A DNA stretch of 64,000 nt from an uncultured Shimia sp. (lineage in GTDB: Bacteria; Pseudomonadota; Alphaproteobacteria; Rhodobacterales; Rhodobacteraceae). Of this stretch, positions 1-64,000 are shown piece by piece; within the stretch, counting starts at the first letter, position 1; every line of letters begins with the position of its first letter. The position numbers were made by a program, and so were the translations under genes. The notes under the pieces are model-generated. The model ran no database searches. It had not been told where the DNA came from and was given only the letters and a program-made list of their open reading frames with translations. The stretch lies in the NCBI RefSeq assembly GCF_913054185.1, contig NZ_CAJXIV010000002.1, positions 1-64,000 of the forward strand, given 5' to 3'.

Positions 1-161
1 GCCCAGCCACCCAGGATGCCGATCCCAACCCACAAAAATGGGATCGGGAACCCTTCAGCGGTGTTGAGATAGATCACTCCCAACATTCCGCCGATAGCCG
101 GCATCACAAAAGGCAAGGCCGCAAGCAGCTTCTCGCGCAATGAAGTACTTTGATCAGCCAA
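1..161 (-). CDS. Small membrane protein downstream of sufB (partial)
   Basis: Only the first 53 codons lie in the window; the gene runs off the left edge. I place the start at a TTG (159-161) because a GGAGGGG ribosome-binding site sits four bases upstream and the reading frame stays open to the edge. The visible protein has a short polar N-terminus ([10 protein letters not shown]) followed by two hydrophobic stretches, so it is probably a small inner-membrane protein. It overlaps the sufB stop by eight bases, which points to translational coupling. Short unknown membrane proteins between sufB and sufC are common in Rhodobacterales suf operons. I do not recognise a function. Confidence 0.65.
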
Positions 162-1677
162 CAGACCCCTCCAAAGAAATAGCCACAAGCTGTTGCGCTT
201 CCATGGCAAATTCCATTGGCAGCGCTTGCAGCACCTCCTTGGCAAAGCCATTCACGATCAACGCGACGGCCGCTTCTTCATCCATACCGCGCTGGCGGCA
301 GTAGAACATCTGTTCATCATCCACCTTGGAAGTGGTTGCTTCGTGCTCCACACGAGACGAGTTGTTCTTCACCTCGATGTACGGCACCGTGTGCGCCCCA
401 CATTTGTCGCCAATTAGCAGGCTGTCACACTGTGTGTAATTTCGGCTGTTTTTGGCTTTTGGGTGCATCGAAACCTGACCACGATAAGTGTTCTGAGCCA
501 CACCGGCGCTGATGCCTTTGGAGACAATCCGCGACTTGGTGTTTTTACCCAGGTGGATCATTTTGGTGCCAGTGTCCGCCTGCTGGTGATGGTTTGTGAT
601 CGCGATCGAGTAGAACTCACCCTGCGCATCGTCACCACGCAAAATGCACGACGGATATTTCCATGTCACAGCTGATCCAGTTTCGACCTGTGTCCACATG
701 ATCTTGGCACGGTCACCACGACAGTCGGCGCGCTTGGTCACAAAGTTGTAGATCCCGCCTTTGCCGTTCTCATCCCCAGGGTACCAGTTCTGAACGGTGG
801 AGTATTTCACCTCAGCGTCTTCTTCGATCACAATCTCAACCACAGCGGCGTGCAGTTGGCTGGTGTCACGCTGAGGCGCGGTACAGCCTTCAAGATACGA
901 AACGTAGGAACCTTTGTCCGCGATGATCAAAGTCCGCTCAAACTGGCCAGTGTTTTCCGCGTTGATGCGGAAATACGTGGACAGCTCCATAGGGCAGCGC
1001 ACGCCAGGCGGCACGTAAACAAACGACCCATCTGAGAACACAGCGCTGTTCAATGTGGCATAGAAGTTGTCCGACACAGGCACAACGGAGCCAAGGTATT
1101 TTTTTACCAACTCCGGATGCTCACGAATAGCTTCAGAAATCGAGCAGAAGATAACGCCCGCGTCTTTCAACTCATCTTGGAAGGTGGTGCCCAAAGACAC
1201 CGAGTCAAACACCGCATCCACAGCAACTTTCCGGCCCTCGGCTGGCGCATTTTCCGCACCCTCAACACCGGCCAGAATCATCTGTTCTTTCAGCGGAATT
1301 CCCAGTTTTGCATAGGTGGCCAGAAGTTTGGGATCGACTTCATCCAAAGACTTCGGCTTCACCTCCATGCTCTTGGGGCGCGCATAGTAATATTGGTCCT
1401 GAAAATCCACTTCAGGATAATCCAACATCGCCCAATCCGGCTCTTCTTTGGTCAGCCAACGTTTGTACGCTTCCAACCGCCAGTCGGTCATCCATTCCGG
1501 CTCTTCGTTCTTTTCCGAAATCAGTCGGACAATGTCCTCGGTCAACCCTTTTGGGGCATAATCCATCTCAATTTCGGTTTCCCAACCATATTTGTATTTG
1601 CCGCCAACTTCGCGCACGGCATCTACGGTTTCCTGATCAACACCGTCTTTGACCTGGGTTTCCTCAACTACAGCCAT
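154..1677 (-). CDS. sufB: Fe-S cluster scaffold protein SufB
   Basis: SufB is the core of the SufBC2D scaffold in the cytoplasm, on which Fe-S clusters are built from cysteine-derived sulfur. The 507-residue product matches the family length. The C-terminal block carries the motifs [21 protein letters not shown] and FYCRQRG typical of SufB; Cys417 aligns with the essential Cys405 of the E. coli protein by its distance from the C-terminus. The ATG lies nine bases after the stop of the cysteine desulfurase gene with a GGAGACGCAC stretch before it. It belongs to an operon with iscR and iscS; sufC and sufD are expected just beyond the left edge. Confidence 0.97.
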
Positions 1678-1686
1678 GTGCGTCTC

Positions 1687-2736
1687 CTAATCTTTCTGTC
1701 GCGCCAAGGCGCGGTGTTTGTGCATCTGGGCCAGCCATTTGTCGGCAAAACCCATGACGTCCTGTTCGCTTGTGTGTGGCCCCAAGCTCACCCGTATTGC
1801 GCTTGCAGCCGTCATCTCATCAAATCCCATCGCGGTCAGCACCTTGCTAGCGCGCACCTTGCCTGAAGAACAGGCAGATCCAGCGGAAATCGCATAGCCG
1901 GCCAGATCCATTTGCATGACCTGCGTCTCACCCTTCCAGCCCGGCACCGCAACGGCCGTTGTGTTGGGAAGCCGCTTGGCCCCTTTGCCAACGATAATGG
2001 CGTCTGGCGCGTCTGCGGATAGCCTGTCTTCCAGCAAATCGCGCAGCTCTGCAACCCGATCCCAAACGCCATCGGCCAATTCTTGCACCGCGACTTTGGC
2101 CGCTGCCGCAAAACCCGCGGCCCCAATCACATTCTCGGTACCAGCGCGCCGGCCCATTTCTTGACCGCCGCCGAGTAATTGTGCGGGCACTTCAGTACCT
2201 CGCTTGACCACAAGAGCCCCAATCCCTTTGGGGCCACCAAGTTTATGTGCGGAAATCAGCGCCATGTGCGCGCCTGTCCAATTAAAGGCCAGAGGCAACT
2301 TGCCAAAGGCTTGTGTCATATCGCTGACGGCCACGCCGTCAGGCAAGTTTTGCACAACTCCTGTTTCGGAGTTTGCGAGTTGTACACAGCTTGCGCTTGG
2401 ATCGTGAACCGCCACGGAACCCTGCTCATCAACGAGCAAATCATTTAGCGTCCAGGCGTTGACCGCATCATGTTCAATGCCCGCCGCATGCAAGTTACGC
2501 CCCGACAGGGCCAAAGCCGCAGACTCAGTTGCACTGCTGGTAAAAATCACATCCGCGCCATCCGCCCCAAAAGCCGAGGCAATATCGCCGCGTGCTCTCT
2601 CTAGGATAGCTTTGGCCTTCCGCCCTTCGGAATGTACCGACGACGGATTCCCATAGACCTCCATGGCGGCAATCATCGCCTCCCGCGCTTCAGCGCGCAG
2701 TGGCGTTGTTGCGTTATGATCCAAATAAGTACGCAT
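1687..2736 (-). CDS. iscS: Cysteine desulfurase, IscS/NifS type
   Basis: This PLP enzyme converts cysteine to alanine and leaves a persulfide that feeds sulfur to the SufB scaffold. The 349 residues show the N-terminal YLDHNATTP block, the PLP lysine at Lys165 in SAHKLGGPKG, the RAGTEN motif at 197-202 and the catalytic Cys289 in GSACSSGK. The CSSGK context is that of the IscS/NifS subfamily rather than SufS. At 349 residues it is shorter than E. coli IscS (about 404), and the segment around 80-130 looks compact compared with the family. Its ATG overlaps the iscR stop by one base (TGATG at 2734-2738), so the two are translationally coupled. A separate SufS may exist outside the window. Confidence 0.93.
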   Translation of the reverse strand: MRTYLDHNATTPLRAEAREAMIAAMEVYGNPSSVHSEGRKAKAILERARGDIASAFGADGADVIFTSSATESAALALSGRNLHAAGIEHDAVNAWTLNDLLVDEQGSVAVHDPSASCVQLANSETGVVQNLPDGVAVSDMTQAFGKLPLAFNWTGAHMALISAHKLGGPKGIGALVVKRGTEVPAQLLGGGQEMGRRAGTENVIGAAGFAAAAKVAVQELADGVWDRVAELRDLLEDRLSADAPDAIIVGKGAKRLPNTTAVAVPGWKGETQVMQMDLAGYAISAGSACSSGKVRASKVLTAMGFDEMTAASAIRVSLGPHTSEQDVMGFADKWLAQMHKHRALARQKD

Positions 2737-3212
2737 CAGGCGTTTTCGTCCGCCATTTCATCAACAACGGAAAACAGTGTTGGAACCGCAGGACACGGCG
2801 CCAGCTCGTTCTCGACAATATCCGACAGACGGGTTTGGTGCAGAAACACATACACATGCGCTGACAGCCCTTCCCAGAGTCGGTTCGCCATCGATTGCGC
2901 CCGAGAGCCACAAGAGCCTCCGCTGGCCCCTGCCCCCGTGTGCAAGGCTGAAACCGTCTCATCCACAGCTGCCAGAATATCGGCCACTCGAATCTCGGAC
3001 TTTGAACGCGCCAAACGGTATCCGCCACCAGGCCCGCGAACAGACGTAACAAGCTCAGCCCGACGTAACTTCACAAAAAGCTGCTCCAAATAAGGCAGCG
3101 AAATATCCTGTCGTTTGGAGATTTCGCTCAAGCTCACGAGATCTTCGGGTGGTTGAAGTGCAATATCCGCCAAAGCAACCACCGCATAACGGCCTTTTGT
3201 CGACAGTTTCAT
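2736..3212 (-). CDS. iscR: Rrf2-family Fe-S regulator IscR
   Basis: IscR senses Fe-S cluster status and controls the operon it heads. The 158-residue protein begins MKLSTKGRYAVVAL, with the winged helix and recognition region (SLPYLEQLFVKLR) at 38-50 and the GPGGGYRLA wing at 60-68. E. coli IscR binds its cluster through three cysteines in a short loop; here that loop (95-108) has only one, Cys101, and the next cysteine is Cys140. This matches the unusual single-cysteine IscR reported for Rhodobacter sphaeroides. It is first in an operon with iscS and sufB, and the divergent intergenic region carries two inverted repeats (3285-3297 and 3301-3317) likely to regulate it. Confidence 0.92.
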   Translation of the reverse strand: MKLSTKGRYAVVALADIALQPPEDLVSLSEISKRQDISLPYLEQLFVKLRRAELVTSVRGPGGGYRLARSKSEIRVADILAAVDETVSALHTGAGASGGSCGSRAQSMANRLWEGLSAHVYVFLHQTRLSDIVENELAPCPAVPTLFSVVDEMADENA

Positions 3213-3284
3213 GTAGCACCCCTTCGAATTGATTGACCTCAGCCATGCATATGCTTAAGTCGCTAGGACCGGAACGGCTTGTTT

Positions 3285-3297
3285 TTGAACCGTTCAA
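3285..3297. promoter_or_regulatory. Inverted repeat in the iscR / hydrolase intergenic region
   Basis: The sequence TTGAACCGTTCAA forms a perfect TTGAA-N3-TTCAA inverted repeat. Its centre is 18 bases from the centre of the neighbouring TTAGAA-N3-TTCTAA repeat. I cannot assign a protein; it could be a second, weaker half of the same iron-responsive operator or an IscR site. Confidence 0.45.
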
Positions 3298-3300
3298 CTA

Positions 3301-3317
3301 TTTAGAAGCGTTCTAAG
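3301..3317. promoter_or_regulatory. Irr-box (iron control element)-like operator upstream of iscR
   Basis: The sequence TTTAGAAGCGTTCTAAG contains a perfect 15-base TTAGAA-N3-TTCTAA inverted repeat. As I recall it, the Irr-binding iron control element of rhizobia and Rhodobacterales has this form. It lies about 90 bases before the iscR start, where an iron-responsive operator for the suf operon would be expected, and also about 60 bases before the divergent hydrolase gene. The palindrome is seen directly; the link to Irr is inferred. Confidence 0.6.
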
Positions 3318-3377
3318 GTGACAGAGCAAATTCGTCAAGAATTCGTTCATACCTTTTCAGGGAGAAAAGCGACAAAT

Positions 3378-4034
3378 ATGCCAGAGGTGATTTTTCCGGG
3401 ACCAGAAGGCCGCCTCGAAGGCCGCTATCATCCACAAAAAGAAAAAGATGCGCCAATCGCGATTGTGCTGCATCCGCACCCGCAGTTTGGCGGCACCATG
3501 AACAATAAGGTTGTCTACAACCTGCACTATGCCTTCTACAATATGGGCTTTACTGTGCTTCGGTTCAACTTCCGTGGCGTTGGCCGGTCTCAGGGTGAAT
3601 ATGATCAAGGTGTTGGCGAGCTGTCTGATGCGGCGTCGGCGCTGGACTACCTGCAATCGATGAACACCAATTCCAAGCACTGCTGGGTGGCTGGGTTCTC
3701 TTTTGGGGCATGGATCGGCATGCAACTCCTGATGAGACGACCAGAGATCACCGGGTTCATTTCAATTGCCCCACCAGCCAACATGTATGATTTCTCGTTC
3801 CTTGCGCCTTGCCCAAGCTCTGGCTTGATTTTGAACGGCACGGCGGATCGCGTTGCACCGCCTGCGGACACCCACACGCTTGTGAACAAATTGCACGAGC
3901 AAAAGGGCATCACCATTACGCATACTGAGATCGATGGCGCGGGGCATTTCTTTGAGACCGACGACTACATGGATCAGATGACGGGCAACGTCACCAACTA
4001 CGTGAAACGCCGCCTGACGGAGAGCAGCCGCTAA
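3378..4034 (+). CDS. Alpha/beta hydrolase of the small YsgA/YpfH-like type
   Basis: The product is a cytoplasmic 218-residue hydrolase. It shows the HPHPQFGGTMNN segment near the oxyanion region, RFNFRGVGRSQG, the nucleophile elbow GFSFG, an aspartate in LNGTADRVAPP and a late histidine in GAGHFF, giving a complete Ser-Asp-His triad. The frame stays open upstream to a GTG at 3318, but I prefer the ATG at 3378 because the protein then begins with a natural MPEVIFPG and the upstream part overlaps the iron-box region. The substrate is unknown. Its stop overlaps the next start (TAATG), beginning a three-gene plus-strand cassette divergent from iscR. Confidence 0.8.
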   Translation: MPEVIFPGPEGRLEGRYHPQKEKDAPIAIVLHPHPQFGGTMNNKVVYNLHYAFYNMGFTVLRFNFRGVGRSQGEYDQGVGELSDAASALDYLQSMNTNSKHCWVAGFSFGAWIGMQLLMRRPEITGFISIAPPANMYDFSFLAPCPSSGLILNGTADRVAPPADTHTLVNKLHEQKGITITHTEIDGAGHFFETDDYMDQMTGNVTNYVKRRLTESSR

Positions 4035-4279
4035 TGAGCGCACTGGACACGCTGGCATCCAAACTTGCCGATGACACAATCAAAGCCCAGAAAGAACTGG
4101 GTGATGAGCGTCTCTTCATGGAGGTAAGTGCGGTGCTTGGCGCGTCCTCTCAGTCGCTTGAAGAAGCGTATCTGATGGAAGTGCGTGTGCGCATGTCCGA
4201 AGAAAAAGGCCGGGCCTTTCTCATCAACAAAGTGAAAGCCGCCCGAGCCGCAGCAGCGAAGACAGAAACACCCAAATGA
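4034..4279 (+). CDS. Small conserved alpha-helical protein of unknown function
   Basis: This 81-residue protein has no signal peptide or membrane segment and is rich in Ala, Glu, Lys and Leu, suggesting an all-helical fold. The final 20 residues are basic and alanine-rich (VKAARAAAAKTETPK). Its ATG overlaps the hydrolase stop by one base and its stop overlaps the HD gene start by four, so all three are probably translated together. I do not recognise the family. Confidence 0.7.
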   Translation: MSALDTLASKLADDTIKAQKELGDERLFMEVSAVLGASSQSLEEAYLMEVRVRMSEEKGRAFLINKVKAARAAAAKTETPK

Positions 4280-4857
4280 GCGACCGCCTCTCCGCCCAAC
4301 TCGCCTTCTTGACCGAAGCCGACAAGTTGAAATCTGTCTACCGCGCCACCAATGTTCTGGATGGCCACCGCAAAGAAGACAGTGGCGGCCACAGTTGGCA
4401 CATTGCGCTTTACGCGATGATCCTGTCGGAACATGCCAACACAAACATCAACATCGACCGTGTGATCCGCATGCTGCTGATCCACGATCTGGTTGAAATT
4501 GATGTGGGTGACAGTCCAATACACGGCGATCACGATATCGCTGCGATGGAAGCTGCGGAAAGCGCCGCGGCAGACCGAATCTTTGGTCTATTGCCAACAG
4601 ATCAAGCCAGCGTGCTGCGCGCGTTGTGGGACGAGTTTGAAGCGGCCGAAAGCGATGACGCCGTGTTTGCCAAAAGCATTGATCGGGTTCAGCCAGTGAT
4701 TGGCAACCTTGAAACCAATGGCGGCACTTGGCCCGAGTACAACGTGACCAAGCAACAGCTTGAAGACCGTGTGGGCTGGAAAGTTGCTAAAGGCGCCCCT
4801 GCGATTTGGGACCACTTAAAAACCCGCATCGCCAAATGGTTTTCCGAAAACGGTTAA
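4276..4857 (+). CDS. HD-domain phosphohydrolase
   Basis: The 193-residue protein carries an HD-domain metal site: a histidine in GGHSWHIALYA, the His-Asp doublet in LLIHDLVEIDVGD, and a late aspartate in FAKSIDRVQPV. This arrangement is typical of YfbR/YGK1-like enzymes, which act as 5'-nucleotidases on deoxynucleoside monophosphates; the exact substrate here is an inference. It is the last gene of the three-gene cassette and overlaps the preceding stop by four bases. The next gene on the opposite strand ends only two bases later. Confidence 0.85.
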   Translation: MSDRLSAQLAFLTEADKLKSVYRATNVLDGHRKEDSGGHSWHIALYAMILSEHANTNINIDRVIRMLLIHDLVEIDVGDSPIHGDHDIAAMEAAESAAADRIFGLLPTDQASVLRALWDEFEAAESDDAVFAKSIDRVQPVIGNLETNGGTWPEYNVTKQQLEDRVGWKVAKGAPAIWDHLKTRIAKWFSENG

Positions 4858-4858
4858 A

Positions 4859-5422
4859 TTAAAAACACTGAGGCCAGCCATATCCCCAACGCCACGGCAG
4901 ACCTGAACAGGGCAACCCCCCTACGCGCACGGCATCATACATGCGGTCCGCCACAAAATAGATCGCGGCAGTGACATCTTCCGGCGTACTATCAAATTGT
5001 TGCGCCAACACGGCGGCCTGACCATCTGCCACGCCCTGCACGCACATTCTCAGATCCTTATCTGCCTTTAGACGCGCTCGAAAACCAGCTTCCGCGTCAG
5101 GCACTTCACCCCCCAGGTGATACGCTCTGTCATGCACTACACAGCAGTCATGCCAGGGCGCTTCATGCGCAAACACACGCGCGAACCAAGGGAACGTGCG
5201 GGCCAAACTACCCCATGCCGCAGACATGCCGCCAGAACAGCCATCCGTTGTGAAAGGCACCAAAGCGGTTGAGTCCTCCGCACGAAGTACCTGCAGTCGG
5301 CTGTGCCGCCAAACCTCCACCTTGGAAGAAAACCCCAATTCTCCATCTGAACTCTGAGAATTAACCGGCTCACTTAAAACAATAATCACGGAGAGAAATG
5401 CGATGAGCTTACTGCACGTCAT
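4859..5422 (-). CDS. Secreted phospholipase A2-like protein
   Basis: I chose the ATG at 5422 because it gives a clean signal peptide (TCSKLIAFLSVIIVLSEPVNS) with GAGGCGAAG in front; it overlaps the preceding phosphodiesterase gene by 14 bases. The 187-residue product has DGCSGG at 60-65 and CCVVHDRAY at 93-101. These resemble the calcium loop and the catalytic Cys-x-x-His-Asp helix of secreted phospholipase A2 enzymes, including the prokaryotic branch with DGCS and RHDFGY. Seven or eight cysteines in the mature part suit an exported, disulfide-bonded enzyme. The family call rests on these two motifs only. Context with a GDPD enzyme supports a role in phospholipid breakdown. Confidence 0.65.
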   Translation of the reverse strand: MTCSKLIAFLSVIIVLSEPVNSQSSDGELGFSSKVEVWRHSRLQVLRAEDSTALVPFTTDGCSGGMSAAWGSLARTFPWFARVFAHEAPWHDCCVVHDRAYHLGGEVPDAEAGFRARLKADKDLRMCVQGVADGQAAVLAQQFDSTPEDVTAAIYFVADRMYDAVRVGGLPCSGLPWRWGYGWPQCF

Positions 5423-7235
5423 CTTCGCCTCGATGTGGCACATCCAGCCCAATCCGCCCCGCCAATCCAAGCACCAGCCGCTCAACGCCTGTCAACGTCT
5501 TGCGATCAGCCAACACCTGCCGGGCCAGCGCAGGTTCATCAGTGATCAGTCCATCCACCCCGTAAGACAACATGCCCGACATCGACAACGCGTCATTCAC
5601 GGTCCACACATAGACCTCCTTGCCAACATCCTGTGAACCACGCACCAGCTGGCGCGACATGGTTGCACTGTTCACCGCCAGAAAGTCGACATCCAGATCC
5701 CACATGTTTCCAAGTGATGCCGAGGCCAAAAGCCCGACATTCCAGTTCGGACGCAATTCGCGCATCTTGGCCACCGCATTCGCCTTCAGCGACATGATCT
5801 TAACCTGATCCACCATGTCAGCAGCTTCCACGATGTCGATCACCCGTTGCTCAAGGTCTTCGTCATGGCCGTAGTATTTGAGCTCAATGACCACGCCGGA
5901 CTTATCCTTGGTTGCCAGCAGCACCTCTTCCAACGTGGCCGTACGCTCTGAGGCAAACGCTGGCTCAAACCAGCTGCCAATGTCGATTGCGTCCAGATCC
6001 GCCAAAGTGGCGTCCCAGATTTTCAATGGGTTTCCAGCCACTTTCATAAAGTCGCTGTCATGCACCACAACCACTGCGCCATCCGCGGTTTCTTGTACAT
6101 CGATCTCCACCCAGTCGGCTTGGTCCTCAACGGCACGGGTTACCGCGGCCATCGTGTTTTCCGGCGCCGCGCCAGATGCACCTCGGTGCGCGATCACCGC
6201 AACCGGTCGATCCTGATCAACCTTCATCAGCTCCGCAACACCAAAGCCGCCAAGCAAAGTGACAACAGCCGCCACAGCCACCACGCCCCCCAAAAACGCC
6301 TTAGGCAACTCTCGTTTTTGACCGGCATTGGGCCAGTCTGCGAACCCCATAAAGGCCACAGCCAGGGCACCGGTGGTCAGAGATGTGAGGATCAGGTTGA
6401 GAAGCGCCCACAATGCTGCCGACAGCAGCAGAAACGCGGCCAGCCCCTTGAGCCCAAACGGCACAAAATGCAGGCCAATCTGAATAATCACGCCAACAAC
6501 AAACAAGGCTGCGCCACCGACCACGGCGCCTAGCGCCGCCCAGATTGCCAATCTCCCAAGGAATTCTACGCGCCGACCCGCCATGCGCGCCTGACTCTCA
6601 CGTAAGGCCTCCCCTGCCCGACGATTGTCAAATACCACCAGCGGCAATGCCAGAACCCAGCCCAGTGTCCGCCACATCACCAAAGCCGCCATAAACGCCA
6701 ACGCAATGCCGCAAACCACCACGGTTTGCACAAATTCCGGCGGATGAAAGCTGAGGTAATAGTTGATGTCGTAATCCGTCATCCAGCTGACAAAAGCCAA
6801 ACCGCAGACCGCGAGAAAGGGCAAACACATAGCCAGAAGCCGCAGGCAAAACTGCACGGCCAACCCAAGCACCGCTGGTGCACGCGGGAGCACCAGCGCC
6901 ACTCCGTCCAAAAACCCGTGCGTCTTTCCTTCTCGGTCGCGCAATGCAACCGCCATCATGAAAGACACGTCCAGCGTCAGAAGAACCAAGGCCAGTCCGG
7001 CGATCAGCACTCCCGCCACAAACCCAACTGGAGAAAGCAAAAACAAAGCGATGTCAAAATCGGCCAAGGCTGGTTGGCCTGAAAATTTCAACGCCAAGTG
7101 TACCGTGCCGGCCATTAGTGGCGCAAAAGCCGCCGCCAGCAAAATGTTGAACACCAGATGGGATTGCACAAAGGGCACTCTCAGATGCCACGCCACCCTA
7201 AAACACCGTACCACCTCTGACACTGCTTGCTTCAC
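5409..7235 (-). CDS. Membrane-anchored glycerophosphodiester phosphodiesterase
   Basis: The enzyme hydrolyses glycerophosphodiesters to glycerol 3-phosphate and an alcohol. From the GTG at 7235, which has GGAG seven bases upstream, it is 608 residues; an in-frame extension to 7319 is less likely. Residues 1-330 hold about six to eight hydrophobic segments, matching the membrane domain found fused to some bacterial GDPDs. The catalytic domain follows, with HRGASGAAPENT at 350-361, then EIDVQ and VVHD, and ELKYYG further on. The gene leads a two-gene operon with the PLA2-like protein. The domain could face either side of the membrane; the secreted partner suggests the periplasm. Confidence 0.88.
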   Translation of the reverse strand: MKQAVSEVVRCFRVAWHLRVPFVQSHLVFNILLAAAFAPLMAGTVHLALKFSGQPALADFDIALFLLSPVGFVAGVLIAGLALVLLTLDVSFMMAVALRDREGKTHGFLDGVALVLPRAPAVLGLAVQFCLRLLAMCLPFLAVCGLAFVSWMTDYDINYYLSFHPPEFVQTVVVCGIALAFMAALVMWRTLGWVLALPLVVFDNRRAGEALRESQARMAGRRVEFLGRLAIWAALGAVVGGAALFVVGVIIQIGLHFVPFGLKGLAAFLLLSAALWALLNLILTSLTTGALAVAFMGFADWPNAGQKRELPKAFLGGVVAVAAVVTLLGGFGVAELMKVDQDRPVAVIAHRGASGAAPENTMAAVTRAVEDQADWVEIDVQETADGAVVVVHDSDFMKVAGNPLKIWDATLADLDAIDIGSWFEPAFASERTATLEEVLLATKDKSGVVIELKYYGHDEDLEQRVIDIVEAADMVDQVKIMSLKANAVAKMRELRPNWNVGLLASASLGNMWDLDVDFLAVNSATMSRQLVRGSQDVGKEVYVWTVNDALSMSGMLSYGVDGLITDEPALARQVLADRKTLTGVERLVLGLAGRIGLDVPHRGEDDVQ

Positions 7236-7358
7236 ATCATCACTCCAACACCCGTTTAACGTGATCCTACCTCTGTCCCCTGCCGCGGTCGAGAGGTGGT
7301 GGAATTTTGTGAAATGCAATTGTCATGCTAGGTTTCGCGCAACAATAGTTCGCGCCCG

Positions 7359-7385
7359 ATACAAATTGTATACAATCGCATACAA
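7359..7385. promoter_or_regulatory. Phased ATACAA repeats with a TTGTATACAA palindrome upstream of icd
   Basis: ATACAA occurs at 7359, 7370 and 7380, close to one helical turn apart, and the middle copy is part of a perfect palindrome TTGTATACAA (7366-7375). Such TTGT-N2-ACAA palindromes are typical operators of GntR-family regulators. The segment TATACAAT could also serve as a -10 element. It sits 70-95 bases before the icd start. The protein that binds is unknown. Confidence 0.4.
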
Positions 7386-7454
7386 AGCCTTCCCAAAGCG
7401 GTTAAACTTCCTTACGACGGGCGACAAATACGACTCGGTTCACAGGAGACCCCC

Positions 7455-8669
7455 ATGACCAAAATCAAAGTGGAAAATCCCATCGTCGAGATGGACGGCG
7501 ATGAAATGACACGCATCATTTGGCAGTTCATCAAAGACAAATTGATGCTGCCTTACTTGGACCTCGATCTGCTGTATTATGATCTGGGCATCGAAGAGCG
7601 GGACCGCACCGAAGACCAAATCACCATTGATGCCGCCGAGAAGACCAAAGAAGTTGGCGTTGCAATCAAATGCGCCACCATCACACCCGATGAGCAGCGC
7701 GTCGAAGAATTTGGCCTCAAGAAAATGTGGCGCTCGCCCAACGGCACGATCCGTAACATCCTTGGTGGTGTGGTGTTCCGCCAGCCAATCATCTGCCGCA
7801 ACGTACCGCGCCTTGTGCCAGGCTGGACCTCCCCCATTGTAGTGGGGCGTCACGCCTTTGGTGATCAGTATAAAGCCACCGATTTCACCTTCCCTGGCGC
7901 TGGCAAGCTGACCATGAAGTTTATCGGCGAAGATGGCACCGTGATTGAGAAAGAGGTCTACGACGCGCCGTCCGCTGGCGTGTATCAGGCGATGTACAAC
8001 CTCGACAGCTCAATCATCGACTTCGCGCGCGCCTCTCTGAATTACGGCCTCAACCTCGGCTGGCCGGTGTACCTCTCGACTAAAAACACCATCTTGAAAG
8101 CTTATGACGGCCGCTTCAAAGATCTGTTCCAAAAGGTCTATGAGGAAGAATTTGCCGAGAAGTTCAAGGCAGCTGGCATCTGGTACGAGCACCGCCTGAT
8201 CGACGATATGGTTGCCTGCGCCATGAAATGGAACGGTAAATTTGTTTGGGCATGTAAAAACTACGACGGTGACGTGCAATCTGACACCGTGGCTCAGGGT
8301 TTCGGTTCCCTTGGCCTGATGACCTCACAGCTGATGACCCCGGACGGAAAAATTGTCGAGGCCGAGGCCGCGCACGGCACAGTGACTCGTCACTATCGCC
8401 AGCACCAGAAAGGCGAAGCCACCTCCACCAACTCGATCGCCTCGATCTACGCATGGACTGGCGGGCTGAAGCACCGCGCAAAACTGGACAACAACATTGC
8501 CCTGCGCGCCTTTGCAGAAACACTGGAGCGGGTGATCATCGACACCGTTGAAAGCGGGCACATGACCAAAGACCTGGCGCTTCTTGTCGGGCCTAATCAA
8601 GGTTGGATGACCACCATGGGCTTCCTCGAAAAGATCGATGAAAACCTCAACAAAGCCCTCGCAGGCTGA
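7455..8669 (+). CDS. icd: NADP-dependent isocitrate dehydrogenase
   Basis: This TCA-cycle enzyme oxidises isocitrate to 2-oxoglutarate with NADP. The 404-residue length and sequence fit the eukaryote-like homodimeric class ([20 protein letters not shown]), not the E. coli type. The substrate site [12 protein letters not shown] and the arginine-containing [11 protein letters not shown] are present, as are the metal-binding aspartates in RLIDDMVA and the cofactor region [11 protein letters not shown]. An AGGAG ribosome-binding site lies before the ATG. It is monocistronic, followed by a strong hairpin, and has a possible operator in its promoter region. Confidence 0.97.
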
Positions 8670-8686
8670 TCGCTGAGACAAAATGC

Positions 8687-8713
8687 CCTAAGGCGCACCC
8701 GCTGCGCCTTAGG
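8687..8713 (+). terminator. Hairpin after icd
   Basis: An 11-bp perfect stem (CCTAAGGCGCA paired with TGCGCCTTAGG) closes a five-base loop just after the icd stop. Only a weak T-rich run follows (CCCTTTACC), so termination may be partial or the hairpin may stabilise the transcript. Confidence 0.6.
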
Positions 8714-8808
8714 ATGCCCTTTACCCTCGCCCGGTAGACCCCAACTGCATAGCGGCCTTGCGCCGCACCCCCTAGACAGTCGCACTGCGCTGCGGCAAAT
8801 CCGGTGCC

Positions 8809-9429
8809 ATGGTAAGTTTTATTGAATCCCCAAGCCCTGAAAAACACAGCCCTTTTGATGATATTCAAGGGCTTGTTGTTGGCACCCTGCTGGTTGCACT
8901 GTCGGTACAGTTTCTACAGGCGGTTGGGCTCTTTACTGGCCAGATTGCCGGCCTGTCTTTGGTCGCGGCCAAGGCCACCGGGCTGACGTTTGGTGCGCTC
9001 TTTTTTGTCCTGAACCTGCCATTTTACATCATTGCTTACCTGCGCATGGGTTGGTTCTTCACGCTCAAGACCTTTGCCGCTGTGGGCCTTTTGACGCTCT
9101 GGACCTTCTTGCTCCCGCAAGTTTTTGAAATCGCCACGGTGCACCCACTGGTTGGTGCAGTGCTCGCGGGTGTAACCGCTGGCGCAGGTTTGATTGTTCT
9201 CTTCAGACATGGCGCCACTTTGGGTGGCGTTGGCATTGTGGCGGTTTGGCTGCAAGACACCAAAGGCATCAAGGCCGGCTGGGTCCAACTTGGCTTTGAC
9301 GTGCTGGTCTTTGGCCTCGCAGTGTCGTTTTTTGACCTCAACGCGGTCGCCTTCTCGCTGATTGGCGCCGCAGTAACCAATATCATGATCGCAACAAATC
9401 ACCGTCGCGATCGCTACATCGCGCGCTAA
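8809..9429 (+). CDS. YitT-family membrane protein
   Basis: The 206-residue protein has five to six hydrophobic segments after a polar N-terminus of about 20 residues. Features of the YitT (DUF161) family include GLFTGQIAGLSL near the start of the first membrane segments, FFVLNLPFY and RHGATLGGVGIVAVWLQ. The role of the family is not established. It is followed after 15 bases by an SMR transporter gene, which suggests a two-gene transcript. No obvious strong Shine-Dalgarno precedes the ATG. Confidence 0.82.
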   Translation: MVSFIESPSPEKHSPFDDIQGLVVGTLLVALSVQFLQAVGLFTGQIAGLSLVAAKATGLTFGALFFVLNLPFYIIAYLRMGWFFTLKTFAAVGLLTLWTFLLPQVFEIATVHPLVGAVLAGVTAGAGLIVLFRHGATLGGVGIVAVWLQDTKGIKAGWVQLGFDVLVFGLAVSFFDLNAVAFSLIGAAVTNIMIATNHRRDRYIAR

Positions 9430-9444
9430 CCGTCAGGGACGCGC

Positions 9445-9780
9445 ATGCCCAAAGCCTATTTAATCCTCTTGGTTGCCGTTGTGTTTGAAACCATCGGCAC
9501 CGCAGCGCTGCAGGCCAGCCAGCAATTCACCAAACCCATCCCCTCAATTATTGTGGTCATTGGCTACGGACTCGCCTTCTATATGATGGCACTGACCCTC
9601 AAGGTTCTGCCGGTTGGGATCACCTACGCGGTTTGGTCTGGGCTAGGTATCATCTCCATCTCAATCATAGCTTATTTTGCCTTTGGGCAAAAACTCGACT
9701 TGGCGGCAATTCTTGGCATGGGGCTGATTGTTGCGGGTATTCTCGTGATAAACCTGTTTTCTAAGACCGCTGTGCATTAA
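9445..9780 (+). CDS. Small multidrug resistance (SMR) transporter, EmrE-like
   Basis: The 111-residue inner-membrane protein has four membrane segments and the membrane-embedded glutamate Glu15 in [14 protein letters not shown], which couples proton and drug exchange in EmrE. The segments AVWSGLGI and [19 protein letters not shown] are close to the EmrE pattern. It probably exports quaternary ammonium or aromatic cations as a dimer; a guanidinium exporter (Gdx) is less likely given the EmrE-like signature. It lies 15 bases after the yitT-like gene and before typA. Confidence 0.9.
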
Positions 9781-9849
9781 GGTACACAAAGGGCTGGCCT
9801 TTTGCTGCGACCCGCGATAGGGCGAGCGCGAACAGGAAAGGCTGCCCTT

Positions 9850-11670
<1,821 letters not shown>

Positions 11671-11680
11671 ATGATTGATG

Positions 11681-11715
11681 AAACGCCGGGGTCCTGCCCC
11701 GGCGTTTTTCTTTTT
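11681..11715 (+). terminator. Rho-independent terminator of typA
   Basis: An 11-bp perfect stem (AAACGCCGGGG with CCCCGGCGTTT) and a five-base loop are followed by a T-rich tract (GTTTTTCTTTTT). Confidence 0.92.
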
Positions 11716-11786
11716 GACAAATGACTTGAGAAGATCGCGAAAGTATTTGAAGTTCGGGCCATAGGATTTTCACATTCCAAGGCGCC

Positions 11787-12848
11787 ATGTTCAAAAAATT
11801 GTTCTCAGCAGTATCCGCCTGCCTTCTGCTTCTTTTCGGCGGCGCATTGCACGCTCAAAGTGGTGGGTTCGGCACCTTCAGCAGCACCGATACGCTTGTC
11901 AAACGTACGTCACCGCAACAAGTTGGCGTTGGCATCACAATCGACCAAATCACCTTTGTGGATCAACAAGCGGAAAACTTCGGGGTTGTCGGCACCCTCT
12001 TCCTTAAGGCGGATTACCCTCAATTTGCCTTTGATTCTGCGGCGCATGGCAGTGACGTCAAAACCTACAGCAACGAAGCATTCCGAAAACTTTTGAACGA
12101 TGCCGGTGCGCAACCGCCCTACTTTATCTTTCGCAATCAACAAGGTCGCCGCTTCACTCAGCAGGTGTCGATCTTGCTGAAAGACACAGGTGAAGCCACG
12201 TATGCAGAACGCTTCACAGCTACCCTGCAAGCGCCCCACTTCAACTTCAAGCGATACCCCTTTGATACTCAGGAATTTTTTATTGAAGTGTCATCAATGC
12301 TCCCGCTGAAGTTTGTCGAGTTCTATCCGTTGGAAGAACAAACTGGTATGGGGGATCTACTTGGTGAAGAGGAATGGATCCTCTCAAACTCTTCCATAGA
12401 ACGTCGCTCAGTGGAAGGCATCGGAGGTGCTGAGACCACCATGGTGGCGCTGCGCTTCGAGGGCAAACGACATGTACAATACTACGTACTGCGTATCCTG
12501 TTGCCACTGCTCATCATCCTGTTTGTGAGCTGGGCCACCTTTTTTCTGGAAGAATACCGTCGTCGCATCGACATGGCCTCAGCCAACCTCCTGGTTTTTG
12601 TGGCTTTCAACTTTGCGATTTCGACAATGCTGCCCAAGCTCGGCTACCTAACCTTCATGGACTCGCTGTTGGTGGGCATGTTCCTCATCACCGGCTCCAC
12701 GGTTCTGATAAACATTGCTCTTCGACGCTTAAAAACTTCTGGCCGCGAAGACCTCGCCCGCAAAATCGACGGATATCTCGTGATCTGGATTTTCCCAATC
12801 CTGCACGCGATCTTCCTATTCTGGGCGGTGAAGTTTTTCCTCATTTGA
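11787..12848 (+). CDS. Prokaryotic pentameric ligand-gated ion channel (Cys-loop family homologue)
   Basis: The 353-residue protein has a signal peptide ending near ALHAQ (residues 1-24), a beta-rich extracellular region to about 232 and four membrane segments near 233-253, 261-283, 291-313 and 329-352. The loop FNFKRYPFDTQEF at 152-164 is the signature of the Cys-loop superfamily; as in other bacterial members the two cysteines are absent. The segment RRRIDMASANLLVFVAFNFAI fits the M1-M2 linker and pore helix. Bacterial relatives such as GLIC and ELIC respond to protons or amines; the ligand here is unknown. It stands alone, with no obvious receptor-associated partner. Confidence 0.85.
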   Translation: MFKKLFSAVSACLLLLFGGALHAQSGGFGTFSSTDTLVKRTSPQQVGVGITIDQITFVDQQAENFGVVGTLFLKADYPQFAFDSAAHGSDVKTYSNEAFRKLLNDAGAQPPYFIFRNQQGRRFTQQVSILLKDTGEATYAERFTATLQAPHFNFKRYPFDTQEFFIEVSSMLPLKFVEFYPLEEQTGMGDLLGEEEWILSNSSIERRSVEGIGGAETTMVALRFEGKRHVQYYVLRILLPLLIILFVSWATFFLEEYRRRIDMASANLLVFVAFNFAISTMLPKLGYLTFMDSLLVGMFLITGSTVLINIALRRLKTSGREDLARKIDGYLVIWIFPILHAIFLFWAVKFFLI

Positions 12849-12852
12849 GCCG

Positions 12853-13635
12853 TCAACTCAATGGGCGAAACGGTTCAATCTCAAAACTGCCGTTTTTGTG
12901 GAATCGACAGAACGACCCCGCCGGGATTTCTTCCCACCCCTCTTCCGCCTCAACCAGCGGTTCACTCACCACCGCACGACCACTCCGGCTGTCGCTGGCG
13001 CGGTGATACACAGTTGGCGCCCGATTATCTGAGGCATATCGCACCGCATACAGGGTTTCCCCATCGCTGAACGCCGCCGCCAAGCGCATGTGAGGGGTTG
13101 TGCCCCGCTCCCGGCTCATGCGCTCAAGGATTCCAACCGCAATCTGAAGCGACTCTTTTGGGTGCTCTTCCATGCCTTCCATCAGGCCCAACAAAAACAA
13201 CACCTCACTGTCCGTCGCGCCCTTGCGCTCGGGATAGAGTTCATCAGAGATCAACATATCCGCGCGACGCCGAAAGGTCTCAAACCCGCCAACTTGCCCG
13301 TTGTGCATGAACGACCAACGCCCCACCGCAAATGGATGGCAATTGTTTCGGCTCGTAGCAGTGCCTGTAGAGGCTCGCACATGAGCCAGAAACAGGCTCG
13401 ACTCCACTTGTGCGGTCAACGATTTCAAGTTGGGATCGGACCAAGCCGGTAGAATATCGCGGTACAGCCCCGGTTCCGACCGATTTCCGTACCACGCCAG
13501 ACCAACACCGTCGCCATTGGTCTGCGTCTTACACTCTGTGGCTTGCATGCTTTGCTGGATCAACGAATGATCTGGCCGCGTCACAACATCTTCGAGGAAA
13601 CAAGGTTCCCCAACATAAGCAGCCCAACGACACAT
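12853..13635 (-). CDS. Class II glutamine amidotransferase (YafJ-like)
   Basis: The product of 260 residues begins MCRWAAY, so Cys2 becomes the N-terminal nucleophile after methionine removal. I use the ATG at 13635 because of this and the upstream AGGAG. Other class II landmarks are NGDGVGLAWYG, the HVRASTGTATSRNNCHPF region and FMHNGQVGG, which form the glutamine pocket. No synthase domain follows, so the acceptor is unknown; YafJ/EgtC-type enzymes are the closest pattern. It ends five bases from the channel gene on the opposite strand. Confidence 0.85.
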   Translation of the reverse strand: MCRWAAYVGEPCFLEDVVTRPDHSLIQQSMQATECKTQTNGDGVGLAWYGNRSEPGLYRDILPAWSDPNLKSLTAQVESSLFLAHVRASTGTATSRNNCHPFAVGRWSFMHNGQVGGFETFRRRADMLISDELYPERKGATDSEVLFLLGLMEGMEEHPKESLQIAVGILERMSRERGTTPHMRLAAAFSDGETLYAVRYASDNRAPTVYHRASDSRSGRAVVSEPLVEAEEGWEEIPAGSFCRFHKNGSFEIEPFRPLS

Positions 13636-13845
13636 CAGAGTTTTCTCCTTACTTCCGAATCCTGACAAAAAGATGCGGGATAACGGTTCTCGCGCATACA
13701 TACGCGAGAACTCGAAAGGATAAAAGCGCAAGCAAACGCTCCACGTCGGGAATTTTTCCTAGAAATGGTGCGTGTCAGGACCAAAATCCCTCAACAAGTG
13801 CGCCGCGACGACACTTTGTTCTCACACCCAAGAAGTCCGAATGAC

Positions 13846-14133
13846 TCAGTCGTTGGTTTCGACCACCATCAACTCGCGCTCTGACGCACCGCGCGCATGG
13901 TTAAGCGCCTCTTGGTACTCCGGGCTGTGATAGCAGGCGACCGCCGTGTCGACATCTGGGAATTTTGCCACCACATTGCGTGGCCGCTCTTTGCCCTCCA
14001 GCTGCACAAACCGGCCACCACGGGCAATAAACTCGCCGCCGTGTTTGGCAATCGCGGGGCCTGCAAGCTCCGCGTATTTCCCATAAGCATCCGCGTCAGT
14101 CACGGTCACATGTGCAATCCAAAGTGCGCCCAT
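13846..14133 (-). CDS. DUF1330-like small protein
   Basis: The 95-residue protein starts at MGALWIAHVTVTDADAYGKY and contains the segment ARGGRFVQLEGKERPRNVVAKFPDVDTAVACYHSPEY in shorter blocks typical of DUF1330, a ferredoxin-like dimeric fold with no settled function. It lacks a signal peptide. It lies 78 bases after alaS on the same strand and may be read through from it. Confidence 0.78.
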   Translation of the reverse strand: MGALWIAHVTVTDADAYGKYAELAGPAIAKHGGEFIARGGRFVQLEGKERPRNVVAKFPDVDTAVACYHSPEYQEALNHARGASERELMVVETND

Positions 14134-14211
14134 CTGGCTCTCCAATCCAATAGTCCTGCTCGACACTCTACGGGAAACGTCGGACAGGCCAAGAGAATTT
14201 TGACCAAATGG

Positions 14212-16884
14212 TCAGCCTGTGATCACCGCTTCCGCCGCTGCAAAAGCTTCTTCGGACTTGGAAGCATCTTTGGCGCCACCTTGGGCCAAATCCGGACGAC
14301 CACCGCCGCCTTTGCCCCCCATTGGTCCAACTGCCGCGCGGACCAGGTCCACGGCGCTCAGATCACCTTTCAGATCATCCGTCACACCGGCAGCCACGGC
14401 CACTTTTCCGCCGGCATCTGCCACCAAAAGCACCGCGCCACTTTCCAAGCGTGCCTTGTGTTCGTCGATCAACGGAGGCAGATCTTTACCGGACACACCC
14501 GAGAGCACTTGCGCAAAGAACTTCACACCGTTGATCTCTTTGGCTTCCAGGCCAGCTCCCTGACCATTTCCACCAGACATCGCCAGCTCACGACGCAGCG
14601 TCGCAACCTCGTTTTGCAGCGCTTTGCGCTCGTCAAGCAGCGCTTTCACGCGATCTACGATGTCCCCAGGTTGCGCCTTCAATGTGCCAGCCACTTCGGC
14701 CACCCGCTTGGCTTCCCGCGCCAGATGTTCAAACGCCACCTCACCCGTCAACGCCTCAATCCGACGAACACCAGCTGAGGACGCGCTGTCCGACAACAGC
14801 ACAAACACACCAATATCGCCGGTCTGTTTGACGTGCGTGCCGCCACAAAGTTCGATCGAATAGGTGTCGCCATTCTGGCCTTTGCCAGTGTTGGCCCGGC
14901 CCATGGAGACAACACGCACCTCATCGCCGTATTTTTCCCCAAACAGCGCCTGCGCACCGATGCCGCGGGCGTCATCCGGTGTCATCACACGGGTTTCCAC
15001 CGGCGTGTTCTGACGGATGTAGGCGTTCACGTCCAAGCCAACCTGGGTCAGCTCTTCCGGGCTCAATGCTCTGTTGTGGCTGAAATCAAACCGCAAACGA
15101 TCATCCGCATTCAGCGAGCCACGCTGAGCGACATGATCGCCAAGCGCCTCGCGTAGCGCTTCATGCAGCAGGTGTGTCGCTGAGTGATTGGCCCGAATCG
15201 ACGAACGGCGACTGTTGTCGACGATCATCGCCACCGGATCGCCTTTGGAGATTGTCCCACGCGAAACCAGGACCTTATGCGCAATCAACTTGCCGTCAGC
15301 AAACTTCTGAACTTCCGACACTTTGGCCATCTCGTCGCGGTTTTCCAGCCGCTCCACCAAACCGTGGTCCGCAACTTGGCCGCCGCTCTCGGCATAGAAT
15401 GGCGTCTGGTTCATCACCAACCAGCCTTCTTCACCTTCTGCCAGCGCCTCAACCAGTGCGCCATCTTTCATAACTGCTTGGATTTGCCCCTCGGCAGTCT
15501 CGGTATCATACCCGAGGAACTCAGACGCCCCATTTTCATCTGCAACGTCAAACCAAACCGCGTTTTCAGCGGTGTCACCGGAGCCCTTGTGGGCCGCCCG
15601 CGCCTTGGCTTTTTGTTCTGCCATAGCGGCATCAAAGCCGTCGGTATCCACTTCGCGGCCTTTTTCGCGCAGCGCATCCTGGGTCAGGTCCAGCGGAAAG
15701 CCAAAGGTGTCATACAATTTGAACGCCGAGGCTCCATCCAACGGTGCGCCGTCTTCCAAACCATCCAGCTCATCGTCCAACAGCTTCAAACCACGGTCCA
15801 GCGTCTGTTTGAATTTGGTTTCTTCCTGCTTCAGCGTCTCTTCAATCAAAGCCTGCGCTTGCCCAAGCTCTGGATACGCCTGCCCCATCTGCTGCACCAG
15901 CGAGGGTACAAGCTGATGCATTACAGGGTCTTTGGCACCCAACAGGTGCGCATGTCGCATCGCACGACGCATGATCCGGCGCAAAACATAGCCGCGTCCA
16001 TCATTGGAAGGCATAACCCCGTCCGCCATCAGGAAGGATGTGGAGCGCAAATGGTCAGCAATCACGCGGTGATGCACGTTCTGCTCCCCATAAGGATCAG
16101 TCGACGTCACATGGGCCGAAGACTCGATCAACGCTTTGAACAAATCGGTGTCGTAGTTGTCATGGCTGCCCTGCAGCAATGCGCCAATCCGCTCCAGCCC
16201 CATGCCGGTGTCGATTGACTGCATGTCCAGTGCTTTCATCGAGCCATCTTCGAACTGCTCATTCTGCATGAACACCACGTTCCAGATCTCGATGAACCGG
16301 TCGCCATCTTCTTCAGGTGAGCCAGGAGGGCCACCCCAGATATGCTCGCCATGGTCGTAGAAAATCTCGGTGCACGGACCACATGGTCCAGTTGGACCCA
16401 TTTGCCAGAAGTTGTCAGAGGTCGCGATACGGATGATCCGCTCCTCTGGAACACCGATTTTCTTCCAGATATCATAGGCTTCATCGTCAGTATGGTAGAC
16501 CGTCACGTAAAGACGCTTTGGATCGATGCCAAATTCTTTGGTAATCAGGTTCCACGCAAACGGAATAGCCTCTTCTTTGAAATAATTGCCAAAGGAGAAG
16601 TTGCCGAGCATCTCAAAAAACGTGTGGTGACGTGCCGTGTAACCCACATTGTCCAGATCGTTGTGTTTGCCGCCGGCCCGCACACATTTCTGCGATGTGG
16701 TTGCACGCTGGTAATCCCGTTTTTCCACCCCAGTGAAGAGGTTTTTGAACTGCACCATGCCTGAATTTACAAACATAAGTGTCGGGTCATTGCGTGGCAC
16801 CAGCGGGCTGGAGTCCACAATCTCATGACCTTGTTTGGCAAAGTAGTTCAGAAAGGTCGACCGGATGTCGTTTAGGCTGGCCAT
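14212..16884 (-). CDS. alaS: Alanine-tRNA ligase
   Basis: The enzyme charges tRNA-Ala in the cytoplasm. The 890-residue length matches the family. The catalytic core opens with [15 protein letters not shown] and shows the class II motifs, including [14 protein letters not shown] and the GMGLERI block. The editing domain has the zinc-binding HSATHLLH and [15 protein letters not shown] sequences, followed by a C-terminal domain ending in [12 protein letters not shown]. The gene follows the MOSC-like gene after about 130 bases on the same strand as recA, a recA-alaS proximity frequent in bacteria. Confidence 0.98.
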
Positions 16885-17016
16885 GAGCAGATCTCTTAAC
16901 GTGGGTTTCGGTATTCAAGCGGGTGTATAACCCCCGCGCCTGCCTGTCCACATGGCATTGCGCCCAACTTAGTGCGACAAGTGCCAAACGCCCCACCTTA
17001 CCTAATCATCAGCGCC

Positions 17017-17562
17017 TCACACCTTGCGCAAGATATCTCCGGCCTGAATCACACCATCTTGCTCAACGCTGCAGAGAACACCACGTAACCGCAGCGACCG
17101 ATGCTCCGGTTTCCTGATCCACTCATAAGCCGCCTGCCCGTACCGGACCTTCCACTTCACACAAGCGTCGTTGAAGACCTCTGACACCTGCAAAACAGCG
17201 GTGCCAACTGTCAATATCTGACCAGTTGGTAAGTTTCCGTCCGACATATCGAGGTCCGCTGTAAAAGTATCGCCAGGATGCAGCGCGTCCTCATTTGGTG
17301 CCCACACCAAATCCAGCACACGCTGCGGAATGATGCACACTTGAATGCCTGGATGAGGCGCACCGACTTCAGTACGCAGCCAAGGCTGCGTCATCCATCG
17401 TTCTCCAGGAATGCCTTGGGCCGCTGTCAAAGTGATCTTATCCACAAACCGTCGGGCATTGCGCTCCGGACGTAGGCACAAATGCGAAATGGCCGCCCTA
17501 TCTTTTGGGGCGGCCAAAACATGCGGTAAGATCCGCATCAATTCTTCAGAGGACGGGATCAA
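17017..17562 (-). CDS. MOSC-domain-like protein coupled to recA
   Basis: The 181-residue protein shows a pattern compatible with MOSC domains: [29 protein letters not shown] near the N-terminus in adjoining blocks and a candidate sulfur-carrying cysteine in [16 protein letters not shown] proteins carry sulfur or act with the molybdenum cofactor. The gene starts within the recA stop (four-base overlap), so it should be induced together with recA through the LexA box, which is unexpected for a metabolic MOSC protein. The family assignment is moderate. Confidence 0.6.
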
Positions 17563-18632
17563 TCCTCTAATAACTCTTCGTCACCTTTCGGCATATCAAA
17601 GTCCAGCCCATGCGCAGCGCGGATTTTGTCCTCGATCTCCAGCGCCATACGGGTGTTTTCCTTCAGGAACGCCGAGGCATTTGCGCGACCTTGCCCAATC
17701 CGCTCGTCGCCATAACTGAACCAGCTGCCAGATTTCTCAACCACGCCGGCTTTTGCACCTAAGTCGAGCAATTCGCCCATCTTGGAGATGCCTTCGCCAT
17801 ACATGATGTCAAACTCCACTTGCTTGAACGGTGGCGCCACTTTATTTTTTACAACCTTCACGCGCGTTGCGTTGCCCACAATTTCATCGCGATCTTTCAC
17901 CGAGCCAATACGGCGGATATCCAGCCGAACGGAGCTGTAGAACTTCAACGCATTACCGCCCGTCGTGGTTTCTGGCGATCCAAACATCACACCAATCTTC
18001 ATCCGGATTTGGTTGATGAAGATCACCATACATTTGGACCGCGCAATCGACCCAGTCAATTTGCGCATCGCTTGGCTCATTAGGCGCGCCTGAACCCCAA
18101 GGTTACTATCACCCATGTCGCCTTCAAGTTCGGACTTCGGTGTCAATGCTGCAACCGAATCGACCACAACCATGTTCACCGCACCAGAGCGCACCAATGT
18201 GTCAGTGATTTCCAACGCCTGCTCCCCGGTGTCTGGCTGCGAAATCAGCAGTTCATCCAGGTTCACGCCCAGCTTCTTGGCATACAGTGGGTCCAATGCG
18301 TGTTCCGCATCCACAAACGCGCAAACGCCACCTTTTTTCTGCTCTTCCGCAATACAATGCAGAGTCAGCGTGGTTTTACCGGAACTCTCTGGTCCATAAA
18401 TCTCGATGATCCGCCCTTTGGGCAAACCACCAATTCCCAGCGCGATGTCCAAACCCAAAGAGCCGGTCGAGGTTGACTCGATCTCTTGCGCAGGGTTGTC
18501 CGCGCCCAGTTTCATAATCGAGCCCTTACCAAACTGCCGCTCAATTTGCGCCAGCGCGCTGTCCAGCGCTTTCTGTTTGTCGGGGGATGAGGATTTCTTG
18601 GTGGTCATTGTCAAAAGATCTGCCGTTGCCAT
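17559..18632 (-). CDS. recA: DNA recombinase RecA
   Basis: RecA drives homologous recombination and triggers LexA self-cleavage. The 357-residue product has the P-loop GPESSGKT at 80-87, the DNA-binding loop region [20 protein letters not shown] in parts, the [14 protein letters not shown] block and an acidic C-terminal tail. The first ten residues ([10 protein letters not shown]) extend the usual start; a second in-frame ATG lies at residue 9. Promoter elements TTGATT (18733-18728) and CATAAG (18710-18705) with 17-base spacing precede a LexA box. The next gene overlaps its stop. Confidence 0.98.
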
Positions 18633-18683
18633 TTGCTTGGTTCCTTATTCCACACCCGCGCGCGGGCGGCAATCACTGCCTGT

Positions 18684-18698
18684 GTTCACCTCTTGTTC
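18684..18698 (-). promoter_or_regulatory. LexA (SOS) box of recA
   Basis: GTTC-N7-GTTC (GAAC-N7-GAAC on the transcribed strand) matches the alphaproteobacterial LexA site, which is a direct repeat rather than the E. coli palindrome. It lies about 50 bases before the recA start and just downstream of the proposed -10, where bound LexA would block transcription. Confidence 0.88.
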
Positions 18699-18704
18699 TA
18701 AAAA

Positions 18705-18733
18705 CTTATGAGATCAAAAGGAGAACAAATCAA
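18705..18733 (-). promoter_or_regulatory. recA: Putative recA promoter
   Basis: On the minus strand TTGATT and CATAAG are separated by 17 bases; each matches four of six consensus positions. The expected start point falls at the edge of the LexA box. Confidence 0.5.
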
Positions 18734-18827
18734 GAGAAAAGAATAGGAACATTTTCCATCCCCTTTGGTTAAGAACTGGTTTACAAACTTAAGGCAACTT
18801 GTCTTTCATTTACTCAAGGCCATGCAA

Positions 18828-19427
18828 ATGCTTGTTTTCTGGAAACAAAAACTTGTGTTCCTGTCTGTCCCAAAGACCGGCACAACAGCCATTGAGGAGG
18901 CTTTGGCCCCCTCTGCAGACATGGTGATTTCCAATCCACCAGAGCTCAAACACGCTCCGGTTTACCGCTACAATCGCTTTTTCCGTCCCATGTTTGAACG
19001 CGCCTGTAAAACTGATGATCTGGAACTGATGGCCGTTATGCGCGAACCGGTCAGCTGGCTGGCCAGTTGGTACCGCTACCGACGTCGCGATTTTATGCGT
19101 GGGCATGCAAACTCAACCGAGAACGTGAGCTTTGAAGAGTTTGTCCAAGAATACATGAAAGGTGACAAGAAAGCGGCCTTTGCCAATGTTGGCAGCCAAG
19201 CCAAATTTCTAGAGCCGCGCCCCAATGGAGTGAAAGTGGATCACTTATTCCGCTATGAGGATCAACCTCAATTAATCGCGTTTTTGGAAGATCGTTTGCA
19301 ACAAAAGGTCCAATTGCAACGCCGAAACAGCTCCCCCCCTATGCCACTCGATCTGCCAAACGCCACCATGCAAAAGCTGCGCAAAAAATGCGCAGCGGAA
19401 TTTGAGCTTTACGAGAGTCTGACTTAG
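18828..19427 (+). CDS. Sulfotransferase-family protein
   Basis: I place the start at the second of two close ATGs because AAGG lies eight bases before it. The 199-residue protein begins with FLSVPKTGTT (residues 11-20), the 5'-phosphosulfate-binding loop of PAPS-dependent sulfotransferases, and has R72-x7-S80 in REPVSWLAS, the 3'-phosphate-binding pattern. RYEDQ and a leucine-rich end complete the fold. The acceptor may be a sugar, lipid or polysaccharide; nothing nearby tells. The gene ends four bases inside the convergent cckA. Confidence 0.82.
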   Translation: MLVFWKQKLVFLSVPKTGTTAIEEALAPSADMVISNPPELKHAPVYRYNRFFRPMFERACKTDDLELMAVMREPVSWLASWYRYRRRDFMRGHANSTENVSFEEFVQEYMKGDKKAAFANVGSQAKFLEPRPNGVKVDHLFRYEDQPQLIAFLEDRLQQKVQLQRRNSSPPMPLDLPNATMQKLRKKCAAEFELYESLT

Positions 19428-21733
19428 GAGTTTGAGATCCGCGCCTGAACTGCTTCTGTGAGGTCGCTGAGGGAAAACGGCTTCGGCAAGAAACTGGAAT
19501 TTTCAATGCGCGCCTGATCGTCAGAGAAACTATCTTCCGCATAACCGGAGACAAAAATCACCGGCACATTTGGATACTCCTCACGCGCCTGGCGCACCCA
19601 GCTTGGCCCATCCATGCCAGGCATAATCACATCACTGACAAATACATCAATGGTTGGGTGATCCATCTCCAGAACTTCCAGAGCCTCTTCTCCCGACGCG
19701 GCTTCAAGCACGGTGAAGCCCCGCATTTTCAACGCACGTGTCGCAAAAGACCGCACTGGTGCCTCGTCCTCGACAAGCAAGACAACCCCGCTGTGCTGGA
19801 CTTCTGGCAAGTCTGGGCGCTTGCCAAGCTCAGGTGCCGCCACCTGCTCTGCTGCGGCACCATGCGCAGGAAACATCAACGTGAAGGTGGTGCCCACTCC
19901 CTCCGTGCTGTCGACAAAAATGTAGCCGCCGGTCTGCTTCACGATGCCATACGCCGTGCTCAGGCCAAGCCCGGTGCCTTCACCTGTCTTTTTGGTGGTG
20001 AAAAAGGGCTCAAATACTTTCTGGAGCTTGTCACGCGCGATGCCGATGCCCTGATCTGCCACCGTGACCGACACGTAATTGCCAACTGGCACAACCACCC
20101 GGTCACGCTCCAACGCCTCGCTGAGCTCAACACCCTCAGTTGTCACTCGGATTTCGCCGCCATCCGGCATGGCATCCCGCGCGTTCACAACCAAGTTCAT
20201 CAGCACCTGCTCCAACTGCCGCTTGTCTGCGCGGATCGCGGGCAGCACCGGATCATTGTTCAATGTCAATGTCACCCGCTCCCCAACCAATCGGTTCAGC
20301 AAATGGGTCAAGTCCGCCAACGTATTGCGCAGGTCCAACACTTCCGGGCGCAGGTTCTGCTTTCGGGAGAACGCCAACAACTGCCCAACCAGCGCTGCGG
20401 CACGATTGGCGTTCTGATTGATCTGAATAAGGTCCGCGTAGTCCGCATCCCCTTGGTCGTGTCGCAGCAACAAAAGGTCACAATGCCCTGAAATTGCTGT
20501 CAAAAGATTGTTGAAATCGTGTGCCACACCACCGGCCAACTGGCCAATTGCCTGCATCTTTTGGCTTTGCACAAATTGCGCTTCCAGAGACTTGAGCTCG
20601 GTGGCGTCACTTAGCACGGCAATCAAAGAGGTCTCGCCACCTTCGATCACGCGATTCAGACTGACTTGCACAATCACATCTTTGTCGTCTCGCTTAAGGC
20701 GCAAGAATTCCGATTGATTGACCGTTTTCCCCTGCGCGGCTTCCATCAGCCAATCCACAATTGAACGTCCCAGACCCTCCATGAGGTCGCCGATAATGGT
20801 TTTCGGTGAAACCTCCATATTGATCAACGCCCGTGCAGCGCGGTTGGCCAACAGCACGTCACCGGAGGGGGTCACTTTCAAAAGGGCAACCGGCAGCTCG
20901 TCAAACTGCACCGCCCCATCGCGCATCACCGGTACTTCAGTGGGCAGCAAGTAGACCTCACGCCGCCCGGCCGTGGCCTCAAATTCCGCGACCAAACATT
21001 GCTGCTCTCCGTTTGAGGTATGCACCACAGTTGCACTGCGCAGATCTTGCACATCAGGACCAAACACATCCGCGAGCGTTTTCTTGCGCTCGCCAAGCAA
21101 GTGACGGGCTGCTGGATTCATAAACAAAACCGTCCCAGACCGTCCGACAGTCAGCATAGGTAACCGCGGCGCCCCACCGGCATGCTGCGCATCCGCAACG
21201 GGATTAGATTTCTGGATGTTCCACAGCAGTACGCCGTATTCCAAACTTGTTACGGACAGCCGCATCATCGCATCACGCAGAGACAGCTCTTCTTCGCATT
21301 TTCCCTCTGCAAGGCTGCTCGCAATCATGTCGCGCACCTTGCCTTCGGGGTCCAAAACCTGATCCGACAACGCTTCAATCATGGTGTCGCGCGCGCCCAA
21401 ACCCGCATCCATCGCAGCCTTATTGGCGTAGATCACCTGCCCCTCAGGGTTGGACACAAAGGCCTGATCGGTCGCCTCGTCAAACATCCGGCGCAGCAGG
21501 GATACCGCCCGCATTTGCGCGGCCTTTCGGCGCAAAGACACCATCAAACTCACAGCGCTGCCCAGGCCCAGAAGCCCGCTGGCAAACACCATCGCTATGC
21601 GCATCGGGCCTGGTTGCAAAAGAACAGCCGTCACCACCATGACCAAAGCGGCCAAGGCGAGGATGCCGGCATGATGTGGTGAGTCACCCATATGACGGGG
21701 GGAAGGCCCCTTGGCCTTTGTCGAATTGGACAC
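19424..21733 (-). CDS. cckA: Hybrid histidine kinase CckA
   Basis: CckA heads the CckA-ChpT-CtrA phosphorelay, which in Rhodobacterales controls motility, gene transfer agents and recombination genes. The 769 residues begin with two membrane segments near 22-38 and 45-64, then PAS-like regions at about 80-180, 190-270 and 280-380, the phosphoacceptor His405 in GGVAHDFNN, an ATPase domain (NARDAMPDGG, GIGIARD, GTGLGL) and a receiver domain with Asp701 in SDVIMPGMDG. The sequence QSQKMQAIGQLAGGVAHDFN closely follows Caulobacter CckA. It is transcribed alone and meets the sulfotransferase gene tail to tail. Confidence 0.93.
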   Translation of the reverse strand: MSNSTKAKGPSPRHMGDSPHHAGILALAALVMVVTAVLLQPGPMRIAMVFASGLLGLGSAVSLMVSLRRKAAQMRAVSLLRRMFDEATDQAFVSNPEGQVIYANKAAMDAGLGARDTMIEALSDQVLDPEGKVRDMIASSLAEGKCEEELSLRDAMMRLSVTSLEYGVLLWNIQKSNPVADAQHAGGAPRLPMLTVGRSGTVLFMNPAARHLLGERKKTLADVFGPDVQDLRSATVVHTSNGEQQCLVAEFEATAGRREVYLLPTEVPVMRDGAVQFDELPVALLKVTPSGDVLLANRAARALINMEVSPKTIIGDLMEGLGRSIVDWLMEAAQGKTVNQSEFLRLKRDDKDVIVQVSLNRVIEGGETSLIAVLSDATELKSLEAQFVQSQKMQAIGQLAGGVAHDFNNLLTAISGHCDLLLLRHDQGDADYADLIQINQNANRAAALVGQLLAFSRKQNLRPEVLDLRNTLADLTHLLNRLVGERVTLTLNNDPVLPAIRADKRQLEQVLMNLVVNARDAMPDGGEIRVTTEGVELSEALERDRVVVPVGNYVSVTVADQGIGIARDKLQKVFEPFFTTKKTGEGTGLGLSTAYGIVKQTGGYIFVDSTEGVGTTFTLMFPAHGAAAEQVAAPELGKRPDLPEVQHSGVVLLVEDEAPVRSFATRALKMRGFTVLEAASGEEALEVLEMDHPTIDVFVSDVIMPGMDGPSWVRQAREEYPNVPVIFVSGYAEDSFSDDQARIENSSFLPKPFSLSDLTEAVQARISNS

Positions 21734-21823
21734 GTCTGCACCTATTCTTTTACGTCTTCGTTAATATGCGTCAAATTATCTTAAACACGCATTAACGAAG
21801 ACAGAAGAAAAAGCGTAAGCCCT

Positions 21824-22972
21824 CTATTTTTTACGCAAAATTGCCCCAAAGAATCCGTCGCCACCTTCAGAGAGGGCGAATTGACGCTGCCATTGCACCG
21901 CCCATTCCGGGAATTTTCCTACAAACCGATCAATCTGAGCGGTGTTTTCGGCACTCAAAACGGAACAGGTCGCATAAACCAAAACCCCACCTGGCGCGAC
22001 CAACTCTTTGGCTTGATCCAGAATATCTGCCTGTGTGACCTCCAGTTGCGCCAAATCGTCCTCTGTGAACCGCCATTTGGCGTCCGGGGCCCGTCGCCAG
22101 GTTCCGCTACCGGAACAGGGCACGTCACATAGCACCATCTCATACGGCGCAGACGCCGATGGGTCCTCCACAATCTGCACAGCCACACCAGCGCGTTTGG
22201 CACGGGCCGGCAGGTCCGCCATTCGATGTACCAAAGCATCATAAGCAAAAAATGTGGCATCAGCACGCCCAGCCATTGCCAGAGTTTTGCCGCCTCCACC
22301 TGCGCAATAGTCCAGAACTTTCAAACCCTGCTCCAGTGGCAACTGCGCCACCAACGCCTGACTGGAGGCATCCTGTAGCTCGACCATCCCATCTAGATAT
22401 GCGGCGTTCAGCTTAATCCGCCGCGCGCCTGCGGTCACTTCCAGCGCAGTGTCCACCAAGTCCATTGGCTTTGCTTCAATGCCATCTTGCAACAGGGCAG
22501 CCTGTGCCTCGGCACGGGTCGCCTTGCGCGGATTGACCCGCAGGATAACTGGCGCGCGGCCCCGCAACGCCTCATGAGTTGCCTCAAACGCTGCACCAAG
22601 ACTGGCGCGCATGGGGTCCTGCAACCACTCCGGCAGATCAAGCGGCATGTCGCCATCAGGTGATGTGGCTTCTCGTTCGGTCAGCGGAGCTGGTCCATAT
22701 CCTTCGCCGCTGAAAACCATATCCAAATCCGCGCCATCCTGACGCAAAACACCAATCATCACACCACGCCCTGTCAAATCCCCACCAACAAATGCGGCGG
22801 AGTTTCTTCGGCGCAGCGCATCAAATACGTGATCCCGCACAGCCGCCCGGTCTTTGGAGCCCGCAAACCGGCTGCGCCGCGCCCATCCCGTCAACGCTTT
22901 TTCCGCCGGCGTTCCCTCCAAGATGTCATCGAGAATCTCTATCGCTGCTTGTACGCGCGCTGCTGGTGTCAT
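21824..22972 (-). CDS. RsmB/NOP2-family RNA (cytosine-C5) methyltransferase
   Basis: The 382-residue protein starts with an NusB-like RNA-binding region (ARVQAAIEILDDIL) and continues with the SAM-dependent fold. The motif VLDYCAGGGGKTLAMA binds SAM; VLCDVPCSGSGTWRRAPD and YATCSVLSAEN carry the two cysteines used by 5-methylcytosine RNA methyltransferases. The target is probably 16S rRNA C967 or a related position, by family analogy. Its stop is about 90 bases from cckA, on the same strand. Confidence 0.9.
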   Translation of the reverse strand: MTPAARVQAAIEILDDILEGTPAEKALTGWARRSRFAGSKDRAAVRDHVFDALRRRNSAAFVGGDLTGRGVMIGVLRQDGADLDMVFSGEGYGPAPLTEREATSPDGDMPLDLPEWLQDPMRASLGAAFEATHEALRGRAPVILRVNPRKATRAEAQAALLQDGIEAKPMDLVDTALEVTAGARRIKLNAAYLDGMVELQDASSQALVAQLPLEQGLKVLDYCAGGGGKTLAMAGRADATFFAYDALVHRMADLPARAKRAGVAVQIVEDPSASAPYEMVLCDVPCSGSGTWRRAPDAKWRFTEDDLAQLEVTQADILDQAKELVAPGGVLVYATCSVLSAENTAQIDRFVGKFPEWAVQWQRQFALSEGGDGFFGAILRKK

Positions 22973-23253
22973 GTGCCGCCTCTTTCCAATTTGATCGGGC
23001 GCACCATGGTATTTTTTTTGCGGCCGCCCGTCAGCGTTGCTCTACATCATGGCGTGCTGTGATCGCAACTGTTCGCAGCCCGCTTAAATTTTGAGCACAA
23101 ATCAATCATAGAGATACCGTGGGTCATTCAAAGTACCGCATCGCGCGTGAAATGCATTTGGACCTTTAATTTAAGGACGTGTCATAAGGCTTCGTTAAAC
23201 TTGCCACCGCTAGTCCATCACGTGAAACCTCAACAATCAGAGAGTCGACTGCG

Positions 23254-25161
23254 ATGCCAGCCCTCCTCACAAAACTGTCTACACGGATCAGTGCCATCGC
23301 CGTTGTGGCTCTTGCACTGGCCATAGTTCTCACCCTTTTGCTGCAAAACCACATGCGCAACACGGTTGAAACCATGTACAATAAGAAGCTTCTGGAAATC
23401 ACCGAAACGGCAACCAGCCTGCTCGCAAATCTGGAAAAAGGTGTGCAAGAGGGCAAGTACAGCCCTGAAGAAGCCCGCACGCTGGGTCGCGAACAACTGG
23501 AATCTCTCAATTATGGTGACTCCGGCTACCTTTTTGCCTTTGACACCAACTACGTGATGACAGCGCACCCACATCGCCCGCAGTGGATCGGACACAGTCA
23601 GGAAAGCTTGGAAGACCCAAACGGCCTGATGATTTTCCAGGAAATGCGCAAGATTGCCATGGAAAATGGCAGCGGCACGCTGATCTATCACTTCCAAAAA
23701 CCCGACAGCGATCTGCAAGAGGCCAAAATTGGCTTTGCCTACCACTATAAACCGTGGAACTGGATTGTCGGAACCGGTGCGTATCTGTCTGACATCGAAG
23801 CGGAAATGGCAAAAATTCGCAACAAGGCGTTAACCATTCTGGGGGGCATTCTTGTTGTCCTGTCTTTGGTCGCCTTTTTCATCATCCGCAGCGTCACCGG
23901 CCCATTGGACAGCTTGCGCAAGCGCATGGCAGATTTGGCTGAGGGGGACACAAACGCAGACATCCCATTCACCCAAACCCAGAATGAGTTGGGGGACATG
24001 GCCCGCACTCTGGATGTGTTCCGCGCCGCGCTGGTGCGCCAACGTGAGTTGGAAGAAAGCCAGAAACAAGCCGCAGCCGCTCAATCCGAAGTGGTGGAAA
24101 CCCTATCTGATCACCTCGCGAACCTTTCAAACGGTGATTTGGCTTCTAAAATTGCCGTCGTTTTCCCAGCTGAATACGAAAAGCTTCGCACAGATTTCAA
24201 CGCCTCGATTACAAATCTCAGCAGCACAGTCACTGATGTGGTCGACTCTTCCAAATCGATTCACAGCGGTGCGACTGAAATCAGCCAGGCTTCGGATGAT
24301 CTGTCCAAACGGACAGAGAGTCAGGCCGCCACGTTGGAGGAAACCGCAGCGGCGCTGGATGATCTGACCCGCTCCGTAAAGGCCGCAGCAGATGGCGCAC
24401 GTGATGTGGAAGGCACTATGCAGACCGCAAAAACCGAGGCTGAGGAAAGTGGCGAAGTGGTGCGCAATGCCGTTTCCGCGATGACCGAGATCGAGCAAAG
24501 CTCGGCGCATATCTCACAAATTATCTCAGTGATTGACGACATCGCCTTCCAAACCAATCTGCTTGCGCTGAATGCAGGCGTAGAAGCCGCCCGTGCCGGC
24601 GACGCAGGTCGGGGGTTTGCGGTTGTGGCTTCTGAAGTGCGCAAATTGGCGCACAGCTCTTCTGAAGCTGCCAATGAAATCAAGGCGCTCATCGAGAAAT
24701 CATCGGAGCAAGTGGACCGTGGTGTGAGCCTTGTGGGGCAAACCGGCGATGCCCTGAGCACAATTGTCGATCGTGTGGTGCATATCTCCGGCATGGTCTC
24801 AGCTATTGCTGATGGCGCGACGGAACAATCCCAAAGCCTTGCTGAGATCAACGCCGGTGTGATGCAGTTGGATCAGGTGACGCAGAAAAACGCGGCCATG
24901 GTCGAAGAATCCACCGCAGCGACGCATTTACTCAAGTCCGATGCCGTAGGCCTCGCAAAAATGGTTGGTCACTTCAATTTGGATGCCAGTGCCAAATCAG
25001 CCAAACCCAAGCCTGCAGCAAAGGTAACTGAGGCGGACTGGCAGGCGGACAAAAAAGCGGATCAACCAAAGCCAAGAGCAAAGAAAACGGCGCCAGCTCC
25101 TGCAGCGAGAAGCTTCAGCACCAATGGCAATGCCGCTGAAGAAACCTGGACAGACTTTTAA
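23254..25161 (+). CDS. Methyl-accepting chemotaxis protein with periplasmic Cache domain
   Basis: The 635-residue receptor has a membrane segment at about 12-31, a periplasmic sensor at 33-190 containing [20 protein letters not shown] in parts and [14 protein letters not shown] (single Cache type), a second membrane segment near 192-214 and HAMP regions. The signalling hairpin carries [21 protein letters not shown]. The C-terminus is a basic proline/alanine-rich linker ending in TWTDF, a W-x2-F pentapeptide of the kind that tethers the CheR methyltransferase. The ligand is unknown; Cache domains of this kind often bind small carboxylates. No che genes are nearby. Confidence 0.94.
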
Positions 25162-25183
25162 GCCACGTTTCGAAAATCAAAAA

Positions 25184-25217
25184 GAAAGGGCTGAACCCGC
25201 CAAGGTTCAGCCCTTTC
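25184..25217 (-). terminator. Bidirectional terminator between the chemoreceptor gene and guaB
   Basis: A 14-bp perfect stem (GAAAGGGCTGAACC with its complement) and six-base loop. The minus strand reads into TTTTTGATTTT, so it is best suited to end guaB, though it may also stop the converging chemoreceptor transcript. Confidence 0.85.
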
Positions 25218-25247
25218 TCGTTAAAGAATGCATACCCCTAAAGGCGG

Positions 25248-26765
<1,518 letters not shown>

Positions 26766-26969
26766 CTAATCGCCCCCATTTACCGCTTCTGACGCCTTCG
26801 CGACGCAAATACTTTAGCCGCATGTGCTACGCGTGCGTTTTCTGACCTAACGGTCAACTTTTCAGTCTCTCTTTGCCGCCCATAGACCACCCCATGCCGC
26901 TCCTTGCCTTTCTCGGTAAATTTCGGCAGCTATGCTGCCAGCCAAGCGAACAGACTTAAGGCCTTCTCG

Positions 26970-29009
26970 ATGAGCAGCGACCCATTAGTGATCTTCACCC
27001 CTTCCGGCAAACGTGGCCATTTTCCAGTAGGCACACCCGTTCTGACAGCCGCCCGCCAATTGGGCGTTGATCTGGACAGCGTCTGTGGTGGCCGCGGCGT
27101 CTGCTCCAAATGCCAGATTACGCCCTCTTACGGCGAGTTCCCCAAACACGGTGTGACCGTCTCTGAAGACGCCCTGTCAGACTGGAACGCGGTAGAGCAA
27201 CGCTACGACGACAAACGCGGCCTGACCAAAGGCCGCCGCCTTGGCTGTCAGGCCACTGTGCAAGGTGACATCGTCATCGACGTGCCGCCGGAAAGCCAGG
27301 TGCACAAACAGGTGGTGCGCAAACGCGCCGAGGTGCGCGACATCACTCTGAACTCCACCGTGCACCTGACCTATGTCGAGGTCGAAGAACCCGACATGCA
27401 CAAGCCCTCCGGTGACTTGGAGCGTCTGCTCACTGCTTTAAAAGCCGCCACCGGCCACGCGGAAATCTCGGTGGACACCCATCTCCTGCGCCCGCTGCAA
27501 CCGATCCTGCGCAAAGGCAAGTGGTCTGTCACCGCCGCGATCCACCAAGACCACACCGGTGCCCCGCCCCGTCTGATTGCGCTCTGGCCCGGTTATTTCG
27601 AAGGCCCCGTCTTTGGTCTCGCGGTCGACCTCGGCTCAACCACCATCGCCGGCCACCTTTGTGATCTGACCTCCGGCGAAGTTGTCGCCTCGTCTGGCCT
27701 GATGAACCCACAAATCCGCTTTGGGGAAGATCTGATGAGCCGCGTCAGCTACGCCATGATGAACAAGGGCGGCGATCTGGAGATGACCGCTGCGGTGCGC
27801 GACGGCCTCAACCAACTGGTCGTCGACATTGCCAAAGACGCCAATATCGCGCCAACTCAGATCCTCGACGCCGTCTTTGTGATGAACCCGGTGATGCATC
27901 ACCTGTTCCTTGGCATTGACCCGTTTGAGTTGGGCCAGGCTCCTTTTGCACTGGCAACGTCCGACGCGCTCTCCCTGCCCGCATCCGAGCTTGGCCTCAA
28001 CATCGCCCTAGGCACTCGCGCTTATTTGCTGCCCTGTATCGCAGGCCACGTGGGCGCAGACGCCGCCGGTGTGGCACTTTCCGAAGCGCCAGACAAATCA
28101 GAAGACCTTGCACTGGTGGTTGATGTGGGCACCAACGCGGAAATTCTGCTGGGCGACAAGAACGGCGTGCTCGCCTGCTCTTCCCCAACCGGCCCCGCCT
28201 TTGAAGGCGCACAGATCAGCGCTGGCCAACGCGCAGCGCCCGGCGCCATCGAACGTGTGGAAATCGACCCGGTTACCAAAGAACCACGTTTCTGCGTCAT
28301 TGGCAGTGATCTCTGGTCAGATGACAACAGCTTCGCCGCCGCCATCGCGGGCACCGGCATCACTGGCATCTGTGGCTCCGGGATCATCGAAGTGATTGCC
28401 GAAATGCGCCTCGCGGGAATCGTGGATGCCTCCGGTCTTATCGGCTCAGCGGAGCAAACCGGTACATCCCGCTGCTTTGCCGACGGACGCACCAATTCCT
28501 ACACGCTTTGGGAAGGTGACGCCGACCAAAAACCCATCACCGTCACCAACTCTGACATTCGTGCCATTCAGATGGCCAAAGCCGCGCTTTACTCCGGCGC
28601 CCGCTTGCTGATGGACAAACGTGGCGTTGACCAAGTTGACCGTGTGGTGCTCGCAGGCGCCTTTGGTGCACATATCTCCACCAAACACGCCATGGTGCTG
28701 GGCATGATCCCGGATTGCCCCTTTGACAAAGTCACCTCAGCAGGCAACGCCGCTGGCACCGGTGCCCGCATCGCTCTATTGAACAAAGACGCGCGTTCTG
28801 AAATCGAAACCCTCGTGCGCAAAATCGAGAAAATCGAAACCGCCGTGGAACCGCGCTTCCAGGAGCATTTTGTGAACGCTTCAGCATTGCCAAACTCCGC
28901 CGATCCTTTTCCGATCCTGCGCGAGGTTGTCGATCTACCCGAAGTAAGTTTCAACACCGGCGGTGGCGATGGGTCCGGTGGCGGTCGTCGTCGCCGTCGT
29001 CGCGGCTAG
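26970..29009 (+). CDS. Ferredoxin/ASKHA-domain protein, reductive activator of corrinoid enzymes type
   Basis: The 679-residue protein starts at 26970, eight bases after AAGG. A plant-type [2Fe-2S] domain occupies residues 5-110 with Cys39, Cys45, Cys48 and Cys93. The C-terminal two thirds are an ASKHA-like ATPase (DUF4445 pattern): FGLAVDLGSTTIAGHL, LALVVDVGTNAEILLG, SPTGPAFEGAQISAGQ and VVLAGAFGAHIS. Such proteins reactivate oxidised corrinoid methyltransferases using ATP. The last 18 residues are a Gly tract followed by six arginines, which is unusual. No corrinoid protein or methyltransferase is nearby. Confidence 0.85.
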   Translation: MSSDPLVIFTPSGKRGHFPVGTPVLTAARQLGVDLDSVCGGRGVCSKCQITPSYGEFPKHGVTVSEDALSDWNAVEQRYDDKRGLTKGRRLGCQATVQGDIVIDVPPESQVHKQVVRKRAEVRDITLNSTVHLTYVEVEEPDMHKPSGDLERLLTALKAATGHAEISVDTHLLRPLQPILRKGKWSVTAAIHQDHTGAPPRLIALWPGYFEGPVFGLAVDLGSTTIAGHLCDLTSGEVVASSGLMNPQIRFGEDLMSRVSYAMMNKGGDLEMTAAVRDGLNQLVVDIAKDANIAPTQILDAVFVMNPVMHHLFLGIDPFELGQAPFALATSDALSLPASELGLNIALGTRAYLLPCIAGHVGADAAGVALSEAPDKSEDLALVVDVGTNAEILLGDKNGVLACSSPTGPAFEGAQISAGQRAAPGAIERVEIDPVTKEPRFCVIGSDLWSDDNSFAAAIAGTGITGICGSGIIEVIAEMRLAGIVDASGLIGSAEQTGTSRCFADGRTNSYTLWEGDADQKPITVTNSDIRAIQMAKAALYSGARLLMDKRGVDQVDRVVLAGAFGAHISTKHAMVLGMIPDCPFDKVTSAGNAAGTGARIALLNKDARSEIETLVRKIEKIETAVEPRFQEHFVNASALPNSADPFPILREVVDLPEVSFNTGGGDGSGGGRRRRRRG

Positions 29010-29059
29010 CCAAATCCCGCTTGACCCTCCCGCAACGCTGCCCTACCAACAGGCGTGCT

Positions 29060-29133
29060 GCGGGTATGGTGAAAAGGTATCACACGAGCTTCCCAAGCTC
29101 TTGTTACGGGTTCGATTCCCGTTACCCGCTCCA
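29060..29133 (+). tRNA. tRNA-Gly (anticodon CCC)
   Basis: The acceptor stem GCGGGTA pairs with TACCCGC, the D arm GTGA/TCAC and T arm ACGGG-TTCGATT-CCCGT are intact, and the anticodon loop TTCCCAA gives CCC. The 3' CCA is encoded. The outermost anticodon-stem pair is mismatched. Confidence 0.95.
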
Positions 29134-29222
29134 CAAAATCAATCACTTACAGATCCACCTTAACACAAAACGCCGCATCCCATTGGAACACGGCGCTGTT
29201 GTTTTTTGCAGGGACACAAAGC

Positions 29223-30824
29223 TCAGTCGCGCATGCTCAGAATGTGATCGAGCAAGGCCACCGTGGAGGCACTTGATCCCTCCGGCGCGCCTTTGCCTTC
29301 CATCGCAGGCACCAAACCGTTGGCCAGCTCTTTTCCCAGCTCCACGCCCCATTGGTCGTAAGAGTTGATGCCATAGATCACCCCTTCGACAAACACGCGA
29401 TGCTCATACATCGCCACAATCTGGCCAAGCACATAAGGCGTCAGGCGTGGATAAACCAAAGTGGTCGACGGGCGGTTGCCGGTAAACACGCGGTGCTTCG
29501 CCAGCTGCTCCAACTTGGCGCCGGACACGCCTTTTTCTTCCAGCTGCGCCCGCGCTTCCGCCTCAGTACGCCCCTTAAGCAAAGCTTCCGATTGCGCCAA
29601 GCAGTTTGCCACCAAAGCGCGATGGTGCTCACCCAAGGCAGGCTCATGCCCTTCGGCCCCAACCAGAAATTCACAGGGGACAACTTCCTGCCCCTGATGG
29701 ATCAACTGGTAAAACGCATGCTGCCCATTGGTGCCAGGTTCCCCCCAGACCACCGGCCCTGCAACGCGATCCAGCGGGCTGCCATCCAAGGCCACGCCTT
29801 TACCGTTGCTCTCCATCTCAAGCTGTTGAAGATAGGCCGGCAACCGCGCCAACCGCTGCTCATAAGGCAGCACAGCACGTGTGGCATGGCCACAGACCTG
29901 CTGGTTCCAAATCCCGATCAAGGCCAACAGCACCGGCAAGTTGTCTTCAAACGGCGCGTCACAGAAGTGCCGGTCCATCGCCTGACCACCCTCAAGGAAG
30001 CTCTCAAACGCTTTAGGACCAATCGACAGCATCAGTGAGAAACCAATTGGCCCCCACACCGAATAGCGCCCACCAACCCAATCCTCAAAGCCAAACACCC
30101 GCTCCGCCGGAATACCAAACAGCGCGCACTTATCCACGGCAGAAGAGATCGCGACAAATCTCTCCAACGCGTCAGGCCCACCGGCCCAGGCCATAACCGA
30201 ACGCGCATTCATCAAAGTTTCCTGCGTGCCAAAAGTTTTGGACGCCACAATCACCAACGTGCTGTCCGGGTCCAATCCCGCAAGCGTATCGGTGACGTCC
30301 GCACCATCCACATTGGAAATAAAGTGGCACTTTGGCCCATCACCATAAGGCGCCAGTGCCATGAAGGCCATCAAAGGTCCAAGATCAGACCCACCAATGC
30401 CGATGTTCACCACATCGGTGATGCGTTTGCCATTGCCCGGAAAACTGCCATCACGCACCGCGCTGGCGAGCTTGGCCATGCGAGTACGTGTCTCGCGAAC
30501 CTCAGGCAGCACATCCTGCCCATCGACAACAAGCGGGGCGTCTCCCAGGTTACGCAGCGCCGTGTGCAACACCGCGCGGTCTTCTGTTACGTTGATTTTT
30601 TCGCCAGCAAACATCGCCGCCCGCTTGGCCGCCACGCCTGCAGCCTCCGCCAAACGGATCAACGCCGCCTTGGCCTCTGCATCAATCAACGTTTTGCTGT
30701 AATCAAACAGCAACCCATCTGTCTTCAGGCTAAAATCCAGTGCCCGCGCGTCATCGACTTCAAATAATGCCGAGATCTGTCGCGTCTCCGCGCTGTCACG
30801 CAGCCCGCCCAATTCAGTCCACAT
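29223..30824 (-). CDS. pgi: Glucose-6-phosphate isomerase
   Basis: Pgi interconverts glucose 6-phosphate and fructose 6-phosphate. I use the ATG at 30824 (MWTELGGLRD), nine bases after GGAG; a TTG two codons upstream is possible. The 533-residue enzyme has the family signatures NIGIGGSDLGP, SKTFGTQETL and VGGRYSVWGPIGFS, the catalytic Glu in EMESNGKG and the lysine/histidine region of YEHRVFVEG. It is last in zwf-pgl-pgi, starting seven bases after the pgl stop. The operon order is that of organisms that feed glucose 6-phosphate into the Entner-Doudoroff route. Confidence 0.97.
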   Translation of the reverse strand: MWTELGGLRDSAETRQISALFEVDDARALDFSLKTDGLLFDYSKTLIDAEAKAALIRLAEAAGVAAKRAAMFAGEKINVTEDRAVLHTALRNLGDAPLVVDGQDVLPEVRETRTRMAKLASAVRDGSFPGNGKRITDVVNIGIGGSDLGPLMAFMALAPYGDGPKCHFISNVDGADVTDTLAGLDPDSTLVIVASKTFGTQETLMNARSVMAWAGGPDALERFVAISSAVDKCALFGIPAERVFGFEDWVGGRYSVWGPIGFSLMLSIGPKAFESFLEGGQAMDRHFCDAPFEDNLPVLLALIGIWNQQVCGHATRAVLPYEQRLARLPAYLQQLEMESNGKGVALDGSPLDRVAGPVVWGEPGTNGQHAFYQLIHQGQEVVPCEFLVGAEGHEPALGEHHRALVANCLAQSEALLKGRTEAEARAQLEEKGVSGAKLEQLAKHRVFTGNRPSTTLVYPRLTPYVLGQIVAMYEHRVFVEGVIYGINSYDQWGVELGKELANGLVPAMEGKGAPEGSSASTVALLDHILSMRD

Positions 30825-30830
30825 ACCCAA

Positions 30831-31502
30831 TCACTCCGTCCAATGCACTTCTGCGCCGCTGGAAATAGCTTTGATCGGCGCCTCTTCTTTTGGCAGTTTC
30901 TGGGCTGCTTGCAAAGCGTCACGCTTGTCCGCGCCCTTGATCAAGATGTGTTTGCGCACCGCCGCATCCAATACGCGCGCAGACAAAGTGATACGCACAT
31001 CCGGCAAATCTTCGCGCCGGATTGGAACCAACACAGAGGCATCCGACGCCAGCGCCGCTGCCAGCCCGTCTGCACCCGGGAACAGCGACGCTGTATGCAT
31101 ATCCGCCCCCATGCCCAGCAACGCCACATCCACCGGCAGCGCACCCAAAATTGTGGTTTCCAGTTCGGCCAGCACGTCCTCAGGTATTTCCGCGGGCGCA
31201 TAAAGCGGCAAATACCGCGCCGCCACAGCCCGGTTGGTCAACAAACGTGACTTCACCAGCGCAGAGTTAGAACGCTCGTGATCCTCCGGCACCCATCGCT
31301 CATCGGTCAAGATCACGTCCATGCGGTCCCAGTCCAAATCGACCGCACTCAACGCATCAAAAATTGGCCCCGGCGTCGTGCCGCCCGGCACGGCCAGAAC
31401 CACACGGTCCTTGTTGTGCAGCGCCTCCGCCAGGTCATCCGCCAGCACGCTGGCGACATCCATCGCCATCATTTCCGCATCAGGGTAGGTGTTGAAGTTC
31501 AT
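30831..31502 (-). CDS. pgl: 6-phosphogluconolactonase
   Basis: The 223-residue enzyme hydrolyses 6-phosphogluconolactone, made by Zwf, to 6-phosphogluconate. The markers are VVLAVPGGTTPGPIF, LTDERWVPEDHERSN and LGMGADMHTASLFPG, all typical of the DevB-type lactonase. It overlaps the zwf stop by four bases and is followed directly by pgi. Confidence 0.95.
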   Translation of the reverse strand: MNFNTYPDAEMMAMDVASVLADDLAEALHNKDRVVLAVPGGTTPGPIFDALSAVDLDWDRMDVILTDERWVPEDHERSNSALVKSRLLTNRAVAARYLPLYAPAEIPEDVLAELETTILGALPVDVALLGMGADMHTASLFPGADGLAAALASDASVLVPIRREDLPDVRITLSARVLDAAVRKHILIKGADKRDALQAAQKLPKEEAPIKAISSGAEVHWTE

Positions 31503-32953
31503 TTGCCTAATCCTCTCCAGTTTCGCCCGTCCCGGCGCATCATCAAAGCCGCGTCATCCGGCCCAAAGGAAAACGAGTCATAAGGTTTTGGCACATCGCC
31601 CCGCGCTTCCCAGCCGCGAATGATCGGATCGGTCCAGGCCCAGGCCGCCTCCACCTCATCATCGCGCATGAACAGCGTTTGATTGCCACGGATCACATCC
31701 ATGATAAGCCGCTCATAAGCATCAGCCGCACCCGCGCCTGTTGGCCCCAGCGCCTCGGCAAAACTCATGTCCAAAGGCACATCCACAAGCCGCATGCCAC
31801 CGGGTCCAGGCTCCTTGATAGTTACCTTTAATGTAATACCTTCATTGGGTTGCAGCTGAATGTTCAACTCATTTCTGTGTCGTCCAGCGTCATCGCCAAA
31901 GATCGAGTGCGGTGTGTCTTTGAACATCACAGTGATCTCACTGTCGCGTTCCGACAACCGTTTTCCTGTGCGCAAATAGAATGGCGTCCCCGCCCATCGC
32001 CAGTTGTTCACTTGGCATTTTAAGGCCACAAAACTCTCTGTTTTCGACCGCGGATTGTCCACATCCTCACGATAGCTGTCCGCCCCGTCGGCAGCAGTGT
32101 ACTGTCCTCGGACAATATGATGTGGTGCAACCGTATCCAACGCGCGGATCACCTTAAGCTTCTCGTCGCGCACCGCATCCGGCTCAAATTGTGATGGTGG
32201 CTCCATCGCAATCAGGCATAGGAGCTGCATCAAATGGTTCTGCACCATATCGCGCATGGCACCGGAGCGTTCGTAATACTCGCCTCGCCCCGCCACCCCA
32301 ACGCTCTCCGCGACGGTGATCTGAATGTGGTCGATGTATTGCGCATTCCACAACGGCTCAAACAGCATATTGCCAAAGCGCACAGCCATAAGGTTCTGTA
32401 CGGTCTCTTTGCCGAGATAATGATCAATCCGGTAGATTTGGCTCTCGTCAAAATACTGCGCCAGTTCGTGATTCAATTTCTGTGCCGTCTCCAGATCATG
32501 ACCAAACGGCTTTTCAACCACAATGCGCGTGTCCGCCTCAGTCAGCCCAGGCCGTTTCAGCCCCTTGGCCAAATCCGAGTAAACTCCTGGCCCAACAGAA
32601 AAGTAGAACGCGCGCACAGACCCTTCGTTGAGCAGAGCCGCCAACTCCCCCCAACCGCCTTCTCCGCGAGCGTCCACCGCAACATAATGCAAATGATCAC
32701 AGAACCCAGACACGGCTGTCACATCCTGCGCAGCATCCCCAGCAAACTCGCGCAGCGCCTCGGCCACAGACGCACGATACTGCGCTTCCGTCAATTCGCG
32801 TCGGGCCGCGCCAATCACCTGACTGCCTTCGGGCATCTGCCCGGAGCAATACCGCTTGAACAATGCAGGTAAAATCTTCCGCCGCGCCAGGTCACCGGTC
32901 CCACCAAAGACCACAAGATCAAACGTTTCCACGGGAATGATGCGAGAAACCAT
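31499..32953 (-). CDS. zwf: Glucose-6-phosphate 1-dehydrogenase
   Basis: Zwf oxidises glucose 6-phosphate to the lactone, entering the Entner-Doudoroff and pentose phosphate routes. The 484 residues show the nucleotide-binding FGGTGDLARRKILPALF, the EKPFGHD element and the active-site signature RIDHYLGKE with its lysine and histidine. It is the first gene of zwf-pgl-pgi; a 14-base palindrome typical of LacI-family operators lies about 45 bases upstream. Confidence 0.98.
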   Translation of the reverse strand: MVSRIIPVETFDLVVFGGTGDLARRKILPALFKRYCSGQMPEGSQVIGAARRELTEAQYRASVAEALREFAGDAAQDVTAVSGFCDHLHYVAVDARGEGGWGELAALLNEGSVRAFYFSVGPGVYSDLAKGLKRPGLTEADTRIVVEKPFGHDLETAQKLNHELAQYFDESQIYRIDHYLGKETVQNLMAVRFGNMLFEPLWNAQYIDHIQITVAESVGVAGRGEYYERSGAMRDMVQNHLMQLLCLIAMEPPSQFEPDAVRDEKLKVIRALDTVAPHHIVRGQYTAADGADSYREDVDNPRSKTESFVALKCQVNNWRWAGTPFYLRTGKRLSERDSEITVMFKDTPHSIFGDDAGRHRNELNIQLQPNEGITLKVTIKEPGPGGMRLVDVPLDMSFAEALGPTGAGAADAYERLIMDVIRGNQTLFMRDDEVEAAWAWTDPIIRGWEARGDVPKPYDSFSFGPDDAALMMRRDGRNWRGLGK

Positions 32954-32996
32954 CGGGCCTCTTTCCTTATTGGCTGTCCGGATTTCACCGGAAAAT

Positions 32997-33010
32997 CGTT
33001 AGCGCTAACG
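32997..33010. promoter_or_regulatory. LacI-family operator upstream of zwf-pgl-pgi
   Basis: CGTTAGCGCTAACG is a perfect 14-base palindrome with the central CG/GC step typical of LacI-family sites. In Rhodobacter sphaeroides the LacI-family regulator CceR is known to repress Entner-Doudoroff genes including this operon, so a CceR orthologue is the likely ligand. That link is inferred; the regulator is not in this window. Confidence 0.7.
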
Positions 33011-33135
33011 CCGTCATAACACCGCCACTCTAACATCACAACCACACATCACAACTGTGTCACACGCGGTGTCGCCGCTTTACTTGCCATTATGTATTTG
33101 ACTAGTACCAACAGACCACAAGACATGGCAGGCAC

Positions 33136-34077
33136 ATGAAAGATCACGCAAATATTGGGAAGTTCAACGATCCCTACATTACCGCCAAAGGCGACACCCG
33201 TGCCCATGTGGCCCTCACCGATCCGCAAACGCTCTGGTTCAACACCGGCACGTTGTGCAACATCGAATGTGAGAATTGCTACATCCTGTCGTCTCCCACC
33301 AATGACGCGTTGGCGTACCTGACAGCCGACGAAGTCTCCGACTACCTAGACCAACTTGAAGCGCGTGAATGGAAGGTGCGTGAAATAGCCTTCACAGGCG
33401 GCGAGCCTTTTATGAACCCTGAGATGAACGAAATGACCCGCCGGTCGCTGGAACGCGGCTATGAAGTGCTCATTCTCACCAACGCAATGCAACCCATGCA
33501 GCGTAAACGTGTTAGCGCAGGGCTGCTTAAACTGGCCCAAGACTTTCCGGGCAAATTGACGCTACGGATTTCCGTTGATCACTGGTCTGCCGAAATGCAC
33601 GACAAAGAGCGTGGCAAAGGCACCTTTGACCGCACACTGGACGGCATGCGCTGGCTGCGCGACAACAACATCCAAATGGCCGTCGCGGGCCGCACTATGT
33701 GGGATGAAACAGAAGCGACGTCGCGCACCGGATACGCCGATCTCTACGCCAAAGAAAACTTTAAGATAGACGCCTCAAACCCTGGAAAAACTGTACTTTT
33801 TCCCGAAATGGACGAAGAGGTCGAAGTGCCCGAAATCACCGTCGACTGCTGGGGCATTCTGAACAAGTCCTCCGATGAAGTGATGTGCGCCAGCTCCCGC
33901 ATGGTGGTCAAACACAAGGGCGCAAAAACGCCCTCGGTAATTGCTTGCACGCTCCTGCCATACGATCCGCAGTTTGACCTCGGCGCCACCCTGGAAGAAG
34001 CCGAGAAACCGGTGCAGCTAAACCACCCGCATTGCGCCAAATTTTGCGTTTTGGGTGGCGCCTCTTGCTCCGCCTAA
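33136..34077 (+). CDS. Radical SAM protein with cysteine-rich C-terminus
   Basis: The 313-residue enzyme has the [4Fe-4S] motif C41-x3-C45-x2-C48 in CNIECENCYI and the GGEPF SAM-binding motif. Beyond the barrel come six more cysteines at 238, 251, 271, 300, 304 and 311, which may hold one auxiliary cluster in SPASM or twitch fashion. Radical SAM proteins with such tails often modify peptides or proteins, but no small substrate-like gene is obvious beside it. The reaction is unknown. It is transcribed divergently from zwf and lies close to a converging Ysc84-domain gene. Confidence 0.85.
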   Translation: MKDHANIGKFNDPYITAKGDTRAHVALTDPQTLWFNTGTLCNIECENCYILSSPTNDALAYLTADEVSDYLDQLEAREWKVREIAFTGGEPFMNPEMNEMTRRSLERGYEVLILTNAMQPMQRKRVSAGLLKLAQDFPGKLTLRISVDHWSAEMHDKERGKGTFDRTLDGMRWLRDNNIQMAVAGRTMWDETEATSRTGYADLYAKENFKIDASNPGKTVLFPEMDEEVEVPEITVDCWGILNKSSDEVMCASSRMVVKHKGAKTPSVIACTLLPYDPQFDLGATLEEAEKPVQLNHPHCAKFCVLGGASCSA

Positions 34078-34088
34078 ATCTACTTGGA

Positions 34089-34829
34089 TCAATTCAATTC
34101 GGGCGAATGCCAGTACTTTGTGCCCTCTAAGCTGCCATTCACACGCCACCGGTCCTTGTCGAGAACAAAGACCGACTGACCCTGGGTGAACCGCACCTCG
34201 TCCGCGCTTTTGTCATCGCCAACCTGCGCGCCACCGCCCGCCGTGGCGTCATATCCGTTAACAACAAACCGTTCAAAATCCGCTGGGGTTTCGAACAGGA
34301 TCACAAATTGCGTGGCGAAGCCACCAATGCCCAGACTGGCCCCCAGCCCCCCGGTGCCCATATTCAAATATGTGCGTGCGCCGGTGTCTTTGGCCACGGC
34401 CACACCACGCCCATATCCGGTGGTCACAGGGAAGACAGTCACCTTACGGCTATCAAACGCCGCATAACCTGCGCTATCATGATACAGCGCATCCGCCTCC
34501 GGGTTCTGCGCAAGCAGCACTGCCATTATTTCGTCTGACATGGCGTCCAGCCGCGCCCTGGTGGCCTCCGGTGTTTCTTCATTGGACAGCAGCTCATCCG
34601 TTGACGAAATTGCCTCCCCAACGCTGTTCACACCTTTTTCCACGGTGTTGCCAACCGCATTCGCGCCTTTTCCTATGGCCTCCCCAGTGGCGGTCACACC
34701 TTCGCCAATGGCTTCACCTGTAGTTTCAGCGCCCTGTTTGATCTTGTCCCAAAGCCCTTGCGCTTCTGACGGACCAGCTAAATTGACTACGATCACTCCA
34801 ACCGCCAAAACTTGCCATTTCACCCACAT
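34089..34829 (-). CDS. Exported Ysc84-domain (lipid-binding) protein
   Basis: I start it at the ATG at 34829, behind GGAGGCATAT, giving a signal peptide that ends near GPSEAQ. Residues 25-80 are a set of imperfect repeats of about 12 residues (TTGEAIGEGVTATGEAIGKG and similar) likely to form an amphipathic helix. The rest carries features of the Ysc84/SYLF domain: AVLLAQNPEADALY, AAFDSRKVTVFPVTTGYGRG and GGLGASLGIGGFATQFVILF in segments. The family binds phosphoinositides in eukaryotes; the bacterial role is unsettled. The gene stands alone. Confidence 0.75.
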   Translation of the reverse strand: MWVKWQVLAVGVIVVNLAGPSEAQGLWDKIKQGAETTGEAIGEGVTATGEAIGKGANAVGNTVEKGVNSVGEAISSTDELLSNEETPEATRARLDAMSDEIMAVLLAQNPEADALYHDSAGYAAFDSRKVTVFPVTTGYGRGVAVAKDTGARTYLNMGTGGLGASLGIGGFATQFVILFETPADFERFVVNGYDATAGGGAQVGDDKSADEVRFTQGQSVFVLDKDRWRVNGSLEGTKYWHSPELN

Positions 34830-35079
34830 ATATGCCTCCACAAACGCCCAATTTCCACGGCTCGAATAAAGCACAAAGCCAGCAGACACATCACCCCTGC
34901 GTCACCACTGGGCAATACTCCGCCGTATTTGTCCAAATTCCTCCGATTCTTCAGTCCATTATGCCAATTACACTGCGAACAGCTCTGCAACTCTCACACC
35001 ACCATTGCACCCTACATGATGCCTCTGATATAAGCATTCCAACAACATATGGACCGCCAATTAGAAGCGAGACTGGGAC

Positions 35080-37815
35080 TTGAGCGACACGCCGGAAACC
35101 CCTGAAAACGAAGAAGAAACCACACACGAACGGATGTTCCACGACGGTCCTTCTGTGTCGATCGAAGAAGAGATGAGCGCCAGCTACCTCGACTACGCCA
35201 TGAGCGTGATCGTCAGCCGCGCCATTCCGGACCTACGGGACGGCCTCAAACCAGTGCACCGTCGCATCCTGTATGCCATGCACGAAACGGGCAACAGCCA
35301 CGACAAGTCGTACCGCAAATCGGCCCGTCCTGTTGGCGACGTGATGGGTAAATACCACCCACACGGCGACTCCGCGATTTATGATGCCTTGGTGCGTATG
35401 GCCCAGGATTTCTCCATGTCTTTGCCGCTTCTGGACGGCCAGGGCAACTTCGGCTCGATGGACGGCGATAACCCGGCAGCGATGCGTTACACCGAAGTGC
35501 GCATGGACAAACCCGCCGCCGCTTTGCTGTCCGACATCGACAAGGATACCGTTGATTTTCAAGACAACTACGATGGCAAGGACCAGGAACCAACCGTTCT
35601 GCCCGCGCGTTTCCCTAACATGCTGGTCAACGGCGCAGGTGGTATTGCGGTGGGTATGGCCACCAACATTCCGCCACACAACCTGGGCGAAGTCATCGAC
35701 GCCACTCTGGCGCTGATCGAAGATCCCGACCTCACCTCTGAACAGCTGATCGACTATGTGCCCGGTCCCGACTTTCCAACTGGCGGCATCATGCTGGGCC
35801 GGTCCGGTGCCCGCAAGGCTTACCTCGAAGGTCGCGGCAGTGTTGTCATCCGCTCTAAGACACGTGTTGAGGAAATCCGCAAAGACCGCTACGCGATTGT
35901 CATTGATGAGATCCCTTATCAGGTGAACAAGGCGGCGATGATCGAGAAAATCGCCGAAGCCGCGCGGGACAAACGGATCGAAGGCATTGCCCACGTTCAG
36001 GATGAATCTGACCGTGACGGCGTGCGTGTTGTGGTGGAGCTGAAACGTGACGCCACCGCCGAAGTGGTGCTGAACCAACTGTTCCGATTCACCCCGATGC
36101 AAACCTATTTTGGTTGCAACATGCTGGCCCTGAATGGCGGTCGCCCAGAACAGCTCACCCTGCGCCGTTTCCTGACCTCCTTTATTGATTTCCGCGAAGA
36201 AGTGGTGGCCCGCCGCACCGCGTACATGCTGCGCAAAGCGCGTGAACGCAGCCACATTTTGTGTGGCTTGGCGGTTGCAGTCACCAACGTTGACGAAGTG
36301 GTTGCCACCATCCGCGCCTCTGCTGATGCAGCCGAAGCGCGTGAAAAGCTGATGACCCGCCGCTGGCCTGCGGAAAGCATCGCCGCTTACATCAAGTTGA
36401 TTGATGATCCGACCCACACTATGAACGACGACGGCACCTATAACCTGTCAGAAATTCAGGCCCGCGCCATCTTGGAGTTGCGCCTTCAGCGGCTGACCCA
36501 AATTGGGGTAACAGAGGTCACAGATGAACTTGAAGAACTGGCCCGTAAGATCAAGGAATATCTGGAGATTCTTGGGTCACGCGAGCGCATCATGGGCATC
36601 ATCGGCGACGAGCTGCGTGAGGTACGTGAAAACTTCGCCGTGGATCGCCGCACAGAGATTGTCGACTGGTCTGGCGACATGGACGACGAAGACCTGATTG
36701 AACGCGAAGACATGGTGGTGACCGTGACCTCTGGTGGCTACATCAAACGCACACCGCTTGCTGACTTCCGCGCCCAGAAGCGCGGCGGCAAAGGCATCTC
36801 GGGCATGCAAACCAAAGAAGAAGATGTGGTCACCACCCTCTTTGTGGCCAACACCCACACGCAGCTCTTGTTCTTCACCACAGATGGCATGGCCTACAAG
36901 CTGAAGACATGGCGTTTGCCCTTGGGTGGTCGCACGGCCAAAGGCAAAGCGATTGTGAACATCCTGCCGATCCCATCAGGGGTATCGATTGCAGCGATCA
37001 TGCCAGTTGACCGTCCCGAGGACGAATGGAACGATCTTCAGATCATGTTTGCCACATCTGCGGGCTCTGTGCGTCGCAACCGCCTGTCAGATTTCACCAA
37101 TGTGAAATCCAACGGCAAAATTGCGATGAAGTTTGAAGACGACAACGCCGACACCAAGCTGATCAATGCCCGCATCTGTACCGAGGAAGACGATGTGATG
37201 CTTGTGACCAACTCTGGCCGCGCAATCCGCTTCCCAACCACCGAAGTGCGGGTGTTCAACTCGCGCTCCTCTGTGGGTGTGCGCGGTATCCGCCTCAACG
37301 GCGACGATGAAGTGGTCTCCATGTCAGTGATCCGCCACTTCCGCGCCGAAAGCGAAGAACGCGCCGCCTATTTGAAACGGCGTCGCGCCGTAGCCGGACT
37401 GGCTGACGACGTGAACGAGGATGACGAAGCACTTGCTGGGGAATTGAACCAAGAGCGCTACGCAGAAATGTCAGCAGCTGAAAACCTAATCCTCACGATC
37501 ACCTCGGGTGGCGCAGGCAAACTCAGCTCCAGCCATGACTACCCGGTCCGTGGTCGCGGTGGCCAAGGTGTGGCTGCTATGGACAAGGCCATGCGCGGTG
37601 GTGAACTGGTCGCGTCTTTCCCCGTGGAAATGGGTGATCAGATCATGCTGGCCACCTCCAAAGGTCAATCGATCCGCGTACCCGTTGATGGCATCTCCTT
37701 CCGCTCCCGCTCAGCAGGCGGCGTTAAGGTGTTCAACACTGGCAAAGGTGAAGAAGTGGTTTCTGTGGCCTGGATCGCCGAGCAAGATGAAGAAGAGGTC
37801 GCCAGCGAAGAGTAA
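35080..37815 (+). CDS. gyrA: DNA gyrase subunit A
   Basis: GyrA cuts and rejoins DNA in the GyrA2B2 enzyme that introduces negative supercoils. The first codon is TTG with a GGGA ahead; no ATG fits better. The 911-residue protein has the catalytic Tyr137 in AMRYTEVR; Ser98 and Asp102 correspond to quinolone-site residues 83 and 87 of E. coli and are of the sensitive type. The GyrA box appears as [11 protein letters not shown] at about 566-576, followed by the C-terminal DNA-wrapping repeats. A terminator follows. Confidence 0.98.
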
Positions 37816-37836
37816 CGCTGCCCGACACCAAACCTC

Positions 37837-37867
37837 AAACGGCCTCGCATTTATTGCGGGGCCGTTT
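37837..37867 (+). terminator. Rho-independent terminator of gyrA
   Basis: A 13-bp stem with one G-T wobble (AAACGGCCTCGCA / TGCGGGGCCGTTT) and loop TTTAT ends in TTTT. Confidence 0.85.
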
Positions 37868-37957
37868 TGATTTCGGCCCAAGTTGTCAAAATCATTGCAT
37901 TATTTCCTGCCGTGTGCCCTGCTTTAACTCAACACAAATCAACACGGCACTCACATA

Positions 37958-39547
37958 ATGCACCTAACCAAAGTCTATCTCCTACTGCACGTTCCCTCAG
38001 CCTTTGCAATTGCGATGAGCGCCATATTCACTGTTCCTGCGTCCGAAACTTTCGCCGCGACAATCACGCTCAACACCAATGAACTGTCGATCGACGCCGA
38101 ATACGGAGATGCCATTGAGGCTCAAGAACTGACCGGAAAATACGCCAACTGCACTTTGCTTTATGAAGGTGGTGTGGCGCGTGGGGACCTGCAAAAATTC
38201 CACGCTTTGTACAGCTATGATGGCGAAGGATTTTCCAACAACTTGCCTGAAGGCGCCACGCTCTGCCTTAACAGCCCGGGCGGCGACCTCTATGAATCGC
38301 TTGTCATCGTGGACTTCCTACGGGACATCTTTGCTGATCTACAAACCTACGTCGCTGATGACGATCTTTGCGCCTCAGCCTGCTCAAACCTGTTTCTCTC
38401 CGGCGCCCACACCTTCGAAGGGGAAAGCTATGAGACCTTTGCCATGCGCGCCATCGCGCCTACGGCCCTCCTCGGCGTACACGCCCCGCGCATCGTTTTG
38501 CCAAATGACGGCGAAACCTACGACGCAGACGAAGTGGCCGCCGTGTATGACGAAGCCATTCGGGATTCCTCACTTCTGTTTGCCTTTGCGCAAAAGGTCG
38601 ATGACGAAAACACCCCCTACCTGACGCCCTACTTGTATGCGCGTAGCATCGAAACACCGCCACATGACATGTATTATGTCGACACTGTTGGGGACGCGAT
38701 CTTTGCCAATATCCCTGTGACAGGCATTTCCTACGATGTGGAACTAAGCCCAGACCTGATCGACACCATATGTGACAATGTTTTTCTGCTCGATGACGGA
38801 GCTTTCAGCTGGGCATTTGCGCCAACGTGGAAACCCCATCCTTTGGCCTCCATTTCGGAGATGTATTTCGAGTTCGCGCAAATTCTCGAGCTTGAGGCCC
38901 ACGAAAACCAAGCAGAAGACGGTCCGTTTTATACGTCATCCCTCAACATTGAGCAAAACAATGGCGCCATCTACGGCTATCGACGAGGCTACCGCACCGG
39001 TGGCCCTTATGGAGCCGAAGATTGCCTTGTCCGCCTGCCCTCGTCAGAGCAGATCGGCGCAGAGACCAGCTTTGGCTCAGCCCGCATCGCATGGGACGCG
39101 CGAGACAGCCATGCAATCGAGGTGCGCATTGGCACGCAACACCCGCGCAGCGAATACGCCGAACCAGAGGCACCCCACGTCAAATCACCACACGACTACT
39201 GGAATGTCTTGAGTGCGGACGACGAAAACCAACTGCACACCTACCCGGCGCTAATGCTCTTCGCTTTGGGCCGCCCCCTCAGCGATTTACCTCGGATCGT
39301 TGAAATGAAAACCGAAACCGAGGAAGTTGCCGCGATCGACGACACTGAAGCCGACATTCTGACCTGCGGCGACCTTTGGTACATGCGGAATCGGATTTTC
39401 CACGAAAACGGCTACTGCTTTGGCTCTGAACGCGGCATTTCCACCTTTGGCAACGCGGAATGCTTCACCAAGTCACCTACCCTTTCAGAAGCAGACACGG
39501 CCTTCATGAACGCCATCAAATTGGCCGAAAAAGACCTCGACTGCTAG
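37958..39547 (+). CDS. Secreted ClpP-like serine protease-fold protein with YARHG-like C-terminus
   Basis: The 529-residue protein has a signal region ending near SETFAA. Residues 95-180 fit the ClpP/crotonase fold: LCLNSPGGDLYES, then CASAC with candidate nucleophile Ser140 and LLGVHAPR with candidate His175, the pattern of periplasmic ClpP-like proteins. The C-terminal region near 465-505 (CGDLWYMRNRIFHENGYCF in sequence) matches the YARHG-type domain seen in exported proteins. The middle 270 residues are not recognised. Nine or more cysteines suggest disulfides. It sits alone between gyrA and a small exported protein; the substrate is unknown. Confidence 0.7.
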   Translation: MHLTKVYLLLHVPSAFAIAMSAIFTVPASETFAATITLNTNELSIDAEYGDAIEAQELTGKYANCTLLYEGGVARGDLQKFHALYSYDGEGFSNNLPEGATLCLNSPGGDLYESLVIVDFLRDIFADLQTYVADDDLCASACSNLFLSGAHTFEGESYETFAMRAIAPTALLGVHAPRIVLPNDGETYDADEVAAVYDEAIRDSSLLFAFAQKVDDENTPYLTPYLYARSIETPPHDMYYVDTVGDAIFANIPVTGISYDVELSPDLIDTICDNVFLLDDGAFSWAFAPTWKPHPLASISEMYFEFAQILELEAHENQAEDGPFYTSSLNIEQNNGAIYGYRRGYRTGGPYGAEDCLVRLPSSEQIGAETSFGSARIAWDARDSHAIEVRIGTQHPRSEYAEPEAPHVKSPHDYWNVLSADDENQLHTYPALMLFALGRPLSDLPRIVEMKTETEEVAAIDDTEADILTCGDLWYMRNRIFHENGYCFGSERGISTFGNAECFTKSPTLSEADTAFMNAIKLAEKDLDC

Positions 39548-39679
39548 TTCTCACGCCAGTCCTCTGAAGGGGCGCACAGCCCCTTCACAAACACGCACTT
39601 GATCAAAGACAAACACATCACCGCTCCCCTCCGCTAAAATGAGGCAAACCTTGGAAACGCAAAAATCCCGGAGACCGTG

Positions 39680-40042
39680 ATGAAAACACCCGCCATCCTC
39701 CTGACCTTCGCACTCAGCGCCGCCCCTCATTTTGCTCTGGCAGAGACAACATTGATCGACGCTGGCGCTGCCCACGCGGCTCTAAGCGGCATACATTACA
39801 CCTGCGACTTAGGCGAAATGAAATTCGACATGATTTTCAAAGAGGTAGAAGTGACCTCAAATGTATTTCCCTACGAGTTTCGAGCTGGTGAACGGGCCTC
39901 TGACGATGCCTACATCCTGACAGGTGCTGGCGAAATCCACCTGCAAAGCGCAAACGAAATCCGCTTCCTCACACTCGACAAAGGCACGCTTGGCATTGCC
40001 AAAACACTGGACGGTCGCGCCGCCACCTGCGTGCCAAAGTAA
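39680..40042 (+). CDS. Small exported protein of unknown function
   Basis: The 120-residue protein has a signal peptide (MKTPAILLTFALSAAPHFALA) and two cysteines in the mature part, at about 42 and 117, which could form one disulfide. The start is the ATG at 39680, six bases after GGAG; the GTG just before it is too close. The mature protein looks beta-rich. No family is recognised. A strong terminator follows. Confidence 0.75.
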   Translation: MKTPAILLTFALSAAPHFALAETTLIDAGAAHAALSGIHYTCDLGEMKFDMIFKEVEVTSNVFPYEFRAGERASDDAYILTGAGEIHLQSANEIRFLTLDKGTLGIAKTLDGRAATCVPK

Positions 40043-40080
40043 CACCTTGGCCTGTTTCTTCTTGCCATAAGTATCCAAAC

Positions 40081-40116
40081 AAAAGGGACGCCAAAGCGTC
40101 CCTTTTCTCTTTTTTG
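40081..40116 (+). terminator. Rho-independent terminator
   Basis: An 11-bp stem (AAAAGGGACGC with GCGTCCCTTTT), loop CAAA and tail CTCTTTTTTG. The AAAA flank also gives the converging M32 gene a T-tract on the minus strand, so it may act both ways. Confidence 0.9.
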
Positions 40117-40128
40117 TGTCCACAAACC

Positions 40129-41604
40129 TTACAGCTTGTAGATATCCCCAAACTTGGCTTCCAGATAGTCCAGCAACGGCGCCCCACTTGGCGCTTTTCC
40201 TGTTGCATGCACAATGGTGTCTGCTGGCTTGCGCAACCCGCCATGCCGTTGAAGGTTCTCACGCAACCAACCAGTCCCGCCCGAGGTATCGCCCTGCGCC
40301 AACTGCGCATCCAGATCTGGAACCGCTGCCCGCATCGCCTCATTCAGGCAGCCCGCATAAACGTTGCCTAGAGAGTAGGTTGGGAAATAGCCAAACAGAC
40401 CCACGGACCAATGCACATCCTGCAAAACACCGTTTGACGGCTTGTCCACCGCGTAGCCAAAATCAGCGTTAAACCGATCGTTCCAAGCCGCTTCCAAATC
40501 GCCAACCGCCAGGTCACCCAGCATCAAAGCCCGCTCCAGATCAAAGCGCAGCATGATATGCAAGTTGTACTGCACCTCATCCGCCTCGGTGCGGATATAG
40601 CCGTCATTCACCCGGTTCACCGTGCCGTAAAATGCCTCAGCATCCGCGATGCCAAAGTCACCAAACTCCGCTTTCATTTGCTCGAAGAGCCATCCGGTAT
40701 AGGCACGGCCTCGGCCCATCTGGTTCTCATAGATCCGGCTTTGGCTTTCGTGCACGCCCATCGACACACCACGGCCAAGCGGAGTCAAAAGATACGCGTC
40801 ATCAATGCCTTGCTCATAAGCCGCATGGCCCACTTCATGGATGGTGGAGTAGAAGCAGTTGAATGGATCACTCTCGCTGGTGCGCGTGGTGATCCGCACA
40901 TCTTTGCCTGACCCAGAGCAGAACGGGTGTGTGACACAATCAATGCGCCCATGGTCAAAGTCATAGCCAAAGCTTGCCGCCAGCTTGGCGGTTAGCGCCA
41001 TCTGTTTAACCGACGCAAACTGCCCTGAGAGCTTCTGAGGTGCTTCCGCTGCCAAAACCGCCGCCCGCAAGGCCACCAACCGCGGCCGCATTGCGTCAAA
41101 CATCGCTGCGATTTCTGCCGCCGTCATCTCCGGCTCATAATCGTCAACCATGGCGTCATAGACATCACCACCGGCCGCCAGCGCCTGACCTTCTTGCCGC
41201 TTCAGGTTCACTACCTCTTCCAGGGTTGGCAAGAACCCGGCCACATTTTCATCAGACCGCGCTTGTGCCCAGATGCCTTGCGCCCGGCTGGTCATTTTGG
41301 CAATTTCTGCCGCCAGATCAGCTGGCACCTTGGAAGTCCGCTCAAACGACTTGCGGATGTGCCGCACCTGCGCGCGGCCCACCTCATCAAGCTGAGCCTC
41401 ATCAATCGCGGCCAGCCATTCACCAACCTTGGGATCGATCCGGCGCGCATGCAGGACACTTTCCATCGCCGCCATTTCCTCAGCCCGCTGCGGCGCGGCG
41501 CCAACCGGCATAATTGCCTCTTGGTCCCAGCCCAAACGTCCAGCCACTTCGCCCAACGCCTGTGTGGTATGGGTAAACCCCATCAACTGCTCATATGCAG
41601 ACAT
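40129..41604 (-). CDS. Carboxypeptidase of family M32
   Basis: This cytoplasmic zinc metallocarboxypeptidase removes C-terminal residues from peptides. I use the ATG at 41604 (MSAYEQLMGFTHTTQALGEV), preceded by GAAGGAA. The 491 residues contain the HEVGH zinc motif (TIHEVGHAAYEQG) and the family signatures HPFCSGSGKDVRITTR and GVHESQSRIYENQMGR. The gene follows ctaA after 16 bases and may share its transcript. Confidence 0.94.
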   Translation of the reverse strand: MSAYEQLMGFTHTTQALGEVAGRLGWDQEAIMPVGAAPQRAEEMAAMESVLHARRIDPKVGEWLAAIDEAQLDEVGRAQVRHIRKSFERTSKVPADLAAEIAKMTSRAQGIWAQARSDENVAGFLPTLEEVVNLKRQEGQALAAGGDVYDAMVDDYEPEMTAAEIAAMFDAMRPRLVALRAAVLAAEAPQKLSGQFASVKQMALTAKLAASFGYDFDHGRIDCVTHPFCSGSGKDVRITTRTSESDPFNCFYSTIHEVGHAAYEQGIDDAYLLTPLGRGVSMGVHESQSRIYENQMGRGRAYTGWLFEQMKAEFGDFGIADAEAFYGTVNRVNDGYIRTEADEVQYNLHIMLRFDLERALMLGDLAVGDLEAAWNDRFNADFGYAVDKPSNGVLQDVHWSVGLFGYFPTYSLGNVYAGCLNEAMRAAVPDLDAQLAQGDTSGGTGWLRENLQRHGGLRKPADTIVHATGKAPSGAPLLDYLEAKFGDIYKL

Positions 41605-41620
41605 TCTTGTTTTCCTTCTC

Positions 41621-42772
41621 TCAGGATGCGTCACGCACCGAGGTTGCAATAGGATAATGGCTCAGGAACCGCGCCCGTAGGATCAGAACCCAGACCACAA
41701 CAGCAATGGCTTGGTGCGTAATCGCAATATGCACCTGTGCCGCGTAGAGCACTGTGGCGATGCCAACCGCAATCTGCACCGCAATGGCAGCAAAGGCAGC
41801 ATTAAACGCAAACCGCGTGTGCCCATGCGCAGAACCTTGCCCACGACGCCACACCACAACGGCAAAAATCAGCAAGAGATAGCCCCAAATGCGGTGCGTA
41901 AATTGCACAAGACCAGGGTTTTCAAAGAAGTTCCGCCATAGCGGCTCCATATAAAGTGCATCCGCGGGAAACAGGTTTCCCCCCATCAGCGGCCAATCGG
42001 TAAAGCTGCGTCCCGCATCAATCCCGGCCACCAACGCGCCCAAAAGGATCTGCAGGCCAGTCATATGCAACAGCCCTGTGGACATGCCAAACAGCTTGGC
42101 TTCTTTCCCGCGCCGCGCCTGCATCAGGTCGCGCTCACTGCGCCCCAAAAGCAGAATGTACCAGGTGATGAACCCCAGGATCACAAAGGCCAGTCCCAAG
42201 TGCACCGCCAGCCGATAGCTCGCAACTGTGGTCACGCCTTCCCCGGAGGTTACGCCACTCGCAACCATCCACCAGCCCACAGCGCCTTGCAGCCCACCAA
42301 GCGCGCCAATCAGGAACAGCCGCCCGGTCCAACCGGTCGGAATTTGCCGCGCTAGCGCAAATCCGGCAAAGCCAAGCGCCCAAACAAGACCAATCACCCG
42401 GCCCAGCTGACGATGCCCCCATTCCCACCAATAGATGTGCTTGAAGTCCGCCAGCGTCATCCAGTTGTTGTCGATCGCCCACTGGTCAATCTGCTTGTAT
42501 CTGTCAAATTCGCTTTGCCAATCCGCCTCATTCATCGGCGGGATCGCCCCGGTCACTGGTCGCCATTCGGTGATCGACAATCCGCTGTCAGTCAGGCGGG
42601 TCAAGCCGCCCACGGCAATCATCACAAAGACCAGTGCAAACAGGATCATCAGCCAGATGCGAATGCCCCGCCGCGCACCCTTGGCGCCGCTGTCAATCAC
42701 ACCCACCGCTTTGGGGGACTCTTTGGGTCCGTCTTCACTGACCTCTTCAAAAATGCTGCGCTTCTGGCTCAT
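41621..42772 (-). CDS. ctaA: Heme A synthase
   Basis: CtaA (COX15 type 2) hydroxylates heme O to heme A for cytochrome c oxidase. The start is the ATG at 42772, six bases after GGAG, giving 383 residues with eight predicted membrane segments. Typical elements are GGLTRLTDSGLSITEWRP, the HIYWWEWGHRQLGR segment with a heme-ligating histidine, VASGVTSGEGVTTVASYRLAVHLG in parts and QFTHRIWGYLL. Other cytochrome oxidase genes are not in the window. Confidence 0.96.
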   Translation of the reverse strand: MSQKRSIFEEVSEDGPKESPKAVGVIDSGAKGARRGIRIWLMILFALVFVMIAVGGLTRLTDSGLSITEWRPVTGAIPPMNEADWQSEFDRYKQIDQWAIDNNWMTLADFKHIYWWEWGHRQLGRVIGLVWALGFAGFALARQIPTGWTGRLFLIGALGGLQGAVGWWMVASGVTSGEGVTTVASYRLAVHLGLAFVILGFITWYILLLGRSERDLMQARRGKEAKLFGMSTGLLHMTGLQILLGALVAGIDAGRSFTDWPLMGGNLFPADALYMEPLWRNFFENPGLVQFTHRIWGYLLLIFAVVVWRRGQGSAHGHTRFAFNAAFAAIAVQIAVGIATVLYAAQVHIAITHQAIAVVVWVLILRARFLSHYPIATSVRDAS

Positions 42773-42878
42773 CGCTGTCTCCAAATCTTGGCGCGAGCCT
42801 AGTGGGACCAAGCGCCAGCTTCAACCACTCTCAAGTGGGAATTGAACAATAGTTCAGGCGACAAAAAGCCCCGCCAAA

Positions 42879-43622
42879 TCAATCTTTTTCTTTCCAGCGC
42901 ACCATCTGACGCATCACGCCATGCAACATCTGCACATCCGCACGTGTGAGCCGCATCCGGCTCCACATATTGCGCAGATTGACCTTCATATTTTCCGCTT
43001 TCTCCTCCGGGTAAAAGAAGTTGGCCTCTTCAAGTCGTTCTTCGTAGTGCCGCCCGAGCGCATCGATATCCGCATTACTCGCCCAGTCGGTTTTGGCCAT
43101 ATCCACCCGCTCGTGCACAATGTCGGTGCTCTGGCGACGCCACTCATAAGCCGTAAGCAACACACATTGTGCCAAATTGAGCGACGCATACTCCGGATTC
43201 ACCGGTACATTGATGATCGCATTGGCCCGCGCAATGTCTTCGTTCTCAAGCCCTGCCCGCTCCGGCCCAAACAACACCGCAACCTTTTCCCCACGCGCAA
43301 TCATCTCAGTAGTCTGCTTCATCGCCGTTTCTGGCGTCACCACCGGTTTGGTCAACCCGCGTGCCCGCGCCGTGGTGGCAAACACATAATGACAATCTTC
43401 CAACGCCTGTTCCGTGGTCTCGGTCAGCAATGCGCCATCCAGCACCCGCCCTGCACCCGAGGCCATGGCGACAGCGCGCTCATTGGGCCAACCGTCACGC
43501 GGATCAACAATGCGCATCTTGTCCAAGCCAAAGTTCAGCATCGCTCGCGCCGCGCCACCGATGTTCTCCCCCATCTGTGGGCGTACAAGCACAAAAGCGG
43601 GCTGTGGCGTGGCACTGGTCAT
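42879..43622 (-). CDS. TrmH-family RNA 2'-O-methyltransferase (TrmJ-like)
   Basis: The 247-residue SPOUT enzyme opens with AFVLVRPQMGENIGGAARAM, typical of TrmJ, and has VLFGPERAGLENEDI and VPVNPEYASLNLAQCVLL, the knot that binds SAM. TrmJ modifies position 32 in the tRNA anticodon loop; that target is inferred. The C-terminal 80 residues are helical. It lies about 110 bases before ctaA on the same strand. Confidence 0.88.
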   Translation of the reverse strand: MTSATPQPAFVLVRPQMGENIGGAARAMLNFGLDKMRIVDPRDGWPNERAVAMASGAGRVLDGALLTETTEQALEDCHYVFATTARARGLTKPVVTPETAMKQTTEMIARGEKVAVLFGPERAGLENEDIARANAIINVPVNPEYASLNLAQCVLLTAYEWRRQSTDIVHERVDMAKTDWASNADIDALGRHYEERLEEANFFYPEEKAENMKVNLRNMWSRMRLTRADVQMLHGVMRQMVRWKEKD

Positions 43623-43760
43623 GTTGGTCTCCGATGAGCGCGTTCAAAATCCGCCCGCTGATACCCCTGCACCCCCAACAAAACAAGCCGCTGCGCTTTC
43701 TCCTTCTACAAATACCTGATCCACAGGTTAAAATCTCCGCAACTTAAGGGAGGAATCACC

Positions 43761-44090
43761 ATGGCTTATGACGAAGGACACGCCACTTTGATGCGTGAAG
43801 ACCTGCAGGACATCGATGGCATCAGCGAAAAGAAGATGTTTGGCGGCCTGTGCTTCCTGCATCACGGCAACATGGTCTGTGGCGTGCACAAAGGCGGCGG
43901 CATGGCTCGGGTGGGCAAAACTCGCGAGGCCGAAGCGCTTCAAATCGAAGGCGTCGACCCACTCTCTTTCACCGGCCGAAAGATGGGCGGCATGGTGGAT
44001 CTCTCCGAGGATCTCTTGGGCGATGATGATCTGCGTGCAAAAGTGATCGCACTGGCTTTAACCAACGCACAAAGTCTTCCGCCCAAATAG
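43761..44090 (+). CDS. TfoX N-terminal-domain protein
   Basis: The 109-residue protein resembles the N-terminal half of TfoX/Sxy competence regulators: KKMFGGLCFLHHGNMVCGV, RVGKTREAEAL and GRKMGGMVDLSEDLL. The C-terminal half of Sxy is missing. Short stand-alone versions are frequent and their role is not known. The gene starts 16 bases after GGGAGGA and is read alone. Confidence 0.78.
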   Translation: MAYDEGHATLMREDLQDIDGISEKKMFGGLCFLHHGNMVCGVHKGGGMARVGKTREAEALQIEGVDPLSFTGRKMGGMVDLSEDLLGDDDLRAKVIALALTNAQSLPPK

Positions 44091-44173
44091 CCAACTCCTG
44101 ATAGCCAAGAGGTAAAATCCGCGCTATAGCGACGCGATCCAAAAACACGCACAAGACCATCTGGAGCCCGAGC

Positions 44174-44797
44174 ATGTCCGACACTGAGCTGCCGCAGATC
44201 TACCTGATCACCCCGCCGGAAATCGAACTCTCCCGCTTCCCGGATCAACTGTCTGCCGTGCTGGATGCCGCTGACATTGCCTGTGTGCGTTTGGCGCTGG
44301 CGACCAAAGACGAAGACCGCCTGTCGCGTGCGGCAGACGCGCTGCGCGAAGTCGCCCATGCCCGCGACGTCGCCATTGTGATCAACGAACATGTGCAGCT
44401 GTCCGAGCGTCTGGGCCTCGACGGGGTGCACCTGACTGATGCAGCCCGCTCCGTGGCCAAAACCCGCAAAGAGCTTGGCCAAGACGCCATTGTGGGGACG
44501 TTTTGTGGCGCGTCGTCACACGAAGGCATGTCTGCTGGCGAAAACGGTGCTGATTATGTGGCCTTTGGCCCGGTTGGTAGCACGAGCCTTGGTGACGGCA
44601 CCTTGGCCGAGAAAGACCTGTTTGAGTGGTGGTCTGCTATGATCGAGGTACCTGTTGTGGCCGAAGGCGCATTGGATACCGACATTATTGCAAAGCTCTC
44701 GCCATTCACGGACTTCTTTGGCATCGGTGAAGAGATTTGGCGCAGCGACGATCCCGTGGCCAAGCTCAAAGAACTGCACGGCGCGTTCACCGCGTAA
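44174..44797 (+). CDS. Thiamine-phosphate synthase/TenI-like protein
   Basis: The 207-residue TIM-barrel protein shows the ThiE/TenI pattern: INEHVQLSERLGLDGVHLTD, the SSHEGMSAGENGADYVAFGPV region and a late glycine-rich phosphate loop. ThiE couples the pyrimidine and thiazole halves of thiamine; TenI-type members are not synthases. Some usual ThiE phosphate-site residues look replaced in IGEEIW, so its activity is uncertain. It sits 12 bases before psuK, so a role with pseudouridine breakdown is possible. No other thi genes are nearby. Confidence 0.7.
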   Translation: MSDTELPQIYLITPPEIELSRFPDQLSAVLDAADIACVRLALATKDEDRLSRAADALREVAHARDVAIVINEHVQLSERLGLDGVHLTDAARSVAKTRKELGQDAIVGTFCGASSHEGMSAGENGADYVAFGPVGSTSLGDGTLAEKDLFEWWSAMIEVPVVAEGALDTDIIAKLSPFTDFFGIGEEIWRSDDPVAKLKELHGAFTA

Positions 44798-44809
44798 CTA
44801 GGAGCGTCC

Positions 44810-45715
44810 ATGACCGCGCAAGCATCCACACAGCCAGACATCCTTTGCATCGGCTCCGTCCTCTGGGACATCATAGGCCGTGCGCCAAGCCATATGCGCC
44901 AAGGCTCCGACGTGCCCGGCCGCATCTCTCGCTTGCCGGGTGGTGTCGCCTGGAACATTGCCATGACATTGGCCCGATTTGGCGTGCGTCCAGCCACACT
45001 CACAGCCATCGGCCAAGATGTTGAAGGCGACGAGTTGATGACAGCCTGCACAGAAATGGGCGCGATCATGGACTACGTCTATCGCTCTGCTGACTTGCCC
45101 ACCGACACCTATATGGCGGTCGAAGGCAAAAACGGGCTGATCGCTGCCATTGCGGATGCGCACAGTTTGGAAGCGGCAGGTGATAAGATCCTGGTCCCGC
45201 TTGAGGACGGCACCCTGGGCAGCGAAGCCGCGCCCTACTCTGGCCTCATCGCGCTTGACGGCAACCTGACACAACGCTTGCTCGACCAGATTGCCCGAAG
45301 TCCTCTGTTTTCCTCAGCTGACCTGCGCGTCGCCCCTGCTTCGCCGGGCAAAGCTGAACGTCTGATGCCTTTCCTGATGCATTCTCGGGCCGTGCTCTAC
45401 GTGAACCTCGAGGAAGCAGGCTACCTCTGCAAAACTGAGTTCAAATCCTCAGAAGCCGCAGCAGCTGCGCTCTTGGAACGTGGCGCCGCCCGTGCTTTGG
45501 TGACCGATGGCGGCAACGACGCGTCTGACGGCACTGCTGACGGCGTGATCACCCAACAACCCCCTGCCGTTTTGGTGACCCGTGTCACCGGCGCAGGTGA
45601 CACCTTTATGGCCGCACACATCGTGGCTGAATCCCAAAACTGCTCCCGCAAAGAAGCGCTCGACCGCGCTCTGACGGCAGCCGCAAAATACGTTTCCGGA
45701 GAACACGCCACATGA
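44810..45715 (+). CDS. psuK: Pseudouridine kinase (PfkB family)
   Basis: The 301-residue kinase has the PfkB signatures: CIGSVLWDIIGRAPSH near the N-terminus, RLPGGVAWNIAMTLARFGVRP and the catalytic VTRVTGAGDTFMAAHIVAE with the GAGD aspartate. It phosphorylates pseudouridine to the 5'-phosphate. The specific function is inferred from the tight coupling with psuG, whose start overlaps its stop by four bases. It has no N-terminal DNA-binding domain. The gene follows a ThiE-like gene by 12 bases. Confidence 0.85.
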   Translation: MTAQASTQPDILCIGSVLWDIIGRAPSHMRQGSDVPGRISRLPGGVAWNIAMTLARFGVRPATLTAIGQDVEGDELMTACTEMGAIMDYVYRSADLPTDTYMAVEGKNGLIAAIADAHSLEAAGDKILVPLEDGTLGSEAAPYSGLIALDGNLTQRLLDQIARSPLFSSADLRVAPASPGKAERLMPFLMHSRAVLYVNLEEAGYLCKTEFKSSEAAAAALLERGAARALVTDGGNDASDGTADGVITQQPPAVLVTRVTGAGDTFMAAHIVAESQNCSRKEALDRALTAAAKYVSGEHAT

Positions 45716-46629
45716 GCCTCATTTCCCTTGATCTTGTCCTTTCCCCCGAAGTTGAGGACGCCAAGAAAAACGGCACGCCGATCGTGGCGCTGGAAAGCAC
45801 GATCATCACCCATGGCATGCCATATCCGCAAAACCTTGAGGTGGCAAAACAGGTCGAGGCAGACATTCGTGCAAAGGGTGCTGTGCCTGCGACCATGGCT
45901 GTTTTGAACGGCACGCTGCATGCCGGGCTGACCGAGACTCAGCTTGAGGAGCTTGCTCAGGCCAAAAACGTCGCCAAAGTCTCGCGCGCGGACATGCCTG
46001 TGATCATGGCCCAAGGCCGCACCGGCGCCACCACCGTCGCCGCGACAATGATCGCCGCAAACCTTGCCGGCATTGATGTCTTTGCCACTGGCGGCATTGG
46101 CGGCGTACACAAAGGTGCGGAAGACAGTTTTGACATCTCCGCCGACCTGACCGAGCTGGCCCACACCCCTGTGACCGTTGTCGCTGCCGGTGCCAAAGCC
46201 ATCCTCGATGTGCCCAAAACCCTCGAAGTGCTCGAAACCAACGGCGTTCCGGTCATCACCTATGGCCAGGACAGCTTCCCGGCCTTCTGGTCCGCCACCT
46301 CTGACCTCGCCTCACCTCTGCGCATGGACACCGCAGCCGACATCGCGGCAGCCCACAAAACCCGTGGCGCCATGGCCTTGCCGGGCGGTCAGCTGGTGGC
46401 CAACCCGATCCCCACAGCGGATGAAATCCCAGCTTCTGAGTTGGCCCCGGTGATTGCCCAAGCCACGCAGGAAGCCGCAGAACAAGGCGTCAGCGGCAAA
46501 AACGTCACGCCTTTCCTGCTGGCGCGGATTTTTGAACTCACAGACGGCAAATCTCTGGTCGCCAATATCGCCTTGGTGCGCAACAATGCACGTTTGGCGG
46601 CAGACATAGCCACAGCTCTCAAAGCCTGA
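45712..46629 (+). CDS. psuG: Pseudouridine-5'-phosphate glycosidase
   Basis: PsuG cleaves the C-C glycosidic bond of pseudouridine 5'-phosphate to uracil and ribose 5-phosphate, recycling modified RNA nucleosides. The 305-residue product has the family motifs VALESTIITHGMPYPQN, RTGATTVAATMIAANLAGI and FATGGIGGVHKGAE with the catalytic lysine region, and PALP-like ending GVSGKNVTPFLLARI. It overlaps psuK. Confidence 0.95.
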   Translation: MSLISLDLVLSPEVEDAKKNGTPIVALESTIITHGMPYPQNLEVAKQVEADIRAKGAVPATMAVLNGTLHAGLTETQLEELAQAKNVAKVSRADMPVIMAQGRTGATTVAATMIAANLAGIDVFATGGIGGVHKGAEDSFDISADLTELAHTPVTVVAAGAKAILDVPKTLEVLETNGVPVITYGQDSFPAFWSATSDLASPLRMDTAADIAAAHKTRGAMALPGGQLVANPIPTADEIPASELAPVIAQATQEAAEQGVSGKNVTPFLLARIFELTDGKSLVANIALVRNNARLAADIATALKA

Positions 46630-46770
46630 GCCCCATTTTAGCGTAAATATCAGGCTGCCACGGCGTTTTGACACGTCGTGACAGCCGCAAAATGTGGTTC
46701 CCAAACAATCGTCATTGCGGCGCCACACACAAATGCCTAACTAAACAACAGGCAGACCCTAGGACCGCAC

Positions 46771-47454
46771 ATGACGACACCCTTTGACGAAAATGACACC
46801 CCGCACAAATCTGGCTTCTTTGCCCGACTGCGGTCCAGCTTTCTGACGGGTATCGTGGTCATCCTGCCCATTGCCATGACCATTTGGCTGGTTTGGACTT
46901 TTGTAGGTTGGGTGGACGGCTTTGTTCTGCCGCTGATACCATCAACGATCCAGCCAGAGAAATACATCGGCATCAATCTGCGCGGCGTGGGCATGATCAT
47001 TTTCTTGATCTTTACCATCCTGGTGGGCTGGATCGCCAAAGGCTTGATGGGCCGGTCGCTTTTGCGGATCGCCGAAAACCTGGTCTCACGTATGCCTGTC
47101 GTGCGCTCAATCTATTCCGGCGTGAAGCAAATCGCGGAAACTGTCTTTGCCCAAACTGAGCGCAGCTTTGAAAAAGCCTGTCTGATCGAATATCCGCGGC
47201 GTGGCATTTGGGCGATTGGCTTTATCTCCACCACAGCCAAAGGCGAAGTGGCCGGCTCCGCCGCCACCACCAGCCCGCTGGTTGGGGTTTTTGTCCCCAC
47301 CACACCCAACCCGACTTCCGGCTTTCTGCTGTTTTTCCCAACAGATGACATTATCGAATTGGAGATGAGCGTCGAGGAAGCCGCCAAATTGGTGATCTCC
47401 GCCGGTCTGGTTTACCCAAACCCCAAAGATCCAACTGAGCCGCCAGAAGAGTAA
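46771..47454 (+). CDS. DUF502-family membrane protein
   Basis: The 227-residue protein has two strong membrane segments (about 25-50 and 72-95) in an N-terminal half that starts RLRSSFLTGIVVILPIAMTIWL, followed by a cytosolic part with PVVRSIYSGVKQIAETVF and EYPRRGIWAIGFIS. These are DUF502 features. The role is not known; plant homologues are called COV. It ends two bases from the convergent patatin gene. Confidence 0.82.
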   Translation: MTTPFDENDTPHKSGFFARLRSSFLTGIVVILPIAMTIWLVWTFVGWVDGFVLPLIPSTIQPEKYIGINLRGVGMIIFLIFTILVGWIAKGLMGRSLLRIAENLVSRMPVVRSIYSGVKQIAETVFAQTERSFEKACLIEYPRRGIWAIGFISTTAKGEVAGSAATTSPLVGVFVPTTPNPTSGFLLFFPTDDIIELEMSVEEAAKLVISAGLVYPNPKDPTEPPEE

Positions 47455-47456
47455 GG

Positions 47457-48482
47457 CTAGCCATACATCTCCGCCAAATCCACCGTTCCACGCACATTCA
47501 GGTCCGCCTTGTGCGCGCTCAAAAACGCTTTGGCAGCCGCCTGACCAGCTTCTTTCAAATGCAGCAGAACCGAGGTCACTGGCCAGCTCTTGGTGGCCAC
47601 TGACAACCGGTTCATCAGCGCGTCATCAGCAATCATATGCACCTTCACCTCCCGCTTTTCTTCCCGACTCAGAGCGCCTTGTTCAATCAGCTTTTGCACA
47701 AATGCAACGGCCCGCAGCTCACTCAGGAGCGACGCGTTAAAACTGATCTCATTGATGCGGTTGGATATTTGCTGCGGCGTAACCGGCAAAGTATCCCGGC
47801 GCAGCGGATTGATATTCACAATCATCACATCTTCCGGCAAGTCCTGCCGGTACAGCGGCCAAAGCGATGGGTTTCCAGTGTAACCTCCATCCCAAAATGC
47901 CTCAGTTTTGCCGGTGGTCTGATCAAACACATTCACCGCTTTAAACAGGGTGGGCAAACAGGCTGAAGCCAACAAAGCATCGGTGCTGATCTCACGGCCT
48001 TCAAACACCCGCGCTTTGCCGGAACGCACATTGGTGGCACAAACAAACAGCTTTGGGCCTTCATCCGCGCAGACCTGATCAAAGCTGAACTGATCCACAA
48101 TGTCGCGCAGCGGATGCTCATACAGCGGCCCCATCGCGTAGGGCGAAGTCAGCCGCTGAATCATATCCGCCGCCATAAACGGCCAGCTATACTCCATCGC
48201 CCGGCTCACCATGCCGGGTGGCACGGTGGCAAACCAGGCATCCATGCCAGGCACCTGTGCCGCCCCCATCTGCTGCCAAAACCAATCAAGACTAGCCCGC
48301 GCCCCATCACGTCCGCCCTCAAGAAACCCCGCTTTCAAGGCGGCCCCATTCATCGCCCCGGCAGAGGTGCCGGTGATCCCGGCAATCTCAATGTCTTCGT
48401 CCTGCAACAGGACATCCAACACGCCCCAGGTGAAGGCCCCATGCGCGCCACCACCTTGCAACGCCAGATTGATACGCTTCAT
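47457..48482 (-). CDS. Patatin-like phospholipase/esterase
   Basis: The 341-residue protein has the patatin catalytic elements: oxyanion glycines GGGAHG at 10-15, the nucleophile Ser40 in GTSAG and the aspartate Asp198 in DGG. It has no signal peptide. It lies 15 bases after bdhA and is probably cotranscribed. Patatin-like enzymes beside 3-hydroxybutyrate dehydrogenase are recurrent in alphaproteobacteria, which suggests a role in polyhydroxybutyrate or lipid turnover; this is inferred. Confidence 0.88.
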   Translation of the reverse strand: MKRINLALQGGGAHGAFTWGVLDVLLQDEDIEIAGITGTSAGAMNGAALKAGFLEGGRDGARASLDWFWQQMGAAQVPGMDAWFATVPPGMVSRAMEYSWPFMAADMIQRLTSPYAMGPLYEHPLRDIVDQFSFDQVCADEGPKLFVCATNVRSGKARVFEGREISTDALLASACLPTLFKAVNVFDQTTGKTEAFWDGGYTGNPSLWPLYRQDLPEDVMIVNINPLRRDTLPVTPQQISNRINEISFNASLLSELRAVAFVQKLIEQGALSREEKREVKVHMIADDALMNRLSVATKSWPVTSVLLHLKEAGQAAAKAFLSAHKADLNVRGTVDLAEMYG

Positions 48483-48497
48483 GAGGCCGTCCTCCCT

Positions 48498-49271
48498 TTA
48501 CAAAGCGGTCCAGCCGCCATCTACGCTGATTGTGGTGCCGGTGATCTGTGCCGCCGAATCCGAGGCCAGGAAACACACTGTGCCGCCCAACTGTTCGACA
48601 GTGGCAAACTCGCGGCTCGGTTGACGCTCCAGCATCACCTTTTTGATCACCTCGTCCCGCCCCATGTTGTATTTCTCCATAGTGTCCGGGATCTGCGCCT
48701 CCACCAGAGGGGTCAGCACATACCCGGGGCAAATCGCGTTACAGGTGATTGGCTCCTCAGCGGTTTCCAGCGCCACAGTCTTGGTCATTCCGACAACACC
48801 ATGTTTCGCGGCGACATAAGCCGACTTATACGGCGACGCGGTCAGCCCATGCGCACTGGCAATGTTGATAACTCGGCCCCAGCCCCGCGTGCGCATATGT
48901 GGCAGCGCCGCCGCCGTGGTGTGAAACGCCGAGTTCATATTGATCGCGATGATGGTGTCCCATTTATCAACAGGGAACTCATCAATCGGCGCCACGTGCT
49001 GAATACCAGCGTTGTTCACCAACACATCACAGCCGCCCGCATCCTCGATCAGCTTCCGACATTGATCCCCTTTGGACATGTCCGCCGCGATGTAACGCGC
49101 GTTTACGCCAAATTCCGCCGCAATCTCCGCCGCCAGTGCGTGATCTTCATCCCGATCGGTAAAAGAATTCAGCACAACGTCCGCACCAGCCCGCGCCAGC
49201 TCCCGCGCCACGCCCAGACCGATTCCCGAATTGCTGCCCGTCACAATCGCCAATTTGCCCTGCATACTCAT
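48498..49271 (-). CDS. bdhA: 3-hydroxybutyrate dehydrogenase
   Basis: The enzyme oxidises D-3-hydroxybutyrate to acetoacetate with NAD, used in polyhydroxybutyrate degradation. The 257-residue short-chain dehydrogenase has TGSNSGIG at 11-18, the NNAG motif, Ser139 and the catalytic Tyr152-x3-Lys156. The block DEFPVDKWDTIIAINMNSAF and the ending TTISVDGGWTAL are those of BdhA. It leads bdhA-patatin. A predicted small RNA on the same strand ends about 100 bases upstream. Confidence 0.93.
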   Translation of the reverse strand: MSMQGKLAIVTGSNSGIGLGVARELARAGADVVLNSFTDRDEDHALAAEIAAEFGVNARYIAADMSKGDQCRKLIEDAGGCDVLVNNAGIQHVAPIDEFPVDKWDTIIAINMNSAFHTTAAALPHMRTRGWGRVINIASAHGLTASPYKSAYVAAKHGVVGMTKTVALETAEEPITCNAICPGYVLTPLVEAQIPDTMEKYNMGRDEVIKKVMLERQPSREFATVEQLGGTVCFLASDSAAQITGTTISVDGGWTAL

Positions 49272-49372
49272 TTGTTGTTTCCTCTCATCACGGTTGTGCG
49301 CAGCATATCATGCTGCACCCGCAAAATAAGGGAAATCCACACCTACCGTAATCTTACGTAAGCCTGCCATTT

Positions 49373-49451
49373 GGCAAAAAAAACGCCCGCGCGAAGCGGG
49401 CGTAAAGTTATTGAGGCAGGTTTCATACAGGCAAGAAACCTATCGAGCAGT
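49373..49451 (-). ncRNA. Putative trans-acting small RNA (about 80 nt)
   Basis: The minus strand has promoter-like elements, then a 7-bp hairpin (AGGTTTC / GAAACCT, forward positions 49418-49424 and 49435-49441) with loop TTGCCTGTAT, then a linker and a strong terminator hairpin with eight T. No open reading frame of credible length lies in it and the next minus-strand gene (bdhA) starts 100 bases further. The two neighbouring genes cannot account for a minus-strand terminator here, so a small RNA is the simplest reading. It could belong to a known alphaproteobacterial family; I could not check. Confidence 0.6.
49375..49403 (-). terminator. Rho-independent terminator of the putative small RNA
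   Basis: An 8-bp perfect GC-rich stem (ACGCCCGC with GCGGGCGT), loop of five bases, and T8 on the minus strand only. Confidence 0.88.
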
Positions 49452-49457
49452 GACACC

Positions 49458-49486
49458 TTTATAAGCGTTACTGCGCCGGTCTCCAA
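49458..49486 (-). promoter_or_regulatory. Putative promoter of the small RNA
   Basis: TTGGAG (49486-49481) and TATAAA (49463-49458) on the minus strand are spaced by 17 bases; the -10 matches five of six consensus bases. The start point would be near 49451. Confidence 0.45.
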
Positions 49487-49564
49487 GCTAAAAGTTTGAT
49501 AAGCCACCAATACCTCGTTACTTTTTGGGTAAGCAAAAAACGAACCAACAGGATTGTTCAGGCA

Positions 49565-51382
49565 ATGACACCAATACGTTTCCCCAAAGTCACCAGTGCC
49601 GCCGCTGCGTTCGCGCTATCACTGGTCGGCACGCACACCGTTGCAGAACCCCAACATGGCATCGCTATGTATGGTGACCCGGCTTTGCCACATGATTTTG
49701 TGTCTCTGCCCTATGCCAACCCAGACGCCCCCAAAGGTGGCCGCGTCGTCACCGGCAATGGTGGCAGCTTTGATTCCCTGAACCCATTTGTGCGCAAAGG
49801 CACCGTTCCTTGGCAGCTCCGGTTCTTTGCATATGAATCCCTCATGGGGCGCAACTGGGATGAACCATTCGCTCTATACGGTCTTTTAGCCGAATCGATT
49901 GAGACGCCAGAGGACCGCTCCTGGGTCGAATTTACCCTGCGCGAAGAGGCCCGATTCTCTGATGGCAGCCCGGTGACCGTCGAAGATGTGATCTGGTCTT
50001 ATGAAACCCTGGGCACTGTCGGCCATCCCCGCTACCGGGGTTTCTGGGGCAAAGTTGGCAGCATCGAGGCCACCGGCGACCGCTCCGTGCGCATCACATT
50101 CAACACCGAAGACCGCGAGTTGGCCCTGATTGCAGGTCTGCGTCCCATCCTGCAAAAGGCGCAGTTTGACGGCAAAACCTTTGAAGACATCACCCTGCAG
50201 GACGTCCCGCTAGGAACCGCGCCATATGTGGTCTCCAATTTTGAAGCAGGCCGCTTTGTCACCTTGTCGCGCGACGAAGACTACTGGGGCAACGATCTGC
50301 CATTCCGCAACGGCACACACAACTTTGACGAGATCAAAATTGACTTCTTCGGTGACGGAGATGTGATGTTTGAAGCCTTCAAGGCAGGCGAAGTCTCCTT
50401 CACCCGCGAATTCAATGCGGAAAAATGGGCCTCCAATTATGATTTCCCGCGCGCCCAATCCGGCGACATTGTGAAATCCGAAATCCCACACCAGAAGCCC
50501 TCCGGCATCACTGGTTTGGTGATGAACACTCGCAAGGCTCCTTTGGATGACATTCGCGTGCGCGACGCGTTGATGCATGTGTTCAATTTTGAATTCATCA
50601 ACGACACAATGACCGGTTCCCGCCAGCCGCGCATCACCTCCTTCTTCTCCGGCTCCCTCTTGGGCATGGACGAAGGCCCGGCCCAGGGGCGCGTAGCAGA
50701 ATTCCTGCAACCCTTCGCCGATCAGCTGCCCCCAGAGGCCCTCGCGGGGTATTCCTTGCCAAAGTCTGATGGCTCCATCCGCAACCGCGCCAACCTGCGC
50801 AAAGCCATGGCCCTGATGGAGGACGCGGGCTATTCCGTGGTGGACGGCAAGTTGCAAAACGCCGACGGCGAAGTGCTCACACTCGAAATCCTGCTCAAAC
50901 AGGGGGACTCCGAGAACAAGGCGATTGTTGATATTTACTCCAAAGCACTCGAAGGCCTTGGCGTGGAACTGACAGTGACCCAGGTGGATGGCCCACAATA
51001 CACCGAGCGCACCGCCGCCTTTGATTTCGACATCACCAACTACCGCCGCGCACTCTCGCTGTCTCCTGGCAACGAGCAGAATCTCTACTGGGGCGCTGCG
51101 GCGGCGGATCAAACCGGCTCACGCAATCTGATGGGTGTAAAATCTCCAGCCATCGACGCCATGATTAACGAGATGCTGACCTCCACATCGCAAGACGACT
51201 TTGTCGCCGCAACCAAGGCGCTCGACCGCGTGCTGACTTCTGGTCGCTACGTGATTCCAGTCTGGAAATATGCCGTTGGTCGCATTGCCCACCAGAAAGA
51301 GCTTCACTACCCCAAAGACAACCTGCCGATCTACGGTGACGGGGTGGAATGGCTGCCAAGTGTCTGGTGGCATCAAGACTAA
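49565..51382 (+). CDS. Extracellular solute-binding protein family 5, YejA-like
   Basis: The 605-residue binding protein has a signal peptide (MTPIRFPKVTSAAAAFALSL...VAEPQ) and the segment HGIAMYGDPALPHDF-SLPYANPDAPKGG characteristic of YejA-type proteins, followed by the FSDGSPVTVEDVIWSYET block of peptide-binding proteins. YejA homologues deliver oligopeptides or microcin C to YejBEF. Here no permease or ATPase genes accompany it, so it relies on components elsewhere or is solitary. The start is the ATG at 49565; the frame continues upstream but that part has no signal-like character. Confidence 0.88.
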   Translation: MTPIRFPKVTSAAAAFALSLVGTHTVAEPQHGIAMYGDPALPHDFVSLPYANPDAPKGGRVVTGNGGSFDSLNPFVRKGTVPWQLRFFAYESLMGRNWDEPFALYGLLAESIETPEDRSWVEFTLREEARFSDGSPVTVEDVIWSYETLGTVGHPRYRGFWGKVGSIEATGDRSVRITFNTEDRELALIAGLRPILQKAQFDGKTFEDITLQDVPLGTAPYVVSNFEAGRFVTLSRDEDYWGNDLPFRNGTHNFDEIKIDFFGDGDVMFEAFKAGEVSFTREFNAEKWASNYDFPRAQSGDIVKSEIPHQKPSGITGLVMNTRKAPLDDIRVRDALMHVFNFEFINDTMTGSRQPRITSFFSGSLLGMDEGPAQGRVAEFLQPFADQLPPEALAGYSLPKSDGSIRNRANLRKAMALMEDAGYSVVDGKLQNADGEVLTLEILLKQGDSENKAIVDIYSKALEGLGVELTVTQVDGPQYTERTAAFDFDITNYRRALSLSPGNEQNLYWGAAAADQTGSRNLMGVKSPAIDAMINEMLTSTSQDDFVAATKALDRVLTSGRYVIPVWKYAVGRIAHQKELHYPKDNLPIYGDGVEWLPSVWWHQD

Positions 51383-51390
51383 ACGCAACA

Positions 51391-51412
51391 CAGGGCGCCT
51401 TCGGGCGCCCTG
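51391..51412 (+). terminator. Hairpin after the solute-binding protein gene
   Basis: A 9-bp perfect stem (CAGGGCGCC / GGCGCCCTG) with a stable TTCG tetraloop lies nine bases after the stop. No T-tract follows, so it may be a stabiliser or a weak terminator. Confidence 0.6.
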
Positions 51413-51441
51413 CTCGTTAATGGGTCACATTTGGCAAATGT

Positions 51442-51484
51442 GCACCTCCGCAAAACAGTCGCGATACAGACGCTATACCGACGT
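51442..51484 (+). repeat. 43-bp dispersed repeat, copy 1
   Basis: This segment, starting GCACCTCCGCAAAACAGTCG, is 42/43 identical to the reverse complement of 61834-61876; the only difference is T versus A in the CGC(T/A)ATACC part. It ends at the first base of the P450 stop codon. Flanks partly resemble each other (ATTTGGC-like). It is too short to be a mobile element with a gene; it may be a dispersed intergenic repeat of this lineage. Confidence 0.85.
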
Positions 51485-52830
51485 CAGTTTCGCCGCTCGA
51501 TTCGAAGCTTAATGCCATCCCGAGACCGCACTGTCAGATGGGCGATTGGCACGGGTGCATCCCCCTCTGGCGTGATCCGAAAATGCTTTAAAATCATCGA
51601 CAACATGAGCACACCCTCAACCATGGCAAAGCCCGCACCGGTGCAAACACGGCTGCCGGACGAGAACGGAATAAAGGCCTCACGCATGCATTTTTTGCCG
51701 TTGTCCGTTTGCCACCGCGTTGGGTCAAACCCGTCCGGGTTGTCCCACAACCTTTCCTGTCGGTGCAGATGCCAAGGCGAGATAACCACCTGAGATCCCA
51801 CGGCAATATCACGATCTCGGAAGTGTTCAGGACAGGTTGTCTCGCGTACCATCATTGGCACCGGCGGATACAAACGCAGCGCTTCGCGGAACACATCCCG
51901 GCAAATCTTCATCTTGCTGACAGAGCCAAAACCCTCGGTCAAATCTACTGCTTCCTCAGCGATTTTCTCCTGCCAATCCGGGAACAGAGCACACAAATAC
52001 AGTGCCCAGGCCAAAGCCGACGCGCTGGTTTCATGGCCAGCGAGGAAGAAAATCGCGACCTGGTCAACCATCTCATTGGTATCAAAGGTTTTTCCATCTA
52101 CTGGATCAACCGTTGTCATGATCTTAGTGGCCAAGTCATCCGGCGCAGTTCCCGACTCGATCGCCGCCATCCGCTCCTCGGTAAGTTGCGTGATCAACCC
52201 GCGAATACTGGCAGCCGTGCGTTTGGTGTCTTTTCTAAAAAACCTTGGAAACCAACGTGGTAGAGGCAGGAATGCCCCCAAATTCACAATTGGTGCGCTG
52301 CGTTGATAGGTGCGAAATTCGTCAAACACCTGACCCGCAACTTCATGTTCAATCGGAATTGAGAACAAAGTCCGGAAAATCACGTCCGCCGCCGCGTGGC
52401 TGGTTTCCCCTTCGATCTCAATTGCTTGCCCCACGTGTATCTCAAGCCGTGCCACAGCAGCTTCGCTTGCAGCCCACATCGCCGGAAACGTGTCCCGCAG
52501 CCGTCCCCCTTCAAATGCGGGGTCAATAATCCGCCGTTGCCGCTTCCATGTCTCTCCATTGGTCAAGAACACCGACTTGCCCAACAACGGCTTCAGTCCC
52601 TCGCTAACCCGTTGAGATTTGGGGAAATCATCTGGCCGTTCCTTCAAGACCGTTTTTATTAACGACGGCTGGTTGATCATGTAGGAGCGGAAAAACGGCG
52701 TACGAAACTCCGCCATCCAAGCACGATAGAGCTTGGCGGGCTGTGCCGACAAAAGATCTTTGCGAAAGAGCTTCACATACTGCCGCAGCGTGACTTTTTC
52801 CGGCCGAGGCGTCGGTTTTGGAGGGATCAT
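51484..52830 (-). CDS. Cytochrome P450
   Basis: The 448-residue soluble monooxygenase has the I-helix FLAGHETSASALAW, the ExxR motif FREALRLYPP, the PERF-like DPTRW and the heme-binding FSSGSRVCTGAGFAM with axial Cys396. The overall layout resembles the CYP1xx/CYP102-like fatty-acid or terpene hydroxylases, but I cannot name a family. It overlaps the start of its upstream neighbour's stop by four bases, so it is cotranscribed with the hydrolase below. No ferredoxin or reductase gene is adjacent. Confidence 0.94.
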   Translation of the reverse strand: MIPPKPTPRPEKVTLRQYVKLFRKDLLSAQPAKLYRAWMAEFRTPFFRSYMINQPSLIKTVLKERPDDFPKSQRVSEGLKPLLGKSVFLTNGETWKRQRRIIDPAFEGGRLRDTFPAMWAASEAAVARLEIHVGQAIEIEGETSHAAADVIFRTLFSIPIEHEVAGQVFDEFRTYQRSAPIVNLGAFLPLPRWFPRFFRKDTKRTAASIRGLITQLTEERMAAIESGTAPDDLATKIMTTVDPVDGKTFDTNEMVDQVAIFFLAGHETSASALAWALYLCALFPDWQEKIAEEAVDLTEGFGSVSKMKICRDVFREALRLYPPVPMMVRETTCPEHFRDRDIAVGSQVVISPWHLHRQERLWDNPDGFDPTRWQTDNGKKCMREAFIPFSSGSRVCTGAGFAMVEGVLMLSMILKHFRITPEGDAPVPIAHLTVRSRDGIKLRIERRN

Positions 52831-54044
52831 GAAGCCACCGAGGTAAACTTGTTGACCGGCTTCTCAATGCGAGATCCCGACGCCTTGCGCCCCTCATACC
52901 GCTCCGCCAATGTTTGTGGCCCGGCTGTAATTCGGAAATAGTCGTAGTCCCTAGGCCGATCAAAAGCGCAAAGGTATTGAAAATGCAGCCGAAAGAACCG
53001 CCACCGCAGTTCCGCCCACCTCGCCTCGGAGAGTGTCTGCGTGAAGGCGGCCGAGAACACCAGCGGCCACCTTTTTCCATCTTCAGGAGCAACGCCTGAC
53101 ACGGACACCGGATCACACAAAGCAAACGCACAGCCATCCCCCGGCGCCGTCACATCCACCCAGGTCAATTCCTCCCGTTGGCACAAAAACGCCAAATCCG
53201 CGCGCAACCGACCCGCCTTGGGCAAGAAACTCACCATCGGCACAACCTGCCCCAGAGATAGAAATCCCAGCGCGGGCCCAGTCTCGGGCACGCGCCCATC
53301 TCGAATCAAATCCGCCAAAACAGACACTGCCAAATGCGCCCCACTGGAATGCCCGACAACCAACACTTCGTCACAATCTGATTGCAACGCCTCTGAAATC
53401 CGCTCCGCAAACTCCGTCATCCGCGCCTCCAGAGCGGGCGGATTGGCGCCCTTTGTTGAGGCTGAATAAGCATAGTCATGCATCAAGTAATAAGCAAAGA
53501 ACTTGCCGTCATGTTTCTGAAACCATTGCAGAATTGGCAGAACAACAATCAGTCCAAACACGGCTGTCCAATCCGGCAACAGCATGGCGAGCCCCTTACC
53601 GATGCCCCATGCTGCCAGCAGCGCCAACAACAATTGGACCACCAAAAACAACACCGGATACAACGCCGCAATCACCGGACCTTTGCGCAACTGCATCAGT
53701 CGCCACAAAGCGCCAGATCCAATATAGGTCCAAGCCGTCCTTAAGAGCTGCCCGTAGGTCGAAAGAATGCCCTGCTCCATGCTGTCGCGCACAATGTCGG
53801 ACCACACCAACACTTCAACGTCGCACTGCGCCTCTTGGCCCCCGATATTGCCTGCAACATGCCATCCATAGGGGCCGCCTTTGGAAGTCTTGGGCGAAAG
53901 AGCAAGTTCATAGTCAGAAATCGCCGCCTGCGCCGCGCCCTCCTTGCGGTACAACTCCCGATAACGCCGTGGATGAATCGGATCGTAGCCGGGGATATAG
54001 AATACCCTGCGCGTCTTTACCTGCCTATGCTGGGGCTCTGCCAT
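52827..54044 (-). CDS. Membrane-associated alpha/beta-hydrolase-like protein upstream of P450
   Basis: From the ATG at 54044 (AGGAG nine bases upstream) the product is 405 residues. It begins with RRVFYIPGYDPIHPRRY, has two closely spaced hydrophobic segments at about 125-175 and the nucleophile elbow VVGHSSGAHLAVSV at about 237-250, with possible acid and histidine residues later. The topology suggests an esterase or lipase anchored in the membrane. Its stop overlaps the P450 start, so the two are coupled and may act in sequence on one lipid-like substrate. No named family is recognised. Confidence 0.72.
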   Translation of the reverse strand: MAEPQHRQVKTRRVFYIPGYDPIHPRRYRELYRKEGAAQAAISDYELALSPKTSKGGPYGWHVAGNIGGQEAQCDVEVLVWSDIVRDSMEQGILSTYGQLLRTAWTYIGSGALWRLMQLRKGPVIAALYPVLFLVVQLLLALLAAWGIGKGLAMLLPDWTAVFGLIVVLPILQWFQKHDGKFFAYYLMHDYAYSASTKGANPPALEARMTEFAERISEALQSDCDEVLVVGHSSGAHLAVSVLADLIRDGRVPETGPALGFLSLGQVVPMVSFLPKAGRLRADLAFLCQREELTWVDVTAPGDGCAFALCDPVSVSGVAPEDGKRWPLVFSAAFTQTLSEARWAELRWRFFRLHFQYLCAFDRPRDYDYFRITAGPQTLAERYEGRKASGSRIEKPVNKFTSVAS

Positions 54045-54099
54045 CGCCTGCCTCTCCTTTGCAGACAAGTGTAACCGCTCACTTTGGCAAAATTAAGCC

Positions 54100-54852
54100 T
54101 TATCCGAGGGTTGCAAGCGCTGGAAAGGTCTCAAGAAGCCAATAAGAGAACGTCGAGAACGCACCCGTCACCAACATCACGCCAACAAACAACAACAAGC
54201 CGCCCATGACCTTCTCGATGGTACCCATGTGACGCTTGAGCTTGTTCATTACGCCCATCGCTCGATTGAGGAAAATTGCAGCCAGCAGAAACGGAATACC
54301 CAAACCTGCTGCATAGACTCCCAATAGGATTGTACCGCGTGCGATTGAGGCCTCACCTGCGGCGAGCGACAGAATCGCCCCCAACTGTGGCCCAATGCAA
54401 GGTGTCCAACCAAAGGCAAACGCCAGTCCCAGCACATAAGCACCAAAAGCCGACCCGCCAGTTTCCCCCGTTTCAATCCGGGCTTCTCGATCCAGAAACG
54501 GAATACGGAACACATTCAGAAAATGCAGGCCAAAAATAATCACCACACCACCGGCAATTTTGCTGAAAAGCTCCTGATTCTGCAGGAAAAACGCGCCAAA
54601 TACGGAAGCAGTGAACCCGAGAAATAGAAACACAGTCGACAGGCCCATCACAAAGAATAGGGCTGCCACAATCGCCTTGCGCCGTGCCTCTTGTTCGGTG
54701 GTGAGTTCCGACATGCTCACGCCGCTCATATAGGCCAAGTAAGGCGGCACAATCGGCAGCACACAGGGGCTGAGAAACGAGATCATACCCGCTGCCAGCG
54801 CCACAAACATCGCGGGCAGAAGTCCCGCGTCGATGATATCAATTCCAAACAT
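54100..54852 (-). CDS. ccdA: Cytochrome c biogenesis protein CcdA
   Basis: CcdA moves reducing power across the inner membrane to apocytochrome c and other thiols. The 250-residue protein has six membrane segments, the paired cysteines in SFLSPCVLPIVPPYL and FGWTPCIGPQLGA, and the usual VFLFLGFTAS segment. It is divergent from tusA. Other ccm genes are not in the window. Confidence 0.93.
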   Translation of the reverse strand: MFGIDIIDAGLLPAMFVALAAGMISFLSPCVLPIVPPYLAYMSGVSMSELTTEQEARRKAIVAALFFVMGLSTVFLFLGFTASVFGAFFLQNQELFSKIAGGVVIIFGLHFLNVFRIPFLDREARIETGETGGSAFGAYVLGLAFAFGWTPCIGPQLGAILSLAAGEASIARGTILLGVYAAGLGIPFLLAAIFLNRAMGVMNKLKRHMGTIEKVMGGLLLFVGVMLVTGAFSTFSYWLLETFPALATLG

Positions 54853-54945
54853 GCCCCACCCTTAGACCAACTCCAAAAGAAGGTCACGTGCACAGGTCGT
54901 CACATCCCTGTGGACAGGCTGAAACATCACGCATATGTCAACACT

Positions 54946-55167
54946 ATGGATCTGGAAATTGACGCAATTGGCCTCTTGTGCCCCCTGCCCGTCTTGCGCC
55001 TGCGCAAGCGCATGGAACCCCTAAATGCTGGCGCAAAAATTCGACTGTTGGCGGATGATCCTGCGGCCATCATCGACGTACCGCACTTTTGCTCTGAAGC
55101 CGGTCATGCGTTTGTCAGTATGACAGAGACCGACGGTCATCTGGAGTTCATTGTTCAGAAAGGCTGA
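54946..55167 (+). CDS. TusA-family sulfur carrier protein
   Basis: The 73-residue protein carries Cys12 in [15 protein letters not shown], the CPxP motif that carries the sulfane sulfur. TusA proteins serve tRNA thiolation, molybdenum cofactor synthesis or sulfur oxidation. The ATG at 54946 gives a standard length; no good ribosome-binding site is seen. It is divergent from ccdA. Confidence 0.88.
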
Positions 55168-55243
55168 TTTACTTCAGTCCTTTAAAGGACAAGCACAACT
55201 CACACTGTTGCGGTGGTCTGCATAATTTCAGGATGGGGGATTG

Positions 55244-55333
55244 TGGCGGAGAGACAGGGATTCGAACCCTGGAGACGGTCTCCCGCCTACACACTTTCCA
55301 GGCGTGCGCCTTCGACCACTCGGCCACCTCTCC
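55244..55333 (-). tRNA. tRNA-Ser (anticodon GGA)
   Basis: The minus strand folds into a long-variable-arm tRNA of 90 bases: acceptor GGAGAGG with CCTCTCC-type partner, anticodon loop TGGAAAG giving GGA, variable arm with a GGGAGAC/GTCTCC stem and T arm CAGGG-TTCGAAT-CCCTG. The 3' CCA is encoded. Confidence 0.95.
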
Positions 55334-55437
55334 GCATCAGAGCGTTGGTCAGTGACCGCCTCTCTGTGGAGCGGTGTTTAGCTGCATCTGTTGGGGGGAT
55401 GCAAGAGGCAATTTCAGGATATTTTTGCTTTTCCCAA

Positions 55438-55464
55438 CAAAAAAGAGCCGCGCAATTGCGCGGC
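55438..55464 (-). terminator. Rho-independent terminator of aroG
   Basis: A 7-bp palindromic stem (GCCGCGC-AATT-GCGCGGC) lies after the aroG stop; the minus strand continues into TCTTTTTTG. Confidence 0.85.
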
Positions 55465-55490
55465 CCTTATTCGCATGACCTAACGAGGTA

Positions 55491-56858
55491 TCAGACCGCT
55501 TCAGCCGCCCTTGCGTGATCGCGGTTAGACAGCTCTTCGGCCACCAAGAACGCCAGTTCCAAAGATTGACTGGCGTTCAGTCGTGGGTCGCAGGCTGTGT
55601 GGTATCGTGCCGAGAGATCCTCTTCGGTCACGGCTCGCACACCACCGGTGCATTCCGTCACGTCTTGACCTGTCATCTCAAAATGCACTCCGCCAGGAAT
55701 GGTGCCTTCGGCCTTGTGCACGCCAAAAAACTCACGCACTTCGCGCAGCACACTGTCGAATGGACGGGTTTTGTAGCCCGTTGCCGACTTGATGGTATTG
55801 CCGTGCATTGGGTCACAGGTCCAAAGCACTTTGGCACCTTCTTCCTGAACCGCTTTCACCAAGCGTGGTAGGTGATCGCCGACGTTGCCCGCACCAAAGC
55901 GTGCAATCAGCGTCAAACGACCAGCTTCGTTTTCAGGGTTCAGCTTTTTCATAAGAACCTTAAGGTCTTCGGCTGTTGTGGTTGGACCACATTTTAAGCC
56001 AATCGGGTTCTGCACACCGCGTGCAAACTCAACATGTGCGCCGTCAGGCTGACGAGTGCGGTCGCCAATCCAAATCATGTGACCGGAACCGGCCAACCAC
56101 TTGCCGGATGTCGAATCCAAGCGAGTGAGCGCCTCTTCATACTCAAGCAATAGCGACTCGTGACTCGTGTAGAAGTCGACTGTCTGCAGGGAATGCAGAC
56201 GATCAGAGGTGACCCCAGCCGCCTTCATGAAATCCAAAGTATCGCTGATACGGTTGGCCATATCACGGTACTTCGTAGCGTTTTCACCCTCTGTGAAGCC
56301 AAGTGTCCATGAGTGCACCTGATGAACATCCGCATAACCACCTGTCGAAAAGGCGCGCAATAAGTTCAACGTTGCGGCTGCTTGAGTATAGGCCTGCAAC
56401 ATCTTGTTTGGGTTCGGAATTCGAGACTCTGGCGTGAAATCCAATTCGTTGATGATGTCGCCACGGTAGCTTGGCAACTCAATTCCATCAACGGACTCCG
56501 TAGGCGCCGAACGAGGCTTTGCGAATTGACCTGCCATACGGCCAACTTTCACTACAGGCACTTTAGCGCCATAAGTCAGCACCATCGCCATCTGCAACAT
56601 CACTTTGAACGTGTCACGGATGCCGTCTGCGCTGAATTGTTCAAAGCTCTCGGCGCAATCGCCACCTTGCAACAAAAAGGCCTCGCCGCGAGAGGCGGCA
56701 CCAAGCTGAGCTTTGAGGCGGCGCGCTTCGCCGGCAAAGACCAATGGCGGATAGCTTGCGAGCTTGGCTTCCACAGCCTTCAGCTCAACATCATCCAGAT
56801 AGTCAGGCATCTGAATCCGGGGCTTTGTGCGCCAGTCAGATTTTTGCCAGTCAGCCAT
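55491..56858 (-). CDS. aroG: DAHP synthase, class II
   Basis: The enzyme joins erythrose 4-phosphate and phosphoenolpyruvate to start the shikimate pathway. The 455-residue product (ATG at 56858 after GGAG) is the plant-type class II form: [60 protein letters not shown] and the metal site [10 protein letters not shown]. Regulation by aromatic amino acids cannot be judged from sequence. It is transcribed alone. Confidence 0.96.
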
Positions 56859-57020
56859 TGTCTTTACTCCAATTAGACAAGTTAATGAGGCCTTATACAA
56901 AAGCTCTTGTCCCGGCGCCATAGATGAAATATCCGGCCTTGACGCGTTTGGTGAATGTTTCGTTTAATCGGTCAACTCGCCGCAACATAATGTGCGTGCC
57001 CCCTCATGGAAAAGGAAACG

Positions 57021-58022
57021 ATGTCAATGGCTTCGGCACTCGCTTCTGGTCAAATCGACGCGAAATCGCGACGCTTTGTATTTGTACTCTTGGACAAGTT
57101 TACCCTACTGTCCTTTGCATCAGCTATTGATTGCCTACGTCTGGCCAATCGTCATATGGGCAGAGATCATTATTCCTGGATTTTGGTTGGTGAAGGCGGC
57201 GACACAGTAAGCTGTTCAACAAACACAACTTTTAAGCTTGACGACGATCTAACTGAACTCCGACGAGACGATACCATCGTGCTGTGCGGTGGCACCAGCA
57301 TTCAGCAGGCCACAACAAAAAAACTACTCAATTGGCTACGCAGAGAAGCGCGTAAAGGTCCGCCGATCATCGGGCTCTGTACCGCTTCCTTTTGCATGGC
57401 CAAGGCAGGATTGTTGGATGGAAAACGCGCCACAATCCATTGGGAGAATCAGGACAGTTTCGCCGAAGAATTCGATGAGGTGGAGCTGTCAAAGTCAGTA
57501 TTCACCATCGACACCAATCGTATGACCACTGCTGGCGGAACGTCTTCCATTGACCTATTTTTGAAGTTGATCGCGCAAGATCTGGGCGAAGATGTCGCCA
57601 ATTGGGTCGCTGACCAACAAATCTACAGCTCGATCCGCACTGACCAAGACACACAACGCCTCTCTGTGCCAACGCGAATTGGGGTGCGCCATCCAAAGCT
57701 GTCGATGGTCATCCAAATGATGGAAGCAAATATCGAAGAGCCCATAAGTCCATCTTTGCTTGCAAAAGATGTTGGCATGTCGACCCGTCAATTGGAACGG
57801 CTGTTCCGCCGCTATTTGAACCGATCACCCAAACGCTACTACATGGAATTGCGCCTTCAAAAGGCTCGAAACCTGTTGATGCAAACGGATATGAGCGTGA
57901 TCAACGTTGCATTGGCCTGCGGGTTTGCTTCCCCCAGTCACTTCTCCAAATGCTACCGTGCGCACTACGAAACCACGCCCTACCGCGAGCGTGGCAGCCA
58001 GAGTTCCCGCCTCTCTATCTGA
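57021..58022 (+). CDS. GlxA-family transcriptional regulator (DJ-1/PfpI-like plus AraC)
   Basis: The 333-residue protein has an N-terminal class I amidotransferase-like domain (GLCTASFCMAKAGLLDG with a candidate elbow cysteine, and ATIHWENQ) and a C-terminal AraC-type helix-turn-helix (LAKDVGMSTRQLERLFRRY, ALACGFASPSHFSKCY). I prefer the ATG at 57021, five bases after AAGGA, over two flanking ATGs. Related regulators (GbdR, CdhR) control glycine betaine or carnitine use; no such genes are adjacent, so the target is unknown. Confidence 0.88.
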   Translation: MSMASALASGQIDAKSRRFVFVLLDKFTLLSFASAIDCLRLANRHMGRDHYSWILVGEGGDTVSCSTNTTFKLDDDLTELRRDDTIVLCGGTSIQQATTKKLLNWLRREARKGPPIIGLCTASFCMAKAGLLDGKRATIHWENQDSFAEEFDEVELSKSVFTIDTNRMTTAGGTSSIDLFLKLIAQDLGEDVANWVADQQIYSSIRTDQDTQRLSVPTRIGVRHPKLSMVIQMMEANIEEPISPSLLAKDVGMSTRQLERLFRRYLNRSPKRYYMELRLQKARNLLMQTDMSVINVALACGFASPSHFSKCYRAHYETTPYRERGSQSSRLSI

Positions 58023-58023
58023 T

Positions 58024-58443
58024 TTAGAAGCGGGAAATGAATTTGGAAAACGTCGTGCTGTGCTCAACGTGGATGACCTGCTGTTGAGCGCCTTGAGTAT
58101 GCATCACGAGATAAAGATATAGGTAATCTCCGCCCTCTGTCCAATAGGCCAACATTTCCTGACGGAACCCGCTTTTCAAAGCTTCGGACTGCACAGTTGC
58201 CGACCCAATAAATGGATCGGGAAACGCATCTGTCAGTGCTGAGTTGTACTCTTGTTTTTCGGCATCGCTCAATATGATGTCAGGCTGGATCATATCCAAA
58301 GCCTCGCCGATCTCCTTGTTCATGACCATTTCATTGAACAGCGCCAAAGCCTGATTGAACTGAGTACGCATGTTGGTCTGCGCGACAAGTACAGTCGTTG
58401 TCGCCACAACCACGGCTGTGGAAAGAAGTAAGTTTCTTATCAT
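58024..58443 (-). CDS. Small exported protein of unknown function
   Basis: The 139-residue protein starts at MIRNLLLSTAVVVATTTVLVAQ, a signal peptide or N-terminal anchor. The rest is mainly helical, without cysteines, and acidic in parts (SDAEKQEYNSALTDAFPDPF). The gene is 43 bases from the sugar dehydrogenase gene and on the same strand, so the two may be cotranscribed. I do not recognise the family. Confidence 0.7.
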   Translation of the reverse strand: MIRNLLLSTAVVVATTTVLVAQTNMRTQFNQALALFNEMVMNKEIGEALDMIQPDIILSDAEKQEYNSALTDAFPDPFIGSATVQSEALKSGFRQEMLAYWTEGGDYLYLYLVMHTQGAQQQVIHVEHSTTFSKFISRF

Positions 58444-58486
58444 CTGAATTCCGTAGGCAATTGGCACACAATAAATTTTCTGAAAC

Positions 58487-59596
58487 CTAGCCGCTTGGAG
58501 CCATCCGGTAAAGAGTGCCTTTGTCTTCGGAAAGAAACCAGATCCCACCATGCGGCCCTTCCCGCACATCTCTCACCCGCTTTGTGCTCTTACCCTGTAG
58601 TTTTTCCCGCTCCTTCAATGGTGAACCTGACAAACGACTAACGTAGTCAGACTTCAGGCTCCCAACAAAGAAATGTCCTTTCCATTGAGGCCAGAGCTTG
58701 CCGGAATAGACCATCAAGCCAGACGGCGCGATGGACGGGTCCCAATAGAACTTCGGTTGTTGCATACCTGCTTTTGAAGTACCTTCGCCGATCTTGAAGC
58801 CTGAGTAATGCGTCCCATATGAAATCACCGGCCACCCGTAGTTTGCTCCTTTACGAATGAGATTAAGTTCGTCACCTCCCTTTGCACCATGCTCGACAGC
58901 CCATAAACGGCCTGATAAATCAAGTGCCAAACCTTGCGGATTGCGGTGTCCGTAACTCCAAATTTCCTTTTGTGCACTGTTTGTCGCCAGAAACGGGTTG
59001 TTAGACAGGACGGCTCCTCCGGACGATAACCTCACAATAGTTCCTTCATGGCGCGCGAGGTTTTGGGCTGCTGAACGGTCTCCACGCTCTCCAATCGTCA
59101 CATACAAAGACCCGTCTTTCGCGTGGACAATGCGGCTGCCAAAATGACGCCCGCCGGAGCTTCCTTCGGACATCTCAAATATCTTCCTTTGATTTGTCAG
59201 AGTCTTCCTGTCCTCTGACAAACGCGCTCGCATCACCGCAGTGCCCGAGCCGCCTTTTTGCTTGGTGACATAAGAAAGAAACACGGTTCGTGACTGAACA
59301 AAGTCGTTTGCTACAATGATGTCGAGCAACCCACCCTGCCCCTGCACGTGAATCGCTGGCAGACCTTTGACGGTGGACCGCTTTCCGCTAGCGGTAACAT
59401 GAAGAAGCTTTCCTCGCTTTTCAGTGATCAGAAGCTCGCCATCCGGTAGAAATGCAAAAGCCCAAGGCCCTTTCAGGCTCTCTACAACTGCTGAGATATG
59501 CACCTTACCTTGGGATGTTTCGAGTTCAGATGCCACGCTGGAACATGGCAAGGATACCAGTAATAACAAAGCGATAGCCTGAATAATAGAACGCAT
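58487..59596 (-). CDS. PQQ-dependent aldose sugar dehydrogenase-like protein
   Basis: The 369-residue exported protein (signal peptide to about residue 22) shows the soluble beta-propeller glucose/aldose dehydrogenase pattern: GPWAFAFLPDGELLITEKRGKL, GQGGLLDI, the calcium/PQQ regions and SYGHRNPQGLALDLSGRLW, with GANYGWPVISYG and FYWDPSIAPSGLMVYSG. PQQ is presumed the cofactor from the family. A periplasmic sugar oxidation role follows, the substrate is open. No PQQ biosynthesis genes are in the window. Confidence 0.9.
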   Translation of the reverse strand: MRSIIQAIALLLLVSLPCSSVASELETSQGKVHISAVVESLKGPWAFAFLPDGELLITEKRGKLLHVTASGKRSTVKGLPAIHVQGQGGLLDIIVANDFVQSRTVFLSYVTKQKGGSGTAVMRARLSEDRKTLTNQRKIFEMSEGSSGGRHFGSRIVHAKDGSLYVTIGERGDRSAAQNLARHEGTIVRLSSGGAVLSNNPFLATNSAQKEIWSYGHRNPQGLALDLSGRLWAVEHGAKGGDELNLIRKGANYGWPVISYGTHYSGFKIGEGTSKAGMQQPKFYWDPSIAPSGLMVYSGKLWPQWKGHFFVGSLKSDYVSRLSGSPLKEREKLQGKSTKRVRDVREGPHGGIWFLSEDKGTLYRMAPSG

Positions 59597-59755
59597 TTTG
59601 ACCCATCCATAAATTGCGAACGATCCCGAACTTACCTTGGCTTATCCCATTCCAAAGTGATGATCAAAAATCAGTCATCGACCTCTTTTCTTTTGAAATC
59701 TCCCCGCATAGGCTCAGCCACGGAACAAGAAAAAAACCAATAGGGAGTTTCCAAA

Positions 59756-60943
59756 ATGAAAAAGCTGCTCTTGGCATCCGCCGCTGGCGCATTGTTGGCT
59801 GGCGCCGCATCCGCAGAAGAAATCAAGCTGGGTGTGATCCTCGGCTTCACCGGTCCAATCGAATCTCTGACACCGTCCATGGCTGACGGTGCAGAGCTGG
59901 CGATGAAAGAAGTCTCTGACAGCGGTAAGCTGCTTGGTGGTTCCACTGTAGCTTCGGTCCGTGCTGACTCTACATGTGTTGACGCCGCTGCTGCTTCCGC
60001 AGCCGCAGAGCGTTTGATCACGTCGGAAGGCGTGAAAGGTATCATGGGCGCAGATTGCTCCGGTGTGACTGGCGCAATTCTGAACAACGTCGCCGTAGCC
60101 AACGGTGTTGTGATGGTTTCCCCATCCGCAACGTCTCCCGGTCTGAGCCACGCCAACAACGAAGACAATGGCCTGTTCTTCCGCACAGCACCGTCTGATG
60201 CCCGTCAAGGTGTTGTGATGACTGAAGTGCTGATGGAAGAAGGCATCAAAGAAGTTGCCGTGACCTACACTAACAACGACTACGGCAAAGGTCTGGCAGA
60301 CAGTTTCCAAGCAGCGTTTGAAGCGGCTGGCGGTTCTGTCACCATCAACGCGGCACACGAAGATGGCAAGGCGGACTACTCCGCTGAAGTTGGCGCTTTG
60401 GCCTCTGCTGGCGGTGATCGTCTGGTCGTAGCAGGTTACGTTGACCAAGGTGGTTCCGGTATTGTCCGCGCGGCAATCGACACCGGCGCGTTTGACACCT
60501 TCCACTTCCCGGATGGCATGATCTCGGCAAAGTTGCAGGAAAACTTCGGCGATGAAATCGAAGGCTCCACCGGTCAGCACCCAGGCACAGACAGCCCTGG
60601 CGCGACGAAATTTTCTGAGCTGGTTGGTGATTCCTTTGACGCAACCTCGCCTTTCACACCTGAAAGCTATGACGCGGCGGCTCTGATCCTTTTGGCAATG
60701 CAGGCAGCTGGCTCCAGCGATCCTGCTGCATACAAAGAGAAAATCATGGATGTGGCCAACGCTCCCGGTGAGCAAATCTTCCCTGGCGAGTTGGGCAAAG
60801 CGCTCGATATCCTCGCGGGTGGTGGTGACATTGACTACGTTGGCGCAACCGCGGTTGAGCTGATTGGTTCCGGTGAGTCGGCCGGTAACTACCGCCAGAT
60901 TGTTATCGACGGTGGCAAGATCGAAACCGCTAAGTACCGCTAA
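59756..60943 (+). CDS. Branched-chain amino acid-type ABC transporter substrate-binding protein
   Basis: The 395-residue periplasmic protein has a signal peptide (MKKLLLASAAGALLAGAASA) and the LivJ/K fold: EIKLGVILGFTGPIESLTPS, GIMGADCSGVTGAILNNVA and the YTNNDYGKGLADSFQAAFE block. Sequence alone does not settle the ligand; besides leucine-type amino acids such proteins bind amides, urea or aromatic acids. A terminator-like hairpin separates it from livG and would make it more abundant than the permease genes. Confidence 0.92.
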   Translation: MKKLLLASAAGALLAGAASAEEIKLGVILGFTGPIESLTPSMADGAELAMKEVSDSGKLLGGSTVASVRADSTCVDAAAASAAAERLITSEGVKGIMGADCSGVTGAILNNVAVANGVVMVSPSATSPGLSHANNEDNGLFFRTAPSDARQGVVMTEVLMEEGIKEVAVTYTNNDYGKGLADSFQAAFEAAGGSVTINAAHEDGKADYSAEVGALASAGGDRLVVAGYVDQGGSGIVRAAIDTGAFDTFHFPDGMISAKLQENFGDEIEGSTGQHPGTDSPGATKFSELVGDSFDATSPFTPESYDAAALILLAMQAAGSSDPAAYKEKIMDVANAPGEQIFPGELGKALDILAGGGDIDYVGATAVELIGSGESAGNYRQIVIDGGKIETAKYR

Positions 60944-60966
60944 TCACTTGTTGATTTGAGACCCAA

Positions 60967-60994
60967 AACAGCCCGGCTTGTCCGGGCTGTTTTT
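60967..60994 (+). terminator. Terminator between the binding protein and livG
   Basis: A 10-bp stem (AACAGCCCGG with CCGGGCTGTT), loop CTTGT and a run of five T. Placed inside the operon, it is likely to act as a partial terminator that lowers livG-livM expression. Confidence 0.85.
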
Positions 60995-61037
60995 CAATAT
61001 ATAAGGCGCGGCACGAACTGCGCATGGGGGAAATGCT

Positions 61038-61820
61038 ATGATCGTCGTAGAAGACGTTCACAAACATTTTGGGGGGTTTCGCGCTGTAGACGGGGCGAAC
61101 CTGAAGATCGAACCGGGATCCATCACCGGACTTATCGGGCCAAACGGCGCCGGAAAAACCACTCTTTTCAATGTGATCGCTGGAGTTCTACAACCGACTT
61201 CCGGACGCGTGACCATGGACGGAGAGGACATCACTGGCCTGCCACCACACGAACTCTTTCACAAAGGGTTGTTGCGGACGTTTCAGATCGCGCATGAGTT
61301 CAGCTCGATGAGCTGTCGTGAGAACCTGATGATGGTGCCGGGAGCGCAGTCAGGAGAGGCTCTTTGGAACACGTGGTTTGGCCGCAAACGGATTGCGGAC
61401 GAAGAGCGGGCGTTGCGGGCAAAAGCCGACGAAGTGCTTGAATTCCTTACAGTTGAGCACCTTGCCGACCATAAAGCAGGGCAAGTCTCTGGGGGCCAAA
61501 AGAAACTTCTGGAACTTGGTCGCACCATGATGGTGGACGCAAAAATTGTGTTCCTTGATGAGGTTGGCGCGGGTGTGAACCGCACACTGCTGAACACCAT
61601 TGGCGATGCGATTATCCGTCTGAATAAAGAGCGAAATTACACATTTGTTGTGATCGAACACGACATGGATTTTATTGGTCGCCTATGTGATCCGGTGATC
61701 TGTATGGCCGAAGGAAAAGTGCTCGCAGAAGGCACTTTGGACGAGATCAAAGCCAACGAACAGGTGATCGAGGCCTACCTCGGCACCGGGCTCAAAAACA
61801 AGGAACAGCTGAACGCTTAA
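61038..61820 (+). CDS. livG: ABC transporter ATP-binding protein LivG-type
   Basis: The 260-residue ATPase shows the Walker A GLIGPNGAGKTTLFN, the VSGGQKKLLELGR signature and Walker B IVFLDEVGAGVN. A late segment HDMDFIGRLCDPVICMAEG is typical of LivG. It is the first of two ATPases in the liv operon. Confidence 0.95.
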   Translation: MIVVEDVHKHFGGFRAVDGANLKIEPGSITGLIGPNGAGKTTLFNVIAGVLQPTSGRVTMDGEDITGLPPHELFHKGLLRTFQIAHEFSSMSCRENLMMVPGAQSGEALWNTWFGRKRIADEERALRAKADEVLEFLTVEHLADHKAGQVSGGQKKLLELGRTMMVDAKIVFLDEVGAGVNRTLLNTIGDAIIRLNKERNYTFVVIEHDMDFIGRLCDPVICMAEGKVLAEGTLDEIKANEQVIEAYLGTGLKNKEQLNA

Positions 61821-61833
61821 AAGCCAATTTTGC

Positions 61834-61876
61834 ACGTCGGTATTGCGTCTGTATCGCGACTGTTTTGCGGAGGTGC
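61834..61876 (-). repeat. 43-bp dispersed repeat, copy 2 (inside the liv operon)
   Basis: The reverse complement of this segment is 42/43 identical to 51442-51484. It lies between livG and livF, so it is transcribed with the operon. The flanking bases do not look duplicated as a simple target site. Confidence 0.85.
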
Positions 61877-61918
61877 ATAAATGGCCCAAAATAAGCGGAT
61901 TCAGGGGGAGAAAATCGG

Positions 61919-62746
61919 ATGACGGGGAACCCGTATCAGGACGATCGCGGCAACAAAGACGCCACGATTGCCAACCCCAAAGGCGGAAGCGACATGTCGC
62001 CCGCCATGGGGACCGAAAAAGAAATGAACACAACGGACGCGTTTTTGGTCGGCGACAGCATGACCGGCGGCTATGGCAAAGACGGGCCGGACATTTTGCA
62101 CGACTGCACAATTGCCGTGAACCCGGGTGAGATTGCGGTGATTGTCGGCCCAAACGGCGCAGGCAAATCAACCGGCATGAAAGCGGTTTTTGGCATGTTG
62201 AACCTGCGCCAAGGCTCTGTTCGGCTTGATGGCGAAGACATCACAAGCCTGTCGCCACAGGACCGTGTTGCCAAGGGCATGGGGTTTGTGCCGCAGACGA
62301 ACAACATTTTTACGTCGATGACGGTGGAAGAAAACCTTGAGATGGGGGCCTTCATTCGCAAAGACGACTTTCTCGATACAATGGAACAGGTCTATGGCCT
62401 CTTCCCTATCTTGAAAGACAAACGCAACCAGCCCGCCGGCGAGTTGTCTGGTGGTCAGCGACAACAAGTGGCCGTCGGCCGCGCGTTGATGACCCAGCCA
62501 AAAGTTCTGATGTTGGATGAGCCGACTGCAGGTGTGTCACCCATCGTGATGGACGAGCTGTTTGACCGGATTATCGAGGTTAGCCGCACCGGCATCCCAA
62601 TCCTGATGGTCGAGCAAAACGCCCGTCAGGCGTTGGAAATTGCTGACAAAGGCTATGTGCTTGTTCAAGGCCGCAATGCCTTTACCGGCACCGGCAAAGA
62701 TCTTCTCGCGGATGAAGAAGTCCGCAAATCGTTCTTGGGGGGCTGA
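61919..62746 (+). CDS. livF: ABC transporter ATP-binding protein LivF-type
   Basis: The 275-residue ATPase has Walker A VGPNGAGKST, the ELSGGQRQQVAVGRAL signature and Walker B VLMLDEPTAGVSP, with the LivF-type ending ILMVEQNARQALEIADKGYV. The start after GGGGGAG gives an N-terminal extension of about 45 polar residues (TGNPYQDDRGNKDATIAN onward) longer than the usual family start; an internal ATG near residue 36 is the alternative. Confidence 0.93.
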   Translation: MTGNPYQDDRGNKDATIANPKGGSDMSPAMGTEKEMNTTDAFLVGDSMTGGYGKDGPDILHDCTIAVNPGEIAVIVGPNGAGKSTGMKAVFGMLNLRQGSVRLDGEDITSLSPQDRVAKGMGFVPQTNNIFTSMTVEENLEMGAFIRKDDFLDTMEQVYGLFPILKDKRNQPAGELSGGQRQQVAVGRALMTQPKVLMLDEPTAGVSPIVMDELFDRIIEVSRTGIPILMVEQNARQALEIADKGYVLVQGRNAFTGTGKDLLADEEVRKSFLGG

Positions 62747-62751
62747 GGCAC

Positions 62752-63762
62752 ATGGACTTACTCAACGCCCTTGTGGCGCTTTCTAACTTTGTCATTATCC
62801 CCGCGATTGCCTATGGCAGCCAGCTCGCCCTTGGCGCGCTCGGGGTTACACTGATTTACGGGATCCTGCGGTTTAGCAACTTTGCCCATGGCGACACCAT
62901 GGCTTTTGGCGCGATGCTGGCTGTGTTGATCACTTGGCTGTTGCAATCGATGGGCGTGAGCTTTGGCCCACTGCCAACCGCGCTGCTTGCCTTGCCCTTT
63001 GCGATTTTGGGCACAATGGCGCTGGTACTGCTCACGGATCGTGTGGTGTATCGGTTCTACCGTGAACAAAAAGCAAAACCGGTGATCCTTGTGATTGTAT
63101 CGATGGGCGTGATGTTCATCATGAACGGTTTGGTACGTTTCATCATTGGGCCAAATGATCAGCGGTTCTCCGATGGCGAACGCTTCATCATCTCAGTGCG
63201 CGAGTTCAAAGCATTGACCGGCCTTAAAGAAGGTCTGGCAATCAAAACCACGCAAGGCATCACCGTTGTGGTGGCTGTGATCTGTGTGGCGTTGCTGTTT
63301 TGGTTTCTAAACCGCACCCGCACCGGTAAGTCGATGCGTGCCTATTCAGACAACGAAGATTTGGCACTGCTGTCCGGGATCAACCCGGAACGTGTGGTGA
63401 TGTACACGTGGCTGATCGTGGCAGCGCTGGCGACGACCGCTGGCGTGCTTTACGGCCTGGATAAATCGTTCAAACCCTTTGTCTACTTCCAGCTTTTGTT
63501 GCCGATTTTTGCAGCCGCAATTGTTGGTGGCCTTGGTAGCCCGTTGGGTGCCATTGCCGGGGGATTTGTGATTGCGTTTAGCGAAGTCACCATCACCTAC
63601 GCCTGGAAGAAAGTGCTGAAATACGCGATGCCAGAAAGCCTTGAGCCGTCCAGCCTCGTGCAGCTTCTCAGCACAGACTATAAATTTGCCGTCAGCTTTG
63701 TGATCCTGATTGTGGTCCTGCTGTTTAAGCCAACCGGCCTGTTCAAGGGGAACTCGGTATGA
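62752..63762 (+). CDS. livH: ABC transporter permease LivH-type
   Basis: The 336-residue inner-membrane permease has about eight hydrophobic segments and the family pattern LALGALGVTLIYGILRFSNFAHG at the N-terminus and IVGGLGSPLGAIAGGFVIAFSE near the C-terminus. Its stop overlaps the next start by four bases. Confidence 0.93.
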   Translation: MDLLNALVALSNFVIIPAIAYGSQLALGALGVTLIYGILRFSNFAHGDTMAFGAMLAVLITWLLQSMGVSFGPLPTALLALPFAILGTMALVLLTDRVVYRFYREQKAKPVILVIVSMGVMFIMNGLVRFIIGPNDQRFSDGERFIISVREFKALTGLKEGLAIKTTQGITVVVAVICVALLFWFLNRTRTGKSMRAYSDNEDLALLSGINPERVVMYTWLIVAALATTAGVLYGLDKSFKPFVYFQLLLPIFAAAIVGGLGSPLGAIAGGFVIAFSEVTITYAWKKVLKYAMPESLEPSSLVQLLSTDYKFAVSFVILIVVLLFKPTGLFKGNSV

Positions 63763-64000
63763 GCGAGACAACAAGAGCTACCGCACTTTTTGCGGCTGTC
63801 TTTGCAATGATTGCATTGACCGGGTTTATGCAGAGCTGGAACGTGGCACTGCTTATTCTCAACATGGGACTGATCTCCGCCATCATGTCACTCGGCGTGA
63901 ACTTGCAATGGGGATTTGCTGGCCTGTTTAACGTTGGTGTTATGGGCTTTGTCGCGCTTGGCGGACTGGCTGTGGTGCTGACCTCGGCTGCGCCCGTGGA
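63759..64000 (+). CDS. livM: ABC transporter permease LivM-type (partial)
   Basis: The first 80 codons are seen; the gene continues past the right edge. Hydrophobic segments and the sequence SLGVNLQWGFAGLFNVGVMGF match the start of LivM permeases. It begins at the ATG overlapping the livH stop. Confidence 0.9.
   Translation, partial: MSETTRATALFAAVFAMIALTGFMQSWNVALLILNMGLISAIMSLGVNLQWGFAGLFNVGVMGFVALGGLAVVLTSAAPV

Follow-up and report, generated by a model that had tools for sequence, protein, structure and literature searches.

The described enzymes that the small exported protein analysed here most resembles are phospholipases A2 (PLA2s) of group XIV, which were compared through the Streptomyces violaceoruber enzyme (1faz and 1kp4), Tuber borchii TbSP1 (4aup) and Pfam family PF09056. 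Related domains, termed 'Tox-PLA2', occur in polymorphic toxins, where they carry the motifs DxC[ST] and CxxHxxxY and adopt the PLA2 fold of 1kp4 (PMC3482391), and the DUF1353 (PF07087) protein TtaP has been shown to be a PLA2, described as distantly related to group XIV and as sharing its His/Asp dyad and the Asp next to it (PMC11525133). Among glycerophosphodiester phosphodiesterases (GDPDs), LpgD is a membrane-anchored enzyme that works as a lysophospholipase D (PMC10404611), and in the Ugp/GlpQ route the GDPDs UgpQ and GlpQ produce glycerol 3-phosphate for import (PMC5438359). The parts of that last source on which this account draws, and those of a study of the Phaeobacter P-stress response (PMC10132767), mention no PLA2 partner for the Ugp/GlpQ route.

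The window (the whole stretch of 64,000 nucleotides that was analysed, from an uncultured Shimia sp.) contains, on its minus strand, a gene for a PLA2-like exported protein of 187 residues (4859..5422, ATG at 5422, stop counted), identified from the list of open reading frames, the DNA itself, the alignments A1, A4 and A5 and a profile-profile match to group XIV. Its start overlaps the stop of a membrane GDPD gene (5409..7235, minus strand, stop counted) by 14 bp, ATGACGTGCAGTAA (5409..5422, minus strand), as read from the DNA. The preliminary description of this arrangement, as a 187-residue exported protein with DGCSGG and CCVVHDRAY motifs that shares 14 bases with a membrane-fused GDPD, is borne out by the DNA and the reading frames, and the GTG start that it assigned to the GDPD (7235) is plausible, with the longest frame opening at TTG 7319.

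Three segments of the small protein, all on the minus strand, hold its candidate active-site residues: the TDGCSGG motif (residues 59-65, 5228..5248; its DGCSGG portion, residues 60-65, lies at 5228-5245), which corresponds to the calcium-loop motif DxC[ST]; the CCVVHDRAY motif (residues 93-101, 5120..5146), with candidate catalytic His97, calcium Asp98 and Tyr101; and the segment from R117 to C127 (5042..5074), in which Asp121 is the candidate partner of the His/Asp dyad. A species-level genome scan confirmed 242 relatives, of which the best 80 constitute the named loci ('L' numbers). In alignment A4, 39 rows come from the 80 named loci and 22 from genomes of the host family; the window protein, a relative on a phage contig termed L031, and L113 bring it to 64 rows, of which four are repeats, leaving 60 distinct proteins. 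Alignment A5, from which L113 and L195 to L198 were dropped, has 59 rows and 57 distinct proteins. Residues D60, G61, C62, S63, C93, C94, H97, D98, Y101, R117, D121 and C127 are invariant in 64/64 rows of A4, and the anticipated conservation of His97 and Asp98 among orthologues accordingly extends to 60/60 distinct proteins. The conservation of TDGCSGG at the named loci should be read with caution, because those loci were retrieved with peptide patterns that included it; among the A1 rows that BLAST alone found, D60, C62, H97, D98, Y101 and D121 are each present in 29/29. A C-terminal PCSGLPWRWGYG stretch, itself one of the search patterns, is almost invariant in A4. Export of the protein is predicted from a hydrophobic N-terminal core, which a crude hydropathy rule finds in 79/80 relatives. 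No delivery domain or repeat is seen within the 187 residues, and all six plasmid records with a match label the protein hypothetical.

Conventional family searches leave the window protein unassigned: no Pfam or NCBIfam model matches it at E values up to 1, PF09056 and its curated cut-off included; when 31 members were searched at E up to 10, PF09056 was absent from the 17 families listed; a PF09056 search of the window genome gave no match; and searches of PDB sequences, with the single sequence and with a profile, found no PLA2. Weak matches are scattered among individual relatives, with E values of 0.021 for PF09056 (a Pseudoalteromonas relative), 0.0049 for PLA2G12, 0.033 for Phospholip_A2_2, 0.061 for A2_1 and 0.063 for A2_4 (the last four in 1/31 members each), and of 0.011, under the cut-off, for DUF1353 (the phage-contig relative). 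The suggestion that a profile search would reveal a PLA2 relationship was nevertheless upheld by profile-profile comparison, with weaker support from fold. When 112 family sequences were aligned by hhalign with 14 group-XIV-type sequences, the match had an E value of 2.4e-6 and a probability of 77; on match columns only, the probability was 90.2 and the score 43.5, versus a mean of 12.9 and a maximum of 23.1 for 300 column shuffles. In that alignment D121 falls, within a stretch aligned with low confidence, over the Asp of the group XIV 'RxD' motif (D85 of the S. violaceoruber enzyme, by hand count). The catalytic His followed by a calcium-binding Asp that characterizes the superfamily is found as H97 D98, the second Asp of the dyad as D121 (with the same low confidence of alignment), and the group XIV calcium-loop motif as D60 G61 C62 S63.

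Structural comparison points in the same direction. In VIA comparisons, the first structure model gave as top PDB rows 4aup (Z 6.8, rmsd 5.5, 98 aligned) and 8k1w (Z 6.1, 4.9, 91), with 7ygk (Z 5.7, 5.9, 90) level with an unrelated riboflavin transporter; the second gave 4aup (Z 6.6, 4.1, 93) and 7ygk (Z 6.0, 5.6, 86), with the next unrelated row at 5.2. All three entries are PLA2s, and all Z values are below 8, which for a helical protein is ambiguous on fold alone. The PLA2 rows of the first model come from the VIA second look alone, since Foldseek against the PDB returned nothing below an E value of 0.36, its leading rows including a talin-IpaA complex and ferritins; the second model was run with VIA and a viral library. 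In the viral library, two phage proteins annotated as phospholipase A2 rank highest, at Foldseek probabilities of 1.00 and 0.97 with E values of 0.16 and 0.57.

Taken with the motifs, the small protein looks like a distant member of the PLA2 superfamily related to group XIV, with which it has in common a D-x-C-[ST] loop motif, a C-x-x-H-D-x-x-Y helix motif, the dyad Asp and a (Y/M)Y-x-A-V-R motif at the last helix. It differs in its longer inter-motif loop, in the additional C-terminal segment, in its predicted periplasmic location, in its frequent pairing with a GDPD and at the end of the CxxHxxxYxN motif, where CxxHxxxY is invariant but the final Asn occurs in just 11/64 rows of A4 and is replaced by Leu in the window protein. 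The Tox-PLA2 motifs DxC[ST] and CxxHxxxY are likewise present, whereas the toxin delivery architecture and the conserved Asn of those domains are not (PMC3482391). TtaP lacks a signal sequence and Cys, in contrast to the hydrophobic N-terminus and invariant Cys residues found here, and no GDPD partner is mentioned in the parts of its description used for this comparison (PMC11525133).

The partner is more readily classified. GDPDs are recognized by the catalytic motifs HRG, PENT, ExD and H, and the corresponding residues of the window enzyme (H378 R379 G380, E387 N388 T389, E405, D407 and H420) are invariant in 23/23 rows of alignment A2. Its catalytic domain (PF03009; 5529..6188, minus strand) scores 130.2 bits against a cut-off of 23.6, and its GPDPase_memb domain (PF10110; 6363..7163, minus strand) 44.7 bits against 29.6; the latter, together with the last helix, accounts for seven predicted membrane helices. 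To our knowledge, the membrane domain of such membrane-embedded GDPDs has no assigned role. A strongly conserved DINYYL...HPP loop (residues 184-194; 6738..6770, minus strand), in which D184, I185, N186, Y188 and P193 are invariant in 23/23 rows, contains on average 1.0 Lys plus Arg per sequence versus 3.2 to 6.4 for loops predicted to be cytoplasmic, and is itself predicted to be periplasmic. This topology, derived from hydropathy and a positive-inside count over 23 sequences with neighbouring peaks merged by eye, assigns the catalytic domain to the periplasm, the compartment also expected for the small protein. LpgD resembles the window enzyme in having a membrane-tethered GDPD catalytic domain, and its substrate, a 1-acyl-lysophospholipid, is the expected product of a PLA2, but LpgD has a single N-terminal helix rather than a seven-helix PF10110 domain (PMC10404611). 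The equivalog models for LpgD (NF053857, 41.8 bits, cut-off 450) and UgpQ (NF006989, 99.1 bits, cut-off 264) both score the window GDPD below their cut-offs.

The two genes recur together well beyond a single genome. The gene immediately upstream encodes a GDPD at 69/80 of the named loci, amid unrelated surroundings, a figure that leans to close relatives (the best 80 of 242, many of them on MAG contigs); at least one of the 11 loci that lack it (L079) is cut by a contig end. An ATG stands at exactly the 14-bp overlap offset in 43/69 of these pairs, and this recurrence, together with the residues invariant in every row of A4, argues that the coding and motif pattern is not due to chance. Among 295 genomes of the host family (Rhodobacteraceae), the PLA2-like gene is found in 32, the matching GDPD in 31 and both in 28 (Fisher p 1.2e-31, with genomes treated as independent); by their coordinates the genes are adjacent in 26 of the 28, about 1 kb apart in G214 and on different contigs in G240. 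A survey across Rhodobacterales had been proposed, and the pair does recur, in 28/32 family genomes that have the PLA2-like gene; the pair is not order-wide, the PLA2-like gene being present in only 32/295. Three family genomes hold the GDPD alone (G068, which is 76% complete, G083 and G130) and four the PLA2-like gene alone (G019, G034, G075 and G105). In G130, a 1072-residue frame considered as a GDPD-PLA2 fusion proved to be a GDPD with a longer upstream frame, without a PLA2 match in 6 kb. When 398 genomes drawn from across the phylum were scanned, 15 matched the PLA2-like profile (six strongly, nine weakly or partially) and 10 the GDPD membrane profile (three strongly, seven more weakly); the window genome and its congener alone matched both, so that each gene also occurs by itself. 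No GDPD is visible in 6.1 kb of sequence containing the phage-contig relative, and copies of the PLA2-like gene are found on plasmids. A mirror-tree comparison of 65 pairs gave r 0.88 against a maximum of 0.11 in 500 permutations, a correlation confounded by shared species descent.

A recurrent third partner was sought among 129 neighbouring reading frames from 24/80 loci (greedy six-frame picks, some of them not genes), and none of the 25 families listed, out of 101 Pfam families matched at E up to 1e-8, occurs in more than three of them. The window copy lies within a syntenic block common to Shimia loci. That synteny counts against a strict two-gene unit, as does a protein of approximately 210-236 residues encoded after the pair, in the same orientation, at 19 loci, of which 14 bear the name Ruegeria. 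No description of the pair was found in the literature searched, which excluded bioRxiv preprints.

The two genes probably constitute a translationally coupled unit for the breakdown of envelope phospholipid. The small protein would be exported through Sec and stabilised by disulfides; as a calcium-dependent PLA2, from a new subfamily with ties to group XIV, it would release the sn-2 fatty acid and leave a 1-acyl-lysophospholipid. Its partner, a seven-helix inner-membrane protein whose GDPD domain would hang in the periplasm, may then cleave the deacylated product at its phosphodiester bond. A simple path of PLA2 and then GDPD, as originally proposed, contains a gap: a PLA2 leaves a lysophospholipid, and a classical GDPD accepts only fully deacylated substrates, so that either a third activity or a GDPD of the lysophospholipase D type is needed. 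The GDPD might therefore act directly on the lysophospholipid, yielding lysophosphatidate and the head-group alcohol, or might follow a second deacylation, yielding glycerol 3-phosphate that could be imported where ugp is present. A more elaborate version, in which the new-subfamily PLA2 makes 1-acyl-lysophospholipid, the membrane GDPD, as a lysophospholipase D, draws this lipid directly out of the membrane, with entry by invariant periplasmic loops (D87 to G99 and DINYYL..HPP), and this two-enzyme periplasmic route, undescribed in the literature searched, has been both inherited and moved as one module, present in two phyla, is a tentative proposal and rather doubtful as a whole.

A scavenging purpose, which had been suggested with recovery of phosphate or glycerol in mind, finds support in the ugp genes beside the pair at two loci from two phyla: ugpBAEC on a Desulfobulbaceae contig (L106), where each gene product exceeds its curated cut-off, and annotated ugpBAE on a Rhodobacteraceae plasmid (L115), where UgpB does so. 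Control by phosphate fared less well. The consensus Pho box is CTGTCAT N4 CTGTCAT, and 65 upstream regions, each of 250 bases and approximate because gene starts were placed from the alignment, contain no site with three or fewer mismatches; the best sites, with four mismatches, occur in 25/65 regions, including the window's, and many are one site common to a Ruegeria group. In the window genome no UgpB passes its curated cut-off, which, with the missing Pho box, argues against a phosphate reading, and UgpB exceeds that cut-off in 5/10 genomes with the pair versus 2/10 without, no clear link. Plasmid pLA6_002 carries next to the pair a transporter labelled ugpA, which was rejected as a Ugp component (28% identity to SC52 UgpA); the binding protein of this transporter has no match outside its own locus.

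The same absence of a Pho box would suit a role in envelope housekeeping, in the manner of PldA, the outer-membrane phospholipase of E. coli that removes misplaced or damaged envelope phospholipid: the PLA2-like enzyme would remove such lipid and the GDPD would clear the lysolipid. The PldA-type PLA1 family (PF02253) matches 0/295 family genomes, with the E. coli control matched, which leaves that job open in the host family. S. aureus LpgD, a membrane-anchored GDPD, provides a precedent in clearing 1-acyl-lysophosphatidylglycerol (PMC10404611). Housekeeping is nonetheless improbable for a gene so patchily distributed and carried in part on plasmids, and the ugp neighbours in two phyla suggest catabolism instead. 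A further reading retains the fold and dispenses with the catalysis, making the small protein a lipid-binding subunit that presents substrate to the membrane GDPD; GDPDs of the same type without a PLA2-like gene (G068, G083 and G130) and the near-invariant C-terminal segment, which catalysis does not explain, would fit it, but the retention of the full catalytic set, with the calcium-loop motif and the two Asp residues, in every A4 row, even in the phage-contig relative with no GDPD visible in 6.1 kb, renders it unlikely.

Least probable of these readings is that the small protein is released to harm other cells while the GDPD protects the producer or uses the spoils. The idea draws on the toxin domains to which the protein is related (PMC3482391) and on its rapid divergence: relative to Shimia sagamensis its identity is 75%, versus 93% for the GDPD and 99% for an isocitrate-dehydrogenase-like neighbour, and across five Shimia-group loci it is 74 to 79% versus 87 to 93% for the GDPD. 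Positive selection was considered and rejected, since dN/dS values of 0.06 to 0.12 in five comparisons (with dS near or over 1 in most) indicate purifying selection, which also speaks against an attack enzyme. The window protein is moreover a plain exported domain with no visible delivery domain or repeat, and the GDPD retains its catalytic residues, which would probably set it apart from the usual immunity protein.

For marine systems, information on how phospholipids are degraded has been described as almost nonexistent (PMC10132767); the parts of that study considered here deal with head groups, phosphatases, GlpQ and UgpB, and PlcP is the only phospholipase that they name. With the protein placed in the PLA2 superfamily, the 242 relatives confirmed in the genome scan acquire an enzymatic activity that can be tested, and a bacterial PLA2-like protein becomes available whose likely partner enzyme is known through gene order. 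For the deacylation step of marine phospholipid degradation, the conserved unit of deacylase and GDPD offers a concrete candidate, and the gene pair suggests a compact way to dismantle membrane lipids in the cell envelope.

The gene for the PLA2-like protein (187 codons, window 4859-5422, minus strand) overlaps the last 14 bases of the GDPD gene (5409-7235 or 7319, same strand), as read from the window's open reading frames and DNA. The GDPD carries the catalytic domain PF03009 and the membrane domain PF10110, each above its curated cut-off in a Pfam search; the small protein matches nothing in Pfam or NCBIfam at E values up to 1. Its proposed kinship with phospholipase A2 was nevertheless borne out when 112 family sequences (including repeats; hhalign kept 100) were compared as a profile with a profile of 14 group-XIV-type PLA2s, giving E 2.4e-6 at a probability of 77 and, with match columns only, a probability of 90.2 and a score of 43.5. 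None of 300 template-column shuffles reached that score (mean 12.9, maximum 23.1). The two motifs, the helix with the dyad Asp and the last helix all lie on the alignment path. Homology of the small protein to group XIV PLA2 is therefore well supported, as is the view that its family forms a separate subfamily, beyond the reach of the curated group XIV model.

Weak matches lean in this direction too. In the 31-sequence alignment, PLA2G12 (E 0.0049) and three other PLA2 Pfam families (E 0.03 to 0.06) were each matched by one of the 31 members; PF09056 matched a Pseudoalteromonas relative (E 0.021) and DUF1353 a phage-contig relative (E 0.011), both below cut-off. TtaP, a DUF1353 protein, is a PLA2 by assay and is called a distant group XIV homologue (PMC11525133). 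The window protein also matches phrog_6098 (function unknown) at 1e-6. Two AlphaFold models (pLDDT 84.0 and 85.6) are all-helical. With the first, the top VIA rows are PLA2s, all at Z below 8: 4aup (Z 6.8, rmsd 5.5, 98 aligned), 8k1w (Z 6.1, 4.9, 91) and 7ygk (Z 5.7, 5.9, 90), which is equalled by an unrelated membrane protein; with the second, PLA2s again rank highest, likewise below 8 (4aup, Z 6.6, 4.1, 93; 7ygk, Z 6.0, 5.6, 86). At such Z values the resemblance in fold is ambiguous by itself. A plain Foldseek search of the PDB with the first model was negative, and the two best rows from a viral structure library are named phospholipase A2 at probabilities of 1.00 and 0.97, but at E 0.16 and 0.57.

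A conserved core is common to all three alignments of the family (31 sequences; 64 rows, 60 distinct; 59 rows, 57 distinct). Invariant in 64 of 64 rows are D60, G61, C62, S63, C93, C94, H97, D98 and Y101 in the motif regions, and R117, D121, C127, P171, R178, W179, G180 and G182 further downstream. The patterns used to find the named loci include TDGCSGG and PC[ST]GL[PS]WRW, so that conservation of these two stretches is partly selected; H97, D98, Y101 and D121 lie outside them, and together with D60 and C62 are kept in all 29 rows of the 31-sequence alignment found by BLAST alone. The expected conservation of His97/Asp98 among orthologues thus holds. Of the signature given for the PLA2 fold of PDB 1kp4 (PMC3482391), DxC[ST] and CxxHxxxYxN, the family shares DxC[ST] and CxxHxxxY, whereas the final N is present in just 11 of 64 rows.

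Two short relatives stand out. One, on a viral contig (L031, 4971-5342), is short, has no visible signal peptide and matches phrog_6098 at 7.7e-15 and phrog_1158, named tail assembly chaperone, at 4.2e-7; that label may conceal a PLA2-like family. The other (L198, G105:C1:286308-286685) is a shortened copy in a 156-residue open frame, where the match is limited to positions 8-108 and 131-162 of the profile.

Scanning species-level genomes yielded 242 confirmed relatives, the best 80 of which, many on MAG contigs, became the named loci. Rhodobacterales and other alphaproteobacteria are represented among these 80, as are gammaproteobacteria such as Thioalkalivibrio and also Desulfobulbales. In 69 of them a match to the window GDPD stands immediately upstream in the same orientation, the gap from match end to match end being no more than 156 bases, and 43 of the 69 pairs have an ATG at precisely the position that gives the 14-bp overlap. 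Desulfopila sp. IMCC35008 carries the pair on a complete chromosome. Among the 11 loci lacking the GDPD, one (L079) is cut by a contig end, and the ORF lists of the others hold no GDPD match. The surroundings vary: Shimia loci have one genomic setting and Ruegeria loci a second, with further settings elsewhere and on plasmids.

In a dereplicated sample of 295 Rhodobacteraceae genomes, the PLA2-like gene occurs in 32, the matching membrane-domain GDPD in 31 and both in 28, adjacent by coordinates in 26 (Fisher p 1.2e-31, under an assumption of independent genomes that does not hold). Across 398 genomes of the phylum, 15 matched the PLA2-like profile (6 of them strongly) and 10 the GDPD membrane profile (3 strongly); only the window genome and its congener matched both. 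The pair is thus a unit favoured in certain lineages and no general rule. It is not confined to this genome. The literature searched gave no description of a PLA2-GDPD pair of this kind, in keeping with the preliminary description. The window genome has a single PLA2-like gene and two further GDPD genes outside the pair locus.

Several observations accompany these loci. One genome (G214) holds two PLA2-like copies (C9, L191; C11, L192), of which one has its GDPD about 1 kb away and the other shows no GDPD match in the 3.8 kb covered. At 19 loci, of which 14 bear the name Ruegeria, the pair is followed in the same orientation by a protein of about 210-236 aa that resembles a lipoprotein by eye (for example L063, 8781-9410, a copy with no NCBIfam match). 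Divergence of the PLA2-like protein far outpaces that of its neighbours: identity to Shimia sagamensis is 75%, against 93% for the GDPD, 96% for an HD protein and 99% for an isocitrate-dehydrogenase-like protein, and dN/dS of its gene is 0.06 to 0.12 over five comparisons. Elsewhere in the window, 11787-12848 encodes a protein with a signal peptide and, by eye, about four C-terminal membrane helices, possibly a prokaryotic pentameric ligand-gated channel (PF02931, neurotransmitter-gated channel ligand-binding domain, E 0.0059, below cut-off); 26904-29009 encodes a RACo-type ASKHA ferredoxin protein (PF14574, PF17651, PF17650), a type that reactivates corrinoid enzymes; and 47457-48482, on the minus strand about 42 kb from the pair, encodes a patatin-like phospholipase (PF01734, E 1.5e-16), a possible further lipid deacylase of the same genome.

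Averaged hydropathy of 23 GDPD sequences gives seven membrane segments after by-eye merging of neighbouring peaks, with 3.2, 4.3, 6.4 and 3.4 K+R per sequence in alternate loops and at most 1.0 in the rest. Because basic loops lie on the cytoplasmic side (the positive-inside rule), the N-terminus is predicted to be inside and the catalytic domain to face the periplasm. The membrane-domain loops D87 to G99 and DINYYL..HPP, both strongly conserved, are predicted to lie on that side as well. Given this topology and the hydrophobic N-terminal core that a crude rule detects in 79 of the best 80 small-protein relatives, both enzymes should meet in the periplasm.

How they would cooperate is less simple than a deacylase followed by a GDPD. 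The PLA2 homology and the pairing stand, but the PLA2 step would yield a 1-acyl-lysophospholipid, which is unsuited to a classical GDPD, whose substrates are fully deacylated glycerophosphodiesters, so the scheme lacks one step. Either the GDPD would act as a lysophospholipase D, or further deacylation would intervene. The best PDB match of the GDPD is 2pz0, named glycerophosphoryl diester phosphodiesterase, and the protein falls outside the curated models of both UgpQ and LpgD. A precedent for the lysophospholipase D reading is the membrane-anchored S. aureus GDPD LpgD, which uses 1-acyl LPG and leaves 2-acyl LPG alone (PMC10404611).

Recovery of phosphate or glycerol, the suggested purpose, fared unevenly. 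On a Desulfobulbaceae contig (L106, Thermodesulfobacteriota) a second GDPD and a convergent ugpBAEC set (4/4 above NCBIfam cut-offs) come after the pair, and on plasmid pSC52_1 (L115, Pseudomonadota) annotated ugpBAE, with UgpB above cut-off, and a LysR gene lie upstream. A tblastn of the SC52 UgpB over 83 loci (80 named and 3 plasmid) matched only these two. The ugp genes next to the pair favour glycerol-3-phosphate recovery. Against it, UgpB above cut-off was found in 5 of 10 genomes that carry the pair versus 2 of 10 that lack it, and not in the window genome, and a search of 65 upstream regions for a Pho box with up to 3 mismatches found none. Envelope housekeeping is a fair rival for the role of the pair, and the absence of the PldA family from all 295 family genomes speaks for it.

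What is new is a subfamily of the known PLA2 superfamily within a conserved two-gene unit. With the predicted activities of its two enzymes, this candidate unit is relevant to a gap already noted in what is known of marine phospholipid breakdown.
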